From NCBI GenBank assembly GCA_020890945.1, contig JAJHPK010000055.1:1-54503 (forward strand): DNA of 54,503 bases, read 5' to 3'. The notes under the pieces were generated by a model. The model saw only the letters and a list, made by a program, of their open reading frames with translations. It was not told the DNA's origin and did no database searches. This DNA comes from Nitrosomonas sp. Its GTDB lineage: Bacteria > Pseudomonadota > Gammaproteobacteria > Burkholderiales > Nitrosomonadaceae. A program made the translations under genes and the position numbers. Positions 1 to 54,503 of the stretch are shown here, piece after piece; the first letter of the stretch is position 1; the number at the start of each line of letters is the position of its first letter.

Positions 1-127
1 GGAAACCGGTAATGATTCTTACCGTTTCAAGCATCGAAAACAATGTATAAAATCCGATTAACCAACTAAAACAGGTGGACAATTTTCAACGCTGATGACT
101 GGACAGTTTTCAATGCTGATTGACACA
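1..127 (-). mobile_element. IS21-like element terminus (left copy, element extends out of window)
   Basis: Read on the minus strand, this is an exact inverted copy of 54377-54503. It starts TGTGTCAATC and carries two 19-bp direct repeats (100-118 and 76-94, core TTGAAAAYTGTCCA) at a 24-bp period. That is the multiple-terminal-repeat arrangement typical of IS21-family ends. The first bases of the window also form a short imperfect hairpin. No transposase is visible, because the element would continue to the left of the window. The family call rests on the terminal structure only. The junction is ambiguous by about 2 bp because the flanking repeat also ends in TG. Confidence 0.6.
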
Positions 128-254
128 TAAGGGGGAAAATTTCCTTAAAAAAAGGAAAAAGACTTTACTTTCTACCAAAATGAAGTGCAACTACTGTCAT
201 TTGGATATTTTTCTCATTAAGCACAACAAATTTATGCAGTTATACAGAGGTCTT
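126..254 (-). repeat. IS-derived repeat, inverted copy of 53957-54083
   Basis: Read on the minus strand this runs from AAGACCTCTGTATAACTGC to CCCCCTTATG. It aligns end to end with 53957-54083, with well over 80 percent identity by eye. The GACCTCTGCATAA-type end resembles IS5-family termini, so it is probably a solo IS end or a MITE-like remnant. The IS21-like terminus begins exactly at its outer edge, which suggests the latter inserted there. No coding capacity is supported. Confidence 0.6.
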
Positions 255-283
255 AAGAAAGTTTTCCGGGAAAAAGTGTGTGT

Positions 284-318
284 GCTCAAATAAACAACCC
301 CGTGGCAAGATCACAGGA
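284..318 (-). terminator. Probable terminator of lpd
   Basis: On the minus strand, TCCTGTG (312-318) pairs with CACGGGG (298-304) across a 7-nt loop, using two G-U pairs. A T-rich tail (TTGTTTATTTG) follows. It lies about 65 bp past the lpd stop. The loop and right arm (TCTTGCCACG) match the stronger hairpin after ftsZ at 53454-53480. Confidence 0.5.
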
Positions 319-381
319 AATCACAATTGAAATTGAATAGCGTGAAGAAAAAACTGGATCAACTTACCAGTCTAACACCAA

Positions 382-1845
382 CTAAATATGCAACGCGCGC
401 CCATCCACTCCCAATGCAGCTTCATGTAACACTTCTGACAAAGTTGGATGCGCATGAACAATTGCAGCAATATCTTCGCTACTGGCTGAAAATTTCATTG
501 CCATGACCGCTTCCGAAATGAGTTCGGAAACATTTGGGCCAATCATATGGATTCCTAGCACACGGTCTCTTTTTTCATCCGCTAATACTTTAATAAATCC
601 AGACGCATCACCGATCGAGCGTGCTCTGCCATTCGCCATGAAAGGAAATTGACCAACTTTATAGGCTATGCCTGCGGCCTTCAGTTCTTTTTCATTTTTT
701 CCAACCCAAGCAATTTCAGGTGAAGTATATATAATCCAAGGTATCACGTTAAAATCAATCGATTGAGATTGTTCGACTTGCTGGCCTTTTTCTATGTGCG
801 CAATCATTTCTGCCACTGCGACACCTTCTTCGGATGCCTTATGCGCCAACATCGGTCCTCGTACCACATCACCGACCGCATAGACATTCGACAAATTAGT
901 TCGGCAATATGCATCCACCGTAATCAATCCTCGTTCGTCGACAGCGAGACCATTTTTGTCAATTCCAAGTCCTGTCGTATTCGGAATTCGTCCGATCGCT
1001 ACGATCAATTTTTCAACTTCGAGTGTTTGCTTTTTTTTATCTGCATCTGCATAGCGAATGGTCACCTTGCTTTTTGTAGTTTTGACGGATTCTATTGTGA
1101 CACCCATATGCATCTGTAATCCAAGTTCTTTGGAAAAGATACTGTTAGCTTCTTTGGCAATTTGTTCGTCCGCCGCCATCATGAATTCAGGCAGAGCTTC
1201 AAGAATCGTTACTTCGGCGCCTAATCTGCGCCATACACTACCCATTTCAAGACCAATGACACCAGCACCAATGACACCTAAACGTTTCGGTATTTCAGTT
1301 AAAGACAATGCGCCGATATTGTCGAGAATTTTATCATTGTCGATAGGTGCAAACGGTAACTGTCTTGGCACTGAACCCGTAGCGATAATGACATGCTTTG
1401 CTTGCAAGATTTGCTCGTTTCCTGCATCGACCACGACAATTTTCCACGCCTCAGAAGGTGCAGTACGTTTTTGCAATGTACCTCTGCCGTGTATTGATTT
1501 GATTTTATTTTTCTTAAATAACGATGCGATACCTACAGTAAAAGTCGTAACAATCTTATCTTTACGCGCCACCATTGTTGGCACATCCACCGCAGCATTG
1601 TCACAACTGATACCGTGCGCGGAAAATTTATGCTTTAACTCAAAGTAATTTTCTGAAGATTCCAGCAGTGCTTTGGATGGAATGCAGCCAACATTCAAAC
1701 AAGTTCCACCGAGACTCGGTTTTCCTTTTTGATTTTTCCATTCATCAATACATACTGTATTTAATCCTAATTGCGCACACCGAATCGCCGCAACATAACC
1801 ACCCGGACCTGCGCCAATAACCGCCACATCAAAAATCTCAGACAT
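382..1845 (-). CDS. lpdA: Dihydrolipoyl dehydrogenase (E3)
   Basis: FAD flavoprotein that reoxidises the dihydrolipoyl groups of 2-oxoacid dehydrogenase complexes and of the glycine cleavage system, using NAD+. The 487-aa protein has an N-terminal FAD fold (GAGPGGYVAA near residue 11), the redox-active disulfide motif GGTCLNVGCIPSK (Cys49 and Cys54), a second dinucleotide fold (GVIGAGVIGLEMGSVW), and the C-terminal active-site HAHPTLSE (His466, Glu471). The loop before the disulfide (KGKPSLGG) is the form common in E3 of 2-oxoglutarate dehydrogenase complexes. No E1 or E2 gene lies nearby, so it is a solitary E3 that could serve several complexes. It is the last gene of the long minus-strand series and is followed by a hairpin. 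Confidence 0.95.
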   Translation of the reverse strand: MSEIFDVAVIGAGPGGYVAAIRCAQLGLNTVCIDEWKNQKGKPSLGGTCLNVGCIPSKALLESSENYFELKHKFSAHGISCDNAAVDVPTMVARKDKIVTTFTVGIASLFKKNKIKSIHGRGTLQKRTAPSEAWKIVVVDAGNEQILQAKHVIIATGSVPRQLPFAPIDNDKILDNIGALSLTEIPKRLGVIGAGVIGLEMGSVWRRLGAEVTILEALPEFMMAADEQIAKEANSIFSKELGLQMHMGVTIESVKTTKSKVTIRYADADKKKQTLEVEKLIVAIGRIPNTTGLGIDKNGLAVDERGLITVDAYCRTNLSNVYAVGDVVRGPMLAHKASEEGVAVAEMIAHIEKGQQVEQSQSIDFNVIPWIIYTSPEIAWVGKNEKELKAAGIAYKVGQFPFMANGRARSIGDASGFIKVLADEKRDRVLGIHMIGPNVSELISEAVMAMKFSASSEDIAAIVHAHPTLSEVLHEAALGVDGRALHI

Positions 1846-1888
1846 AATTCATCGAAGCCTTACAAAATTTCCACTAAAAAATATTCAT

Positions 1889-2953
1889 TCACAAGGGAAG
1901 CTCTTCATTCTTGCATCCTATCGCACTGATTTCTCGTATCGCTTGTACATAATCATGTTGTTCGCGCAGTTTCATCAAAGAACCAAAATGATTTTTAGCA
2001 TGCATGCGAGCCAATCGCGACGTACTCGTCGCTGAAATAGTCCATTCTAATCCATGCAGAACTTCATCAGCGCCTTCAGCATTATTACATACTAGAATCA
2101 TATCGCAACCTGCGGCAAGCGCTGCTTGAGCACGTTGCAGCATGGTTTCACAATACTTAACGGCTGCGCCTCGCATGCTTAAATCATCCGTAAAAATACA
2201 TCCTTCGAATTGTAGTTCGGTACGCAAGATTTTTTGCAACCAAACACTAGAGAAACCCGCCGGTTTTGCGTCGATTTTGGGATAAACAACATGTGCTGCC
2301 ATTATTCCAGCGATGCCATGATCGATCATCCGTTCGAATGGAATTAAATCGGCCAATTCAATATCTTCAAAGGAGCGATCATCGACACAGGTTTGACAAT
2401 GAGAATCGGCTTGAATATAACCATGACCCGGAAAATGCTTGGCAACTGCTAACATACCGCCTTTTTTAAGGCCGAGCATGATGTGGTGCGCCAAATTTGA
2501 AACTGCATCAGGATCGCGATGGAAAGAACGGTCACCGATTACGCTACTCATGCCATGATCGATATCCAATACCGGAGTAAAACTAAAATCAACTCCACAA
2601 GCATTCAGCTCGGACGACAACACATAACCGACTTGAGTCGCTAAATGGTACGCATGTCGCGGTTCTTTATCCCAGATTTTACCTAATTCGCGCATTGCCG
2701 GTAATCTAGTAAAACCTTGCTGGAAACGTTGTACTCGGCCGCCTTCATGGTCCACTGCGATTAGTAACTTGGGAACTCTCAGCGCGTGTATTTGTTGTGT
2801 TAGCTGTGACAACTGACGTGCATTAGAAAAATTTCGTGAAAAAAGGATTACACCGCCAGTTAATGGATGCAAAAGTCTATCGATATCGGTTTGCGTTAAT
2901 TCAGTACCCGCAACATCAAGCATGACGGGACCTAATGGAAGCGACACCGACAC
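1889..2953 (-). CDS. nagZ: Beta-N-acetylhexosaminidase NagZ, cytoplasmic, cell-wall recycling
   Basis: GH3 enzyme that removes GlcNAc from GlcNAc-anhydroMurNAc peptides during peptidoglycan recycling. The motif KHFPGHG, followed by the DSH catalytic dyad (about residues 172-185) and FTDDLSM carrying the nucleophile Asp (about 256), identifies it. The open frame extends upstream into acpS, but a GTG at 2953 fits best. GGAG lies 8 nt before it and the protein then begins [16 protein letters not shown], the usual NagZ N-terminus. That gives 354 aa. The start lies just past the acpS stop, so the two are probably translationally coupled. The pairing with acpS and pdxJ is common in gammaproteobacteria. 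Confidence 0.92.
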
Positions 2954-2955
2954 GA

Positions 2956-3333
2956 TTACTGCTCCAGCACGACGAAAGCGCACACCATATTAATTTCGTC
3001 ACTAATGGAAAGGTGAAGCCGGGTAATTCCTTTATTAGTGATCAATTGATCGAGATCGGGATGAAATTGAAAAAAAGGTTTACCTAAATCATCATGCGTG
3101 ATGGTTATATAATTTAGATTAACCGGATGGCGCAATCCCGTTCCGATTGCTTTGGATAATGCTTCTTTTGCTGCAAAACGGCTGGCTAGAAACGACACGC
3201 GCTTCGTACTCACGTAATATTCCGAAAACTCTGAGTCGGTTAGAATTCTTCGTGCAAAACGTTCTCCAAAGCGTTCTAACGATTGCGCAATCCGAGATGA
3301 CTCGACGATATCAGTACCTATACCATAGATCAT
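2956..3333 (-). CDS. acpS: Holo-[acyl-carrier-protein] synthase
   Basis: Transfers 4'-phosphopantetheine from CoA to apo-ACP for fatty-acid synthesis. The 125-aa length is typical. It shows the Mg-binding GIGTDIVE (Asp8) and [14 protein letters not shown] (Glu57) motifs. Its ATG overlaps the pdxJ stop as ATGA, and nagZ begins just past its own stop, so pdxJ-acpS-nagZ form a coupled transcription unit. Confidence 0.95.
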
Positions 3334-4055
3334 GACCGAGCCTTTAGCATTAGTTGCTTCATTTCTTTTACGGCTTGCGAAAAACCAACAAAAATCGCCC
3401 GTCCAACGATTGCGTGACCGATATTCAATTCAGAAATATCGGTAATACCAGCAATCTGCTGCACATTCTCATAATGTAAGCCATGTCCTGCATTCACTTT
3501 TAAACCAAGATTAATACCTTGCCTGACGGCTGTTTGGATTTGTGATAGATGTTGCTGTTGTTGATCGATTGTTGTCGCATCGGCATAGCTGCCCGTATGG
3601 ATCTCGATAACCGGCGCGCCCGCTCGAGCGGCCGCATCTATTTGATATTCATCCGCATTAATAAACAGCGACACACGAACTCCGGCATCCGCGAGTCGAT
3701 GACATACCCGCTTGATTTGATCAAAATGCCGAATAACGTCCAATCCTCCTTCAGTGGTCAATTCCTCGCGTCTCTCAGGCACTAAACAAATATCATGCGG
3801 TCTTATCCTAAGCGCAATCGCAATCATTTCATCCGTAACCGCACTTTCTAAGTTCATTCGCGTTGTCAGACATTCACGTAAGATTTCTACATCTTTGTCT
3901 TGAATATGCCGCCTGTCTTCCCGCAAATGCAGTGTAATCGCATCAGCGCCCGCAGCTTCTGCAATCATTGCTGCTTCCACTGGATCAGGATAAGTTGTTT
4001 TACGTGCCTGCCGTAACGTTGCAACGTGATCGATATTGACCCCTAATTCGATCAT
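3330..4055 (-). CDS. pdxJ: Pyridoxine 5'-phosphate synthase
   Basis: Condenses 1-deoxyxylulose 5-phosphate with 3-amino-2-oxopropyl phosphate to give pyridoxine 5'-phosphate, the ring-closing step of DXP-dependent PLP synthesis. The protein begins [18 protein letters not shown] and has the conserved [19 protein letters not shown] barrel segment. A TTG 21 bp upstream is in frame, but AGGGA sits about 9 nt before the ATG at 4055, which gives 241 aa, the family length. In many gammaproteobacteria recO lies between era and pdxJ; here only about 50 bp separate them. Confidence 0.95.
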
Positions 4056-4103
4056 TTTTTTATGTTCCCTGTGCAATTACAACGATGAGGTTGCGATTTG
4101 TAG

Positions 4104-4997
4104 TTATTCATGCCCTAAGTTTTTTAAAATAGAGTCATTGTTAGCCCAATCTTTCTTAACTTTAACCCAAACCTGCAAAAATACTTTTTTTCCAAAAAGG
4201 GATTCCATATCCTGGCGAGCTTCTGTTGCAATTTGTTTGAGTTTTTCACCATTTTTTCCAATAATAATCGCTTTTTGGTTACTTTTTCCAACAAATATTG
4301 TGGCATGAATGCGGATTAATTTCTCCTCGTCGACAAATTGATCAATCATGATCGCGGTCGAATAGGGCAATTCCTCTCCAGTGAAGCGAAAAATCTTTTC
4401 ACGGATGAATTCACTGGCAATAAAATGTTGACTCCGATCAGTGATTTCATCACTGCCGTATAGCGGTTGAGAAATTGGCAAATAATTCCGCACGGCAGCA
4501 AGAAGCTCGCTAAGTTGTGTTCGATGTACCGCACTGATTGGCACGATCGCTGCGAAATTAAATTCGCCCGACAGGCTTTGAATGAATGGCAACAAATGAT
4601 TTTTGTCGGTTAATTGATCCAGCTTATTAATCACCAGAATGACCGGAATATCTTTAGGCAATTCATGCATGACCGTGATATCGCGCTGATCAAACACCAT
4701 CGCTTCTATAACAAACAATATGACGTCGACACCGTGCATATTTTGCTTCACAACACGATTCATCACTGAATTCAAGCGACTGACAAATTGCGTTTGAAAT
4801 CCAGGGGTATCAATAAAAATGTATTGCGCATTCGATTCCGTTAGGATGCCATTGATCTGAAAACGTGTCGTTTGCGCTTTTCTAGAAGTGATGCTGATTT
4901 TTTGTTGTAACAATTGGTTCAGCAAAGTCGATTTACCGACATTGGGCCGCCCAACGATTGCAATATGGCCGGTGCGAAAGTCTTCGTTTACAGTCAC
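4104..4997 (-). CDS. era: GTPase Era
   Basis: Essential GTPase that binds the 3' end of 16S rRNA during 30S subunit maturation. The 297-aa protein has a P-loop at GRPNVGKS (residues 16-23), DTPGF for G3, NKLD for G4, and a C-terminal KH domain (AIIIGKNGEKLKQIA). It lies downstream of rnc, the classical rnc-era pairing. The expected next gene, recO, is missing. Confidence 0.96.
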   Translation of the reverse strand: MTVNEDFRTGHIAIVGRPNVGKSTLLNQLLQQKISITSRKAQTTRFQINGILTESNAQYIFIDTPGFQTQFVSRLNSVMNRVVKQNMHGVDVILFVIEAMVFDQRDITVMHELPKDIPVILVINKLDQLTDKNHLLPFIQSLSGEFNFAAIVPISAVHRTQLSELLAAVRNYLPISQPLYGSDEITDRSQHFIASEFIREKIFRFTGEELPYSTAIMIDQFVDEEKLIRIHATIFVGKSNQKAIIIGKNGEKLKQIATEARQDMESLFGKKVFLQVWVKVKKDWANNDSILKNLGHE

Positions 4998-5042
4998 AAT
5001 AAAGCCATCTTTGAAAGATAATCCAGTACCCGGGTAAACATA

Positions 5043-5747
5043 TTATTCATTAAGTTGTGATGTCGAGAGATTTTCGTAGGCACGTTTAGCTGCTTCTTGT
5101 TCTGCGTTGCGGCGGCTGGTACCTTCACCTACCGTCCGCAAACCAAATTTTGGAACAATACATTCCACTTGGAATTTTTGCTGGTGCGCTTGTCCTGTCG
5201 TATTAATCACTACGTATTCAGGAGGTGTTAATTTTCTACTTTGTAAAAATTCTTGTAATAACGTTTTCGGGTCTTTTCTTTGTACATGAACGTCAATAGT
5301 GTGCATCAATGGTTGATAAAGAACTTCAACAATTTCTTCAGCCCGAGCAAAATCGCTATCGAGGAAAATTGCACCAATAATCGCTTCTAACGCATCGGCA
5401 AGAATCGACGGCCGGTTATGTCCACCGCTTTTAATTTCCCCTTCACCCAAGCGAATTACTCCGTTCAATTGCAATTTAAGCGCTAGCTCCGCAAGAGCAT
5501 GTTGATTGACAAAGTTGGCGCGAATTCTCGATAGTTGTCCTTCTGGTAGATCATGAAAATGCTTGTACAGCATATCAGCAATAATGCAATTTAAAACCGC
5601 ATCACCCAAAAATTCGAGACGTTCGTTATGTGAAGCACTATGGCTTCGATGCGTAATCGCTTGAATCAACAACTCCGATCGTTTAAAAGAATATCCGAGA
5701 CGATCACATAATGCGTGCAATAACTGCAAACGGGCATTGGCTTGCAT
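5043..5747 (-). CDS. rnc: Ribonuclease III
   Basis: Double-strand-specific endoribonuclease for rRNA processing and mRNA turnover. The 234-aa protein carries the signature [12 protein letters not shown] (residues 41-52) with the Mg-binding acidic residues, and a second cluster at [14 protein letters not shown]. The C-terminal double-stranded-RNA-binding domain ends [19 protein letters not shown]. It lies between the small lepB-linked membrane protein and era, as in related genomes. Confidence 0.96.
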
Positions 5748-5782
5748 GACAAACTATGAATACCAATGCAGAAACTTAGTCA

Positions 5783-6151
5783 TCAGTCACTGGTTACATC
5801 AAAATCGATATGCAGAGAAATGTTAGATACTAAAGGTATTTGTTTGACGTACTGAGTACTCAGAATAACCCGGCCATTTTCTTTTTTGACTTTAATATCT
5901 TGCGCAGTAATGGATTTGATATTATCGATTTGAGCGCGTTTTGCAAAAGCCATCTTTATTTGGTTGATATCAGTTTCTTGCGAAGAGGCTTCTTTTGCTG
6001 TGGCCTCTAAATTTTTTTTAATGGAGGAATACTCGAGATAAACAGGCGCTAATTTCATGCCCAGCACAGCCAGCATAATCAGGAAAAATGAAGCTACTAA
6101 TAAACCAGATAGACTAAAGCCTTTTTGCTGCTGTATCGTCGTTAACTGCAT
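5783..6151 (-). CDS. DUF4845-family inner-membrane protein
   Basis: A 122-aa protein with one N-terminal membrane segment (about residues 12-32, GLLVASFFLIMLAVLGMKLA) preceded by a basic pilin-like leader (QQQKGFSLSG). The C-terminal domain is exported. Genes of this type recur between lepB and rnc in gammaproteobacteria, and their function is not established. The open frame can be extended 12 codons into lepB, but GGGAGGG stands just before the ATG at 6151, so that start is preferred. The Gly-Phe-Ser leader could be a prepilin-like cleavage site, though this is inference. Confidence 0.8.
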   Translation of the reverse strand: MQLTTIQQQKGFSLSGLLVASFFLIMLAVLGMKLAPVYLEYSSIKKNLEATAKEASSQETDINQIKMAFAKRAQIDNIKSITAQDIKVKKENGRVILSTQYVKQIPLVSNISLHIDFDVTSD

Positions 6152-6167
6152 AGTCCCTCCCAAGAAT

Positions 6168-6971
6168 CTATTTAATAGATAACCCAATACGACCTAAATC
6201 ATTAAAATTCCACCAAATCAAAAAAGCTTTGCCAACAATATTTTCTTCTGGAATAAATCCCCAATATCGGCTGTCACTGCTGCTATCGCGATTATCTCCC
6301 AAAGCAAAATAATTCCCCGCAGGAACTTCGCATGTAAATCCGGCCCGATCATATTTGCAATTATCGCGGAAAGGAAATTGTCTTATATTCGAATACTGCA
6401 CGCCGTGCGTATCTTGATTGATCAAAATAAAATGTTGCTCATCCCCTAAATGCTCTGAAAAACGATCTGAATAGATATAACCGAAACCCGATTCAACGTA
6501 TTTGTAATCGTCTTCGTATTCTGTTTTGATCGCTTCGCCGTTAATAGTGAGTCGCTTGTTATGATAGGTAATGATATCGCCGGGAACACCTACCACTCTC
6601 TTAATATAATCAATCGACGGATCTTCAGGATAACGGAAAACCAAAACATCGCCACGTTTTGGTTCGTTGATATCCAAAATTTTTTGATTGATTACCGGCA
6701 AACGCAGGCCATAGGTATATTTGTTAACTAAAATGAAATCGCCGACCAATAAAGTCGGAATCATCGATCCAGAAGGTATTTTGAAAGGCTCCATGATAAA
6801 CGAGCGCAATGTGAATACGATTAGAATGATAGGGAAAAAGCTTTTCGGATATTCCACCCACCAAGGTTCATCTTGCTCAGCAGCGCGTCGTTTTTTTAAG
6901 AAGAAAATATCCAATAACCAGATACTCCCGGTCAACAACAGTAAAACGAATAAAATTAAAGGAAAATTCAT
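6168..6971 (-). CDS. lepB: Signal peptidase I
   Basis: Removes signal peptides from Sec- and Tat-exported preproteins at the periplasmic face of the inner membrane. The 267-aa protein has two N-terminal membrane spans (about residues 3-25 and 44-62), then the catalytic serine motif PSGSM (Ser69), the catalytic lysine in DYIKRVVGVPGD (Lys124), and box E GDNRDSSSDSR. The usual lepA-lepB order is kept. Confidence 0.96.
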   Translation of the reverse strand: MNFPLILFVLLLLTGSIWLLDIFFLKKRRAAEQDEPWWVEYPKSFFPIILIVFTLRSFIMEPFKIPSGSMIPTLLVGDFILVNKYTYGLRLPVINQKILDINEPKRGDVLVFRYPEDPSIDYIKRVVGVPGDIITYHNKRLTINGEAIKTEYEDDYKYVESGFGYIYSDRFSEHLGDEQHFILINQDTHGVQYSNIRQFPFRDNCKYDRAGFTCEVPAGNYFALGDNRDSSSDSRYWGFIPEENIVGKAFLIWWNFNDLGRIGLSIK

Positions 6972-7071
6972 CGAGTTTCCTTTAAATAATCACTATTAAA
7001 ATAATCGATCGACGAAGCATGATTATTCGTTGAATCGAATTCAAACCCCATATAGCGTTCCCGTATTTTCA

Positions 7072-8865
7072 TCATTTGTTATCAACCTGCAATATTGCCA
7101 AAAATGCTTCTTGTGGAACCTCAACATTGCCAACCCGCTTCATTCTTTTTTTACCTGCTTTTTGCTTTTCTAATAGCTTGCGTTTGCGCGTTATATCACC
7201 GCCATAACATTTTGCCAATACATTCTTGCGCAATGCTTTTACCGTTTCTCTAGCAATAATGTGTGCGCCTACTGCGGCTTGCACTGCGATGTCAAACATT
7301 TGCCTCGGTATCAATTCACGCATTTTTTTCACCAACTCGCGCCCTCTGTATTGACTACTGCTTCTATGAATGATCAATGAAAGCGCATCAACTTTATCAC
7401 CATTAATCAATACATCCAGTTTTACTAAGTCTGAAGCTCGAAATTCTTTAAATTCATAGTCCAACGAAGCATAACCACGGCTAACTGATTTCAAGCGATC
7501 GAAAAAATCCATCACGACCTCGTTGAGTGGCATTTCGTATGTCAACATTACCTGCTTACCGAGATACTGCATATTCATTTGATGACCACGTTTGCTGACA
7601 CACAAGGTAATCACCACACCGACATATTCCTCCGGAACGAGTATGGTTGAGGTAATAATGGGTTCACGAATCTCGGCAATTTTAGAGAGATCAGGAATTT
7701 TGGATGGATTTTCAATTTCAATCAAGCTACCATCGCGCAGCAACAGTTCATAAACCACCGTGGGCGCGGTAGTAATTAAATCCATGTCGTATTCTCTTTC
7801 GAGCCGCTCTTGCACGATATCCATGTGCAATAAGCCCAAGAATCCGCAACGAAAACCAAAGCCTAACGCTTGTGATACTTCAGGTTCGAAATGCAATGAA
7901 GAATCATTGAGCTTTAATTTCTCCAAGGCCGAGCGCAAAGCATCATATTGATTAGACTCAACTGGATATAATCCCGCGAAAACCTGCGGTTTAATTTCTT
8001 TAAAACCTTGCAATGGAGATTCGGCAGGGCGATTCTGTAACGTAACCGTATCACCAACTTTTGCCGCATTCAGTTCTTTAATTCCAGAAATGATAAAACC
8101 TACCTCACCCGCACTGAGTGAATTTCTAAACGATGATTTCGGTACAAAAACACCCACTTGCTCACACAAATGTACTGTGTGACTTGCCATCAGCAATATT
8201 TTATCACCAGGTTTTACAATACCATCGATCACTCGAACCAGCACAACAACACCGACATAATTATCAAACCACGAGTCAATAATCAGCGCTTTTAATGGCG
8301 CATTGATATCACCCTTGGGTTGTGGAATTTTAGCAATCAGCGTTTCTAAAACATCAGCAACACCTTGGCCAGTTTTAGCGCTGATTCTGACGGCATCTTG
8401 TGCATCAATACCAATGACTTCTTCAATATTTTGGATAACCCGCTCAGGATCGGCCGCTGGCAAATCAATTTTATTGAGTACTGGAATAACTTCAACGCCT
8501 TGCTCAATGGCGGTATAGCAATTGGCAACTGTTTGCGCTTCCACACCTTGGGATGCATCGACCACCAACAGCGCGCCTTCACACGCGGCTAAAGAGCGCG
8601 AAACCTCGTAAGAAAAATCAACATGTCCTGGTGTATCGATTAAATTCAATAAATAGGTATTGCCATCTCGAGCTTTGTATTGCAGAGCTGCGGTTTGTGC
8701 TTTGATCGTAATGCCTCTTTCTCGCTCCAAATCCATCGAATCCAGTACCTGTTCTTCCATTTCTCGATCGGACAAACCGCCGCACAAATGGATAATACGA
8801 TCAGCAAGCGTCGATTTGCCGTGATCAATATGAGCGATAATAGAAAAATTACGGATGTGTTGCAT
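7072..8865 (-). CDS. lepA: Elongation factor 4 (LepA), back-translocating GTPase
   Basis: Ribosome-associated translational GTPase. The 597-aa protein starts [19 protein letters not shown], with G1 at [10 protein letters not shown]3 DTPGHVDF and G4 NKIDLP. The LepA-specific C-terminal domain ends [18 protein letters not shown]. An in-frame TTG 24 bp upstream is possible, but the ATG at 8865 gives the normal N-terminus, although no strong Shine-Dalgarno precedes it. About 120 bp separate it from the upstream glutaredoxin-like gene. Confidence 0.96.
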
Positions 8866-8986
8866 CAGTGCATTGTATATAAAGAACAATCCTTCTATTT
8901 GTGGAACAAATCCAAAATTAAATGTGAAGCCTTCAATCAGAAGGGAACTGTTTTTTCTGAGTGCTATTCAATAAGAAGGCAGCATT

Positions 8987-9271
8987 CTAGCGAATTTTGC
9001 CAAGATAATCATCTAATGCGGAAAATTTAAAGAAATGATAACAAATAACTTCCTTCGTTGGAGACACCAACACAGGAATTTTTTCTCCATAAAGTGTTAC
9101 CAATTCGGGGTCGGTATCAATATCAATGACTTGATAATCCAATGATACTTGCTCAGGCAATTTTTCCAGGGCAAGTATCATTTGCTGACATAAATGACAA
9201 TCAGCCCGACCATAAACGATAAATTTTTCGGGCTGCAAAGCAGCAGAATCATTTTTTATTGAGATCGTCAT
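8987..9271 (-). CDS. Glutaredoxin-like (DUF836 family) protein
   Basis: A 94-aa thioredoxin-fold protein with a CHLC redox motif in YGRADCHLCQQM and the cis-proline region EKIPVLV. Proteins of this small glutaredoxin-like family are usually found as single-domain cytoplasmic proteins with no known substrate. The start overlaps the protease stop by 23 bp, so it is probably co-translated with the DegP-like gene. A disulfide reductase role is inferred from the motif only. Confidence 0.8.
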   Translation of the reverse strand: MTISIKNDSAALQPEKFIVYGRADCHLCQQMILALEKLPEQVSLDYQVIDIDTDPELVTLYGEKIPVLVSPTKEVICYHFFKFSALDDYLGKIR

Positions 9272-10709
9272 TTAATTTCATTGTAATGAAATTGATAGCC
9301 TCTCCTCTTTTAACCAGCAAGGCGATATTTTTGCCATTCTGAACTTGATTGAGGAGCTCGTTGAAATGATCAACACTTTTTACGTCTTTACTATTAAAAC
9401 CGAGAATGACGTCGCCAACGCGAATTCCTGAACGGCTTGCTATACCTGGCTGCATACCTTCGACTAACAGACCATTCGCGACATCCAGTTGTTTTTTCTG
9501 CTGTGAGGTGAGTTCGCTGAGAGCTAATCCAAGACGATTCGTCGTACTTGCTTTTTTATTCTTTTGTTTCTGTTTGCGGTTGTCAGCCACATCATCGACA
9601 GGTGTTTCACCGACTTCCACTTTCACAGTTTTTATCGAACCATCGCGCCAAATCTCAACGGCCGTTTTCGAATTAGGTTTGGTATTACCGACGATACGAG
9701 GCAAATCCGCTGAGGTAGCGATAGTTTTATCATCGAACTTCAAAATAATGTCACGTGCTCTGATGCCAGCGCGATCCGCAGGACCGCCTTTCTCGACTGA
9801 GACAACCAATGCGCCATTGTTATTTGACAAACCGAAAGATTCAGCGAGATCTTTCGTAACCTCTTGAATCATGACACCAATTCTTCCACGATTGACTTTT
9901 CCGCTGGTTTTTAATTGATCTGCAATTTCGGTTGCAACATTAATGGGGATCGCAAACGACAACCCCATGAATCCACCTGTTCTGCTGTAAATTTGCGAAT
10001 TTATACCGACAACTTCGCCGCGCATATTAAACAACGGACCGCCTGAATTTCCAGGATTAATGGCCACATCCGTTTGGATAAATGGAACATAGTTTTCCTG
10101 CGCCAATGAACGACCTTTAGCACTGACGATACCGGCTGTCACGCTATGTTCAAAACCGAAAGGAGAACCAATTGCCACAACCCATTCACCAACCTTCAGA
10201 TTATCAGGATTGCCTTGTATCACTTTTGGCAAATCGGTGGCCGATATTTTAATCAGTGCAATATCTGTTTTCCGATCCGTGCCAATTATTTCAGCGACAA
10301 ATTCACGTTTATCATTCAATTTAACAGTAACTTCATCCGCAGTCTCAACAACATGCGCATTCGTTAAAATATAACCATCGGAACTGATAATAAACCCTGA
10401 TCCTAAAGATCTGGGTTCGGATTTTCTTGGCGCAGAAAAAGGTTGCATATGGCGCTTAAAAAAATCGTAAAAAGGGGAATCTTCAGGAATTCCAGGTATT
10501 TCTGGAAGCATCTGATCGCTGACATCATTGACATTCTGAGTAGCGCTAATATTGACCACCGCAGCACCATATTTTTCCACTAAACCCGTAAAATCAGGTA
10601 GTTGGTTAAGCTGCGCTTGAGTTACATTCGATCCTAAAAATAAAAGACACAATAGGCATCTTAACATTGCTATTCCAACCTTATTTTTACATTCAAAATC
10701 AGAAATCAT
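9249..10709 (-). CDS. mucD: Periplasmic serine endoprotease, DegP/MucD family
   Basis: HtrA-type protease and chaperone that degrades misfolded envelope proteins. A signal peptide (hydrophobic LRCLLCLLFLGSNVTQA) is followed by a trypsin-like domain with the catalytic triad in TNAHVVE, DRKTDIALIKI and GNSGGPLF, and by two PDZ domains (around residues 260-350 and 395-480). GAAAGG-like AAAGG lies about 9 nt before the ATG at 10709. A TTG at 10718 and an ATG at 10667 are alternatives. Placement after rpoE-rseA matches the MucD position in Pseudomonas-type sigma-E operons and fits control by envelope stress. Confidence 0.9.
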   Translation of the reverse strand: MISDFECKNKVGIAMLRCLLCLLFLGSNVTQAQLNQLPDFTGLVEKYGAAVVNISATQNVNDVSDQMLPEIPGIPEDSPFYDFFKRHMQPFSAPRKSEPRSLGSGFIISSDGYILTNAHVVETADEVTVKLNDKREFVAEIIGTDRKTDIALIKISATDLPKVIQGNPDNLKVGEWVVAIGSPFGFEHSVTAGIVSAKGRSLAQENYVPFIQTDVAINPGNSGGPLFNMRGEVVGINSQIYSRTGGFMGLSFAIPINVATEIADQLKTSGKVNRGRIGVMIQEVTKDLAESFGLSNNNGALVVSVEKGGPADRAGIRARDIILKFDDKTIATSADLPRIVGNTKPNSKTAVEIWRDGSIKTVKVEVGETPVDDVADNRKQKQKNKKASTTNRLGLALSELTSQQKKQLDVANGLLVEGMQPGIASRSGIRVGDVILGFNSKDVKSVDHFNELLNQVQNGKNIALLVKRGEAINFITMKLNDDLNKK

Positions 10710-11001
10710 CACAAACAACCTTTCTTATGTTCATAAACCTGTTGAAAATGAATCAAAAAACTATTGACCCCTAATAAATTTATAGCAAAATAACATGAAT
10801 ATATAAAAGAAACTAAACTGATCTCTAAAATAAAAATTATTGAATAATTACGGACCGTAAATGAGGAAGGATAAATTGAACCAGTAAACACTCAAAACTC
10901 TACTATGAATGCAAAAATAAAAAACCAAGTCTACGCTTTTATAACCAATAACCAAGTAAATCTATGCTATCAATTAACGAATTGATAGCATAGACAAACA
11001 A
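10710..11001. other. AT-rich gap between rseA and mucD
   Basis: About 290 bp of AT-rich sequence. No open frame with recognisable RseB or RseC similarity was found on either strand, although rseB often occupies this place. A promoter for mucD may lie here, but I could not assign elements. Confidence 0.5.
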
Positions 11002-11568
11002 TCAGTCATCAGCGCTTTCGCTTTTACGATACTCAATATATTGCATATTAGAATTTTTTTCATAAGACCTTACATAAGCAGGCCTAGCTTCACCGTGTAA
11101 AAATGAAAAATCATCTTGTTCAAAAACAAGAGGATAGTTCTTTATCGATTGCGATTGTGGTTGCGTGGAAACGGTCATTGGAACAGCATGATATTCATTA
11201 CCTTGCTTTTTACTCTCAGCCAAAATTTGTTGTTTAGGCTCTTGAAAGTACTGACTTAAACCAACCACGACAGAAACACCCAATACCACTGATGCGGCAA
11301 CCGCAAGCATGGCGATCTTACGTTTCTGTTTTTTAAATGAATGAGATATGTTTGGTGCAAAAATGACTGGCTCATTTTGAAGCTTAGCCGCTATATGAGG
11401 AGAGAGATCTACTGAAAGCTGAGATGACTGTCGTAACGCATCACTAATAAGATGATAAGTTCCCCACTGATATTTGAGTTCATTATTCTTATTGATCATT
11501 TCAAGAATGCGAGAAACATCTTCGCTTTCTATTTCCCCATCCATCAGGGCTGATACTTCATTTTTCAA
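11002..11568 (-). CDS. rseA: Anti-sigma-E factor, RseA family
   Basis: Inner-membrane protein that holds sigma-E inactive until regulated proteolysis. The cytoplasmic N-terminus (KNEVSALMDGEIESEDVSRI) is the RseA sigma-binding region, and a single membrane span lies near residues 110-130 (AMLAVAASVVLGVSVVVGL), with a periplasmic tail. A perfect AGGAGGT, embedded in the last codons of rpoE, is 8 nt from a TTG at 11568, making this the best start (188 aa). The GTG at 11577 is too close to the Shine-Dalgarno. The start lies just after the rpoE stop. The periplasmic domain is short and no rseB partner is present. Confidence 0.85.
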   Translation of the reverse strand: MKNEVSALMDGEIESEDVSRILEMINKNNELKYQWGTYHLISDALRQSSQLSVDLSPHIAAKLQNEPVIFAPNISHSFKKQKRKIAMLAVAASVVLGVSVVVGLSQYFQEPKQQILAESKKQGNEYHAVPMTVSTQPQSQSIKNYPLVFEQDDFSFLHGEARPAYVRSYEKNSNMQYIEYRKSESADD

Positions 11569-11570
11569 AA

Positions 11571-12170
11571 TTACCACCTCCTATCTTTACTAGTACCCAA
11601 TAAAGGACGTAATTGTTCCGCTATTGCTTCACGCGCACGAAAAATACGAGAACGCACCGTGCCTATCGGACAATCCATAATATTAGCAATTTCTTCATAG
11701 CTTAAACCATCGATTTCTCGCAGTACAATCGCCGAGCGTAGCTCTTCAGGCAACGAATCAAGTGATTTACTTACTGTTTGAGCAATTTGTTTACTTATTA
11801 GTTCACTCTCAGGTGTATTTACTTCTTTCAATAAGCTATTGTCTTCAAAATCTTCAGCGTCTTCACCATCTACTCCTTCAAGGATTTGCACCTTACGCCC
11901 TTGCGACACTAGAAAATTCTTCGCCGTATTAATACCAATTCGATATAACCAAGTATAAAAAGCGCTATCTCCGCGAAACGAAGGTAACGCCCGATAAGCT
12001 TTAATAAAAGCCTCTTGAGTCACATCCTCGACTTCAGCCGCATCGCGAATAAAATGCGATAATAACCGCGCTAATTTACGTTGATATTTAATAACGAGTA
12101 AATCAAATGCCTGCTTATCTCCGTTTTGAACTCTTTCAACTAATTGTTGATCGACTTCTCGATCACCCAT
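11571..12170 (-). CDS. rpoE: RNA polymerase sigma-E factor (ECF)
   Basis: Extracytoplasmic-function sigma factor for the envelope stress regulon. The 199-aa protein has region 2 (AFDLLVIKYQRKLARLL ... DVTQEAFIKAYRALPSF) and region 4 (LPEELRSAIVLREIDGLSYE, GTVRSRIFRAREAI). An acidic linker (DGEDAEDFEDN) joins them. AAGGGG precedes the ATG. It is cotranscribed with rseA. I could not see a convincing sigma-E promoter in the 200 bp upstream. Confidence 0.95.
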   Translation of the reverse strand: MGDREVDQQLVERVQNGDKQAFDLLVIKYQRKLARLLSHFIRDAAEVEDVTQEAFIKAYRALPSFRGDSAFYTWLYRIGINTAKNFLVSQGRKVQILEGVDGEDAEDFEDNSLLKEVNTPESELISKQIAQTVSKSLDSLPEELRSAIVLREIDGLSYEEIANIMDCPIGTVRSRIFRAREAIAEQLRPLLGTSKDRRW

Positions 12171-12372
12171 ACCCCTTGTTCCTTGAACATTTTAAAATTT
12201 AATCCTAATCCTGCACACAAAACCTACAGCATAATGACACAATCAGATCAGGATATCCACTCATAGAGTACAGATCGAGACTACAAGGGACTTATTGCAA
12301 ATAACACAAATTTCCTATTTCAGTGTAAACAACCTTGGGTTTTCTTACACGTGATAACCTCAAGACTACACA

Positions 12373-12717
12373 TTAAACAGAAAATGAAGATCCGCAACCA
12401 CAAGTACTGGATGCGCCAGGATTCTTAATGACAAATTGTGCTCCTTTCAAATTCTCCTGATAATCAATCTCGGCACCAATCAAGTATTGAAAGCTCATCG
12501 AATCGACTAATAATTTGACGCCATCTTTTTCCATCACCATGTCATCTTCATTAATTGATTCGTCGAAAGTAAAACCATACTGAAAACCTGAACACCCACC
12601 CCCGTTGACGAAAACTCTAAGATTAAGATTCTGATTGCCTTCTTCTGCGATTAATTCTTTTACTTTGGCGGCAGCATTATCGGTAAATTGCAGAGCTGTT
12701 TCCTGTTCAGTATTCAT
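12373..12717 (-). CDS. erpA: Iron-sulfur cluster insertion protein ErpA (A-type carrier)
   Basis: A-type Fe-S carrier that delivers clusters to apoproteins, notably the isoprenoid enzymes IspG/IspH. The 114-aa protein begins [16 protein letters not shown] and has the three ligand cysteines in GGGCSGF (Cys42) and TCGCGSSF (Cys106, Cys108). The frame is open 36 bp further upstream, but the ATG at 12717 gives the family length. It precedes the bactofilin and DUF6776 genes in a layout seen in other gammaproteobacteria, although it is transcriptionally downstream of them here. Confidence 0.92.
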
Positions 12718-12792
12718 GGTATGTCTAATTCCTAAAATGAGTATTGCGAACAACTTTAATGTTCTGATTCACTACTAAAAGTAAAAGTGCAT

Positions 12793-13215
12793 TTATTTGT
12801 TTTCTGGCTCCGAAGAAATCAGCGGAACGGATTTTTCTGATAGTTGTGTATCATTATTTTCCAAATGAACCATTTTTCCTTCTACTAAAGCCCCCAGGTG
12901 AATTTCTATTGTGCCGTAATGAACATCACCAAAAACCTGGGATTTTTCCTGCAGTTCGAGATAACTTTGTGCGTATATCGGACCAGAAACTTTACCGTTG
13001 ACAATGACGTGAGTGACTTTAATTGCGCCATCAATGCGCCCTTCGCTACTCAGTACCAACGTGCTTGATTCATTATCGGGTGCGATAACATCGCCTGTTA
13101 CATGGCCATCCACTCTTAACCCTCCGCGAAAGTGAATGTCTCCCTTTACATTTGTATTAGCGCCAATTAATGTATCGATATGATTATGTGGTTTATTCTT
13201 TTTATTACCAAACAT
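12793..13215 (-). CDS. Bactofilin family protein
   Basis: A 140-aa polymer-forming cytoskeletal protein. The central part (about residues 18-115) is made of short beta-helix repeats rich in G-D-V/I steps (IDGAIKVTHVIVNGKVSGPI, SQVFGDVHYGTIEIHLGALV), flanked by short disordered tails. Bactofilins form membrane-associated filaments that often localise wall-modifying enzymes; no specific partner is shown here. It lies 10 bp after the DUF6776 gene. Confidence 0.88.
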   Translation of the reverse strand: MFGNKKNKPHNHIDTLIGANTNVKGDIHFRGGLRVDGHVTGDVIAPDNESSTLVLSSEGRIDGAIKVTHVIVNGKVSGPIYAQSYLELQEKSQVFGDVHYGTIEIHLGALVEGKMVHLENNDTQLSEKSVPLISSEPENK

Positions 13216-13225
13216 AGTTGCCTCA

Positions 13226-13972
13226 TTATAAGATTGGTTGCGCGGTTTGCGTCAACAATGCCTTGCTATCATTATTTTCATAAATTTGAACTTGTATATT
13301 TTTTACCGAAATGCCTTCAGGTATTTTAAAGCTGTCTTCGAGCCGATAAAGAAATCTGAAATCAATTGGAAAATCTACCTTTGAATCCCGAGTTACTATC
13401 GGTACAGTTTTTGTTTCTACGTTCTGAGACAAAGTGACGTACAATCTGACTCTGCCTTTAAAATCACTCGGTCTTTTTCCCCCTTGAGTCAAAGTTAGGG
13501 CGTAGCGATACTTGCCTGGTGTTTCTGTTTCTTTTAATTGAAATTGATAAATTGAAATACCATTTTTTGAATTTCCAGACATAAGGTGCTGAAAGAATAT
13601 CATTTTTTCTTTCAACTGATCATTTTCATAAGTCAGTGTTTTGATTTGCTTTAATAGATTTTCATTAGCCGTGTTGTGAATTTGTACTTGATGAATCAAT
13701 TCACCCATTTCGGTGCAAAGCTGTTGTCGTTTTGTTTGCCGGCAAACAGCAGGATCATATGACAACAGATTATGATCAAACTTTTCTTCAGTAAAATCCT
13801 CCGCCAAACCATTCCGTGATTGCTTTCCTGCCTCAAACATTCCCCAAGCAAGTGAAAAAAGCACCAGACAAGAAATCAAGATCACTACAATACGATATCT
13901 CCAAGACGGATAAGATCGTACGACAACCCGTGACGAAAAAAAAGGCGTATTCTTAGGAAAAATTCGCTTCAT
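13226..13972 (-). CDS. DUF6776-family membrane protein
   Basis: A 248-aa protein with a basic cytoplasmic N-terminus, one membrane span (about residues 27-46, IVVILISCLVLFSLAWGMFE), a coiled-coil stretch (about 85-125, HNTANENLLKQIKTLTYEND) and a C-terminal beta-rich domain (YRYALTLTQGGKRPSDFKG). The span plus coiled coil plus beta domain resembles a periplasmic accessory protein. The function is unknown. The link to bactofilin suggests a shared envelope role. Confidence 0.75.
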   Translation of the reverse strand: MKRIFPKNTPFFSSRVVVRSYPSWRYRIVVILISCLVLFSLAWGMFEAGKQSRNGLAEDFTEEKFDHNLLSYDPAVCRQTKRQQLCTEMGELIHQVQIHNTANENLLKQIKTLTYENDQLKEKMIFFQHLMSGNSKNGISIYQFQLKETETPGKYRYALTLTQGGKRPSDFKGRVRLYVTLSQNVETKTVPIVTRDSKVDFPIDFRFLYRLEDSFKIPEGISVKNIQVQIYENNDSKALLTQTAQPIL

Positions 13973-14015
13973 TTGAGCTTAGGCCAGTCAATTGCATTGC
14001 GATAAGTCAGTAAAA

Positions 14016-15047
14016 TCAGGGTAGCAATGCAATCTGGTCGATACCCATTGTTTCAGGCAGTCCAAACAGGATATTCATATTCTGTATTGCTTGTCCCGCT
14101 GCGCCTTTTACCAAATTATCCGTTACCGAAAGAATGACCGCGGTATCGCTATTTTGAGGTTGATGTACGGCAATACGACACAAATTTGAGCCCCGTACAG
14201 AACGAGTTTCCGGGTGTTTCCCTGCTGGAAGCACATCGACAAAAGCTTCTTTCTCATAACGTCTTTCGTATAACTCTTGTAAATCAATTTTTTTAGTTAG
14301 CCGCGCATAGAGTGTTGCATGAATACCCCTGATCATAGGCACGAGATGAGGTACAAAAGTAAGTCCTACGGTTTTTTTGGCAACAATCGAAAGGCCTTGT
14401 CTGATTTCGGGTAAGTGACGATGTCCTGCCACGCCATAGGCTTTGAAATTATCCGATGCTTCCGCGAGTAGCGTATGTACTTCTGCCTTGCGGCCCGCGC
14501 CCGATACACCTGACTTAACGTCTGCAATAAGATAATTGATATCAACTGCTTCAGATTCTATGAGCGGCAAAAAACCTAACTGAACAGCAGTTGGATAACA
14601 CCCGGGATTAGCAATTAAACGTGCTTTTTTGACTTGTTTGCGATTAATTTCCGGTAATCCATATACCGCTTCAGACAATAAATGAGGGCACGCATGTTTC
14701 ATGCCATACCATTTTTCCCATTCAGCCACATCCTTGATCCGAAAATCTGCGGCCAAGTCTATTACTTTAACATCTTCTTGCAGTAGTGATTCTACTTGTT
14801 GCATGGCAATGCCATTCGGGGTGGCAAAAAATACCACGTCGCATTTATTCAGTTTTGCATCAGCAGGATCACTAAACTTCAAATCAATTCGTCCGCGAAG
14901 ATTGGTAAACATATCCGAAACATCCATTCCCGCTTCACTACGTGAGGTAATCGCCTTGATCTTTACTTTGGGATGCTGTGCCAATAAACGCAACAGCTCT
15001 ACGCCTGTATATCCTGTCCCACCCACAATGCCGACTTTAATCATCAC
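14016..15047 (-). CDS. argC: N-acetyl-gamma-glutamyl-phosphate reductase
   Basis: NADPH-dependent third step of arginine synthesis. The 343-aa protein starts [20 protein letters not shown] (nucleotide-binding fold) and has the catalytic cysteine in [13 protein letters not shown] (Cys150) and the GHRHLPEI histidine motif. AGGAG lies 5 nt before the ATG. No other arginine gene is in the window. Confidence 0.95.
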
Positions 15048-15086
15048 AGCTCCTGAAATTTGTTGGCTATATATTAACTAGCAAAT

Positions 15087-15120
15087 AAAAAAGCCGCCAG
15101 TATAAAAAGGCGGCTTTTTT
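15087..15120 (-). terminator. Rho-independent terminator after rpsI
   Basis: A 12-bp perfect stem (15087-15098 with 15109-15120, GC-rich core GCCGCC) with A-run and T-run flanks and a 10-nt loop. It lies 16 bp past the rpsI stop and upstream of argC. It ends the rplM-rpsI transcript, so argC needs its own promoter or read-through. Confidence 0.9.
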
Positions 15121-15136
15121 ATGACTAATAGTAAAA

Positions 15137-15532
15137 TTATCGTTTGGAGAACTGTTTGCGACGACGCGCCTTACGTAACCCAACTTTTTTTCTCTCCACT
15201 TCACGAGCATCGCGAGTTACTAGACCTGCTTTGCTGAGCATGGGTTTTAAAGTTTCATCATAATTAATCAATGCACGAGTAATGCCATGGCGAACGGCAC
15301 CTGCTTGACCCGATTCTCCGCCTCCACGAATATTGACTGTAATGTCAAAAGTATTCAAATGATTCGTTAATTCGAGCGGCTGTTTAACGATCATGCGACC
15401 AGTTTCGCGCGAAAAGAAAACATCCAGAGGTTTGTCGTTGATAACGATTTGACCTTTTCCAGCTTTGATAAAAACACGTGCAACCGCGCTTTTACGCCGA
15501 CCTGTTCCGTAATTATATTGTTGAGTAGCCAT
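15137..15532 (-). CDS. rpsI: 30S ribosomal protein S9
   Basis: A 131-aa ribosomal protein with the typical start ([20 protein letters not shown]) and the conserved basic C-terminus ([19 protein letters not shown]) that reaches the P-site tRNA. It lies 5 bp after rplM in the universal rplM-rpsI unit. Confidence 0.97.
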
Positions 15533-15537
15533 AAATT

Positions 15538-15972
15538 TTAAGCTCTGACCTCAAGTGATTTGGGTTGTTGTGCAGAATGAGGATGTTCATCACCTGCATA
15601 AATTTTAAGTTTTTTTATCATTGCGAATCCCAATGGACCTTTAGGCAACATTCCCTTAACTGCTTTTTGAAGAGGGCGCGTAGGAAATTTTGCGTGCATT
15701 TTTCTAAAAGTTGTCGCATAAATTCCGCCTGGATAACCGGTGTGACGATAATAAATTTTATCGTCCATTTTATTGCCGGTAACACGCAACTTATCGGCAT
15801 TGATCACAATGATATAATCACCCGTATCAACATGAGGTGTGTAAATTGGCTTATGTTTTCCACGCAAGCGATGCGCAATAACTGAGGCGAGGCGACCTAA
15901 TACTTTATCAGTCGCATCAATAACATACCAATCATGATTTACTTCATGGGGCTTAGCTGAAAATGTTTTCAC
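15538..15972 (-). CDS. rplM: 50S ribosomal protein L13
   Basis: A 144-aa protein, full family length, with the conserved [16 protein letters not shown] and MLPKGPLGF segments. First gene of the rplM-rpsI unit, with a sigma-70-like promoter about 36 bp upstream of its ATG. Confidence 0.97.
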
Positions 15973-16007
15973 AAAAACCTGTCCTGCATATTCGAAAAGA
16001 GCCGGAA

Positions 16008-16036
16008 ATTCTAAGTCACAAGGATTTAAAAGTCAA
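16008..16036 (-). promoter_or_regulatory. Promoter of rplM-rpsI
   Basis: On the minus strand TTGACT (16031-16036) and TAGAAT (16008-16013) are separated by 17 bp. The -10 lies about 36 bp before the rplM ATG. Its -35 sits almost back to back with that of the glnS promoter. Confidence 0.75.
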
Positions 16037-16038
16037 GT

Positions 16039-16068
16039 TTGAGCGAACCTTTGAATCATCGCTATAAT
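16039..16068 (+). promoter_or_regulatory. Promoter of glnS
   Basis: TTGAGC (16039-16044) and a perfect TATAAT (16063-16068) are separated by 18 bp. They lie about 105 bp before the proposed glnS start and diverge from the rplM promoter. Confidence 0.6.
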
Positions 16069-16171
16069 CACAAAAAATAAGTGATAACGAATCATTACGC
16101 GATTGAGTTGGCCACCCGTTCTTAATTTGTTATTAATTTGTCACTATTCACTATCTCTAGAGAGCGCAATT

Positions 16172-17884
16172 TTGAAAGAACCATCGAATAATGCTACTGT
16201 TGAATCAATCTCCGCAGCCCCTTCAAACTTCATTCGCACAATTATTGATAATGATAACTGTTCGGGTAAATGGAATGGTCGCGTCGAAACACGCTTTCCA
16301 CCGGAACCGAATGGTTATTTGCACATTGGTCACGCTAAAAGTATTTGCTTAAATTTTGGCATTGCCAAAGATTATGGTGGTGTATGCCATTTGCGCTTTG
16401 ATGATACCAATCCTGAAAAAGAAGCGCAGGAATATGTGGATGCTATTTGCGATAATGTCTCATGGCTGGGTTTTGATTGGGGCAAGCATCTTTATTATTC
16501 CTCCGATTATTTTGATCAGCTCTATGAATTTGCTGAATATCTAATTACTGAAGACAAAGCTTATGTGGAAGAACTGTCCAGTGAAGAAATTCGCGAATAC
16601 CGTGGCACACTAACCAATCCGGGCAAAAATAGTCCGTACCGCAATCGATCTTCCGCGGAAAGTTTAGATTTGTTTCGGCGCATGAAAGCGGGAGAATTTC
16701 CCGATGGAAAATACGTTTTGCGCGCAAAGATCGACATGACTTCACCTAACATCAATATGCGCGACCCGGTCATTTACCGGATCCGTCATATACACCATCA
16801 GCGTACCGGTGATCAATGGTGCATTTATCCGATGTACGATTACACACACTGCATTTCCGATGCGTTGGAAAAAATTACCCATTCTTTGTGTACACTAGAG
16901 TTTGAGGATCACCGACCCTTGTATGACTGGGTTCTGGATCAGCTGACTGATAAGCTCCATTGTCATCCGCAACAAATCGAATTTGCCAGGCTTAATTTAA
17001 CTTATACCGTGATGAGCAAACGCAAGTTGATTGAGTTAGTATCCAACGAATTGGTTGATGGTTGGGATGACCCTCGTTTAAGCACGCTTGCTGGCGTTCG
17101 CCGACGCGGATATACCCCGCGTTCGATACAGTCGTTCGCCGAACGAATTGGTGTCAGCAAAGCGGATTCCTGGATTGACATGACTGTGTTGGAAGATTGC
17201 CTACGCGAAGATTTGAATGAAACGGCACCAAGGCGTATCGCCATTCTCGAGCCGTTGAAGTTGATCATTGATAATTATCCGAGCGATAAAGAAGAAGATT
17301 GCTTTGCACCGAATCATCCGCAATATCCCGATTGGGGCAAGCGCGTCATACCTTTTTCTAAGGTACTGTACATAGAACAAAGCGACTTCATGGAAGTACC
17401 CAGCAAAGGATATTTCCGTTTGTCACCTGGCGCGGAAGTACGATTACGTTATGCTTTTATCGTCAAATGTGTTGATGTGGAAAAAAACGCGCAAGGTAAA
17501 GTTGCAGCCATTCACTGTATCTATGATCCACAAACTAAAAGTGGCACCCCAGGTGCCGAAAGCCGCAAAGTAAAAGGGAATATTCATTGGCTCTCTGAGA
17601 AATATGCGCAAAAGGCTGAGATTCGCTTATACGATCGCCTGTTTACTGATCCCTATCCAGACAGTGGCGATAAAGATTACAAAAAATCTTTGAATCCTGA
17701 TTCTAAGAAGATTGTTGCCAGTTATGTTGAGCAGGCTCTGCTAGACGCAAAACCGGAAGAACGCTTTCAATTTGAACGCAACGGTTATTTTATTGCGGAT
17801 AGATATGACATGACCGCAACGAAGCCAGTGTTTAATCGTGCTGTAACTTTGCGCGATTCTTGGGGGAAAACTGCGAAGCCCTAA
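16172..17884 (+). CDS. glnS: Glutaminyl-tRNA synthetase
   Basis: Class I synthetase that charges tRNA-Gln. It shows [17 protein letters not shown] (HIGH motif), [11 protein letters not shown], and the KMSKS equivalent VMSKRKL, followed by the anticodon-binding beta-barrels. There is no ATG near the expected N-terminus. The TTG at 16172, after an AGAGAG stretch, gives 570 aa beginning [20 protein letters not shown], close to the family length. A TTG at 16103 would add 23 unconserved residues. Confidence 0.95.
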
Positions 17885-17972
17885 TCACCTAAAAACTGCC
17901 AGTCGGAAAAAGTGGCCGCTTGTCCTATGTTTTCTCCGTTATTGGCAAGGACAGTCCCGATTGCAACCGTAT

Positions 17973-18014
17973 AAATACCCCCTCGTTATAGAGAGAATCA
18001 ACGAGGGGGTATTT
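17973..18014. terminator. Hairpin between convergent glnS and SulP genes
   Basis: A perfect 15-bp stem (17973-17987 with 18000-18014, core ACCCCCTCGTT) and 12-nt loop, without a long T-run on either side. Located between two convergent genes, it probably acts as a bidirectional transcription stop. Confidence 0.65.
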
Positions 18015-18055
18015 ACCGAGAGATAATTGCGATAAACAAGCTTTGGGGGGTGTTT

Positions 18056-19402
18056 TTAATCGACCCCGCCACTGCCAGAAAAACGTTCGAAATACCTTTT
18101 TATAATTTGCAAAGTTTTCATGTTTTCAGTATGTCGAAATACGACATAGTTAACCAAGCCATGCAAAATCATTGCTAGCAAAAGTCCTTCAAAAATTCCC
18201 AATTTATATACAGCTAGTGCACAAAATACCGCTAGCATCAACGCATATTGACCTTCGTGAGCAACATGCAATAATCCAGCAATCATTTTCCAGCCGGTAA
18301 AAATCATGATGATAGCTAAAGAGAACTTAGGAAGGTACTCTAAATATTGTGTATTTAATACAAAAAATAGAATAACAACACCAATAACTAACACGGAAAA
18401 CTTAGTGTAAGCGCCTGCTAATTTATTGGTAGTACTTTTTGCTAAGCCATCCAAATTAGTCATGCCGCCAAAAAAACTTGCTCCCATATTGGAGATCCAA
18501 ATAGCAAGCAAACTGTTATTCGTGTCGCACTTGCGTTTCAATGGATCGATTTTTTCAATCGCGGCATTACTCATAACCTGTTCTATCACATCGATGATCG
18601 CCAGCATTAGCGCGAAACCGATGACATGAAGCCAAGTAAATGCATCTTCAAAATGAGGAATAGGCAATGCCAATGAGAGTGGAACATCTTCCACGTATAA
18701 CATAGGCATCGGGAAGAATTGCGCAATGACTACGCCCGCTATAATTAATGCAAAATAAGGTACGGCTGGTTGTTTTGCCTGATATTTACTAAACAAATAT
18801 AAAAATAGCGCAAATCCTCCGAGCGATATCATTACCATTTGAATACGAGCAAGATTCCAGAATTCAACAGATACGGAATCCTTAGGTAATTCATAGGTCA
18901 TGGCGAAAAAGTTGAGTGCGATTTTTAAGCCTACACCCGCTAGTAGACCTTCAATCATATAGCTTGGAACGGCTACTAAAATATATTTTTGTAGATTATA
19001 TTTCCAAATAATTGCTTGAATGAAGGCGGTCAAGAAAATAGCAAAAGCCATATTTTCCATGCCAAAGCTTGCAACGCCCATGGCTAGAACAGGGGCCAGA
19101 CCTGCAGCAACTCCTGGCGCACCAATATAATTTCCTGGTTTAATCCAAGCATTGATCCAACCAATGAAACAAGCAAAAACTACCGTGGCTAATGCAACTT
19201 TGATCGGATAATGTGACATCATCGCGATGCCAGCCGACAGAGGAATGGCCATGGCTCCGGTGATGATGCCTCCTTGCAGATCGCGTACTAAATATTGTGA
19301 TTGAAAAGCGGCCGAACCTAGTTTCTCCAAATGAAGACTGTTGTTTGGACTGTTTTGTGTGGTGTTATCGACTAAAGTCGATTTTTGATTATGTGTTGTC
19401 AT
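18056..19402 (-). CDS. SulP-family anion transporter lacking a STAS domain
   Basis: A 448-aa polytopic membrane protein. It begins with an approximately 35-residue hydrophilic tail, then about 10-12 membrane spans. RDLQGGIITGAMAIPLSAGI and GAPGVAAGLAPVLAMG match the SulP transport core. The protein stops soon after the last span (MKTLQIIKRYFERF), so the C-terminal STAS domain of most SulP proteins is absent. SulP carriers move sulfate, bicarbonate or dicarboxylates; the substrate cannot be read from sequence. It is a single-gene unit between two hairpins. Confidence 0.8.
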   Translation of the reverse strand: MTTHNQKSTLVDNTTQNSPNNSLHLEKLGSAAFQSQYLVRDLQGGIITGAMAIPLSAGIAMMSHYPIKVALATVVFACFIGWINAWIKPGNYIGAPGVAAGLAPVLAMGVASFGMENMAFAIFLTAFIQAIIWKYNLQKYILVAVPSYMIEGLLAGVGLKIALNFFAMTYELPKDSVSVEFWNLARIQMVMISLGGFALFLYLFSKYQAKQPAVPYFALIIAGVVIAQFFPMPMLYVEDVPLSLALPIPHFEDAFTWLHVIGFALMLAIIDVIEQVMSNAAIEKIDPLKRKCDTNNSLLAIWISNMGASFFGGMTNLDGLAKSTTNKLAGAYTKFSVLVIGVVILFFVLNTQYLEYLPKFSLAIIMIFTGWKMIAGLLHVAHEGQYALMLAVFCALAVYKLGIFEGLLLAMILHGLVNYVVFRHTENMKTLQIIKRYFERFSGSGGVD

Positions 19403-19744
19403 GCGCGCTTAAATTACTAAAAAGTTAATCGAAGGAATCAGTATTTGATTGAAGCCTGATCGAAAATTTCTCTACCAGTTAGTGGCTAAAGTCGTTTGTT
19501 AATAAACTTCAATGTAATGATCGATCAGGCATAACCATAACATCTTTTATATTGTGGTTAAATGGTGATTTGAACTGCGAATCGTATTCAGTTTGACAAA
19601 AAATAAATTAATTATCTTTTATAACAAATAGATACCATCGATAATTGTTGGAAATGCATTTGTGAATTTTTTGTGTAGGTGTTGTAAATTCACAAAAAAT
19701 TCACAAATGCAGGGACAGACTGTCGAAGAATTTTTGGATGCTAT
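19403..19744. other. Intergenic region between the SulP gene and hvfC
   Basis: About 340 bp without a supported gene. It holds the 5' region of the SulP gene and a 21-bp perfect hairpin at 19655-19711. Nothing else was recognised. Confidence 0.5.
19655..19711 (-). terminator. Long perfect hairpin downstream of hvfC
   Basis: The arms 19655-19675 and 19691-19711 are exactly complementary over 21 bp (TGCATTTGTGAATTTTTTG...), with a 15-nt loop. It starts about 35 bp past the hvfC stop. There is no GC-rich core and no T-tail, so it may be an mRNA 3'-stabilising structure or an operator rather than a classical terminator. Confidence 0.5.
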
Positions 19745-20533
19745 TTACTGATGGCGTTGGATTCCAAGAATAATTTGATGTTTTTTTAAATTATTGAGAA
19801 TTTCTATACCCCTTTGCATGACTTCATCAGAATTTGGGTAATTCAATTCCGCAATAATTTGTTGCAGCAATTCTTCCCCGGTTTTCTCCGTATTATTCGT
19901 CAATAACGTCATTAAACGAGCAGTGACATGGTTAATTTCCATGAAGCGAACGTTAAAATCGCCGTCACAAAAAACGATGATGTGAATGGGAGTTTCATTA
20001 GGTTTCTGTGGTTGAAAATCAACGCTGATTTGATGTACAGGAAAACGATAGCTGAGTGTCCAAGCGAGCGGTGAAATTACGGGTATGCCTTTTAATATAT
20101 CTCCTTCAGAATCAAATTGTTTTGCATCAATTTCTGTATCTAACGTTGAGATTGCTAGTTCAATCCACTCGTAATGAGCGAGTTCTTGCAGAAAAGGCGG
20201 ATCATCAGGGTGAGCTTGACGTTCATATTGCAAATATTTGAGAAACTCTCGTGGCATTTCGGGGAAAAGTGGCGTGCGTGCTCTATGATTGGCAAAGTAA
20301 TCGCGTATCAATGCGTGCCAATGTTGGTTTGATAAGATTTGCCGTAGCACCGGATAAGTGTTGGCGATGAAATCTTCAACATTGTTATAAAACAAATCGT
20401 TGTAGATTTTCATGCGTCGCGGTTCTACATCTTGGGGGCGAGGATTTTTTTCAGGATCGCGGATATGGGCTGCGAAAGTATATTGCAGCGCAATGAAATC
20501 GCAGCAATTATTCTTGTCGTTGGTGGAGGCCAC
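19745..20533 (-). CDS. hvfC: HvfC/BufC-type RiPP maturation partner (DUF2063)
   Basis: Partner protein that acts with the DUF692 enzyme on the metal-binding precursor peptide. It has the DUF2063 N-terminal helical domain ([13 protein letters not shown] ... [49 protein letters not shown]) and a C-terminal domain after about residue 130. An upstream frame is open, but a GTG at 20533 has AGGA 8 nt before it and gives 262 aa, the usual size. The start lies 26 bp inside hvfB, so the two are probably coupled. No BufD/DoxX-type gene follows. Confidence 0.82.
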
Positions 20534-21368
20534 GATTGCATTCCTGCCAGTGCGATTGTTTGGTATGAATGATATCAATTTCATTCAGCAATTCTGGCAA
20601 TGGTGGAAAATTAAAATCCCGCTCCAGTAGCGTAGGAGTGACGCCGAAACGTTCGTAAGCAATGTCCAATAACTGCCAGACCGGATCAATCACATCGGCA
20701 CCGTGCGTATCGATAATCAGATCGTCAGCTTCGTTGTAATGTCCGGCGATATGGATATAACCAACGCGCTCGATAGGTAATTGCTGTAAAAAAGCTTTGG
20801 CATCGTAATTGTGATTGATGCTATTGACATAAATATTATTGACATCAAGTAATAAATCACAATCTGCTTGTTGCAGCACAGCATTTAGGAAATCGATTTC
20901 TTCCATTTCTTGGCCGGGTGCTGCGTAATACGAAACATTTTCGATTGCGATACGTCGTTCAAGATGGTCTTGGACTTGTTTAATTCGATTGGCAACATAA
21001 CTGACTGCTTGCTCGGTAAACGGGATCGGCATCAGATCATACAAATGTCCATCATCGCTGCAATAGCTCAAATGTTCACTGTAGTAGCGAATATTGTGTT
21101 GATGTAGGAATTTTTTTAATTTTTGTAAAAAAGCTTGATCGATTGGCGTAGGGCCGCCAATCGATAGAGACAAACCGTGACAAATAAAGGGGTGCTGTTC
21201 AGTTAACGCACGGAGTTTTTTGCCAAAATAACCGCCGACACCAATCCAATTTTCCGGTGCAATTTCCCAGAAATTAACTTGATTGGTAGCATATTCGGAA
21301 AGCGAGCGTATGAACGCTCGCCGAAGCCCCAATCCTGCGCCATAAACAGGAAAATCTTTATTGTGCAA
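20508..21368 (-). CDS. hvfB: HvfB/BufB-type MNIO RiPP maturase (DUF692)
   Basis: Multinuclear non-haem iron oxidase of the DUF692 family, which converts cysteines of precursor peptides to thiooxazole- or oxazolone/thioamide-type groups. The 286-aa TIM-barrel protein has the N-terminal [10 protein letters not shown] and the metal-ligand regions [47 protein letters not shown] and [12 protein letters not shown]. The start is probably the TTG at 21368, because no ATG occurs before the conserved N-terminus; the Shine-Dalgarno is weak. It lies 17 bp after the precursor gene. Confidence 0.88.
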
Positions 21369-21385
21369 CGCGATATTTGAATGAA

Positions 21386-21736
21386 TTATTTTTTATTGCT
21401 GCCGCATTTGCCTTCACCACACTTACCTTCTTTCTCCGATTTCTTTTCACCACACTTTCCTTCCATATTTTTTTTCATTTCGCCTTTGTTACCGCATTTG
21501 CCTTCGCCACATTTACCTTCTTGACCAGGTTTTTTATTGTCATGCTGGCTATCAGATGCGGGTTTTTCTGCAGTGTCTGCTTGTGCTAATTGCATATAGC
21601 CGCCAGATAATTCTTTCATGGCAAAAGGATTGCTATTGTTTGCTTCAGCGTTGGCTGACAAACTACCTACTGTCAGAGTGGAGGCGAGGGCGGTACCTAA
21701 TACAATCGAAACAGGTTTGGTGATTTTTTTAGACAT
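21386..21736 (-). CDS. hvfA: HvfA/bufferin-type RiPP metallophore precursor, EGKCG repeats
   Basis: A 116-aa secreted precursor. It has a Sec signal peptide (about residues 1-30, cleavage after SANA), a conserved spacer ([17 protein letters not shown]), and a Lys/Glu/Gly-rich C-terminus with five EGKCG units, whose cysteines are at 76, 81, 94, 106 and 111. EGKCG is the recognised substrate motif of HvfB/BufB enzymes, and the modified peptides are reported to bind copper in other bacteria. AAGGAG precedes the ATG by 5 nt. The gene lies 73 bp after the multicopper oxidase, and hvfB and hvfC follow. Metal specificity here is inferred from the family. Confidence 0.9.
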
Positions 21737-21809
21737 ACATTCTCCTTGGTGAAAATCTGTAAACGAGAGTTAGAATAGTTGATCATAACGCTAAAAACAG
21801 CAGCGTGTT

Positions 21810-22853
21810 TTATTTTTTTGCTTGCATAACCTGCCATCGAGTAGCCATTCCGGCGATCATGTGGTCATCTACATGGCAGTGAAACAACCAATCACCTGCG
21901 GATCGAGGTGTCATGTCGACTGATATCATGCTCGCAGGCAGAATTTCAATCACATCCGTTCGCCGGCCTTGATTAAGCACCGTTTGTCCATGCCAATGAA
22001 CGGTATGATTATCCGTTTCGTTGCCCAGCGCAACGAGGTGCCAGCGAACACGTTTGCCAATGATTGTTTCATAGCCAGAAAGATTGCCAAAAATGCGTCC
22101 GTTGATGGTATGTTTCATACCGCTTTCTTCATCATTTTCTTCATTAAAAATCATAAATAAAGCGGTAAATTCGTGATCTACGTCTCGGGGCGTTGGGTTG
22201 GCCGTCGAACGAATTTTGTTTGCAAGTGTCACAACAATCGTGCCAATCAAGCCGAGATTCGTTTCGTCTTCTGCCATCACATGCGAATGATACAACCATA
22301 CCACGGATGACAAATCCTTTGGTCCAGGGCCTGCATCTTCATCAACCACCCAGGTATAAGTAAAACTTTTACCAGGAGCAATACTGCCACCTTTACCCCC
22401 ATCCGCACCTTCATTATCTTTATCATATTTCAAGCCGTGTGGGTGCATAGAAACGGGACGGTCTGTTTTATTGAGAAAATGAACTTTAAGCGTATCTCCA
22501 ACTGCGGCGCGTAGCTGTGGACCAAGGATGCCCATCCACTCTGGTTGTGGTAGCGGTTTTGAGTAACTTCCGTCGGAGTAGCCGATATAGCGGTATTTGG
22601 TATAGTTTAAGGTTTTTCCCCAAACATCTAAGCTATCATCGGGATGAATCAAGTTTTTATTGGAAGGAGCGTAATTCCAAGTTACTTTTTCAGCAGCGAT
22701 CCAGTATTCTCGAACGGATGCTTGCACTGAGAGTGAACATAATATCGTGAAGCTGAAAAATGAGAGGGTTAAGATTTTTCTAAAGCATTGGCGCATCATT
22801 TTTACATCAAATAAGTTTTCTTTAAAGGATGGATAACTACTCGGTAAATTCAA
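21810..22853 (-). CDS. Two-domain multicopper oxidase, exported
   Basis: Copper-dependent oxidase. All four copper-ligand segments are present in 347 aa: HPHG (137-140), YHSH (188-191), HTVHWHGQ (283-290) and HCHVDDHMIAGM (325-336), which contains the type-1 Cys and axial Met. That makes it a small two-domain or ceruloplasmin-like form rather than the three-domain CueO type. A signal sequence ends near SVQA|SV. The TTG at 22853 overlaps the DUF2325 stop and has GAGG 7 nt upstream. ATG at 22799 is an alternative. Oxidation of Cu(I) or Fe(II) in the periplasm is likely from context but not proven. Confidence 0.85.
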   Translation of the reverse strand: MNLPSSYPSFKENLFDVKMMRQCFRKILTLSFFSFTILCSLSVQASVREYWIAAEKVTWNYAPSNKNLIHPDDSLDVWGKTLNYTKYRYIGYSDGSYSKPLPQPEWMGILGPQLRAAVGDTLKVHFLNKTDRPVSMHPHGLKYDKDNEGADGGKGGSIAPGKSFTYTWVVDEDAGPGPKDLSSVVWLYHSHVMAEDETNLGLIGTIVVTLANKIRSTANPTPRDVDHEFTALFMIFNEENDEESGMKHTINGRIFGNLSGYETIIGKRVRWHLVALGNETDNHTVHWHGQTVLNQGRRTDVIEILPASMISVDMTPRSAGDWLFHCHVDDHMIAGMATRWQVMQAKK

Positions 22854-23509
22854 GAAAATACCTCAGTTTCTGTTGCCACGCATGTTAGCGCATGAATCCC
22901 TTGCTGGAAAGTGGCAATGGATGACCGATCGAGTAAAACGCATAACTTATCGAAAGATTCGCAATACTTTTTAACAAGCAAAAATGCCTCATGGTCTACG
23001 CAATCCACTGGGCAGATAATCATATCGGCTTTTTGTAAAAGTTGCAGTAAATGCTTAAAAGAGGTGTCATTAGCGTTGTTGTGAAATGCCATAAACTGAC
23101 CACCCAGTGCTTCAATGAGCTGGCCGTATTGAGGGTACAACTTAAGTTGGCCACCAACACATAGAACAGATTTCCCAAATAAATTCAATTTTTTGGTGTT
23201 TGTGTGTCCATTTGTAGCATTAGGTTGGATGTTGTTTTTTGCTTTAATAATAGGCGCCCAATTACGATTATTATTGTAGTAATTCGCAGCTTTCTTGCTT
23301 TTTTGATTTTGAAGTTTTGAGGTTAGTCCAGATCTATATAATTGTTGATACCGAGATTTTTCTTTTTTTAGGGTCAGAAAAACGCTTTCTAATTTTCCGA
23401 TAAGAAAAGCCAGAGTGCTATCTAATAATGTATGCTCGGAATCTTCAAAAGTAGGTGTGGCGCTGATTCCGGTTTGATTGATAAACGCGAGCTTTTTTAG
23501 CAATTTCAT
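22850..23509 (-). CDS. DUF2325-domain protein
   Basis: A 219-aa protein. The C-terminal half is a DUF2325 domain (SVLCVGGQLKLYPQYGQLIE, LLQKADMIICPVDCVDHEAF, LLDRSSIATFQQGI). The N-terminal half is a helical region, and the middle (KAANYYNNNRNWAPIIKA) is of low complexity. DUF2325 genes recur beside bacterioferritin and hemP in proteobacteria; the biochemical role is unknown. AGGAGG lies 7 nt before the ATG at 23509, so the ATG 6 bp earlier is rejected. The stop overlaps the oxidase start, tying it to the copper genes. Confidence 0.8.
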   Translation of the reverse strand: MKLLKKLAFINQTGISATPTFEDSEHTLLDSTLAFLIGKLESVFLTLKKEKSRYQQLYRSGLTSKLQNQKSKKAANYYNNNRNWAPIIKAKNNIQPNATNGHTNTKKLNLFGKSVLCVGGQLKLYPQYGQLIEALGGQFMAFHNNANDTSFKHLLQLLQKADMIICPVDCVDHEAFLLVKKYCESFDKLCVLLDRSSIATFQQGIHALTCVATETEVFS

Positions 23510-23631
23510 GATCATTCCTCCTGCATATGAATGCAGTAAAAAAGATTGGCTCGCTTACCCGGGAGGAAATAGGTTGGCTGGCTAAATAAGCTGCTAGAGA
23601 AGGAAGAGAACTCCAGCAGCATCTGAAAATC

Positions 23632-24096
23632 TTACATCTGACTTTGTAACCAATTGGGAATACCGACTTTCTGCATAACGTCTAGTTGTGTTTCTAACCA
23701 ATCGATATGCTCTTCGGTATCATCTAATATGTGTTCAAACAATTCGCGTGAAACAAAATCCTTTGCTTTTTCACAAGCCGCTATAGCTTTTAACAATGAT
23801 TCTCTAGCAGTAATTTCGAGTTTCAAGTCACATGCAACACATTCCTGAGCGTTTTCGCCGATCAACAATTTGCCCAGATCCTGTAGATTAGGTAATCCTT
23901 CCAAAAAAAGAATTCGTTCAATCAATTTGTCTGCGTGTTTCATTTCTTCGCATGATTCTTCAAACTCATGTTTCCCTAGGCTATTAAATCCCCAGTTTTT
24001 ATACATGCGGGCATGTAAAAAATACTGATTAATCGCAGTTAATTCGTGCAGTAATTGTTGGTTTAAATGGCGGATTATCTCTTTATCACCCTTCAT
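23632..24096 (-). CDS. bfr: Bacterioferritin
   Basis: Haem-containing iron-storage protein, forming a 24-mer shell. The 154-aa protein starts [20 protein letters not shown] and has Glu18, Tyr25, Glu51, Met52 (haem ligand), His54 and Glu94 at the Escherichia coli Bfr positions, plus His130 in EEHIDWLE. The ferroxidase bridging ligand expected at 127 is Thr (DDTEEHID), so the diiron site may be incomplete. AGGAGAT is 4 nt before the ATG. Placement between hemP and DUF2325 is an iron-homeostasis context. Confidence 0.93.
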
Positions 24097-24243
24097 TGTT
24101 ATCTCCTGACAGGTATAGCGTTTAAGCAAAAACATTCATTTTGCATAGATTAACAATTTTTACAAAGCAAAAACATACTATGCATGTATAAATGAGTACA
24201 ACTCCTTTAATGATATACCTGATTTGAACCATAAATCTACGTG

Positions 24244-24435
24244 CTATTTATTCAGGATCAACTTTCCACCGCGAGTCCGACGTAAGGAATACTGTTCTCC
24301 TTTATGTCGTATCAATACGACGTCGCCATTATTAAACAACCATTCACTGTCCAAAATTTTTCTAGTACCAATATACTCTTGTTGATAAGAATTGAGATTT
24401 TCGTGATTTATTTGAGAAATATGTAAAGAATTCAT
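24244..24435 (-). CDS. hemP: HemP-family small protein (hemin uptake protein)
   Basis: A 63-aa protein whose C-terminal half matches HemP (ILDSEWLFNNGDVVLIRHKG, then EQYSLRRTRGGKLILNK). HemP proteins are small and Fur-controlled, and influence haem uptake, in some species as regulators. The N-terminus (MNSLHISQINHENLNSY) is not conserved. No haem-receptor gene follows; bfr does, 148 bp away. The Fur box lies 21 bp upstream of the ATG. Confidence 0.85.
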   Translation of the reverse strand: MNSLHISQINHENLNSYQQEYIGTRKILDSEWLFNNGDVVLIRHKGEQYSLRRTRGGKLILNK

Positions 24436-24455
24436 GATTTATCTTAATTATTAAT

Positions 24456-24496
24456 GAGAATGATTATCATTATACATATATTTTTTTGAAATACAA
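24456..24496 (-). promoter_or_regulatory. hemP promoter with overlapping Fur box
   Basis: On the minus strand TTGTAT (24491-24496) and TATAAT (24469-24474) are separated by 16 bp. A 19-bp Fur box, GAGAATGATTATCATTATA on the plus strand (24456-24474), matches the palindromic consensus at 17 of 19 positions and covers the -10. Iron-dependent repression of hemP, and perhaps of genes behind it, is expected. Confidence 0.85.
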
Positions 24497-24510
24497 GAGG
24501 AAATCTTTGC

Positions 24511-25130
24511 ATGGTTTCATCCCAATTTATGGATCAGTTGATATAATTACATTTTAAATCATTTAATTGACTGTAACTCGATAGAGAAAGCAATCGCAGT
24601 GCATTATGCACCGGTTTGCGATGCTGCGGGACGTCCGGCGTATTCGGGGTTGCTGTTGTTTAAAATGCTATTGGTCGGGATTTGGAACGGTGGTCTAAGC
24701 GATGAATCGGTGGAAGACATGGCGAACTCGAATCTCCACGTGATACGGTTTCTGGGATTGTCGTTTGAAGATGATGTGCCGGATCATTCTGTGCTATCAC
24801 GATTTAGAACGCGATTGACGGTTGTAAAAGTATGGGATGGGTTATTTGCGGAAATCAACCAGCAAATCCAGACTTACAACATCACCGTTAAAGGGGATTG
24901 TCACGTTGACGCGAGCATTACGCAGAGTTCACGCAAACCTAAAACCAAACCAGCTTGTGAAGTTGGTCAGTGATGGGGAAGCGCGATGATTAAATCGAGG
25001 TCGAGAAAGCGATGTAGGTTATTGATATGGCACAATCCGGTGTCGATGTTGAAGCACGCTGGATCAAAAAAGGTGGAAACTCAGTTAAGAAAATGGTAGT
25101 TTTACATGACAATAACTGCGTCCATTTTCG
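24511..25130 (+). pseudogene. Degenerate IS5-family transposase
   Basis: Fragments of one transposase can be followed in different frames. The frames are MVSSQFMDQLI (stop), then from 24599 a 124-codon stretch with HYAPVCDAAGRPAYSGLLLF, FLGLSFEDDVPDHSVLSRFR and the catalytic-Asp region GDCHVDASITQSSRKP, which ends in a stop, and then GVDVEARWIKKGGNSVKK at about 25038-25091. The C-terminal half, with the other catalytic residues, is missing. A related fragment lies at 53545-53956. The remnant abuts the hemP promoter on one side and the rlmL 3' end on the other. Boundaries are approximate, and no terminal inverted repeats were found. Confidence 0.85.
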
Positions 25131-25151
25131 CAAAAACCAACTCTATCCAAG

Positions 25152-27377
25152 TTATTTATAAGTTATCTTCCAGCAAGCGTGAATTTTGGCGTCGCGTTTA
25201 AAGTCCTCGGATATTGTCGTCGCACTGATATTCTCAATGGATAGATCCGATAAAGCCTCACTATCCATTTTGAAACGGCGGGAATTCGTCGAAAAATAAA
25301 GAATTCCCATTTTTTCTTTTATTCCGTCTTGATCAATCGATAGTAATGCAACAGCATTGCGTATCAGTTGAACGTGATCACGTTGAATATCAAACAATTC
25401 CTCCATTTTCTTGGAATTGGAAAAAGTGGGAGGATCAAGAAAAATCAGATCAAACTGCGGTTTTTGCTGCGCATGCGCTTGGTCATAGAGCCATTCTAAA
25501 CAATCGGCACGTATGAATTGGTGATTCCCAGTTGTAATGTTATTGAGTGTAAAATTACGTTTTGCCCAGTCTAGATAAGTGTTTGACATATCGATAGTAA
25601 CCGTCGAATGCGCACCCCCCATGACTGCATGCACCGATGCAGTCCCCGTGTAGGCAAATAAGTTCAAAAAGCGCTTGTCTTTGGCTTGCTGCTGAATCAG
25701 CAAACGCATCGGCCGGTGATCCAGAAATAGCCCCGTATCGAGATAATCTTCAAAATTAACCCAAAATTTGCAACCATTCTCTTCAACGATATGAAAATGA
25801 CGCGAATCGCTGATTTTTTCGTATTGTTCGGTGTTCTTTTGTTTGCGGCGGATTTTTAGATAGATTTGTTGCGATGGTATTTCCAAAACTTTGCTTATTT
25901 CACTCAGAACACCTGCCAAGCGATGAGTCGCCTTAATGGAATCAATCGATTTAGGCGGTTCGTATTCTTGTACATTCACCCAAGTTTTTTCACCTTGATA
26001 GACATCTATGGCGACCGCATACTCCGGTAAATCCGCATCGTATAAGCGATAGCAATGAATGTGGTTTTTTTTAATCCAAGAAGCTAATTTTTTTAGATTT
26101 TTGCGTAACCGGTTAGCAAACATTTCGACTTGGCTATCCGCCATCGTTGTTTGCGAATGTAGATTCACTTGCTCGATACGCTCTTGCTGAGATTTTGCCT
26201 TGGGTTCGAAAAAGCTTTTTTCATCGATGTCGAGTCGGAGCAATTTGCATTCCAATGCGCCATTAAACATGGTGATTGGTTTTTGCGAACGAACTCCTAA
26301 ACGAAAACCTAACTCTGGATCACCGATAATGATAGCTGCTTGCCAACCCGTGAATTGTTGCTTTAATACCTCGCCAAAAGTACGATAAAGCGTTGTAGTC
26401 TGTGCTTCATCGCCTAAGCGTTCGCCATAGGGTGGATTACAAATGAGCAAACCTTTCGGCCAGCTTTCCGCCGCAGATGCTTCTGAAATATCTCGTTTTT
26501 CAATATGGATCTTGCTTTGCAATCCAAGATTTTCAATATGTTGCAAGGCCGCTGTGACAGTACGGCGATCTTGATCAAAACCTACCATTACGGGAAGTTT
26601 ATCCATGCCAATATCACGTCGTTGTCGTGCTTCATCGAGTAACGCTTGCCAAAGAGCTTCGTCATGCGACTTCCAGCCTAGAAAACCAAAATAATCGCGT
26701 TGCAGACCTGGCGCAATGTCACCTGCAATCAAAGCCCCCTCTGTTAATAAGGTACCCGAGCCACACATAGGATCTAATAAAGATTTGCCTTGTGCTGCCA
26801 TAGTAGGCCAGCCAACTCGTAACAGCATCGCCGCAGCTAAACTTTCTTTTATGGGAGCAATCACTTGCGTAGCGCGATAGCCGCGTTTGTGCAAGCTTTC
26901 ACCCGATAAATCCAAACTGAGTTGCGCTATCTCGTTATGCAAATAGACATTGACGCGAATGCTAGGTCGTTCGGTATCGATATCGGGACGGGTACCAAAC
27001 TGACTGCGCATTTGATCAACGATGGCATCTTTGACCTTGAGCGCACCAAAATGCGAATGTGTAATGGCTGAATTATTTTTGCTATTGAATGAAACGGCTA
27101 GACTATCATCGGCATTCAAATGTTTTGACCAGTCGGTACGTTGCACACCAGCGTATAAATCTTGCTGCGATTTTACTTCGAAAGTATCCAACAATAACAA
27201 GACACGACTGGCCGTGCGAAGCCACAAGCACGATTGATAAGCAAGCTTTAAATCGCCTTCAAATGCCACCCCGGCCATTTTTTGTTTTACATTTTTTGCA
27301 CCAAGCGCCTTGAGTTCGTTGGCCAAAATATCTTCCATCGCTTTTGGCGTAGTGGCAAAAAGCTGATAATCCGTCAT
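25152..27377 (-). CDS. rlmL: 23S rRNA methyltransferase RlmKL (m2G2445 and m7G2069)
   Basis: Bifunctional rRNA methyltransferase. The N-terminal half has a THUMP domain (about residues 50-160) and an RlmL methyltransferase domain with DPMCGSGTLLTEGAL and NPPYGERLG. The C-terminal RlmK half has LNLFAYTGTASVHAVMGGA and FLDPPTFSNSKKME. At 741 aa it is slightly longer than the Escherichia coli protein (702). It stands alone, 93 bp after the gpmA-like gene, with a degenerate IS right behind its stop. Confidence 0.95.
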   Translation of the reverse strand: MTDYQLFATTPKAMEDILANELKALGAKNVKQKMAGVAFEGDLKLAYQSCLWLRTASRVLLLLDTFEVKSQQDLYAGVQRTDWSKHLNADDSLAVSFNSKNNSAITHSHFGALKVKDAIVDQMRSQFGTRPDIDTERPSIRVNVYLHNEIAQLSLDLSGESLHKRGYRATQVIAPIKESLAAAMLLRVGWPTMAAQGKSLLDPMCGSGTLLTEGALIAGDIAPGLQRDYFGFLGWKSHDEALWQALLDEARQRRDIGMDKLPVMVGFDQDRRTVTAALQHIENLGLQSKIHIEKRDISEASAAESWPKGLLICNPPYGERLGDEAQTTTLYRTFGEVLKQQFTGWQAAIIIGDPELGFRLGVRSQKPITMFNGALECKLLRLDIDEKSFFEPKAKSQQERIEQVNLHSQTTMADSQVEMFANRLRKNLKKLASWIKKNHIHCYRLYDADLPEYAVAIDVYQGEKTWVNVQEYEPPKSIDSIKATHRLAGVLSEISKVLEIPSQQIYLKIRRKQKNTEQYEKISDSRHFHIVEENGCKFWVNFEDYLDTGLFLDHRPMRLLIQQQAKDKRFLNLFAYTGTASVHAVMGGAHSTVTIDMSNTYLDWAKRNFTLNNITTGNHQFIRADCLEWLYDQAHAQQKPQFDLIFLDPPTFSNSKKMEELFDIQRDHVQLIRNAVALLSIDQDGIKEKMGILYFSTNSRRFKMDSEALSDLSIENISATTISEDFKRDAKIHACWKITYK

Positions 27378-27470
27378 GATAGGATCGGATACAAAAAAGT
27401 ATGCACAGCCGTACTGGCTTGGAATATCAAGTAGTAACCGGTTTAACTAAAACCCTGCTGACGGTATCAA

Positions 27471-28226
27471 TCAATTCTTTTTGTCAGCGTAATAATGCCG
27501 TAACGGTTTGAGATTCTCATCCAATTCATAGACCAGTGGCCGACCTGTCGCTAATCTGGATTTCATGACTTGAACGTGCGTTAAGTTATCCATCAACATC
27601 ATCAACGCTCGCAAAGAATTTCGATGCGCGACGACGAGAACACACTGATTGTTTTTTAATGAAGATTGCAGAATATTTTTCCAATACGGCTCAATACGGG
27701 CAACGGTTTGCTTCATACTTTCCCCCATTGGCAAAATATTTTTATCGATATCGGCATAATTGGGATTGTTACCAGGAAAACGAACGTCATGCTTGTTTAA
27801 ACTCGGAGGCTCTGCGTCAAACTGCATTTGGCACCCTAGCACTGGCCAAACACCGAATTTTGTAACCGCACCTAAACGCCCGAGATCTTCTAAGGCGCCA
27901 TAATGCCGTTCATTCAAGCGCCAGTGCTGATAAACAGGACGATTTGCTTGTTCCATGACCGCCAATACGATTTGCGCGGTAACGATCGCGCGCTGCAATA
28001 CGGAAGTAAAACAAACATCAAATTGATAACCGGATTTTGCTAGTATCTCAGCCGCGTGAACAGCTTCCCTCTCACCTTTTGCAGTGAGTGGAGCATCACT
28101 CCAGCCGGTAAATTTTTTTTGTTGATTCGACAGACTCTCGCCATGCCGAAGTAAAATCAGCTTTTTGGTTTTAAGCTCGGTGGATTTGGTTACCGTCAGC
28201 GCAGTACTGGTAGAATTTTCAGTCAT
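27471..28226 (-). CDS. Histidine phosphatase superfamily, GpmA-like phosphoglycerate mutase
   Basis: A 251-aa dPGM-type protein. LILLRHGESLSN has the phospho-accepting His28, NERHYG (Glu106) the acid/base, and VVAHRNSLRALM the second His201. In GpmA the residue after this His is Gly (AHGNSLRA); here it is Arg202. The middle region (KFGVWPVLGCQMQFDAEPPS) and the short C-terminus (HYYADKKN) also differ from GpmA. The ATG at 28226 overlaps the desaturase stop by 8 bp, so the two are probably coupled. It may be the glycolytic mutase or a phosphatase serving the lipid-type genes upstream; no symbol is assigned for that reason. Confidence 0.75.
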   Translation of the reverse strand: MTENSTSTALTVTKSTELKTKKLILLRHGESLSNQQKKFTGWSDAPLTAKGEREAVHAAEILAKSGYQFDVCFTSVLQRAIVTAQIVLAVMEQANRPVYQHWRLNERHYGALEDLGRLGAVTKFGVWPVLGCQMQFDAEPPSLNKHDVRFPGNNPNYADIDKNILPMGESMKQTVARIEPYWKNILQSSLKNNQCVLVVAHRNSLRALMMLMDNLTHVQVMKSRLATGRPLVYELDENLKPLRHYYADKKN

Positions 28227-29289
28227 TATTGTAGTGTGTCCTGTTATTAGCGGCGGAAGATTCACGCCAAATTTGTTGTAATGCATCCCATAAACCATTG
28301 CGAACGGTCTTTATGTATTGGGTATTGTCAGTTAAGCCCGTGACCAATCGGCGTTGCGCAGTTCCCAAATTATGATAGGGCATGCTCATAAAAAGATGGT
28401 GAGTGGCATGATAACGCAATCCGACCGGCGCCCATAGAGGGGTCAGCAAGAAATTTCCGGGTATGTTAATGGAATCAAGGTATTGTTCTGCCAAAGTCAT
28501 TTTCTGATCACCAGGATTGCGATACGCATGTGCCGCCAGCGTGCGTAGTGAATTTAGCATGAATACCGTTACTGCAACCAAATACCAGAGCAGCAAAAGC
28601 GAGTAAGGGATAATATCGAAGAACACCAATAACACAACCAAAGCGACAAACAATGACGTTGCCAATTCTTGTTGACGCCAATTTAAATCATTGCGAATGG
28701 CATTCTCGGCGCGCCGATAGGTCGGATCGATGGTCAATGACGAAGCCCTCTCCCAAACTATTTTCCTCAGCGGCGGAATTAGATAAGACAAGGGTGTCAG
28801 TATCAAAAAACGAAAAGCTAGCAAAATGGGTATCAAAAAAGAAAACAATACATAGCCAATCATTTCTATTGGTTTGCGCACTGCAAAAGGTAGGTATTCA
28901 CCGTCCGCGCTAGTTCCATAGACATCGGGTTTATGATGATCATTATGGACGCCATCATACATAAAGGAAGGAATCATAAAAGGAATGCCGCAAATCGCAT
29001 TCCAAATCAAACGAAAATTTTTGAAACTTCCCTTTTTCAAATGTGCAAGTTCGTGTACAAATACTGCGGAACGGTATAATGCCAGGACGGCAATGATAAA
29101 TCCCCCAATTTGCCACAGTGAAAACAATGGCGATAGCAACGCCGTGAAAAAAGCTGTCCATCCCAATACGATATGGAAAATAAAATCCACCCAATAAATC
29201 CAAGGGTTAGGCGTCATCAAGTCGCGTACTAAATGATGAGCCTCTCGTAGCGGAAATTCTTTGGTGTAAGGAGTTTGTTGTTCGCTCAC
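28219..29289 (-). CDS. Fatty-acid desaturase family membrane protein
   Basis: A 356-aa membrane di-iron protein with three histidine boxes: HELAHLKKG, HNDHH and HATHH. It has about four to six membrane spans (for example near 40-70 and 205-245). This is the acyl-lipid or acyl-CoA desaturase/hydroxylase fold, and the substrate cannot be inferred. It lies 21 bp after the HIT gene, and its stop overlaps the next gene, so it belongs to a compact unit with a nucleotidyltransferase and HIT protein. Confidence 0.85.
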   Translation of the reverse strand: MSEQQTPYTKEFPLREAHHLVRDLMTPNPWIYWVDFIFHIVLGWTAFFTALLSPLFSLWQIGGFIIAVLALYRSAVFVHELAHLKKGSFKNFRLIWNAICGIPFMIPSFMYDGVHNDHHKPDVYGTSADGEYLPFAVRKPIEMIGYVLFSFLIPILLAFRFLILTPLSYLIPPLRKIVWERASSLTIDPTYRRAENAIRNDLNWRQQELATSLFVALVVLLVFFDIIPYSLLLLWYLVAVTVFMLNSLRTLAAHAYRNPGDQKMTLAEQYLDSINIPGNFLLTPLWAPVGLRYHATHHLFMSMPYHNLGTAQRRLVTGLTDNTQYIKTVRNGLWDALQQIWRESSAANNRTHYNND

Positions 29290-29310
29290 TGGCTGCTCGT
29301 ATTTTTTAAT

Positions 29311-29769
29311 CTAATGCCAACACTTCTGGATATGCTGCATAATCAAGTCATTTTGAGTGGCGTCAGTCAAATTGACTTGTTTCAAATCTGGCATAGCCGG
29401 CCAGCCTGCATCGACAAAATCCATGTTGGAAAATGTTTTGCTCTGCGCATAACGTGGAATGACATGGAAGTGCACATCTGGATCAACCATCATCAACATC
29501 AGGTAGTTAATCTTGTCATACTGAAAAGCTTTTGCCAATGCCGCTTCGAGCTGCTTGGTGATTTCGCGTAACTCATTGAAACTTGAAGAACTTAATTCAG
29601 AGAATGCTGTAACAGGCTCGTGTGCCGCCAATATCAATGCGCCCAATGTCGCTTGGGCTGGACGTAACAAGACTGACCAGTGTTGATACTGTTTGATGAT
29701 AGTGTGCGGCGCACCAAATTTTTGCATGGTGGCGTTAAAAACCCGAACTTCTGTAACGTTTTGATTCAT
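29311..29769 (-). CDS. HIT-family protein
   Basis: A 152-aa histidine-triad nucleotide-binding protein. The motif is DVHFHVIPRY, where the first His of the H-x-H-x-H-x-x signature is Asp while the last two are kept. The hydrolase or transferase substrate is unknown, with nucleotide or dinucleotide substrates typical of the family. It starts 3 bp after the upstream nucleotidyltransferase and precedes the desaturase, so it is likely to act on the same pathway. Confidence 0.8.
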   Translation of the reverse strand: MNQNVTEVRVFNATMQKFGAPHTIIKQYQHWSVLLRPAQATLGALILAAHEPVTAFSELSSSSFNELREITKQLEAALAKAFQYDKINYLMLMMVDPDVHFHVIPRYAQSKTFSNMDFVDAGWPAMPDLKQVNLTDATQNDLIMQHIQKCWH

Positions 29770-29772
29770 TAT

Positions 29773-30501
29773 TCAACTGGATTGTTGAAACATCATGCCC
29801 GCCCTCGACAAATCTTCAATAAAATCGATTTCGCACCAGCGGTGTCCTTGAATCGAGCAGGAATTAACTAAATGCCGCTTTGCTAAAGCATCGATGATCG
29901 ATAAATACCATGACTTAAGCTCAGCAGGATGACGAAGCGCTGATTCAATAGCCTCGCTGAAGATTCGTGGACCGTCTCCACGAAAATACGTTAAGCCGAT
30001 CGATTCAGCATTCACCTGATGCGATGGAACAATTTTGCTGACTTGCTTCACCCAACCATCCGCATCCAGCTGTACTTTCATATCATCGGCATCATATTGA
30101 TCTTTAAAATCTACGCTCAGTGTAATGGGCGAGGTTTTGGAATTCAAGACCTTTGTCAACAGCGCGGGCTCGATCAAAGTGTCGCCATTAAGCAGTAAAA
30201 AATCACGATCCATTACATGACGAGCAATCCAACAACTGGCTAAATTGTCTGCTACTTCATAAAAAGGGTTAAACAAGATATTGATGTTATGATTTTGGTA
30301 ACGCTCGTTTCTCAAAGTCTCGATTAAGGCGATTTGAAAACCCGCCACGATAGTGATTTCATCGATACCCGCACGTTGCAGTGCATCAATCTGCCAAGCT
30401 AAGACGGGTTTGTCCGCGACAGTCAACAAGCATTTCGGCGTATTTTCGGTCAGTGGCAATAGTCGCCGCCCTTGACCAGCGCTGAGGATAATGGCTTTCA
30501 T
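29773..30501 (-). CDS. NTP transferase (sugar-phosphate or phosphocholine cytidylyltransferase-like)
   Basis: A 242-aa GT-A-fold nucleotidyltransferase. It has the activation signature LSAGQGRRLLPLTENTPKCLL, the metal-binding LLLNGDTLIEP and a C-terminal HRWCEIDFIEDL like that in LicC-type enzymes. Such enzymes make CDP-choline, CDP-phosphonates or NDP-sugars; the product cannot be named. The nearby desaturase, HIT and phosphatase-like genes favour a lipid headgroup or cell-surface substituent. Confidence 0.8.
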   Translation of the reverse strand: MKAIILSAGQGRRLLPLTENTPKCLLTVADKPVLAWQIDALQRAGIDEITIVAGFQIALIETLRNERYQNHNINILFNPFYEVADNLASCWIARHVMDRDFLLLNGDTLIEPALLTKVLNSKTSPITLSVDFKDQYDADDMKVQLDADGWVKQVSKIVPSHQVNAESIGLTYFRGDGPRIFSEAIESALRHPAELKSWYLSIIDALAKRHLVNSCSIQGHRWCEIDFIEDLSRAGMMFQQSS

Positions 30502-30547
30502 CGATTTTTGGATGTTATAGCAGTAGCAAATTGGTTATTGCGCTATT

Positions 30548-31705
30548 TTAAACGGTAATGCTACTAATTTGACGTAATTCTGCAACGATGCGTTGCGTAT
30601 TTTGCAAAAACTCGTCGACTTGCGCCAAAGTATTGCTATGCCCTAGGCTGACGCGGATTGCACAGCGAGCCAGCATCGGATCAACTTGCATCGCAGCCAA
30701 AACATGACTCTGGCCTGGATGGATGCTAGAACAAGCAGCGCCTGCTGCAACAGCGAATCCTGCTTTATCTAATTTGACAACTAAAGTATCCCCTTCAATA
30801 TCGGGTAGTGCAAAATAACTGGTGTTGGGTATGCGTGGCACATTCATGCCGAAAATGACCGCGCCCATCGCTAGCAGCTCTTTTTCCAAATGATCACGCA
30901 ACTGCGAAACATGTTGTGCAGTTTCAGCCAAGCGAGATTGCGCTAATTCGCTGGCGACGCCAAATCCGACAATCGCTGCAACATTTTCTGTCCCAGAGCG
31001 CAATCCACTTTCATGTCCACCGCCATAAATCAAAGGGCGAAGCAATAATCTTTTGTCAACAATCAACGCTGCAGCCCCTTTCGGACCATACACTTTATGA
31101 GCGGACAACGTCATTGCATGCGTTTTCAACGCGGAAAAATCGACGGGAATTTTTCCAAACCCTTGAATCGCATCAGTGTGCACCATCGCGCCATGTGATC
31201 GAGCCAACTCAGCGATAGCGGCAACATCTTGAATCACGCCTGTTTCATTGTTGGCCAGCATGACAGAAACCAGTGTAGGTTTATGTTGCCGCATCAGCTT
31301 TGCAACTTCGTCTAAATCCACCTGCCCTGATGTGTTGACCGGAAGAGTATGCATGTTCCAAGGATCAGTGGTTCGTTTCGATAATGCTTGCGCCGGCTTC
31401 AATACACAGGGATGCTCGATAGCGCTAGTAAAAATATTGGCTGGTTTTAAACTATCCGCCGCACCGCGAATAAATAAATTGTTCGCTTCTGAGCCGCCAC
31501 TGGTAAAAATCACTTGCACGGGTTGAACACCGACAGCATTTGCTACTTGTTTGCGTGCTTTATCGATAGCACGACGTGCATTGATACCATAGCCATGCCG
31601 ACTAGACGCATTGCCGAAATCTTGCTGTAAATAAGGCAGCATTGCTTCGAGCACTTTATCATCGATACGCGTCGTAGCATTGTGATCAAAATAGGTCAAA
31701 GCCAT
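30548..31705 (-). CDS. Cysteine desulfurase (NifS/IscS-like)
   Basis: PLP enzyme that takes sulfur from cysteine. The 385-aa protein has the FDHNATTRID N-terminus, PLP lysine in TLSAHKVYGPKGAAAL, and the catalytic cysteine in AAGAACSSIHPGQSHVLAAM. It has no iscU, iscA or thiI neighbour and differs from the IscS form of that loop, so it is probably not the main Fe-S desulfurase. It lies 46 bp upstream of the NTP transferase and may share its transcript. A 66-bp divergent region separates it from the next gene. Confidence 0.85.
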   Translation of the reverse strand: MALTYFDHNATTRIDDKVLEAMLPYLQQDFGNASSRHGYGINARRAIDKARKQVANAVGVQPVQVIFTSGGSEANNLFIRGAADSLKPANIFTSAIEHPCVLKPAQALSKRTTDPWNMHTLPVNTSGQVDLDEVAKLMRQHKPTLVSVMLANNETGVIQDVAAIAELARSHGAMVHTDAIQGFGKIPVDFSALKTHAMTLSAHKVYGPKGAAALIVDKRLLLRPLIYGGGHESGLRSGTENVAAIVGFGVASELAQSRLAETAQHVSQLRDHLEKELLAMGAVIFGMNVPRIPNTSYFALPDIEGDTLVVKLDKAGFAVAAGAACSSIHPGQSHVLAAMQVDPMLARCAIRVSLGHSNTLAQVDEFLQNTQRIVAELRQISSITV

Positions 31706-31771
31706 TACTTTACAGATTAATCAGCCAAATAAGGGATAATATAATTTTAATGGTTATTTGGACTGATAGGG

Positions 31772-33337
31772 ATGAAATTTACTGTATCTCTTCTCATTAT
31801 CTTATTATTTTTGCTGTGCTATCGGTTGCTGATCGATTTTCCTCATTTCGAATCGGATGATTCATACATAATTTATCTTTCATCGGTGCTTGATTGGTAT
31901 CGCTTCATTTACGTTCCTGAAATTTATCAACAACTTTCTGCCGCTCATTTGACCCCTTTTACAGTACCTTTTTATACCTTAATTCAAGAATTCTTTCCCT
32001 TTTCCCCAGATGCTTATCTGAATATCATGACCATTTTATTGGGTCTATGGATATTTTCTTGCGTTCTTTTTTTAAAAGTACACTACAAACTAGATAATGG
32101 TTACATTCTACTTTTCGGCATCTTGATTCTATCAGTTTCTTCAATTGGCACAGTTCTCAACCGATTCTATACATCTCATTATTTATTAAGCGGTATCTTT
32201 GGCACCAGTTCTCTCATTGCTTTAAGTTACTATGACAAAACTCAACGTTTGATGTTTTATTGGATTGCAACCATGCTGATGGTTCTTGCGTTAATGTCGA
32301 AAGAGATCATGCTTGTTATCTTGCCGATCAGCTTTATTTTGTTTTTTGAAAATAGATTCTTGGCCAAGAAGATTTTCATTACAAGCGTTATTGTTGTTCT
32401 GGGCTATTTTGCCTATCGAGGATACATGTTAGAGAAGTTATTTGGCAGTCGAATTGCAGGAAATGATTTTACTCACGGATTAATTGCGATTTATGAAGCG
32501 CTGCCAAATTTTTTGGAATGGTATCTAAGTGGTCGAATTCTTCTAATTCTAGCGCTTATGGGGGCTTTTTTTCTTAGCCCATCAGTCATGTTGGTGGGTC
32601 TAATGATAGCAGTGATGCTCGCTGCTCCCTCGCTTGCCGCTCCACACGGATTCATTTATCCTGATTCTCATGCGGATCGTCTTTTTATCGCAAGTGATTT
32701 TGCATTAGCCGCAACCGCTACACTTGGGTTCGCTCGCTCGAGGCGCTTCGTTCAGAGTCCTGTAATCTTTGTTATTATCGGTAGTATCATGGTCGCAAGC
32801 TTCGCTCGGTCACTTTACCAAACCAATCTTTACGATGAACGAGTTCCAAATTCGAGCGTATATCGTATTACACAAACAATTTTAGAAAACTATTCCTCCG
32901 CAGACGCCATTTATCTTCCGGAGGATTATGCTTTAGGCAATATGGTTGTTGCATTACAGCAAAAATATTCGCGCCCTTTCAAAGTCACAGCAAACTGTCT
33001 TGAAGCATTGCGGTGGAAGGGCGGTAATAATTTGTTATTTAATTCTTATGGTCAAATAATCACACACGCAATGCTGACAGAACAGTGCGATTTAATTGAA
33101 TCTCCGCCAACAATTAGTGGAGATGTGGTTTATGATCGAGGAATATTGCGTTGGGATATTACCGGTGCAGATCATTTGGAGGTTGGTGTTTATTTTTTGA
33201 GTCACGCTTTCTATATAAGAACTCGTCGATTTGAAGAACGGTTAGTTCGTCCAGCCGTTGGAGAGAAATATAAATTTTATGTTAAGGATGGAACGCATTG
33301 GTGGTTTTCAGACGAGAAAGAAATCGTATTTAGGTAA
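31772..33337 (+). CDS. Polytopic membrane protein, probable GT-C glycosyltransferase
   Basis: A 521-aa protein with an N-terminal span (residues 3-20), then the acidic pair FESDDSYI in the first periplasmic loop, as in lipid-linked GT-C/GT39-like enzymes. About ten further spans fill residues 75-350, and a soluble C-terminal domain fills the last 170. No close family was recognised. It faces the gtrB-gtrA pair, 48 bp away in convergent orientation, so it is a candidate for the glycosyltransferase that uses their lipid-linked sugar. AGGG lies just before the ATG. Confidence 0.6.
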   Translation: MKFTVSLLIILLFLLCYRLLIDFPHFESDDSYIIYLSSVLDWYRFIYVPEIYQQLSAAHLTPFTVPFYTLIQEFFPFSPDAYLNIMTILLGLWIFSCVLFLKVHYKLDNGYILLFGILILSVSSIGTVLNRFYTSHYLLSGIFGTSSLIALSYYDKTQRLMFYWIATMLMVLALMSKEIMLVILPISFILFFENRFLAKKIFITSVIVVLGYFAYRGYMLEKLFGSRIAGNDFTHGLIAIYEALPNFLEWYLSGRILLILALMGAFFLSPSVMLVGLMIAVMLAAPSLAAPHGFIYPDSHADRLFIASDFALAATATLGFARSRRFVQSPVIFVIIGSIMVASFARSLYQTNLYDERVPNSSVYRITQTILENYSSADAIYLPEDYALGNMVVALQQKYSRPFKVTANCLEALRWKGGNNLLFNSYGQIITHAMLTEQCDLIESPPTISGDVVYDRGILRWDITGADHLEVGVYFLSHAFYIRTRRFEERLVRPAVGEKYKFYVKDGTHWWFSDEKEIVFR

Positions 33338-33385
33338 AATTGGTTTATCCAATTACTGAAATTAGCGTTCTCAAGTTATAAACAC

Positions 33386-33766
33386 TTACTTTCGGTAGGT
33401 CCATGATTTATGCGTAATGAAAGTTAAGAATGGCATGATGCAAAATGAAATTGCAACACCAACAAGATAATGCCATCTTAGAGCCTCACTTATCGCGATA
33501 GCTGATACGGAAACGAATAAACCAATCAACGATACCAAAAAAAATCGCGTATAACGCTGACGCGTTAATGCGGTTTGGAATGACCAGCGGCTATTCGCCC
33601 AAAATGAAAATAAGTTAGCGCCTATAAAAGCCAGTGCATTTGCAAGCATGGGGTGAATCAACAAGATCTCTACCAAACCGGTGACCAGGACCAAGTGAAT
33701 GACCGTGTTAATGACTCCGATTAAAGAAAAGCCAATAAACTGTCGCCCTACTTCACGATCAAACAT
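33386..33766 (-). CDS. GtrA-family flippase-like membrane protein
   Basis: A 126-aa protein with four predicted spans and the GtrA signature (REVGRQFIGFSLIGVINTVI ... NSRWSFQ). GtrA proteins are thought to flip undecaprenyl-phosphate-sugars to the periplasm. The open frame continues 40 codons upstream inside gtrB; the ATG at 33766 overlaps the gtrB stop by 8 bp and gives the family length. Confidence 0.85.
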   Translation of the reverse strand: MFDREVGRQFIGFSLIGVINTVIHLVLVTGLVEILLIHPMLANALAFIGANLFSFWANSRWSFQTALTRQRYTRFFLVSLIGLFVSVSAIAISEALRWHYLVGVAISFCIMPFLTFITHKSWTYRK

Positions 33767-34712
33767 CGTTATTTTGCTTTCCGTAACGCTGTCGGATGAT
33801 ATAAATGGGCCGTTGTTTGCTTTCACTATATATGCGTCCAATATATTCACCCAAAACGCCAATTCCCATAAGCTGAATGCCGCCAAGAAAAAGTATTGCG
33901 GTTAAGAGCGAAGCATATCCGGGTACATCAATTCCGAAGACCAATGTTTTAACAATAATCCAGCAACCATAGATAAGAGATAGAATGGCTACGGTAAATC
34001 CGGCATATGCCCATATCGCTAATGGCACCGTACTAAAACTGGTTATCCCCTCTAACGCCAGCAGCCATAAACGGCGGGGATTAAAGGCCGTCTTTCCGGT
34101 TTTACGCGGTTCAACGACAAAATCAATCGTCGTTTGTTTAAATCCCACCCATGCAAATAAGCCTTTCATAAACCGCCGGCGTTCTGGCAGTTTTTTCAGT
34201 GCATCCACCACCTTTCGGTCCATTAAACGAAAATCTCCTACATCTCGAGGAATGAAACACTCTGAGATACGATTATGCAAACGGTAGAATTTATTGGTGA
34301 TGTATTGCTGAATCGGATGATCCGTATCGCGTGAAACGCGCCGCGCCAACACCACATCATAGCCTTTTTGCCATTGTTGAACCATTTCAACAATGTACTC
34401 TGGCGGATGCTGCAAGTCAGCGTCAAGCGGAATCACCGCATCGCCACGTGCAGCATCGATGCCGGCTGTTAAAGCAGCTTCTTTGCCAAAGTTGCGCGAC
34501 AACTCTAAAACCACGATATTTCGATTTCGTGCAGCATGTTGGCAGAGCTTTTCTAGTGTGTCATCAAGGCTGCCGTCGTCAATGCAGATAATTTCATAGT
34601 TGAAATCAGGTAACTGTACTAAAACAGATTCCAATCGCTCAAATAAGGCGTTCAATCCCTGCGCTTCATTGAAGCAAGGAACAACAACAGATAAGCATTG
34701 GATTGGCGGCAT
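33759..34712 (-). CDS. GT2 glycosyltransferase, GtrB-like polyprenyl-phosphate sugar synthase
   Basis: A 317-aa protein with an N-terminal GT2 domain (SVVVPCFNEAQGLNAL, CIDDGSLDDT, DADLQHPPE) and two C-terminal membrane spans (about 230-260 and 265-295), the GtrB/DPMS layout. It should transfer glucose or a related sugar to undecaprenyl phosphate. It is coupled to the gtrA gene. Confidence 0.85.
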   Translation of the reverse strand: MPPIQCLSVVVPCFNEAQGLNALFERLESVLVQLPDFNYEIICIDDGSLDDTLEKLCQHAARNRNIVVLELSRNFGKEAALTAGIDAARGDAVIPLDADLQHPPEYIVEMVQQWQKGYDVVLARRVSRDTDHPIQQYITNKFYRLHNRISECFIPRDVGDFRLMDRKVVDALKKLPERRRFMKGLFAWVGFKQTTIDFVVEPRKTGKTAFNPRRLWLLALEGITSFSTVPLAIWAYAGFTVAILSLIYGCWIIVKTLVFGIDVPGYASLLTAILFLGGIQLMGIGVLGEYIGRIYSESKQRPIYIIRQRYGKQNNDV

Positions 34713-34745
34713 TTATTGGCAATAAGAACAGCAACGTTTAATCGA

Positions 34746-35363
34746 TTAATATTCTACCGGCAATGGATCAAGAGCGCGCCATAAATACCAGGTAGCAACA
34801 GTACGCCAGGGTCTCCAAGGCAAGGCTATCGCATTCATCATTTTTTTGTCAACCGGCTGATTGTTATTGTAAAAACGACTGATCGCGCGTTGCAATCCGA
34901 TGTCATCCAGCGGAAAAATATCAGGTCGCTGCATGTGGAAAATTAAAAACATCTCCGCTGTCCATCGACCAATTCCTTTAATTTGAGTGAGCTCCGAGAT
35001 TAATTCCTGATCTGATAACTGGTTCCAAGCCTGTTCAGGCTTTAATGTTTGTGAGAAATATTGAGCCAGATCCCTCAAATAAACCACTTTCTGTCCGGAT
35101 AGACCACAAGACCGCAATAAATCATCATTGGATTGAAGAATAAATGATGGTGTAAATTTAGGCGAGGAACTTATTATTCTTTTCCAAACGCTGTCCGCGG
35201 CTTTCACAGAAATCTGCTGACCGACAATCGAACGCGCTAATGTGGTAAATGCGCAAGCGCCTGAAACCAATTTTTCTTCTACAAAACATTCAATCAATCG
35301 CTTCAATATAAGATCATTTTGCGATAACTCTTCCGTTGCTTGCATCCAGTATTGGGGTGTCAT
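34746..35363 (-). CDS. DNA-3-methyladenine glycosylase, AlkA family
   Basis: A 205-aa base-excision enzyme that removes alkylated purines. It contains the helix-hairpin-helix-GPD region (QIKGIGRWTAEMFLIF) with catalytic Asp in IFPLDDIGLQRAI, and the SIVGQQISVKAA segment. It lacks the N-terminal regulatory domain of full AlkA. The ATG at 35363 is used; a TTG 9 bp earlier is open. Confidence 0.88.
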   Translation of the reverse strand: MTPQYWMQATEELSQNDLILKRLIECFVEEKLVSGACAFTTLARSIVGQQISVKAADSVWKRIISSSPKFTPSFILQSNDDLLRSCGLSGQKVVYLRDLAQYFSQTLKPEQAWNQLSDQELISELTQIKGIGRWTAEMFLIFHMQRPDIFPLDDIGLQRAISRFYNNNQPVDKKMMNAIALPWRPWRTVATWYLWRALDPLPVEY

Positions 35364-35586
35364 TACACACAAAGTAACAAATGAAAGCCTTCAGTATATC
35401 AAGATCACTCGCATTCATAGTTCTTGCGCATTAATTCTATTCAAAAGGTAAAAATAGAAAGTTTACGTTAAACATTCAAATTGCTCTCTATCTTACTTAT
35501 TTATTTATATATTTTCATTTATTTTTGATTCTTCGATAGATTGCTTAAGTTATTGTCGAATATACGATTAATGTCCCAATAATATC

Positions 35587-35615
35587 TTGACTAGGTCACT
35601 TTTTTTGATTAAAGT
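35587..35615 (+). promoter_or_regulatory. mraZ promoter (Pmra)
   Basis: TTGACT (35587-35592) and TAAAGT (35610-35615) are separated by 17 bp, about 65 bp before mraZ. The first MraZ repeat begins in the -10. The rest of 35373-35679 is AT-rich with no supported gene. Confidence 0.75.
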
Positions 35616-35648
35616 GGGTATTAGTGGGGAAATGTGGATATTTGTGTT
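35614..35648 (+). promoter_or_regulatory. MraZ operator (10-bp direct repeats)
   Basis: GTGGG, GTGGG and GTGGA occur at 35614, 35624 and 35634, at an exact 10-bp period, with a weaker GTG at 35644. Tandem GTGG repeats at the start of the division cluster are the known binding sites of the autorepressor MraZ. They overlap the -10 and transcription start. Confidence 0.8.
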
Positions 35649-35679
35649 TTTATTCACTTCCGAAATCTAAGGGGATGTT

Positions 35680-36120
35680 ATGTTTCGTGGTGTTGCGCAA
35701 CTTAATCTGGATGCGAAAGGCAGGATGGCGATACCTGCCAAATACCGTGACGAGATCCTGTCCTCTGGCTATGAAAAAGTCGTTGTGACCGCAGATCCCT
35801 CAAAATGCCTTCTGATTTATCCGATGCCTGCCTGGGAACCCATCGAACAAAAATTTAATAACCTGGGTCTTGATGAGCGATCCCGAAACCTTCAACGATT
35901 AATCATAGGTATGGCCAGTGATGTAGACATGGACGGCACTGGACGTATCCTAATTCCAGCGCCATTGCGTGAATTCGCGGGATTAAATAAAGAGGTCGCT
36001 TTGGTCGGCCAGGGCGCCAAGTTCGAGCTTTGGGATGCTGCGCAATGGAAATTCAGAATCACCAATACTACTTTTGATGGAGGAGATATACCACCCGAAT
36101 TGAAAGGTTTTTCGTTATAA
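35680..36120 (+). CDS. mraZ: Transcriptional regulator MraZ
   Basis: A 146-aa protein with two SpoVT/AbrB-type swapped-hairpin domains (LDAKGRMAIPAKYRDEI and DMDGTGRILIPAPLREFAG). MraZ binds the tandem GTGG repeats and represses its own cluster. AAGGGG lies 5 nt before the ATG. First gene of the division and wall cluster. Confidence 0.95.
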   Translation: MFRGVAQLNLDAKGRMAIPAKYRDEILSSGYEKVVVTADPSKCLLIYPMPAWEPIEQKFNNLGLDERSRNLQRLIIGMASDVDMDGTGRILIPAPLREFAGLNKEVALVGQGAKFELWDAAQWKFRITNTTFDGGDIPPELKGFSL

Positions 36121-36131
36121 GCCAGAAATAA

Positions 36132-37064
36132 ATGCATGCTCCGGTATTGCTGGATGAGGCGATTGAGGCATTAGCGATTAAACCAAATGGTATCTATATA
36201 GATGGAACATTCGGGCGTGGCGGACATAGTCAGTTAATTTTGTCGAGGCTCGATGAACAAGGCAAGTTAATAGCCTTTGATAAAGATGTAAGTGCGGTAT
36301 CGGTGGGAAAAATGATTCAAGACAAGCGGTTTTGCATTGAACATGCGAGTTTTTCTCAATTGCAGCAGAAATTGCAACAGATCGGAATTAGAAGTATCGA
36401 CGGAGTATTACTGGATTTGGGGGTGTCTTCCCCGCAACTAGAAGACGCCTCTCGTGGATTCAGTTTTCGCGAGACTGGACCATTGGATATGCGCATGGAT
36501 GTAACGAAGGGACTGTCTGCTGCGGAATGGATTGCAACGGTGAAAGAAGATGAACTGGAATGGGTGATTAAAGAATATGGCGAAGAACGGTATGCTCAGC
36601 AGATTGCAAGAGCGATTATTGTGGCAAGAACGCGGCAGTCTATTACTACCACACGGGAACTTGCCGAAATTGTCGCAGGGGTTGTGCGCTCGCGTCAGCG
36701 TCAGCGCGAAATTGTGCGGCACCCGGCGACGCGCACTTTTCAGGCGATACGGATTTTTATCAATCAAGAGCTTGAGGAGCTGTCGCTAACATTGCCGCAA
36801 TGCAGTGAATTGCTGAATATAGGAGGAAGACTGGTGGTGATTAGTTTTCATTCGTTAGAAGATCGGATGGTAAAGCAATTTATGCGACAACAGGCACATG
36901 CGCCCTCAATACCTCGGCAAATACCGCTGAAACTCGAAGAATTGCAACGCCTAGGAAAACAGCAATTAAAGTTAATTGGAAAAATACGCCCTGGAATCAC
37001 TGAAATTGACAGCAATCCTAGGGCAAGAAGTGCAGTAATGCGTGTGGCGGAAAAACTTGTCTGA
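36132..37064 (+). CDS. rsmH: 16S rRNA (cytosine-1402-N4) methyltransferase
   Basis: A 310-aa SAM-dependent methyltransferase with GTFGRGGHSQLIL (SAM site), VLLDLGVSSPQLEDASRGFS, and the C-terminal VISFHSLEDRMVKQF. It modifies the decoding centre. It starts 11 bp after mraZ, and its stop overlaps the ftsL start (TGATG). Confidence 0.96.
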   Translation: MHAPVLLDEAIEALAIKPNGIYIDGTFGRGGHSQLILSRLDEQGKLIAFDKDVSAVSVGKMIQDKRFCIEHASFSQLQQKLQQIGIRSIDGVLLDLGVSSPQLEDASRGFSFRETGPLDMRMDVTKGLSAAEWIATVKEDELEWVIKEYGEERYAQQIARAIIVARTRQSITTTRELAEIVAGVVRSRQRQREIVRHPATRTFQAIRIFINQELEELSLTLPQCSELLNIGGRLVVISFHSLEDRMVKQFMRQQAHAPSIPRQIPLKLEELQRLGKQQLKLIGKIRPGITEIDSNPRARSAVMRVAEKLV

Positions 37065-37381
37065 TGGGAGTGATGACATTGTTCAAACTCAATCTTTTCT
37101 TTTTGTTGCTATTAATTGTGTCGGCGTTAGGCGTGGTCGCTGCGCAGCATAACGCGCGTAAGTTATTTATTGCGCTAGAAAATGAGCGGCAAATCGAACG
37201 CAAACTCGATATCGAATGGGGAAGATTACAAATCGAACAAAGCACTTTGATCAGGCACGGACGTATTGAAGGAATTGCGCGAGAACGTCTAAACATGACC
37301 GTTCCATCCACCTCAGCCATACAAATTGTCACGATAGACACAGTGCCGTCAGGTTTAAGCTCGAGATTGAAACGTGATTAA
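37064..37381 (+). CDS. ftsL: Cell division protein FtsL
   Basis: A 105-aa bitopic protein. A membrane span (about residues 6-27) is followed by a coiled coil (LFIALENERQIERKLDIEWG) and GRIEGIARERLNM, which pairs with FtsB in the FtsQLB complex that activates FtsWI. The start overlaps the rsmH stop by 1 bp, and the stop overlaps ftsI by 8 bp. Confidence 0.9.
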   Translation: MGVMTLFKLNLFFLLLLIVSALGVVAAQHNARKLFIALENERQIERKLDIEWGRLQIEQSTLIRHGRIEGIARERLNMTVPSTSAIQIVTIDTVPSGLSSRLKRD

Positions 37382-39098
37382 TAACCCAGTCAAGCCAATT
37401 ACCTTATCGCCTTGGCGTTCAAGGTTGATTTTGTCTGTTTTGTTATTAGGTTTTATTGTGCTAATGGCACGCGCGGCTTTCCTGCAAGGAATGCATCATG
37501 ATTTTTTGCAAGAAAAAGGGGAATCTCGCTATAGCCGGGTAGTTGAAATGAACGCCGACAGAGGCATGATTACCGATAGAAATGGCCATGTGCTCGCGAT
37601 TAGCTCTCCCATTGCCTCTCTTTACGCTGATCCTCAGTTAGCGGAAATAACTTCTGACGAATTGAAAAAATTATCTACTTTGCTTGAAATGCCTTCAGAA
37701 GAAATAAGCGAGCGGTTAAATCGCAAAAACAGCCGTTTTGTTTATTTGAAACGTCAATTGGTGCCAGACTTAGCTGAAAAAGCGATTCATTTAAAAATAC
37801 CGGGTATCTATATCAGCTATGAATCCAAGCGCTATTATCCAGAAAAAGAATTTGCTGCACACATACTAGGATTCACCGACATTAACGATGAAGGTCAAGA
37901 AGGTGTTGAACGCGGCTGGCAGGATGTATTGGATGGCGAATTAGGCAGTCGTAAGGTGATCAAGGATAACAAAGGTAGGATTATCGAGGATATCGAAAGA
38001 ATTCGCATGCCTAAGGAAGGCCGTGATCTTATTTTGTCGATTGATCGTCGCATCCAATATCGTGCTCATAATGAGTTAGCACATGCGGTACAAATCAATA
38101 AAGCTAAAGCTGGCAGTATCATTGTGTTAGATGCGCAAACCGGCGAAATTTTAGCGCTCAGCAATTTACCTACTTATAACCCGAATAACCGATCAACCAT
38201 TTCCAACGAGAGAATTCGTAACCGTGCCTTGATCGACACATTCGAACCAGGTTCTACTTTAAAGCCTTTTACTGTCGCGATTGCTATGGAATTAGGCCGT
38301 ATCAATGCCAATACACTGATGCAAACAGCACCGGGCACAATGCAAGTAGGTGGACGCACGATTCGTGATGTCAGCAATAAAGGCACTATCAATGTTGCGC
38401 AAGTGATTCAACAATCCAGTAACGTCGGAACCGCAAAGATAGCGCTATCGCTGAAACCTCAGACCATGTGGGAAATGTTTAATCGTTCTGGTTTTGGCAT
38501 GTCTACCAATTCGGGATTTCCCGGCGAAGTCAATGGAAGACTGCGACCTTATAATACCTGGAAGCCAATCGAACAAGCGACGATGTCTTATGGGCACGGC
38601 ATATCTACTAGTCTCATGCAGCTCGCGCGCGCCTATACGATTTTCACCGCTGACGGCGAACTAAAGCCGATTTCACTTTTGAAACAAGACATGTCGGTAA
38701 TGGGGCATCGCGTCATTTCACCTAAAACAGCAAAAGCCATGAGCGCGATGCTCGAAATGGCGACAAAGCCCGGTGGCACAGCCCCTTTAGCTCAAATCAA
38801 TGGTTATCGTGTCGCCGGAAAAACCGGTACTGCACATAAACTAATCGACGGCCAATATGCTAAGAAACATTACATTTCCACTTTTGTAGGCTACGCTCCT
38901 GCGTCTAATCCGCGTCTTATTGTTGCGGTGATGATCGACGAGCCTTCTGCGGGACAATACTTTGGAGGAGCTGTCGCTGCGCCGGTTTTTAGCAAAGTCA
39001 TGGCAAACGCTTTGCATATTTTAAACATTCCGCCCGATGCACCGGCGAATAATGTGGTGAATTTTACAGCCGTTCCTGAAATTGATGAAGAAGGATAG
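37374..39098 (+). CDS. ftsI: Septal transpeptidase FtsI (PBP3)
   Basis: Class B penicillin-binding protein that cross-links septal peptidoglycan. The 574-aa protein has an N-terminal span (about residues 14-33), a pedestal domain (RGMITDRNG motif), and the transpeptidase motifs STLKPF (active Ser), SSN and KTGT. The start is a GTG at 37374 overlapping ftsL. Confidence 0.96.
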   Translation: MINNPVKPITLSPWRSRLILSVLLLGFIVLMARAAFLQGMHHDFLQEKGESRYSRVVEMNADRGMITDRNGHVLAISSPIASLYADPQLAEITSDELKKLSTLLEMPSEEISERLNRKNSRFVYLKRQLVPDLAEKAIHLKIPGIYISYESKRYYPEKEFAAHILGFTDINDEGQEGVERGWQDVLDGELGSRKVIKDNKGRIIEDIERIRMPKEGRDLILSIDRRIQYRAHNELAHAVQINKAKAGSIIVLDAQTGEILALSNLPTYNPNNRSTISNERIRNRALIDTFEPGSTLKPFTVAIAMELGRINANTLMQTAPGTMQVGGRTIRDVSNKGTINVAQVIQQSSNVGTAKIALSLKPQTMWEMFNRSGFGMSTNSGFPGEVNGRLRPYNTWKPIEQATMSYGHGISTSLMQLARAYTIFTADGELKPISLLKQDMSVMGHRVISPKTAKAMSAMLEMATKPGGTAPLAQINGYRVAGKTGTAHKLIDGQYAKKHYISTFVGYAPASNPRLIVAVMIDEPSAGQYFGGAVAAPVFSKVMANALHILNIPPDAPANNVVNFTAVPEIDEEG

Positions 39099-39101
39099 CT
39101 A

Positions 39102-40646
39102 ATGACCGCCAAAAAGAAATCCGTCAAATTGCTTGACTTAGCTCGATTACACGAGCTTGGCGTGTCGATTACTAATCTCGTTTCAGACAGCCGTAAAATA
39201 AAACCTGGCGACACTTTTGTCGCCTATGCGGGAGAAAAAAATGACGGAAGAAAATTTATTCCCGATGCCATTTCGGCTGGTGCCAGTTCGATCCTGTGGG
39301 ACCCGCATGATTTTTCTTGGAATTCCGCATGGCGTGTTCCATCTTTGTCTATCCCTGAGCTAAAAATAAATGCAGGTTCGATCGCTAATCACGTTTACGG
39401 AAATCCATCGCAGCATTTATGGACGGTAGGCGTAACTGGTACCAATGGCAAAACATCCTTTTCCCACTGGTACGCACAAGCCATGCTGCACTTCAATAAA
39501 AAAGTAGCGGTCATGGGAACATTGGGAAACGGCATCTACGGCGATCTTACATCCACTGATAACACCACACCAGATGCGTTAGTGCTACAACATTTACTTG
39601 CCGATTTTGTACAGCAAGACATCAATGATGTGGTTATGGAGGTTTCTTCGCATGGCATCGCACAAGAGCGTATCAATGGAACTACTTTTTCCGTCGCGGT
39701 ATTGACAAATTTATCACGCGATCATCTCGATTATCACCGCGACATGGATACCTATGCAGCAACCAAAGCACGTTTGTTTTTTTGGCCTGGATTGAAATAC
39801 GCTGTGATCAATTTAGATGATGTGTTGGGCGTCGAGCTATCGCGTCAACTTAAAAGTACCCCAATACAAACTATAGGCTACGGCTTCAAGCATTCTAACA
39901 ATGCTCGCCAGGAAAATGATTGTCGACAAATGGTTCTCGGCTCAAATTTTCAAGCGGATACCAATGGCATCGAACTGGATATTGAATACCAAGGCGTTTG
40001 CGAACATTTGAAAGTAGCCGTTTTGGGAAAATTCAATGCTTACAATTTATTGGCTGTCACAGCCTCTTTATTGGCCAGAGGCATTAATTTATCTGATGCG
40101 ACAAAAGCATTGCAGCACGTTCGAGCTATTCCGGGACGAATGGAAAGATATGCCAGCGAAAGCCAACCAACGGTTATTGTAGATTACGCACATACCCCTG
40201 ACGCGCTGGAAAAAGTATTGAGCACGCTGCTTGAAATATTGCGCTCCAGCCGGCAAGCTAAAAGACATCGTCCGTCGTTGCACTGCGTGGTCGGTTGTGG
40301 CGGCAACCGCGATAAAGGTAAGCGTGCGTTAGTCGGTGAAGTGGCTACGAGGCTTGCAGATAACGTCATATTCACCAGTGATAATCCGCGTAATGAAGAT
40401 CCGCTCGCCATTCTCAAGGACATCACATCCGGTGTTTCAAGAAATAATTATCACATTGAAGCAGATCGCGCACTCGCTATCTATCAAGCCATAGTCAATG
40501 CCCATCAAAGCGATATTGTTTTGATTGCAGGCAAAGGGCACGAGCAATATCAAGAAATAAAAGGACAAAAGATTCCTTTTAGCGATGCAGATGTGGTGCA
40601 TCAAGTGTTACACGACGTCAGTAAAAAAATACAGGTGCTGAAATGA
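39102..40646 (+). CDS. murE: UDP-MurNAc-tripeptide synthetase (meso-DAP ligase)
   Basis: Adds meso-diaminopimelate to UDP-MurNAc-L-Ala-D-Glu. The 514-aa protein has the ATP site GVTGTNGKTSF, and DNPRNEDPL, the DNPR motif specific for DAP as opposed to lysine ligases. It begins 3 bp after ftsI and overlaps murF as ATGA. Confidence 0.96.
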   Translation: MTAKKKSVKLLDLARLHELGVSITNLVSDSRKIKPGDTFVAYAGEKNDGRKFIPDAISAGASSILWDPHDFSWNSAWRVPSLSIPELKINAGSIANHVYGNPSQHLWTVGVTGTNGKTSFSHWYAQAMLHFNKKVAVMGTLGNGIYGDLTSTDNTTPDALVLQHLLADFVQQDINDVVMEVSSHGIAQERINGTTFSVAVLTNLSRDHLDYHRDMDTYAATKARLFFWPGLKYAVINLDDVLGVELSRQLKSTPIQTIGYGFKHSNNARQENDCRQMVLGSNFQADTNGIELDIEYQGVCEHLKVAVLGKFNAYNLLAVTASLLARGINLSDATKALQHVRAIPGRMERYASESQPTVIVDYAHTPDALEKVLSTLLEILRSSRQAKRHRPSLHCVVGCGGNRDKGKRALVGEVATRLADNVIFTSDNPRNEDPLAILKDITSGVSRNNYHIEADRALAIYQAIVNAHQSDIVLIAGKGHEQYQEIKGQKIPFSDADVVHQVLHDVSKKIQVLK

Positions 40647-42034
40647 TGACGATTCGACAAGCCGCATCGGCATTACATGTTGAGTGGAATGGAAAAGATG
40701 TCTTATTCACTGGGGTTAGCACTGACAGCCGTACGGTGAAAAAAGGAGACTTGTTTATTGCGTTATCAGGGAAAAATTTTGATGGCGGAGAATTTGTTGC
40801 GAGCGCAGTCAAACAAGGTGCGGTTGCCGCCATCGTCAACGAAACTACCGCGTTCAAATCATTGAATTCAGAGGTTCCTGTTCTTTCCGTTAACAATACG
40901 TTGAAGAGTTTAGGCCAACTGGCAGCTTTCTGGCGCGATCAATTCAAATTGCCCGTAATAGGAATAACGGGAAGCAATGGTAAGACTACCGTTAAAGAAA
41001 TGGTTGCCTCAATCCTTCGCCAGGCCGCGAAAATAAGCAATAATTCGACTGATCAGTCAATCGAAACTGTACTCGCCACCGAAGGTAATCTCAATAATGA
41101 TATTGGTGTTCCATTGATGTTATTGAGGTTGCGCGCAGATCATCAGTTTGCGGTGTTTGAAATGGGCATGAATCATGTGGGAGAAATTGCCTATTTGACG
41201 AAACTAGTTAAACCGGATGCGGCGTTGATCACCAATGCCGGTAACGCACATATCGAAGGTCTCGGCTCGGTTGAAGCGGTTGCACGTGCAAAAGCAGAGA
41301 TTTTTCAAGGCTTATCCGAACAAGGTGTTGCGATCATCAATGCCGATGATCCCTATAACGCTATGTGGCGTGATTGCGTTGGCGCACGTTCAGTGATTGA
41401 TTTCGGTCTACAGCAAACAGCGCAAATCAACGCAACCTATCAAATGAACGCTTTAACCAGTCAGTTGCAGTTAAGACTGCCAGATGGTGTGATCGGCCTA
41501 CAATTAAAGGTTCCAGGTTTGCATAACATTTACAACGCGTTGGCCGCAGCTGCGGCGGCCGTTGCTTTGAAAATTGATAAAGTAACAATAGCTTCAGGTT
41601 TGGAGAAATTTACCGGCGTCAAAGGCCGAATTCAACAGAAACGCGGTTTGAATAATGCTTTGCTGCTTGATGATACGTATAACGCTAATCCCGATTCTGT
41701 CCGCGCAGCGTTGGCGGTACTTGCGGCATCGTCCGGAAAAAAAATATTAGTGTTGGGTGATATGGGTGAATTGGGGGATGCGGCCATCAATCTGCATCAA
41801 AAAATTGGCCAAGATGCACGGAACGCCGGGCTTGATCAATTGCTAACACTGGGTAAGTTATCAGCCTATGCAACGGAAAAATTTGGCAAAGGCGCACAGC
41901 ACTTTGATTCGATAGATGCTTTGTTGAATATTGCGCGTAATTTATTAGCAGATGATGTGGTTGTATTAATCAAAGGTTCGCGGTTCATGCAAATGGAACG
42001 TGTTGTTCAACATCTTGAGGTTCATGACGCATGA
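40643..42034 (+). CDS. murF: UDP-MurNAc-tripeptide-D-Ala-D-Ala ligase
   Basis: Adds D-Ala-D-Ala to complete the pentapeptide. The 463-aa protein has the ATP site [25 protein letters not shown] and LLDDTYNANPDSVRAAL. It overlaps murE by 4 bp; 55 bp separate it from mraY. Confidence 0.96.
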   Translation: MMTIRQAASALHVEWNGKDVLFTGVSTDSRTVKKGDLFIALSGKNFDGGEFVASAVKQGAVAAIVNETTAFKSLNSEVPVLSVNNTLKSLGQLAAFWRDQFKLPVIGITGSNGKTTVKEMVASILRQAAKISNNSTDQSIETVLATEGNLNNDIGVPLMLLRLRADHQFAVFEMGMNHVGEIAYLTKLVKPDAALITNAGNAHIEGLGSVEAVARAKAEIFQGLSEQGVAIINADDPYNAMWRDCVGARSVIDFGLQQTAQINATYQMNALTSQLQLRLPDGVIGLQLKVPGLHNIYNALAAAAAAVALKIDKVTIASGLEKFTGVKGRIQQKRGLNNALLLDDTYNANPDSVRAALAVLAASSGKKILVLGDMGELGDAAINLHQKIGQDARNAGLDQLLTLGKLSAYATEKFGKGAQHFDSIDALLNIARNLLADDVVVLIKGSRFMQMERVVQHLEVHDA

Positions 42035-42089
42035 ATTTTTTCAATGACAACGAATTGAAGATGCCTTCGCAATGGCAATGGAGAGCAAC

Positions 42090-43175
42090 ATGCTGTTAGC
42101 GTTGTCTCAATGGTTAGCTCAAGACATTCGCGCCTTTAATGTGTTTAGTTATCTTACGTTGCGCGCAATGCTGGCCGTAATCACTGCGTTGATTATTTCC
42201 TTCATTATCGGACCACAGATGATACGTAAGCTCACCGCTTACAAGATCGGTCAATCGGTACGCGATGACGGTCCGCAAACGCATTTGATCAAAGCAGGCA
42301 CACCAACGATGGGCGGCGCTTTGATACTTACCGCTATCGCATTAACCACTTTGCTGTGGGCTGATTTAACCAATCGCTATATATGGGTTGTACTGTTTAC
42401 CACGATCGGTTTTGGGATTATTGGCTGGATCGATGATTATCGCAAAGTCGTTCATCGCAATTCCAAAGGGTTACGCGCTAGAACAAAACTCCTCTGGCAG
42501 TCAATTATTGCAATCATCGTTACATCTTACCTGGCTTTGACTGCTGAAATACCGGCACAGACTGAAATGATTGTGCCGATCTTCAAAGAAGTGGCCATTC
42601 CGCTTGGAATCGTTGGGTTCATCCTATTGTCTTTCTTTGTCATCGTAGGAACGAGCAATGCAGTGAATTTAACCGATGGACTGGATGGCTTGGCCATCAT
42701 GCCGACTGTCATGGTCAGTAGCGCCTTAGGGATTTTTGCTTATGTTGCTGGGCATAGCGTTTTCGCGAAATATCTAGGCATTCCATATATCCCCAATGCG
42801 GGAGAACTGTCAATATTTTGCGGCGCTTTAGCAGGCGCTGGCTTGGCTTTTTTGTGGTTTAACGCTTATCCCGCTGAAGTATTCATGGGCGATGTTGGGG
42901 CACTGGCGTTAGGCGCAGCTTTAGGCGTCATTACCGTGATTGTGCGCCAAGAAATTGTGTTGGTCATCATGGGCGGCGTTTTTGTGGTTGAGGCGTTATC
43001 GGTTATGTTGCAAGTGGCTTCATTCAAGATGTTTGGTAAACGAATATTTCGTATGGCTCCGTTGCATCATCATTTTGAATTAAAAGGCTGGAAGGAAAAC
43101 CAAGTCGTAGTGCGATTCTGGATCATTACGCTCATCTTGGTATTGATTGGCTTATCGACGCTAAAACTTCGATGA
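42090..43175 (+). CDS. mraY: Phospho-MurNAc-pentapeptide translocase
   Basis: Membrane enzyme that makes lipid I from UDP-MurNAc-pentapeptide and undecaprenyl phosphate. It has about ten spans and the motifs [19 protein letters not shown] and HHHFELKGW. Three in-frame ATGs lie close together; GGAG is 6 nt before the one at 42090, and the resulting [11 protein letters not shown] start gives 361 aa, matching the Escherichia coli 360. Overlaps murD by 4 bp. Confidence 0.95.
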
Positions 43176-44587
43176 ATTTACAGGGGAAAAAAGTGCTGGT
43201 TCTGGGGCTCGGTGAAACGGGATTATCGATGGTAAAGTGGTTGGCACGCCAAAACGCTAACGTGCGGGTTGCCGATACACGCGCCGATCCGCCAGGATTG
43301 AAAACCATTGCCATGCACTTTCCTGGGTTAAAGATTCATACCGGTCCTTTTAGCGATGCTATCTTTGATAACGTAGATCTGATTGCCATCAGCCCCGGAG
43401 TGCCATTGGCAGATCCTCATGTGCAACAAGCGATTCATCGTGGCACGGAGATAGTAGGTGATATGGATCTGTTTGCCTGGGCGTTGCAGCAAGATCAAAG
43501 ATCCAGACCAAAAATTATTGCTATTACCGGATCAAACGGAAAAACGACCGTGACCGCGATGACCGGAGCGCTATTGAAAAAAGCTGGTTGGAATACGGCA
43601 GTGGCGGGCAACATCAGTCCATCGGTATTAGATACCTTGATGCAGCGAATGGATGCTAATGATTGGCCTCAAGCTTGGGTTCTAGAATTATCGAGCTTTC
43701 AATTGGAAACCATGCGTTATCTAGATCCAGATATCTCGACCGTGCTCAATATCAGCGAAGATCATTTAGATCGTTATGCAACCATTACCGAGTATGCCGC
43801 AGCAAAAGCGCGAATTTTCATGCATACGCAAAATCGGGGAGTACAAGTGTTAAATCGAAATGACCGAATGGTATGCGATATGGCATTGCCGGATCGCAAG
43901 CAATTTTCTTTCGGTTTGGACAATCCGCTTACTGCAAAAGACTTTGGATTGATCTACGAAGATAATGGCGATACTTGGTTGGCGGAAGGCAATATGCGCT
44001 TAATGGAAAGCACAGATTTGCCAGTAGTGGGACTACATAATGCGGCTAACGCTTTGGCAGCTTTGGCAATGTGCCGTGCCTTAGAGATCGAAATTGAACC
44101 GCTTGTGTCCGCTTTAAAAGAATTTCGCGGTTTGCCGCATCGGATGGAAAAAGTTGCCACCATCAATGGCATTACTTTCTACGACGATTCGAAAGCAACC
44201 AATGTCGGCTCAACGATAGCTGCATTGGCTGGTTTGAATGGAAATGCTGTGGTAATCGCCGGTGGCGAAGGCAAAGGACAAAATTTCTTGCATTTGAGAG
44301 CAGCTATTTCAACAGGTGCTCGCGCGGTGATATTGATGGGTCGTGATGCCCAAATTATCGCTTCTGCATTGCAAGGATGCGGCGTACCACTTTATTTTGC
44401 TGATACTTTGCCCGATGCGGTGCAAAAAAGCTTCTTATTAGCGCAAAAAGGTGATTTGGTGTTGCTATCCCCCGCATGTGCGAGTTTAGATATGTTTCGC
44501 AATTATATTCATCGCGCAGAAGTTTTTGTGGCTGCTGTCAAAAATATTGCGCAGCACTTCAATCAACTATCTACAACAAGACAGTAA
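43172..44587 (+). CDS. murD: UDP-MurNAc-L-Ala-D-Glu ligase
   Basis: Adds D-Glu to UDP-MurNAc-L-Ala. The 471-aa protein has a Rossmann N-terminus ([17 protein letters not shown]), the ATP site [14 protein letters not shown], and [17 protein letters not shown]. Starts at ATGA overlapping the mraY stop. Confidence 0.96.
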
Positions 44588-44589
44588 TA

Positions 44590-45756
44590 ATGATCTATCA
44601 AGCACAAAATCCATCCATTCCATACAAAGTCGATAGAGACTTTGATCAAGGATTGATTTGGTCGACATTGTTGCTCATAAGCATTGGTTTGGTCATGATT
44701 TACTCAGCTTCGATTGCGATTGCTGAAGCCCAATTCGGGCCTGAGAAATCAGGTCATTATCTGATCCGACACAGCGCTTATCTCGCGGTAGGCACGCTAT
44801 TGGGGTTAATTGCTTTTCAAGTACCGATTGCACTATGGCAAAAATTCAGTGGTTATTTGTTCATGATCGCGGCTCTGTTACTGGTAGTGGTATTGATTCC
44901 TGGTATTGGGCACACGGTTAACGGCAGTCAACGGTGGATTCCGCTTTACCTAGTGAATTTTCAGCCTTCGGAGTTGATGAAATTCGCGATAATCTTGTAT
45001 ACAGCAGACTATGTTAATCGTAAAGCGATTGATTTAGATCATTTCTTACGAGGATTCGTGCCTATTACTGCAATGTTGGCGATAGTAGGATTTCTGCTAT
45101 TGATGGAACCCGATTTCGGCGCATTTTTTGTCATAACCGCATTAGCGATGTCCATTTTATTTTTAGGGGGCGTCAGTCTCAAAATATTTATCGGCCTGAT
45201 TATCATGTTAATGGCTGGTTTATACGCCTTGATTATGTTTTGGAGCTATCGCTTGACTCGCGTTGTGTCTTTTTTGGATCCTTGGGCTGATCCCTATGGA
45301 AAAGGCTATCAATTAAGCCACGCGTTGATTGCATTTGGACGCGGTGAATGGCTCGGCGTGGGATTAGGTGGCAGTGTCGAAAAATTATTTTATCTTCCCG
45401 AAGCACACACTGATTTTTTACTCTCTGTTTTAGCAGAAGAATTAGGTTTTGTGGGTGTTTCAGTAGTGATTGCTTTGTTTATTTGGCTTATCATGCGTGC
45501 TTTTATTATTGGTCGATTAGCGGCAAAACTAGAATTACCTTTTTCTGCACTAGTAGCGAAAGGCATAGCCATCTGGATTGGTTTGCAAGCGATCATCAAT
45601 ATAGGTGTCAATATGGGTGTTTTACCAACAAAAGGTTTAACGCTACCTTTGCTAAGCTTTGGCGGTAGTAGCATTACCGCGAACTGTATTGCATTGGCTG
45701 TTTTGTTACGAATTGATTGGGAAAACCGGAAAAAATTACGTGGATTGAGCGTATGA
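44590..45756 (+). CDS. ftsW: Septal peptidoglycan glycosyltransferase FtsW
   Basis: SEDS-family polymerase that works with FtsI at the septum. The 388-aa protein has about ten spans, the [20 protein letters not shown] motif, and [17 protein letters not shown]. The frame is open 38 codons upstream inside murD, but the ATG at 44590, 2 bp after the murD stop, gives the normal N-terminus ([18 protein letters not shown]). Confidence 0.95.
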
Positions 45757-46844
45757 ATAGGGAAAATCGCGTGATTTTAATAATGGCAGGTGGTACAGGC
45801 GGACATGTATTTCCAGGATTGGCCGTGGCAGATTATTTAAAACAACTCGGATGGCGCATTGTATGGTTAGGAACCGAAGCAGGAATGGAACGTAAATTAG
45901 TGTCACAACAAGGGTACGACATGGAATTGATCGATTTTTCCGGCTTACGCGGTAAAAAATTGACCACCTGGTTGTTGCTGCCCCTGCGTTTAATCAAAGC
46001 ATTCATGCAAAGCGTGCGCATCATTCGAAAAGTAAAACCGGATGTCGTGTTAGGAATGGGTGGGTATCCTGCGTTTCCTGGTGGCATGATGGCATCGTTG
46101 TTGAATAAACCGCTGGTGATTCACGAACAGAATTCACTGCCTGGGCTTACCAACAAAATTCTGGCGAAATTAGCCGATAAAGTGATGCTTGGTTTTCCTA
46201 ATGCCATCGATATCGATAAAAATAAAATTGTTTTTTGCGGTAACCCAGTGCGTTCAGAAATCTCGCAAATTGCATTACCACAAGATCGCTACAGGGAGCG
46301 TCAAGGAAAACTCAGATTACTGGTGGTTGGTGGTAGCTTAGGTGCACAAATCCTTAATACTGTTGTACCACAAGCATTAAAACAATTACCAGAAGGTTTG
46401 CGGCCAAACGTTATTCACCAAACGGGCGTGACGCATCGTGAATCGGTACAAAAAACCTATACCGATTTGCAATTAACAGCGGATGTGATCCCGTTTATCG
46501 ATAATATGGCGGAACAATATTCGCAGTGCGATATCGTCATTTGCCGTGCAGGCGCATTAACCATTGCTGAATTGAGTGCAGCAGGTGTTGCCAGCATATT
46601 GATACCCTACCCCCATGCCGTTGATGATCACCAAATGAGCAATGCAAAATTCTTATCTAGCCAAGGTGCGGCTATCTTACTGCCGCAAAGCGAATTGACC
46701 GTCGATAAACTGACCGAATTACTCACCAACGTTACTCGCGAGCAATTACTCAATATGTCTATCAAAGCCCGTAGCTTAGCGAAACCGCAAGCTACCCGCG
46801 TTGTTTCTGAAACTTGTATTGAACTCAGTCGGAGAGCCGCATGA
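45753..46844 (+). CDS. murG: Lipid II synthase (MurG N-acetylglucosaminyltransferase)
   Basis: Transfers GlcNAc to lipid I. The 363-aa GT28 protein has [19 protein letters not shown] near its start, [13 protein letters not shown], and [13 protein letters not shown]-like [15 protein letters not shown]. The ATG at 45753 overlaps the ftsW stop as ATGA, so the open frame before it is not used. Confidence 0.96.
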
Positions 46845-48268
46845 AACATAAAGTTAAGCATATTCATTTCGTCGGTATCGGTGGCGCGGGAATGAGCGGT
46901 CTCGCCGAAGTGTTTCTTAATTTAGGGTATCGCGTCAGCGGTTCAGACTTGGTCGATAGCCCAGTGATTGATCGACTGCGCGAACTGAATGCGACGGTTT
47001 ATATTGGCCACGAAAGCAGTCAAATTAACGGTGCAAATGCAGTTGTTACCTCGACAGCCGTCAAAGCAGATAATCCCGAAGTCATTGAAGCTAAAAACAG
47101 AAATATTCCTGTCGTTCCGCGGGCATTAATGTTAGCGGAATTGCTCAGATTGCGCGGTGGTATCGCGATTGCAGGAACGCATGGTAAAACCACCACCACC
47201 AGCCTAGTTGCCAGCATCTTGGCGGCCGCAGACATGGACCCGACTTTTGTCATCGGCGGGCGGCTGGAAGCTTCGGGTTGTCATGCCAAACTGGGCAAAG
47301 GTGAGTTTATCGTAGTAGAAGCAGATGAGTCGGATGCATCATTTCTTTACTTACAACCGATACTGGCAGTCGTAACCAATATCGATGCCGATCATATGGA
47401 TACTTATGGACATGATTTCAATCAGTTGAAGCAGACTTTTGTCGAGTTTATTCAACACTTGCCTTTTTATGGCATGGCTATGTTATGCCTCGATGACGCC
47501 AATGTGCGTGAAGTAATTCCTGCTATCACCAAACCAATCACTACCTATGGATTGTGTGAAGATGCGCAAGTGCGTGCGACCAATATCAAGCACGTTGGTA
47601 GTCAAATGAAGTTTACGGCGATTATCGGTGTCAATGGCACCGCGCGAAACATAGATATCCTATTAAACATCCCAGGTTTGCATAATGTACAGAATGCGTT
47701 GGCTGCAATTGCAATCGCCAATGAAATTGGCGTTGCGGACAGCGCCATTGTTAAAGCGTTAGCAGAATTTCGCGGGGTTGGTCGGCGATTCCAGCAATAT
47801 GGCGAAATTCAATTGTCAGCACCAGGCAGTTTCTTATTGATAGACGATTATGGTCATCATCCCGCAGAAATGGAGGCTACTATGAAAGCCGCGCGTGGTG
47901 CTTTTCCTGACAGACGCTTGGTCGTAGTGTTTCAGCCGCATCGTTATACTCGCACGCGGGATTTGTTTGAAGATTTCGTGCGAGTTCTATCGCAAGCGGA
48001 TGCATTACTATTGACAGAGATTTATTCCGCAGGAGAAGAATTTATCGTTGCCGCTGATAGTAAATCACTAGCCCGTTCGATTCGCGTACTGGGTAAGGTC
48101 GAACCGATTTATGTCGAAGAAGTGGATGGCTTGAAAGATGCAATTATCGATGTAGCGCAGGACGGTGATGTAGTGTTAGTGATGGGCGCCGGTTCGATTG
48201 CGAAAATTCCACCGGCATTGGCACGAATGAAAAACAAGCTGTTGGTTGTCAATGGTAATCATGGTTAG
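46841..48268 (+). CDS. murC: UDP-MurNAc-L-Ala ligase
   Basis: First amino-acid addition to UDP-MurNAc. The 475-aa protein has [16 protein letters not shown] (N-terminal fold), the ATP site [17 protein letters not shown], and [17 protein letters not shown]. Its ATG overlaps the murG stop by 4 bp. Confidence 0.96.
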
Positions 48269-48350
48269 AGAATACGCATTGATGATGAATTTATCGTCCA
48301 TGAAGAATTGGGTGCTGTGCATGAATTTAACGATGCCCAGGGTTAACGTA

Positions 48351-49286
48351 ATGAACAATGAATCGCAACAATCACTCCTGCGTGGCGAATTGCTACTCGA
48401 TGAACCAATGAGCAAGCATACCTCCTGGCGTGTGGGTGGAGACGTGAGACAATTCTATAAACCGAAGGATCTAGCTGATTTGGCAGCATTCTTACGTTCT
48501 CTGCCAGTCCATGAACGTGTTCATTGCGTCGGTTTGGGAAGTAACCTGCTGGTTCGCGATGGCGGCATAGCTGGAACCGTAATCGCAATGCATGCGCAGC
48601 TGGATGATTTACGCGTCATGGAATGCAACGAATCCAATGGATTGATTTATGCGGGTGCAGGCGTTGCCTGCGCAAAATTGGCACGATTCGCAGCAAAGCA
48701 TGAGCTGGTTGGCATGGAGTTTTTTGCTGGCATTCCAGGAACCGTTGGCGGTGCGCTTGCTATGAATGCAGGTTGTTTTGGCGCAGAAACATGGCAAAAA
48801 GTTGAACATGTAGAAGTCATTGATCGGGGCGGACAAACCTATCAACGCGATATGAGTGCTTATACGATTGGTTATCGTCACGTAAAATTACGCCTAGAAA
48901 ATGATTTCCGTTCAGAATGGTTTGTCGGCGGATATTTTAGGTTGCCTCGAGGCAATACAATTGAGTCACAGCAGAAAATAAAACAACTGCTGGCGCAACG
49001 AATCAATAGTCAACCGTTGAATCAACCCAACGCGGGATCAGTGTTTCGTAATCCGCCGGGTGATCACGCCGCACGCTTGATTGAATCGTGCGAATTGAAA
49101 GGTAAAACTATTGGTGGCGCGATGGTGTCGCCTAAGCATGCCAATTTTATCGTGAATACCGGTCATGCCAGCGCGGCTGATATTGAAAGGTTAATCGAGT
49201 TGATACAAGAAACAGTGATGAAAAAAACAGGTGTGGAATTGATTCGAGAAGTCCAAATTGTGGGCGAATTCGAGGAGCATCATTAA
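48351..49286 (+). CDS. murB: UDP-N-acetylenolpyruvoylglucosamine reductase
   Basis: FAD enzyme that reduces UDP-GlcNAc-enolpyruvate to UDP-MurNAc. The 311-aa protein has [46 protein letters not shown], and the active-site serine in NAGSVFRNP. The frame is open back to 48246, but CAGGG is 8 nt before the ATG at 48351, which precedes the conserved [13 protein letters not shown]. The ATG at 48261, inside the murC stop, is the alternative. Confidence 0.92.
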
Positions 49287-50204
49287 GTGCAAACAAATAA
49301 CTTTGGCAAAGTAGCTGTATTACTGGGTGGACGCTCCGCAGAGCGTGATATTTCTTTGCAAAGTGGTCAGGCTGTTTTGACGGCCTTACGTGGCGGCGGC
49401 GTTGACGCACATCCGTTTGATCCCGCATTGGATTCATTGGAAGAACTGCGCCGGCAAAAATTTAATCGAGCGTTTATCGCATTACACGGCCGCTTTGGTG
49501 AGGATGGAACAGTTCAAGGCGCATTGGAATTGATGGAATTGCCTTATACCGGCAGCGGCGTAATGGCCAGTGCATTGGCAATGGATAAATGGCGCACAAA
49601 ATTGATTTGGCAAGCGGTAGGCATCCAATCGCCACGTTTTGAAATTTTAAATGCGCAAAGTAATTTCTTGGCGGTAGCCGAAAAATTGGGTTTGCCATTG
49701 ATTGTAAAACCGGCGCGCGAAGGCTCTACGATTGGACTCAGCAAAGTACATAAGGCACAAGATGTCGCGGAAGCCTATCGGTTAGCAGCGAAACATGATC
49801 CGTTGGTGCTGGCCGAAGAATTTGTCAGTGGAAAAGAATTAACCGCGGCAATTCTCGGGGATACAGCGTTACCTTTGGTAAGAATCGAGGTTGTCGGTGA
49901 TTTGTATGATTATCATGCAAAATATTTATCGAATGACACGCGCTATCACTGCCCAAGCGGTTTAGCCGACCATTTAGAAAAAACCATCCAACAACAAGCG
50001 TTGAGCGCATACCAAGTGCTAGGGTGTGCAGGTTGGGGGCGTGTTGATTTGATTGTTAATGAACACAATCAGTTTTATTTTTTGGAAGCCAATACTTCGC
50101 CTGGTATGACCAGTCATAGCTTGGTGCCGATGGCTGCAAAAGCTGCCGGAATTTCTTTTCAAGAACTAGTGTTAAAAATATTGGCATTAACACATGTGGA
50201 ATAA
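49287..50204 (+). CDS. ddlB: D-alanine-D-alanine ligase
   Basis: ATP-grasp enzyme producing D-Ala-D-Ala for MurF. The 305-aa protein has [45 protein letters not shown] and [15 protein letters not shown]. The start is a GTG directly after the murB TAA, with GAGGAG 9 nt upstream. It overlaps ftsQ. Confidence 0.96.
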
Positions 50205-50970
50205 TCATCAATTTCTGAATTTGCTGTCGAATTTTCTGTATGTCGCAGTTGCGGCAGCAGCAGCTTATGTGATTGGCTTAAGATTGATCGAACCGCCTTA
50301 CTTTCCCATTAAAGAAATTAATATCTTTTCGGCTCACTCTGAAAAAAATGCCGGCACTCGGTTGATTAATATCAGTGAAGAGCAAATTCAAACGCTTTTT
50401 ACTGAGGGAATCAAAGGAAATTTTGTGTCCGTAGATTTGACCGAGGTACGTAATGAGTTTGAAAAATTACCGTGGGTACGCGAAGCTAAAATCAATCGAA
50501 AATGGCCCAATGCTTTGGACGTCATTGTAGAAGAACATCAAGCGTTAGCTCGTTGGGACAGCCACGCATTAGTCAATACTTTTGGTGAAGTATTCCGAGT
50601 TTCCAGTGAACAACAATTACCTGTTTTTTTGGGGCCGACTGAAGAAAGCGCTCAAGAAGTGGCAAAGCAGTTCCATCAATTCAATCAGATATTGAAACCA
50701 CTCCAGCAAAATACAGTGGAAGTTGTGTTGACGCCTCGCTATGCTTGGAGAATACGACTCAATACTGGTACGGTATTGGAGCTGGGTCGTGAGGATATCA
50801 AGGAAAGATTGGAGCGTTATGTTTTGGTGTACGAGCATAGTATTGCGCGGCTAAGTCAGGATAGCCCGCTGGAGTATGTTGATCTACGCTACCCGAATGG
50901 TTTTGCTGTTCGCTTAACGGAACAAAAGCAACAAATGCCTAAAAAATCCAATTTGAAAAAAGAAACTTGA
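50194..50970 (+). CDS. ftsQ: Cell division protein FtsQ
   Basis: Bitopic protein that recruits FtsLB. The 258-aa protein has a span near residues 10-30, then a POTRA domain (IKEINIFSA ... [19 protein letters not shown]) and the beta domain. Its start overlaps the ddlB stop, and it lies 19 bp before ftsA. Confidence 0.93.
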
Positions 50971-50989
50971 GGCCAGGAGATAAAGGGAG

Positions 50990-52228
50990 ATGAATAAGGC
51001 TAAAGAAAATCGAAACTTAGTGGTTGGTTTGGATATCGGTACTTCAAAAATCGTGGCCATTGTAGCGGAAGTTTTGCCAGAAGGCGGATTTGAGGTAATC
51101 GGTTTAGGCAGCCATCCATCACGCGGATTGAAGAAAGGCGTCGTTGCTAATATCGAAACGACTGTCAATGCAATCCAACGAGCCTTGGAAGAAGCTGAAC
51201 TCATGGCTGATTGTAAAATTAATGAAGCGTTTACTGGCATTGCAGGAAGTCACATCAAAGGATTTAATTCCGATGGCATGGTTCCGATCAAAGACAAGGA
51301 AGTCACTGAAAAAGACGTGGAACGTGTCATGGAAGCCGCCAAAGCTGTCAATATTCCCGCGGATCAGCAGATTTTGCACATTTTAAATCAAGAATTCATT
51401 ATCGATGGTCAAGAAGATGTACGCGAACCCGTGGGTATGAACGGCATTCGTTTGGAAGTTAAAGTGCACATTGTTACCGGTGCAGTATCCGCAGCGCAAA
51501 ACATTATGAAATGCGTGCATCGCTGTGGACTTGAAGTGCGGGATTTAATTTTGCAACCTCTGGCTTCAGCCATGGCAGTGTTGTCGGACGATGAAAAAGA
51601 TTTAGGCGTATGTTTGGTGGATATCGGAGGTGGAACAACGGATATCGCCGTGTTTACCAACGGCGCTATTCGCCATACTGCGGTGATTCCTATTGCCGGC
51701 GATCAAGTCACGAATGACATCGCGATGGCGCTACGCACGCCAACAAAAAGCGCTGAAGACATTAAATGCCGCTACGGTTGTGCGCTGAGAAGTTTGGCCG
51801 ATACTCGAGAAATGGTGGAAGTCCCCGATGTTGGCAACCGAGGCTCGCGACAATTATCGCGACAAACATTAGCAGAAGTGATCGAACCGAGAGTAGAAGA
51901 GCTTTACAGTCTTGTCCAAGCAGAATTGCGTCGCAGCGGCTTTGAAGAGTTGTTGTCGTCGGGAATTGTTATCACGGGTGGGTCGGCATCGTTGCGCGGC
52001 ATGGTGGAACTGGGCGAAGAAATTTTTCACATGCCGGTTCGCCTGGGTTTGCCCAATTACCATGGCAATTTAAAAGAGGTGATTCATACGCCACGATATT
52101 CAACAGGTATTGGTTTAATAATAGCTGGAATTCAACAAATGCAACATCAACAGGGAGCGAAGTTACAGGGTGGGTCTGCAAAACAGATTTTTTCGAGAAT
52201 GAAAGGGTGGTTCCAAAAAAATTTTTAA
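50990..52228 (+). CDS. ftsA: Cell division protein FtsA
   Basis: Actin-like ATPase that ties FtsZ to the membrane. The 412-aa protein has VVGLDIGTSKIVAIVAEV, GVCLVDIGGGTTDIAVFTNG, VITGGSASLRGM and the C-terminal membrane helix KQIFSRMKGWFQKNF. Confidence 0.96.
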   Translation: MNKAKENRNLVVGLDIGTSKIVAIVAEVLPEGGFEVIGLGSHPSRGLKKGVVANIETTVNAIQRALEEAELMADCKINEAFTGIAGSHIKGFNSDGMVPIKDKEVTEKDVERVMEAAKAVNIPADQQILHILNQEFIIDGQEDVREPVGMNGIRLEVKVHIVTGAVSAAQNIMKCVHRCGLEVRDLILQPLASAMAVLSDDEKDLGVCLVDIGGGTTDIAVFTNGAIRHTAVIPIAGDQVTNDIAMALRTPTKSAEDIKCRYGCALRSLADTREMVEVPDVGNRGSRQLSRQTLAEVIEPRVEELYSLVQAELRRSGFEELLSSGIVITGGSASLRGMVELGEEIFHMPVRLGLPNYHGNLKEVIHTPRYSTGIGLIIAGIQQMQHQQGAKLQGGSAKQIFSRMKGWFQKNF

Positions 52229-52288
52229 AAGAAATTTTTCAGGGAATGGGTTTGTGTAATCTAAATTTTTTGTTACAAAGGAGATGCT

Positions 52289-53437
52289 ATGTTTGAAATC
52301 ATCAATAACGAATCGCAAGAAGCAGTCATTAAGGTAGTCGGTGTAGGAGGATGTGGTAGCAATGCGGTAGACCACATGATTCAGCATGGCATGAAAGGCG
52401 TCGAATTCATCAGCATGAATACCGATGCGCAAGCATTAAAAAGCAATAAAGCGCCGACAATACTTCAATTGGGTACTGGTATTACTAAAGGATTGGGTGC
52501 CGGTGCTAATCCAGATGTAGGCCGCGAAGCTGCATTAGAAGACCGCGATCGCATTGCTGAATTGATTCAAGGTGCGGATATGTTATTTATCACCGCAGGC
52601 ATGGGTGGCGGAACTGGAACAGGCGCTGCTCCGGTGGTCGCACAAGTCGCTAAAGAAATGGGTATTTTGACAGTTGCCGTCGTCAGTAAACCTTTCGCGT
52701 TTGAAGGCAGACGTTTAGTCGCAGCGAAAGCAGGCATGGAGGCGCTTGCTCAACACGTTGATTCATTGATCGTCATTCCTAATGACAAATTGATGATGGT
52801 ATTGGGTAACGATATTTCTATGTTGGATGCTTTCAAAGCAGCAAATGATGTGCTTTACGGTGCCGTCGCAGGAATTGCCGAAGTCATCAATTGTCCTGGT
52901 TTGGTCAACGTCGATTTTGCTGACGTTAAAACAGTCATGTCAGAAATGGGCATGGCTATGATGGGTTCGGCAATTGCTGCAGGCGTTGATCGCGCTCGCG
53001 TTGCGGCTGAACGTGCAGTTTCTAGCCCATTGTTAGAAGATGTTTCGTTGTCGGGTGCACGCGGTATTCTTGTCAATATCACGGCAAGTTCTTCGTTGAA
53101 AATGCGCGAGGTACATGAAGTGATGAGTACCGTGAAAAATCTTACGGCTGAAGATGCCACGATTATTGTGGGCACGGTGATCGACGAAGAAATCGGTGAC
53201 GATCTACGCGTAACCATGGTTGCCACTGGTTTAGGTAGTCCTTCGCAAAGCCAAAGCACGCCTTTGAGTGTCGTACATAGCCGCACAGGAACTGATGACC
53301 GTGATTCAATATTTTCTGCCGAAGAACCTGCCGTGATGCGTACAGGTAGAAGAAGTAATGCAACGGTAGCTGCAATGCGTCAATCAGGAGTCGATCCAAT
53401 GGATATTCCAGCTTTCTTGAGAAGACAAGCTGATTAA
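52289..53437 (+). CDS. ftsZ: Cell division protein FtsZ
   Basis: Tubulin-like GTPase forming the division ring. The 382-aa protein has GVGGCGSNAVDHM, the GTP signature GMGGGTGTGAAPVVA, and the conserved tail DPMDIPAFLRRQAD that binds FtsA and ZipA. AAGGAG is 5 nt before the ATG. It is the last gene of the cluster; lpxC does not follow. Confidence 0.97.
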   Translation: MFEIINNESQEAVIKVVGVGGCGSNAVDHMIQHGMKGVEFISMNTDAQALKSNKAPTILQLGTGITKGLGAGANPDVGREAALEDRDRIAELIQGADMLFITAGMGGGTGTGAAPVVAQVAKEMGILTVAVVSKPFAFEGRRLVAAKAGMEALAQHVDSLIVIPNDKLMMVLGNDISMLDAFKAANDVLYGAVAGIAEVINCPGLVNVDFADVKTVMSEMGMAMMGSAIAAGVDRARVAAERAVSSPLLEDVSLSGARGILVNITASSSLKMREVHEVMSTVKNLTAEDATIIVGTVIDEEIGDDLRVTMVATGLGSPSQSQSTPLSVVHSRTGTDDRDSIFSAEEPAVMRTGRRSNATVAAMRQSGVDPMDIPAFLRRQAD

Positions 53438-53453
53438 TCGATATCAAACAAAC

Positions 53454-53490
53454 AACCCTCGTGGTCTTGCCACGAGGGTTATTTGTTTTG
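53454..53490 (+). terminator. Rho-independent terminator after ftsZ
   Basis: A perfect 11-bp stem (AACCCTCGTGG, 53454-53464, with 53470-53480), 5-nt loop TCTTG, and a T-rich tail (ATTTGTTTT). It lies 17 bp past ftsZ and closes the division cluster. Confidence 0.9.
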
Positions 53491-53544
53491 GGGTGACACT
53501 TCAAAGCGTTGCAATATTTCTGACTGCAAGTACACTTTGTTGGC

Positions 53545-53956
53545 ATGAATGCAAGCATTACGTAGAGTTTGCGCAAACCTAAAACCAGACCTGCGTATGA
53601 AGTGGTTGGTGATCGGGAAGAGCGTGATGATGAAACGAATGCTAAATCAGCCATGCAGGTCATTGAAGTAAGGCACCCGATGTTGCTACTGAAGTGCGCT
53701 GGGTTAAAAAAGGTGACCAATCAGTATTCGACCACAACATACGTGGTTGATGACAATGGGTTAATGGTGGTGATTGAGACGACTGCGGCCATGATAGCAA
53801 GCCACTTCTGAGTCTACTGGATAAAGCCGATATACAACCCGGCACTAGTATTCATGCCGACAAAGCGTATCGCAGCCAAAAACATCGCGATGCTTTGAAG
53901 TCGCGCGGTATTAGAAACGGCATCCAAGATAAAACCGCAAAGAATAATCCATTAAC
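53545..53956 (+). pseudogene. Degenerate IS5-family transposase fragment
   Basis: The first part aligns by eye with 24905-25090 (GCATTACGYAGAGTTYRCGC and onward). Translated pieces include DVATEVRWVKKGDQSVFDHN, then in another frame GLMVVIETTAAMIASHF, then ADIQPGTSIHADKAYRSQKHR and GIRNGIQDKTAKNNPL, covering the second catalytic Asp region. Stops and frameshifts interrupt it, the N-terminal half is absent, and it breaks off where the 53957 repeat begins. Confidence 0.85.
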
Positions 53957-54083
53957 AAGACCTCTGCATAACTGCGTAAATTTGCTGTGCTTAATGAGAA
54001 AAATTTCCAAATGACAGTTGTTGCAGATCATTTCGGTAGAAAGTGAGTTTTTTTCCTTTCTTTAGGGAAATTTCCCCCTTATG
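53957..54083 (+). repeat. IS-derived repeat, inverted copy of 126-254
   Basis: Runs from AAGACCTCTGCATAACTGC to CCCCCTTATG and aligns with the left copy along its full length, with scattered substitutions. It truncates the IS5-family transposase fragment. It is probably an IS end or MITE-like remnant. Confidence 0.6.
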
Positions 54084-54183
54084 CAACATTTGAAGGTAGT
54101 GTAAATTTAATTGTGTCTGGTAGTCAGGCAAGTAAGAGCTGATTTTGACAAGAAATCACGTAATTAAACGCAAAGGATCGAAC

Positions 54184-54376
54184 ATGCCTGTAAAGCAAGC
54201 ATACCAAGAATTTTTAGATGAAACGATAAAGAATTTGCATCAAGGACAAAGACTGGATGTGCAAACCATACTTTGCCAAGTATTTGAAAGTTTCATGGAA
54301 TCGGAACGGACTGTATTTCTACATGAATCGCCGGAAAACAAGGGTAATGGATTTTACAGTCGTTTTATCAATCACC
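54184..54376 (+). pseudogene. IS256-like transposase, 5' fragment, interrupted
   Basis: About 64 codons from an ATG at 54184, with AAAGGA 6 nt before it: MPVKQAYQEFLDETIKNL, ILCQVFESFMESERTVF and NKGNGFYSRF. The NKGNGFYSR region resembles the N-terminal part of mutator-type (IS256) transposases. The reading frame runs straight into the IS21-like terminus at 54377, which inserted into the gene. Confidence 0.6.
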
Positions 54377-54503
54377 TGTGTCAATCAGCATTGAAAACTG
54401 TCCAGTCATCAGCGTTGAAAATTGTCCACCTGTTTTAGTTGGTTAATCGGATTTTATACATTGTTTTCGATGCTTGAAACGGTAAGAATCATTACCGGTT
54501 TCC
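54377..54503 (+). mobile_element. IS21-like element terminus (right copy, extends out of window)
   Basis: An exact inverted copy of 1-127. It opens with TGTGTCAATC and has two 19-bp direct repeats, at 54386-54404 and 54410-54428. The remainder of the element, including istA/istB if present, would lie beyond the window. It interrupts the IS256-like gene. Confidence 0.6.

Follow-up and report, generated by a model that had tools for sequence, protein, structure and literature searches.

Gene organization of the locus

The window, the whole 54,503-nucleotide stretch of DNA that was analysed, comes from the genus Nitrosomonas, and 85 Nitrosomonas genomes were used for the genus counts. The preliminary description had listed seven consecutive genes on the minus strand, in the order hemP, bfr, DUF2325, oxidase, hvfA, hvfB and hvfC, and profile matches identify all seven (Table 1). 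As it had stated, the window places haem and iron genes side by side with an oxidase and an HvfABC system, and a Fur site stands at the front. Its suggestion that the locus acts against metal poisoning by a host is unsupported, as Nitrosomonas is a free-living nitrifier that oxidises ammonia.

Table 1. Features of the hemP–hvfC locus, in window coordinates
Feature	Position	Strand	Evidence or remark
Fur box TATAATGATAATCATTCTC	24456..24474	-	17/19 to consensus; overlaps hemP promoter
hemP	24244..24435	-	PF10636, E 2e-14
bfr, bacterioferritin, optional module	23632..24096	-	TIGR00754, 236 bits; start from orthologues
Structured RNA element	23540..23640	-	R1 match 86.1 bits, E 5e-25
DUF2325 protein	22850..23515	-	PF10087
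Two-domain ceruloplasmin-type multicopper oxidase, predicted secreted ferroxidase	21810..22799	-	PF07732+PF07731; ORF opens TTG 22853
Promoter-like box GTTATGAT of hvfA	21782..21789	-	pattern in 23/26 hvfA upstreams
hvfA, RiPP precursor, signal-peptide-like start	21386..21736	-	NF050137; five EGKCG motifs
hvfB, MNIO maturase, TTG start	20508..21368	-	PF05114; NF003818, 450 bits
hvfC, DUF2063 partner protein, likely GTG start 20533	19745..20533	-	PF09836; NF050145, 304 bits

Comparison with orthologues places the likely start of bfr at 24096, not 24135. The overlap described between DUF2325 and the oxidase spans 4 nt if the oxidase starts at TTG 22853; orthologues favour ATG 22799, which lies 50 nt downstream of DUF2325. 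Among 19 DUF2325–oxidase pairs, the 4-nt overlap occurs in five and none is present in the other 14. The overlap between hvfB and hvfC exists, at 26 nt rather than 77 nt, as hvfC likely starts at the GTG codon. The gaps flanking the oxidase in the window are 50 nt and 73 nt.

In the DUF2325 protein, residues C119, C168, D171, C172, H175 and C185 are invariant (44/44). No tested function for DUF2325 was found in the portions of the literature available. Cj1384, which is likewise a cysteine-rich DUF2325 protein beside haem and oxidative-stress genes, lies in a cluster with a catalase and a haem-trafficking gene, according to excerpts of PMC9426514; it is a short protein next to catalase, whereas the window protein is encoded beside hemP and the predicted ferroxidase.

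The three hvf products are assigned by family profiles. HvfA scores 44.8 bits against NF050137 (cut-off 19.5) and falls below the cut-off of the equivalog NF050188 (35.4 vs 95 bits); HvfB and HvfC exceed the cut-offs of NF003818 (450 vs 360 bits) and NF050145 (304 vs 142 bits). By family membership, HvfA is predicted to be a copper-binding, thiooxazole-type RiPP. The oxazolin/captophorin clusters hvfABC(D) and fon, as described in excerpts of PMC13097082 and PMC12452194, have in common with the window the EGKCG-repeat precursor, the MNIO enzyme HvfB and the DUF2063 partner HvfC. In contrast to those clusters, the window hvf genes are joined to hemP-DUF2325 and the oxidase, and DoxX, which is frequent but not universal in such clusters, is absent from the ten window proteins scanned (18056–27377). 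A text search of the available portions of the same two papers did not find the word "multicopper", and in the available text of PMC8224329, which contains both DUF692 and multicopper oxidase, the oxidase appears only in a reference title.

A ceruloplasmin-like oxidase with a conserved iron site

The closest relative of the oxidase in the PDB is ceruloplasmin (2j5w, E 2e-142). Residues E225, H230, E261 and D312 align with E935, H940, E272 and D1025, which are the iron ligands of ceruloplasmin given in excerpts of PMC3738974. Across 103 rows these positions are conserved in 98, 100, 103 and 103, respectively. The complete set is present in 8/8 paralogues and in 0/8 ordinary oxidases (the fragment L023 was dropped from these controls). 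The truncated L064 row is blank at the four positions, and in five Acidobacteriota oxidases the set is incomplete. The type 1, 2 and 3 copper ligands are invariant in 18/18 oxidases and in every complete row of 104, two sets that come partly from the same genomes. The window oxidase thus has both the copper ligands and the four iron-site positions in common with the ceruloplasmin/hephaestin ferroxidases. It differs from them in being bacterial, in having two cupredoxin domains (329 residues) and not six, and in lacking the type 1 cysteine in its first domain.

On these grounds the oxidase is likely a ferroxidase of the ceruloplasmin type, and the locus offers a testable bacterial candidate, similar to the two-domain unit from which ceruloplasmin, hephaestin and clotting factors are expected to derive. 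The earlier proposal of a Cu(I) oxidase is not supported: the protein is ceruloplasmin-like, its iron site is kept, and its scores lie below the CopA and CueO cut-offs (TIGR01480, 56.7 vs 478.95; NF008205, 28.7 vs 525). Moreover, prior oxidation of Cu(I) would not obviously help the peptide to bind copper, because Cu(I) generated in situ was used to load a related EGKCG peptide (excerpts of PMC13097082).

A conserved RNA element upstream of DUF2325

A structured RNA element overlaps the bfr stop codon and ends just before the ribosome site of DUF2325. It consists of helix 1, followed by a GCCAGC..GCCAGC-type hairpin (helix 2) and a U-tract. Model R1, trained on 43 rows including the window, matches in 80/85 Nitrosomonas genomes and, with L129 left out, in 36/37 hemP-bearing named loci; nine of the named loci L123–L202 are also training rows. 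In the window, no Rfam family matched the element at E values up to 5, and a search of 17 loci returned only tRNAs; identity with a known Rfam family was therefore rejected. Nothing recognisable as this element appears among the literature matches listed for small RNAs and leaders.

The alignment contains 71 double-change cells compared with 21.8 in shuffled alignments (0/500 shuffles). Helix 1 and the tip pairs of helix 2 covary, with G-U exchanges, and the tip stems pair better than permuted halves (0/2000). The inner GCCAGC/GCCAGC pairs hardly vary, and three of the eight pairs of helix 2 never do (invariant in 43/43 rows), so the support from covariation is confined to helix 1 and the helix 2 tip and does not extend to the conserved core. 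An explanation that we find somewhat unlikely is that the tandem AGCCAGCC copies are targets of a putative Fur-controlled small RNA, or a DNA-binding site, and not a self-folding switch. The two near-identical, C-rich copies and the three invariant core pairs are consistent with such a target, and receptor genes, which lie behind some of the copies, are typical targets of small RNAs; one iron-responsive example has reportedly been published. The covariation of helix 1 and the tip pairs and the permutation result speak against it.

Relatives of the element lie ahead of a second ceruloplasmin-type oxidase (mco2), of a long DUF2325 gene and of TonB receptors, and such relatives occur in other families of the order too. 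The element stands before at least 12 of 30 mco2 places; no element match was obtained for the second oxidase of the window itself (L074). In the order set, a TonB receptor gene comes directly behind 6 of the 7 intergenic tandem motifs, for a pattern that was fixed once the sequences had been inspected. Of 30 places examined from the motif search across the order, 23 fall inside open reading frames and are probably chance matches, and a backward control matched in 9/300 genomes. At the order level, 4/12 RNA-model loci have no recognisable link (L215, L216, L219 and L220). A pyridoxal enzyme gene lies behind the match at L236 (E 2e-6), and a MacB-type ABC operon behind those at L223–L226. Simple AGCC repeats were seen before hsdM (L247) and before a TonB receptor (L251); neither was counted.

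These copies bear on whether the element is a mere intrinsic terminator, or an mRNA-stabilising 3' end of hemP or bfr, that senses nothing. Its position directly behind hemP or bfr, the U-tract end at DUF2325 leaders and its occurrence behind stand-alone bfr genes all suit this explanation, which we nevertheless judge unlikely: the element is also found in mco2, long DUF2325 and TonB receptor leaders, and it is the motif sequence, not the stem alone, that is kept. Because the U-tract is absent at the receptor copies and at most of the mco2 copies looked at, a plain terminator mechanism is disfavoured there, and a plain terminator was rejected as the general identity of the element. A mobile repeat (REP or MITE-like) that persists through copying and not through function is hardly credible despite up to four matches in one genome, since copies sit at equivalent positions ahead of genes of the same types and the Nitrosospira versions persist at the same position.

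The presence of the element in both types of DUF2325 leader raised the idea that the DUF2325 protein binds it. This is not general, because seven genomes with element matches, located before DUF6662 or OprB genes, have no PF10087 match (G351, G363, G240, G304, G160, G116 and G173).

We read the element as a putative RNA control element of metal-uptake genes; as an Rfam-unmatched RNA before such genes, it would be a control layer beside Fur. More tentatively, and at less than even odds, it may found a new class of metal-responsive cis-regulatory RNA whose hallmark is a hairpin of two GCCAGC strands with tandem C.A mismatches. Acting below Fur as a second layer, RNAs of this class would set the output of ceruloplasmin-type ferroxidase, DUF2325 and TonB receptor genes, both in Nitrosomonadaceae and in further families of the order.

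Fur sites and gene linkage

Fur sites were scored on 19 positions against the E. coli consensus, with a threshold of at least 15/19. The description of the locus as Fur-marked holds: the single strong box before hemP is above chance, and boxes at or above the threshold lie upstream of hemP in 42/44 loci compared with 0.5% of shuffles. At none of the loci tested was such a site found within 250 nt upstream of bfr, DUF2325, the oxidase, hvfA or hvfB; for hvfA this amounts to 0/26 loci. In both genomic settings, hvfA retains a promoter-like box of its own (23/26 upstreams, with a pattern chosen after the upstream sequences had been seen); only the -10-like half is well kept, and the two-part pattern fits 9/26. 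The recurrence of the box speaks for a possible inner promoter, and because hvfA keeps it, hvfABC seems to be a unit apart, adjacent to the iron locus. The two have a neighbourhood in common; a common signal is only putative.

A hemP match is present in 80/85 Nitrosomonas genomes and hemP is linked to DUF2325 in 76/85; bfr, the oxidase and hvfABC are optional modules of this locus. Of 22 oxidase-bearing genomes, 21 have the oxidase gene behind DUF2325. Among the 46 closest named oxidase loci (L123–L168), 37 have a hemP match within the examined stretch, although the named loci L123–L202 come partly from the same genomes as the G set and the two sets are not independent. The association of hvf with the iron genes is not confined to the window: hvf is also linked to hemP-DUF2325 in 12 further Nitrosomonas genomes, including G025, in which the locus is split over two contigs. 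The locus of Nitrosomonas sp. Nm166 contains all seven genes. On the HvfB tree, this join needs three changes, at least one of them forced. The proposed tie between the oxidase and the RiPP fares less well, since the two adjoin in only five genomes (22 have the oxidase and 64 have HvfB) and 7/22 oxidase-bearing genomes lack an HvfB match. A general oxidase–HvfA partnership was rejected.

It is very unlikely, in our assessment, that the locus is one operon under Fur, with an oxidase that converts Cu(I) on behalf of the HvfA peptide and with iron storage coupled to it. Gene order, the short gaps at the oxidase in the window and the five genomes with oxidase next to hvfA are compatible with such an operon. 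One co-regulated unit, as the preliminary description supposed, is disfavoured by the hvfA box without a Fur site and by the conserved RNA element between hemP/bfr and the rest; in addition, oxidase and hvf are apart in most genomes with either, and the oxidase keeps its iron site while missing the copper-oxidase cut-offs. Adjacency alone does not place hvfABC in an iron operon.

A stepwise model for the locus

With a probability of roughly 60%, we interpret the window locus as an iron-acquisition locus with a copper-buffer operon adjoining, working in four steps. At high iron, Fur bound at the site before hemP would repress it, and at low iron hemP and any bfr would be transcribed. The RNA element behind them, given its structure and position, may then set the output of DUF2325 and the oxidase by restricting read-through or translation; its relatives before the second oxidase and TonB receptors would answer the same signal. 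The oxidase, predicted to be secreted, would oxidise Fe(II) in the periplasm to Fe(III), which probably serves TonB-linked uptake, because a TonB receptor follows the oxidase in all six Nitrosospira/Nitrosovibrio loci examined; PepSY/TonB clusters lie beside it in only 1/14 Nitrosomonas oxidase loci examined (L090). Finally, hvfABC would be an operon for a captophorin, a copper-binding RiPP, that ended up at this place with its own promoter. Bfr is expected to be cytosolic and the oxidase and the peptide are probably secreted, so the model does not imply that metal passes directly between them.

Ammonia oxidisers depend on copper, for AMO, and on large amounts of haem iron, and the locus bears on how they balance the two metals. 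In Fur-controlled hemP (hmuP) loci, hemP has a Fur box and other iron genes lie behind it. The window locus has the same arrangement; here it is DUF2325, the predicted ferroxidase and the RNA element that follow, and no haem receptor is present among the window proteins scanned.

Iron uptake by multicopper oxidases has been considered in other ammonia oxidisers. In Nitrosococcus, a Fet3p-type oxidase described with an FTR permease is thought to serve iron uptake (excerpts of PMC9723733); the oxidase studied here is instead linked to TonB receptors in Nitrosospira/Nitrosovibrio. The N. europaea operon NE1538–NE1543 likewise contains an oxidase together with a TonB receptor, for which its authors suggested an iron role (excerpts of PMC10781756). 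Equating the window oxidase with NE1543 was rejected; a correspondence between the two is only putative. In ATCC 25978, LysR and pirin genes follow the oxidase.

A structured RNA element recurs at hemP–DUF2325 loci and beyond

A profile scan of ten window proteins confirmed the seven minus-strand genes claimed in the preliminary description: hemP, bfr, DUF2325, a ceruloplasmin-type multicopper oxidase, hvfA, hvfB and hvfC. In 24 of 27 loci, bfr and DUF2325 lie 114 to 124 nt apart, and the intervening sequence appeared to keep its fold. The RNA element in front of DUF2325, found both with and without bfr, consists of helix 1, helix 2 (a GCCAGC/GCCAGC hairpin) and a U-tract. In an alignment of 43 sequences, both sides change at 11 of 17 pairs; double-change cells number 71, compared with 21.8 after shuffling (0/500 shuffles as high) and at most 20 in slid versions. 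Helix 1 covaries at all nine pairs. At the helix 2 tip two pairs covary, with both sides changed in 17 and 5 sequences. The GCCAGC/GCCAGC core of helix 2 is nearly invariant in the 43 sequences and has no covariation support. Rfam searches with the element returned no family, and nothing on it was found in the open-licence papers searched.

Features of the locus and its surroundings
Feature	Position in window	Strand	Remark
Box upstream of hvfA	21782-21789		G(C/T)TA(T/A)NAT
Oxidase	21810-22799	-	two-domain, ceruloplasmin-type
RNA element	23540-23640	-	between hemP/bfr and DUF2325
Transposase piece, IS5/IS1182-type (IS5-like)	24599-24973	+	124 aa, truncated; just upstream of hemP
SulP-like transporter			behind hvfC; protein scan

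A covariance model of the element (R1), trained on hemP loci only, detects the element in 80 of the 85 Nitrosomonas genomes, with a best E of 2e-15 or below in each. When 79 named loci were searched, 36 gave strong matches (E < 2e-6), and every one of these belongs to the 37 loci that have hemP. The model also matches just behind stand-alone bfr, before a long DUF2325 paralogue and before mco2, a second ceruloplasmin-type oxidase. The element lies upstream of mco2 in at least 12 of 30 places, pooling R1 and motif matches, some with weak scores (genomes G003, G019, G020, G031, G034, G072, G075, G076, G079, G080, G081 and G104). A tandem motif drawn from the element, AGCCAGCCA...AGCCAGCC, occurs in 64 of the 85 genus genomes (backward control 0) and in 93 of 300 genomes sampled from the order (backward control 9). 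Among the fetched motif places, 28/30 in the genus, two of them simple repeats, and 7/30 in the order are intergenic. The gene behind encodes a TonB receptor in six of these seven order cases (L286, L287, L292, L293, L294, L298) and has no Pfam match in the seventh (L279). TonB receptors also follow five intergenic non-repeat genus cases picked by their receptor-like start (L243, L248, L249, L262, L271), as well as L229, L235 and L237. L237 and L249 are the same place, where the order is long DUF2325, a CbiX/ferrochelatase-like protein, the element and the receptor. Non-receptor genes behind matches include a MacB-type ABC operon (L223-L226) and a pyridoxal enzyme (L236). For the 12 R1 loci from other families of the order, the gene behind is DUF6662 in six (L211, L212, L214, L218, L221, L222) and OprB in two (L213, L217); hemP before the element was confirmed in L214, L218, L221 and L222. 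The two halves of the tip stems match each other better than permuted halves do (0/2000 permutations as good).

We infer that the element controls the genes behind it. At DUF2325 leaders, the U-tract fits partial termination. Most copies elsewhere lack the U-tract, so that room must be left for another mode of action or for a binding partner common to the copies.

The hemP–DUF2325 pair is widespread, with variable additions

HvfB, oxidase, DUF2325, bfr and hemP were searched in the 85 genomes, and places were clustered where gaps were below 3,500 bases. In 76 genomes hemP is linked to DUF2325: the pair stands alone (17 genomes) or is joined by bfr (30), by the oxidase (11), by bfr plus oxidase (6, counting G025, whose second contig carries an oxidase-hvf piece), by bfr plus hvf (8) or by all three (4). 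The oxidase (at least 67% identity) is present in 22 genomes and lies behind DUF2325 in 21 of them, the exception being G081. HvfB occurs in 64 genomes; at 56 of its places, which include fragments, none of the other searched genes is nearby. In hemP-hvf loci the inner gene order is kept while flanking genes vary from group to group, suggesting that the join is retained. Possible short oxidase remnants lie right behind DUF2325 in L113 (E 3e-6) and L114 (E 2e-4), with 34% identity over 65-71 residues. Elsewhere, a DUF2325 protein with seven cysteines has been linked to catalase and PerR (PMC9426514).

The window contig comprises 54,503 bases of a 2.68 Mb genome. The top-listed named relatives of the oxidase belong to Nitrosomonas, Nitrosospira and Nitrosovibrio; the organism is therefore an ammonia oxidiser and not host-associated, which leaves the earlier idea of host metal poisoning unsupported.

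The Fur box marks hemP, and hvfA has a box of its own

A Fur box (at least 15/19) precedes hemP in 42 of 44 loci, 33 to 51 nt ahead of the start (shuffles 0.5%); the Fur protein NE0616 of N. europaea is functional (PMC3050691). No such box was found before hvfA (0/26) or bfr (0/27). A different box, defined after looking at the sequences, recurs upstream of hvfA in 10/13 stand-alone and 13/13 hemP-locus copies (shuffle averages 0.2 and 0.4), and in 5/163 cases pooled before the oxidase, DUF2325, bfr, hemP and hvfB. A stricter two-part pattern is present in 6/13 and 3/13 copies, respectively. Since this box recurs and the Fur box is missing there, hvfABC likely starts its own transcript, and we infer that hvf is independent. 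The description of one Fur-marked locus is supported at hemP, not at hvfA.

HvfA carries only two EGKCG motifs in 11 of 26 proteins (L062, L066, L068, L069, L071-L073, L096, L099, L101, L107); the remaining 15 have five to seven. A second HvfB/HvfC lineage in Nitrosomonas (L104, L105, L106), with 57-62% identity to the window HvfB, has no adjoining HvfA match. Behind stand-alone hvfABC in L092, L093, L097 and L103 come a histidine-kinase-like protein and a receiver/TPR protein; the hemP loci L069 and L072 also have members of these two clusters behind hvfABC.

Buf_EGKCG/oxazolin clusters are described with MNIO, DUF2063 and DoxX, a few of them containing molybdenum-oxidoreductase or ferric-reductase genes (PMC12452194); 'multicopper' is absent from that text. 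Oxazolin is reported to carry thiooxazole and bind copper (PMC13097082). No paper associating HvfA/HvfB or DUF692 with a multicopper oxidase was found among the open-licence papers searched; the sole joint DUF692 match, PMC8224329, names the oxidase in a reference only.

The oxidase is a predicted ferroxidase

The best solved relatives of the oxidase are ceruloplasmin and clotting factors. Its trinuclear copper ligands are complete; the type 1 copper site lies in domain 2 with its ligands present, and domain 1 has serine in place of cysteine. In domain 6 of ceruloplasmin, iron is bound by E272, E935, H940 and D1025 (review, PMC3738974). Window residues E225, H230 and D312 align with E935, H940 and D1025, and counting along the domain 2 alignment matches E261 to E272. 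Across 104 rows (80 named loci, 23 Nitrosomonas loci and the window; one row truncated, some from the same genomes), E225 is conserved in 98, H230 in 100, E261 in 103 and D312 in 103; the five exceptions are Acidobacteriota. The full set is present in 8/8 paralogues (L015-L022) and 0/8 ordinary oxidases of relatives (L024-L031). The protein is a predicted secreted ferroxidase that probably serves iron uptake. The second ceruloplasmin-type oxidase of the window's genome (L074, G000:C4:1-5450) also keeps the iron-site residues; upstream lie ExbD and two proteins, of 294 and 749 aa, neither of which matches any Pfam family.

Neighbour families were assigned by running Pfam on one member per protein cluster. 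Behind the oxidase in six Nitrosospira/Nitrosovibrio loci (L132, L138, L145, L147, L157, L160) lie a TonB receptor (6/6), PepSY_TM (5/6) and DUF4198 (4/6). In Methyloversatilis, PepSY_TM and a receptor of the same cluster precede the oxidase; such neighbours occur in 1 of 14 Nitrosomonas loci. The methanotroph Methylobacter too has relatives of the oxidase (71-74% identity), and its loci (L148, L162, L170) have no hemP or DUF2325 matches in the stretch examined, suggesting transfer of the oxidase between ammonia and methane oxidisers.
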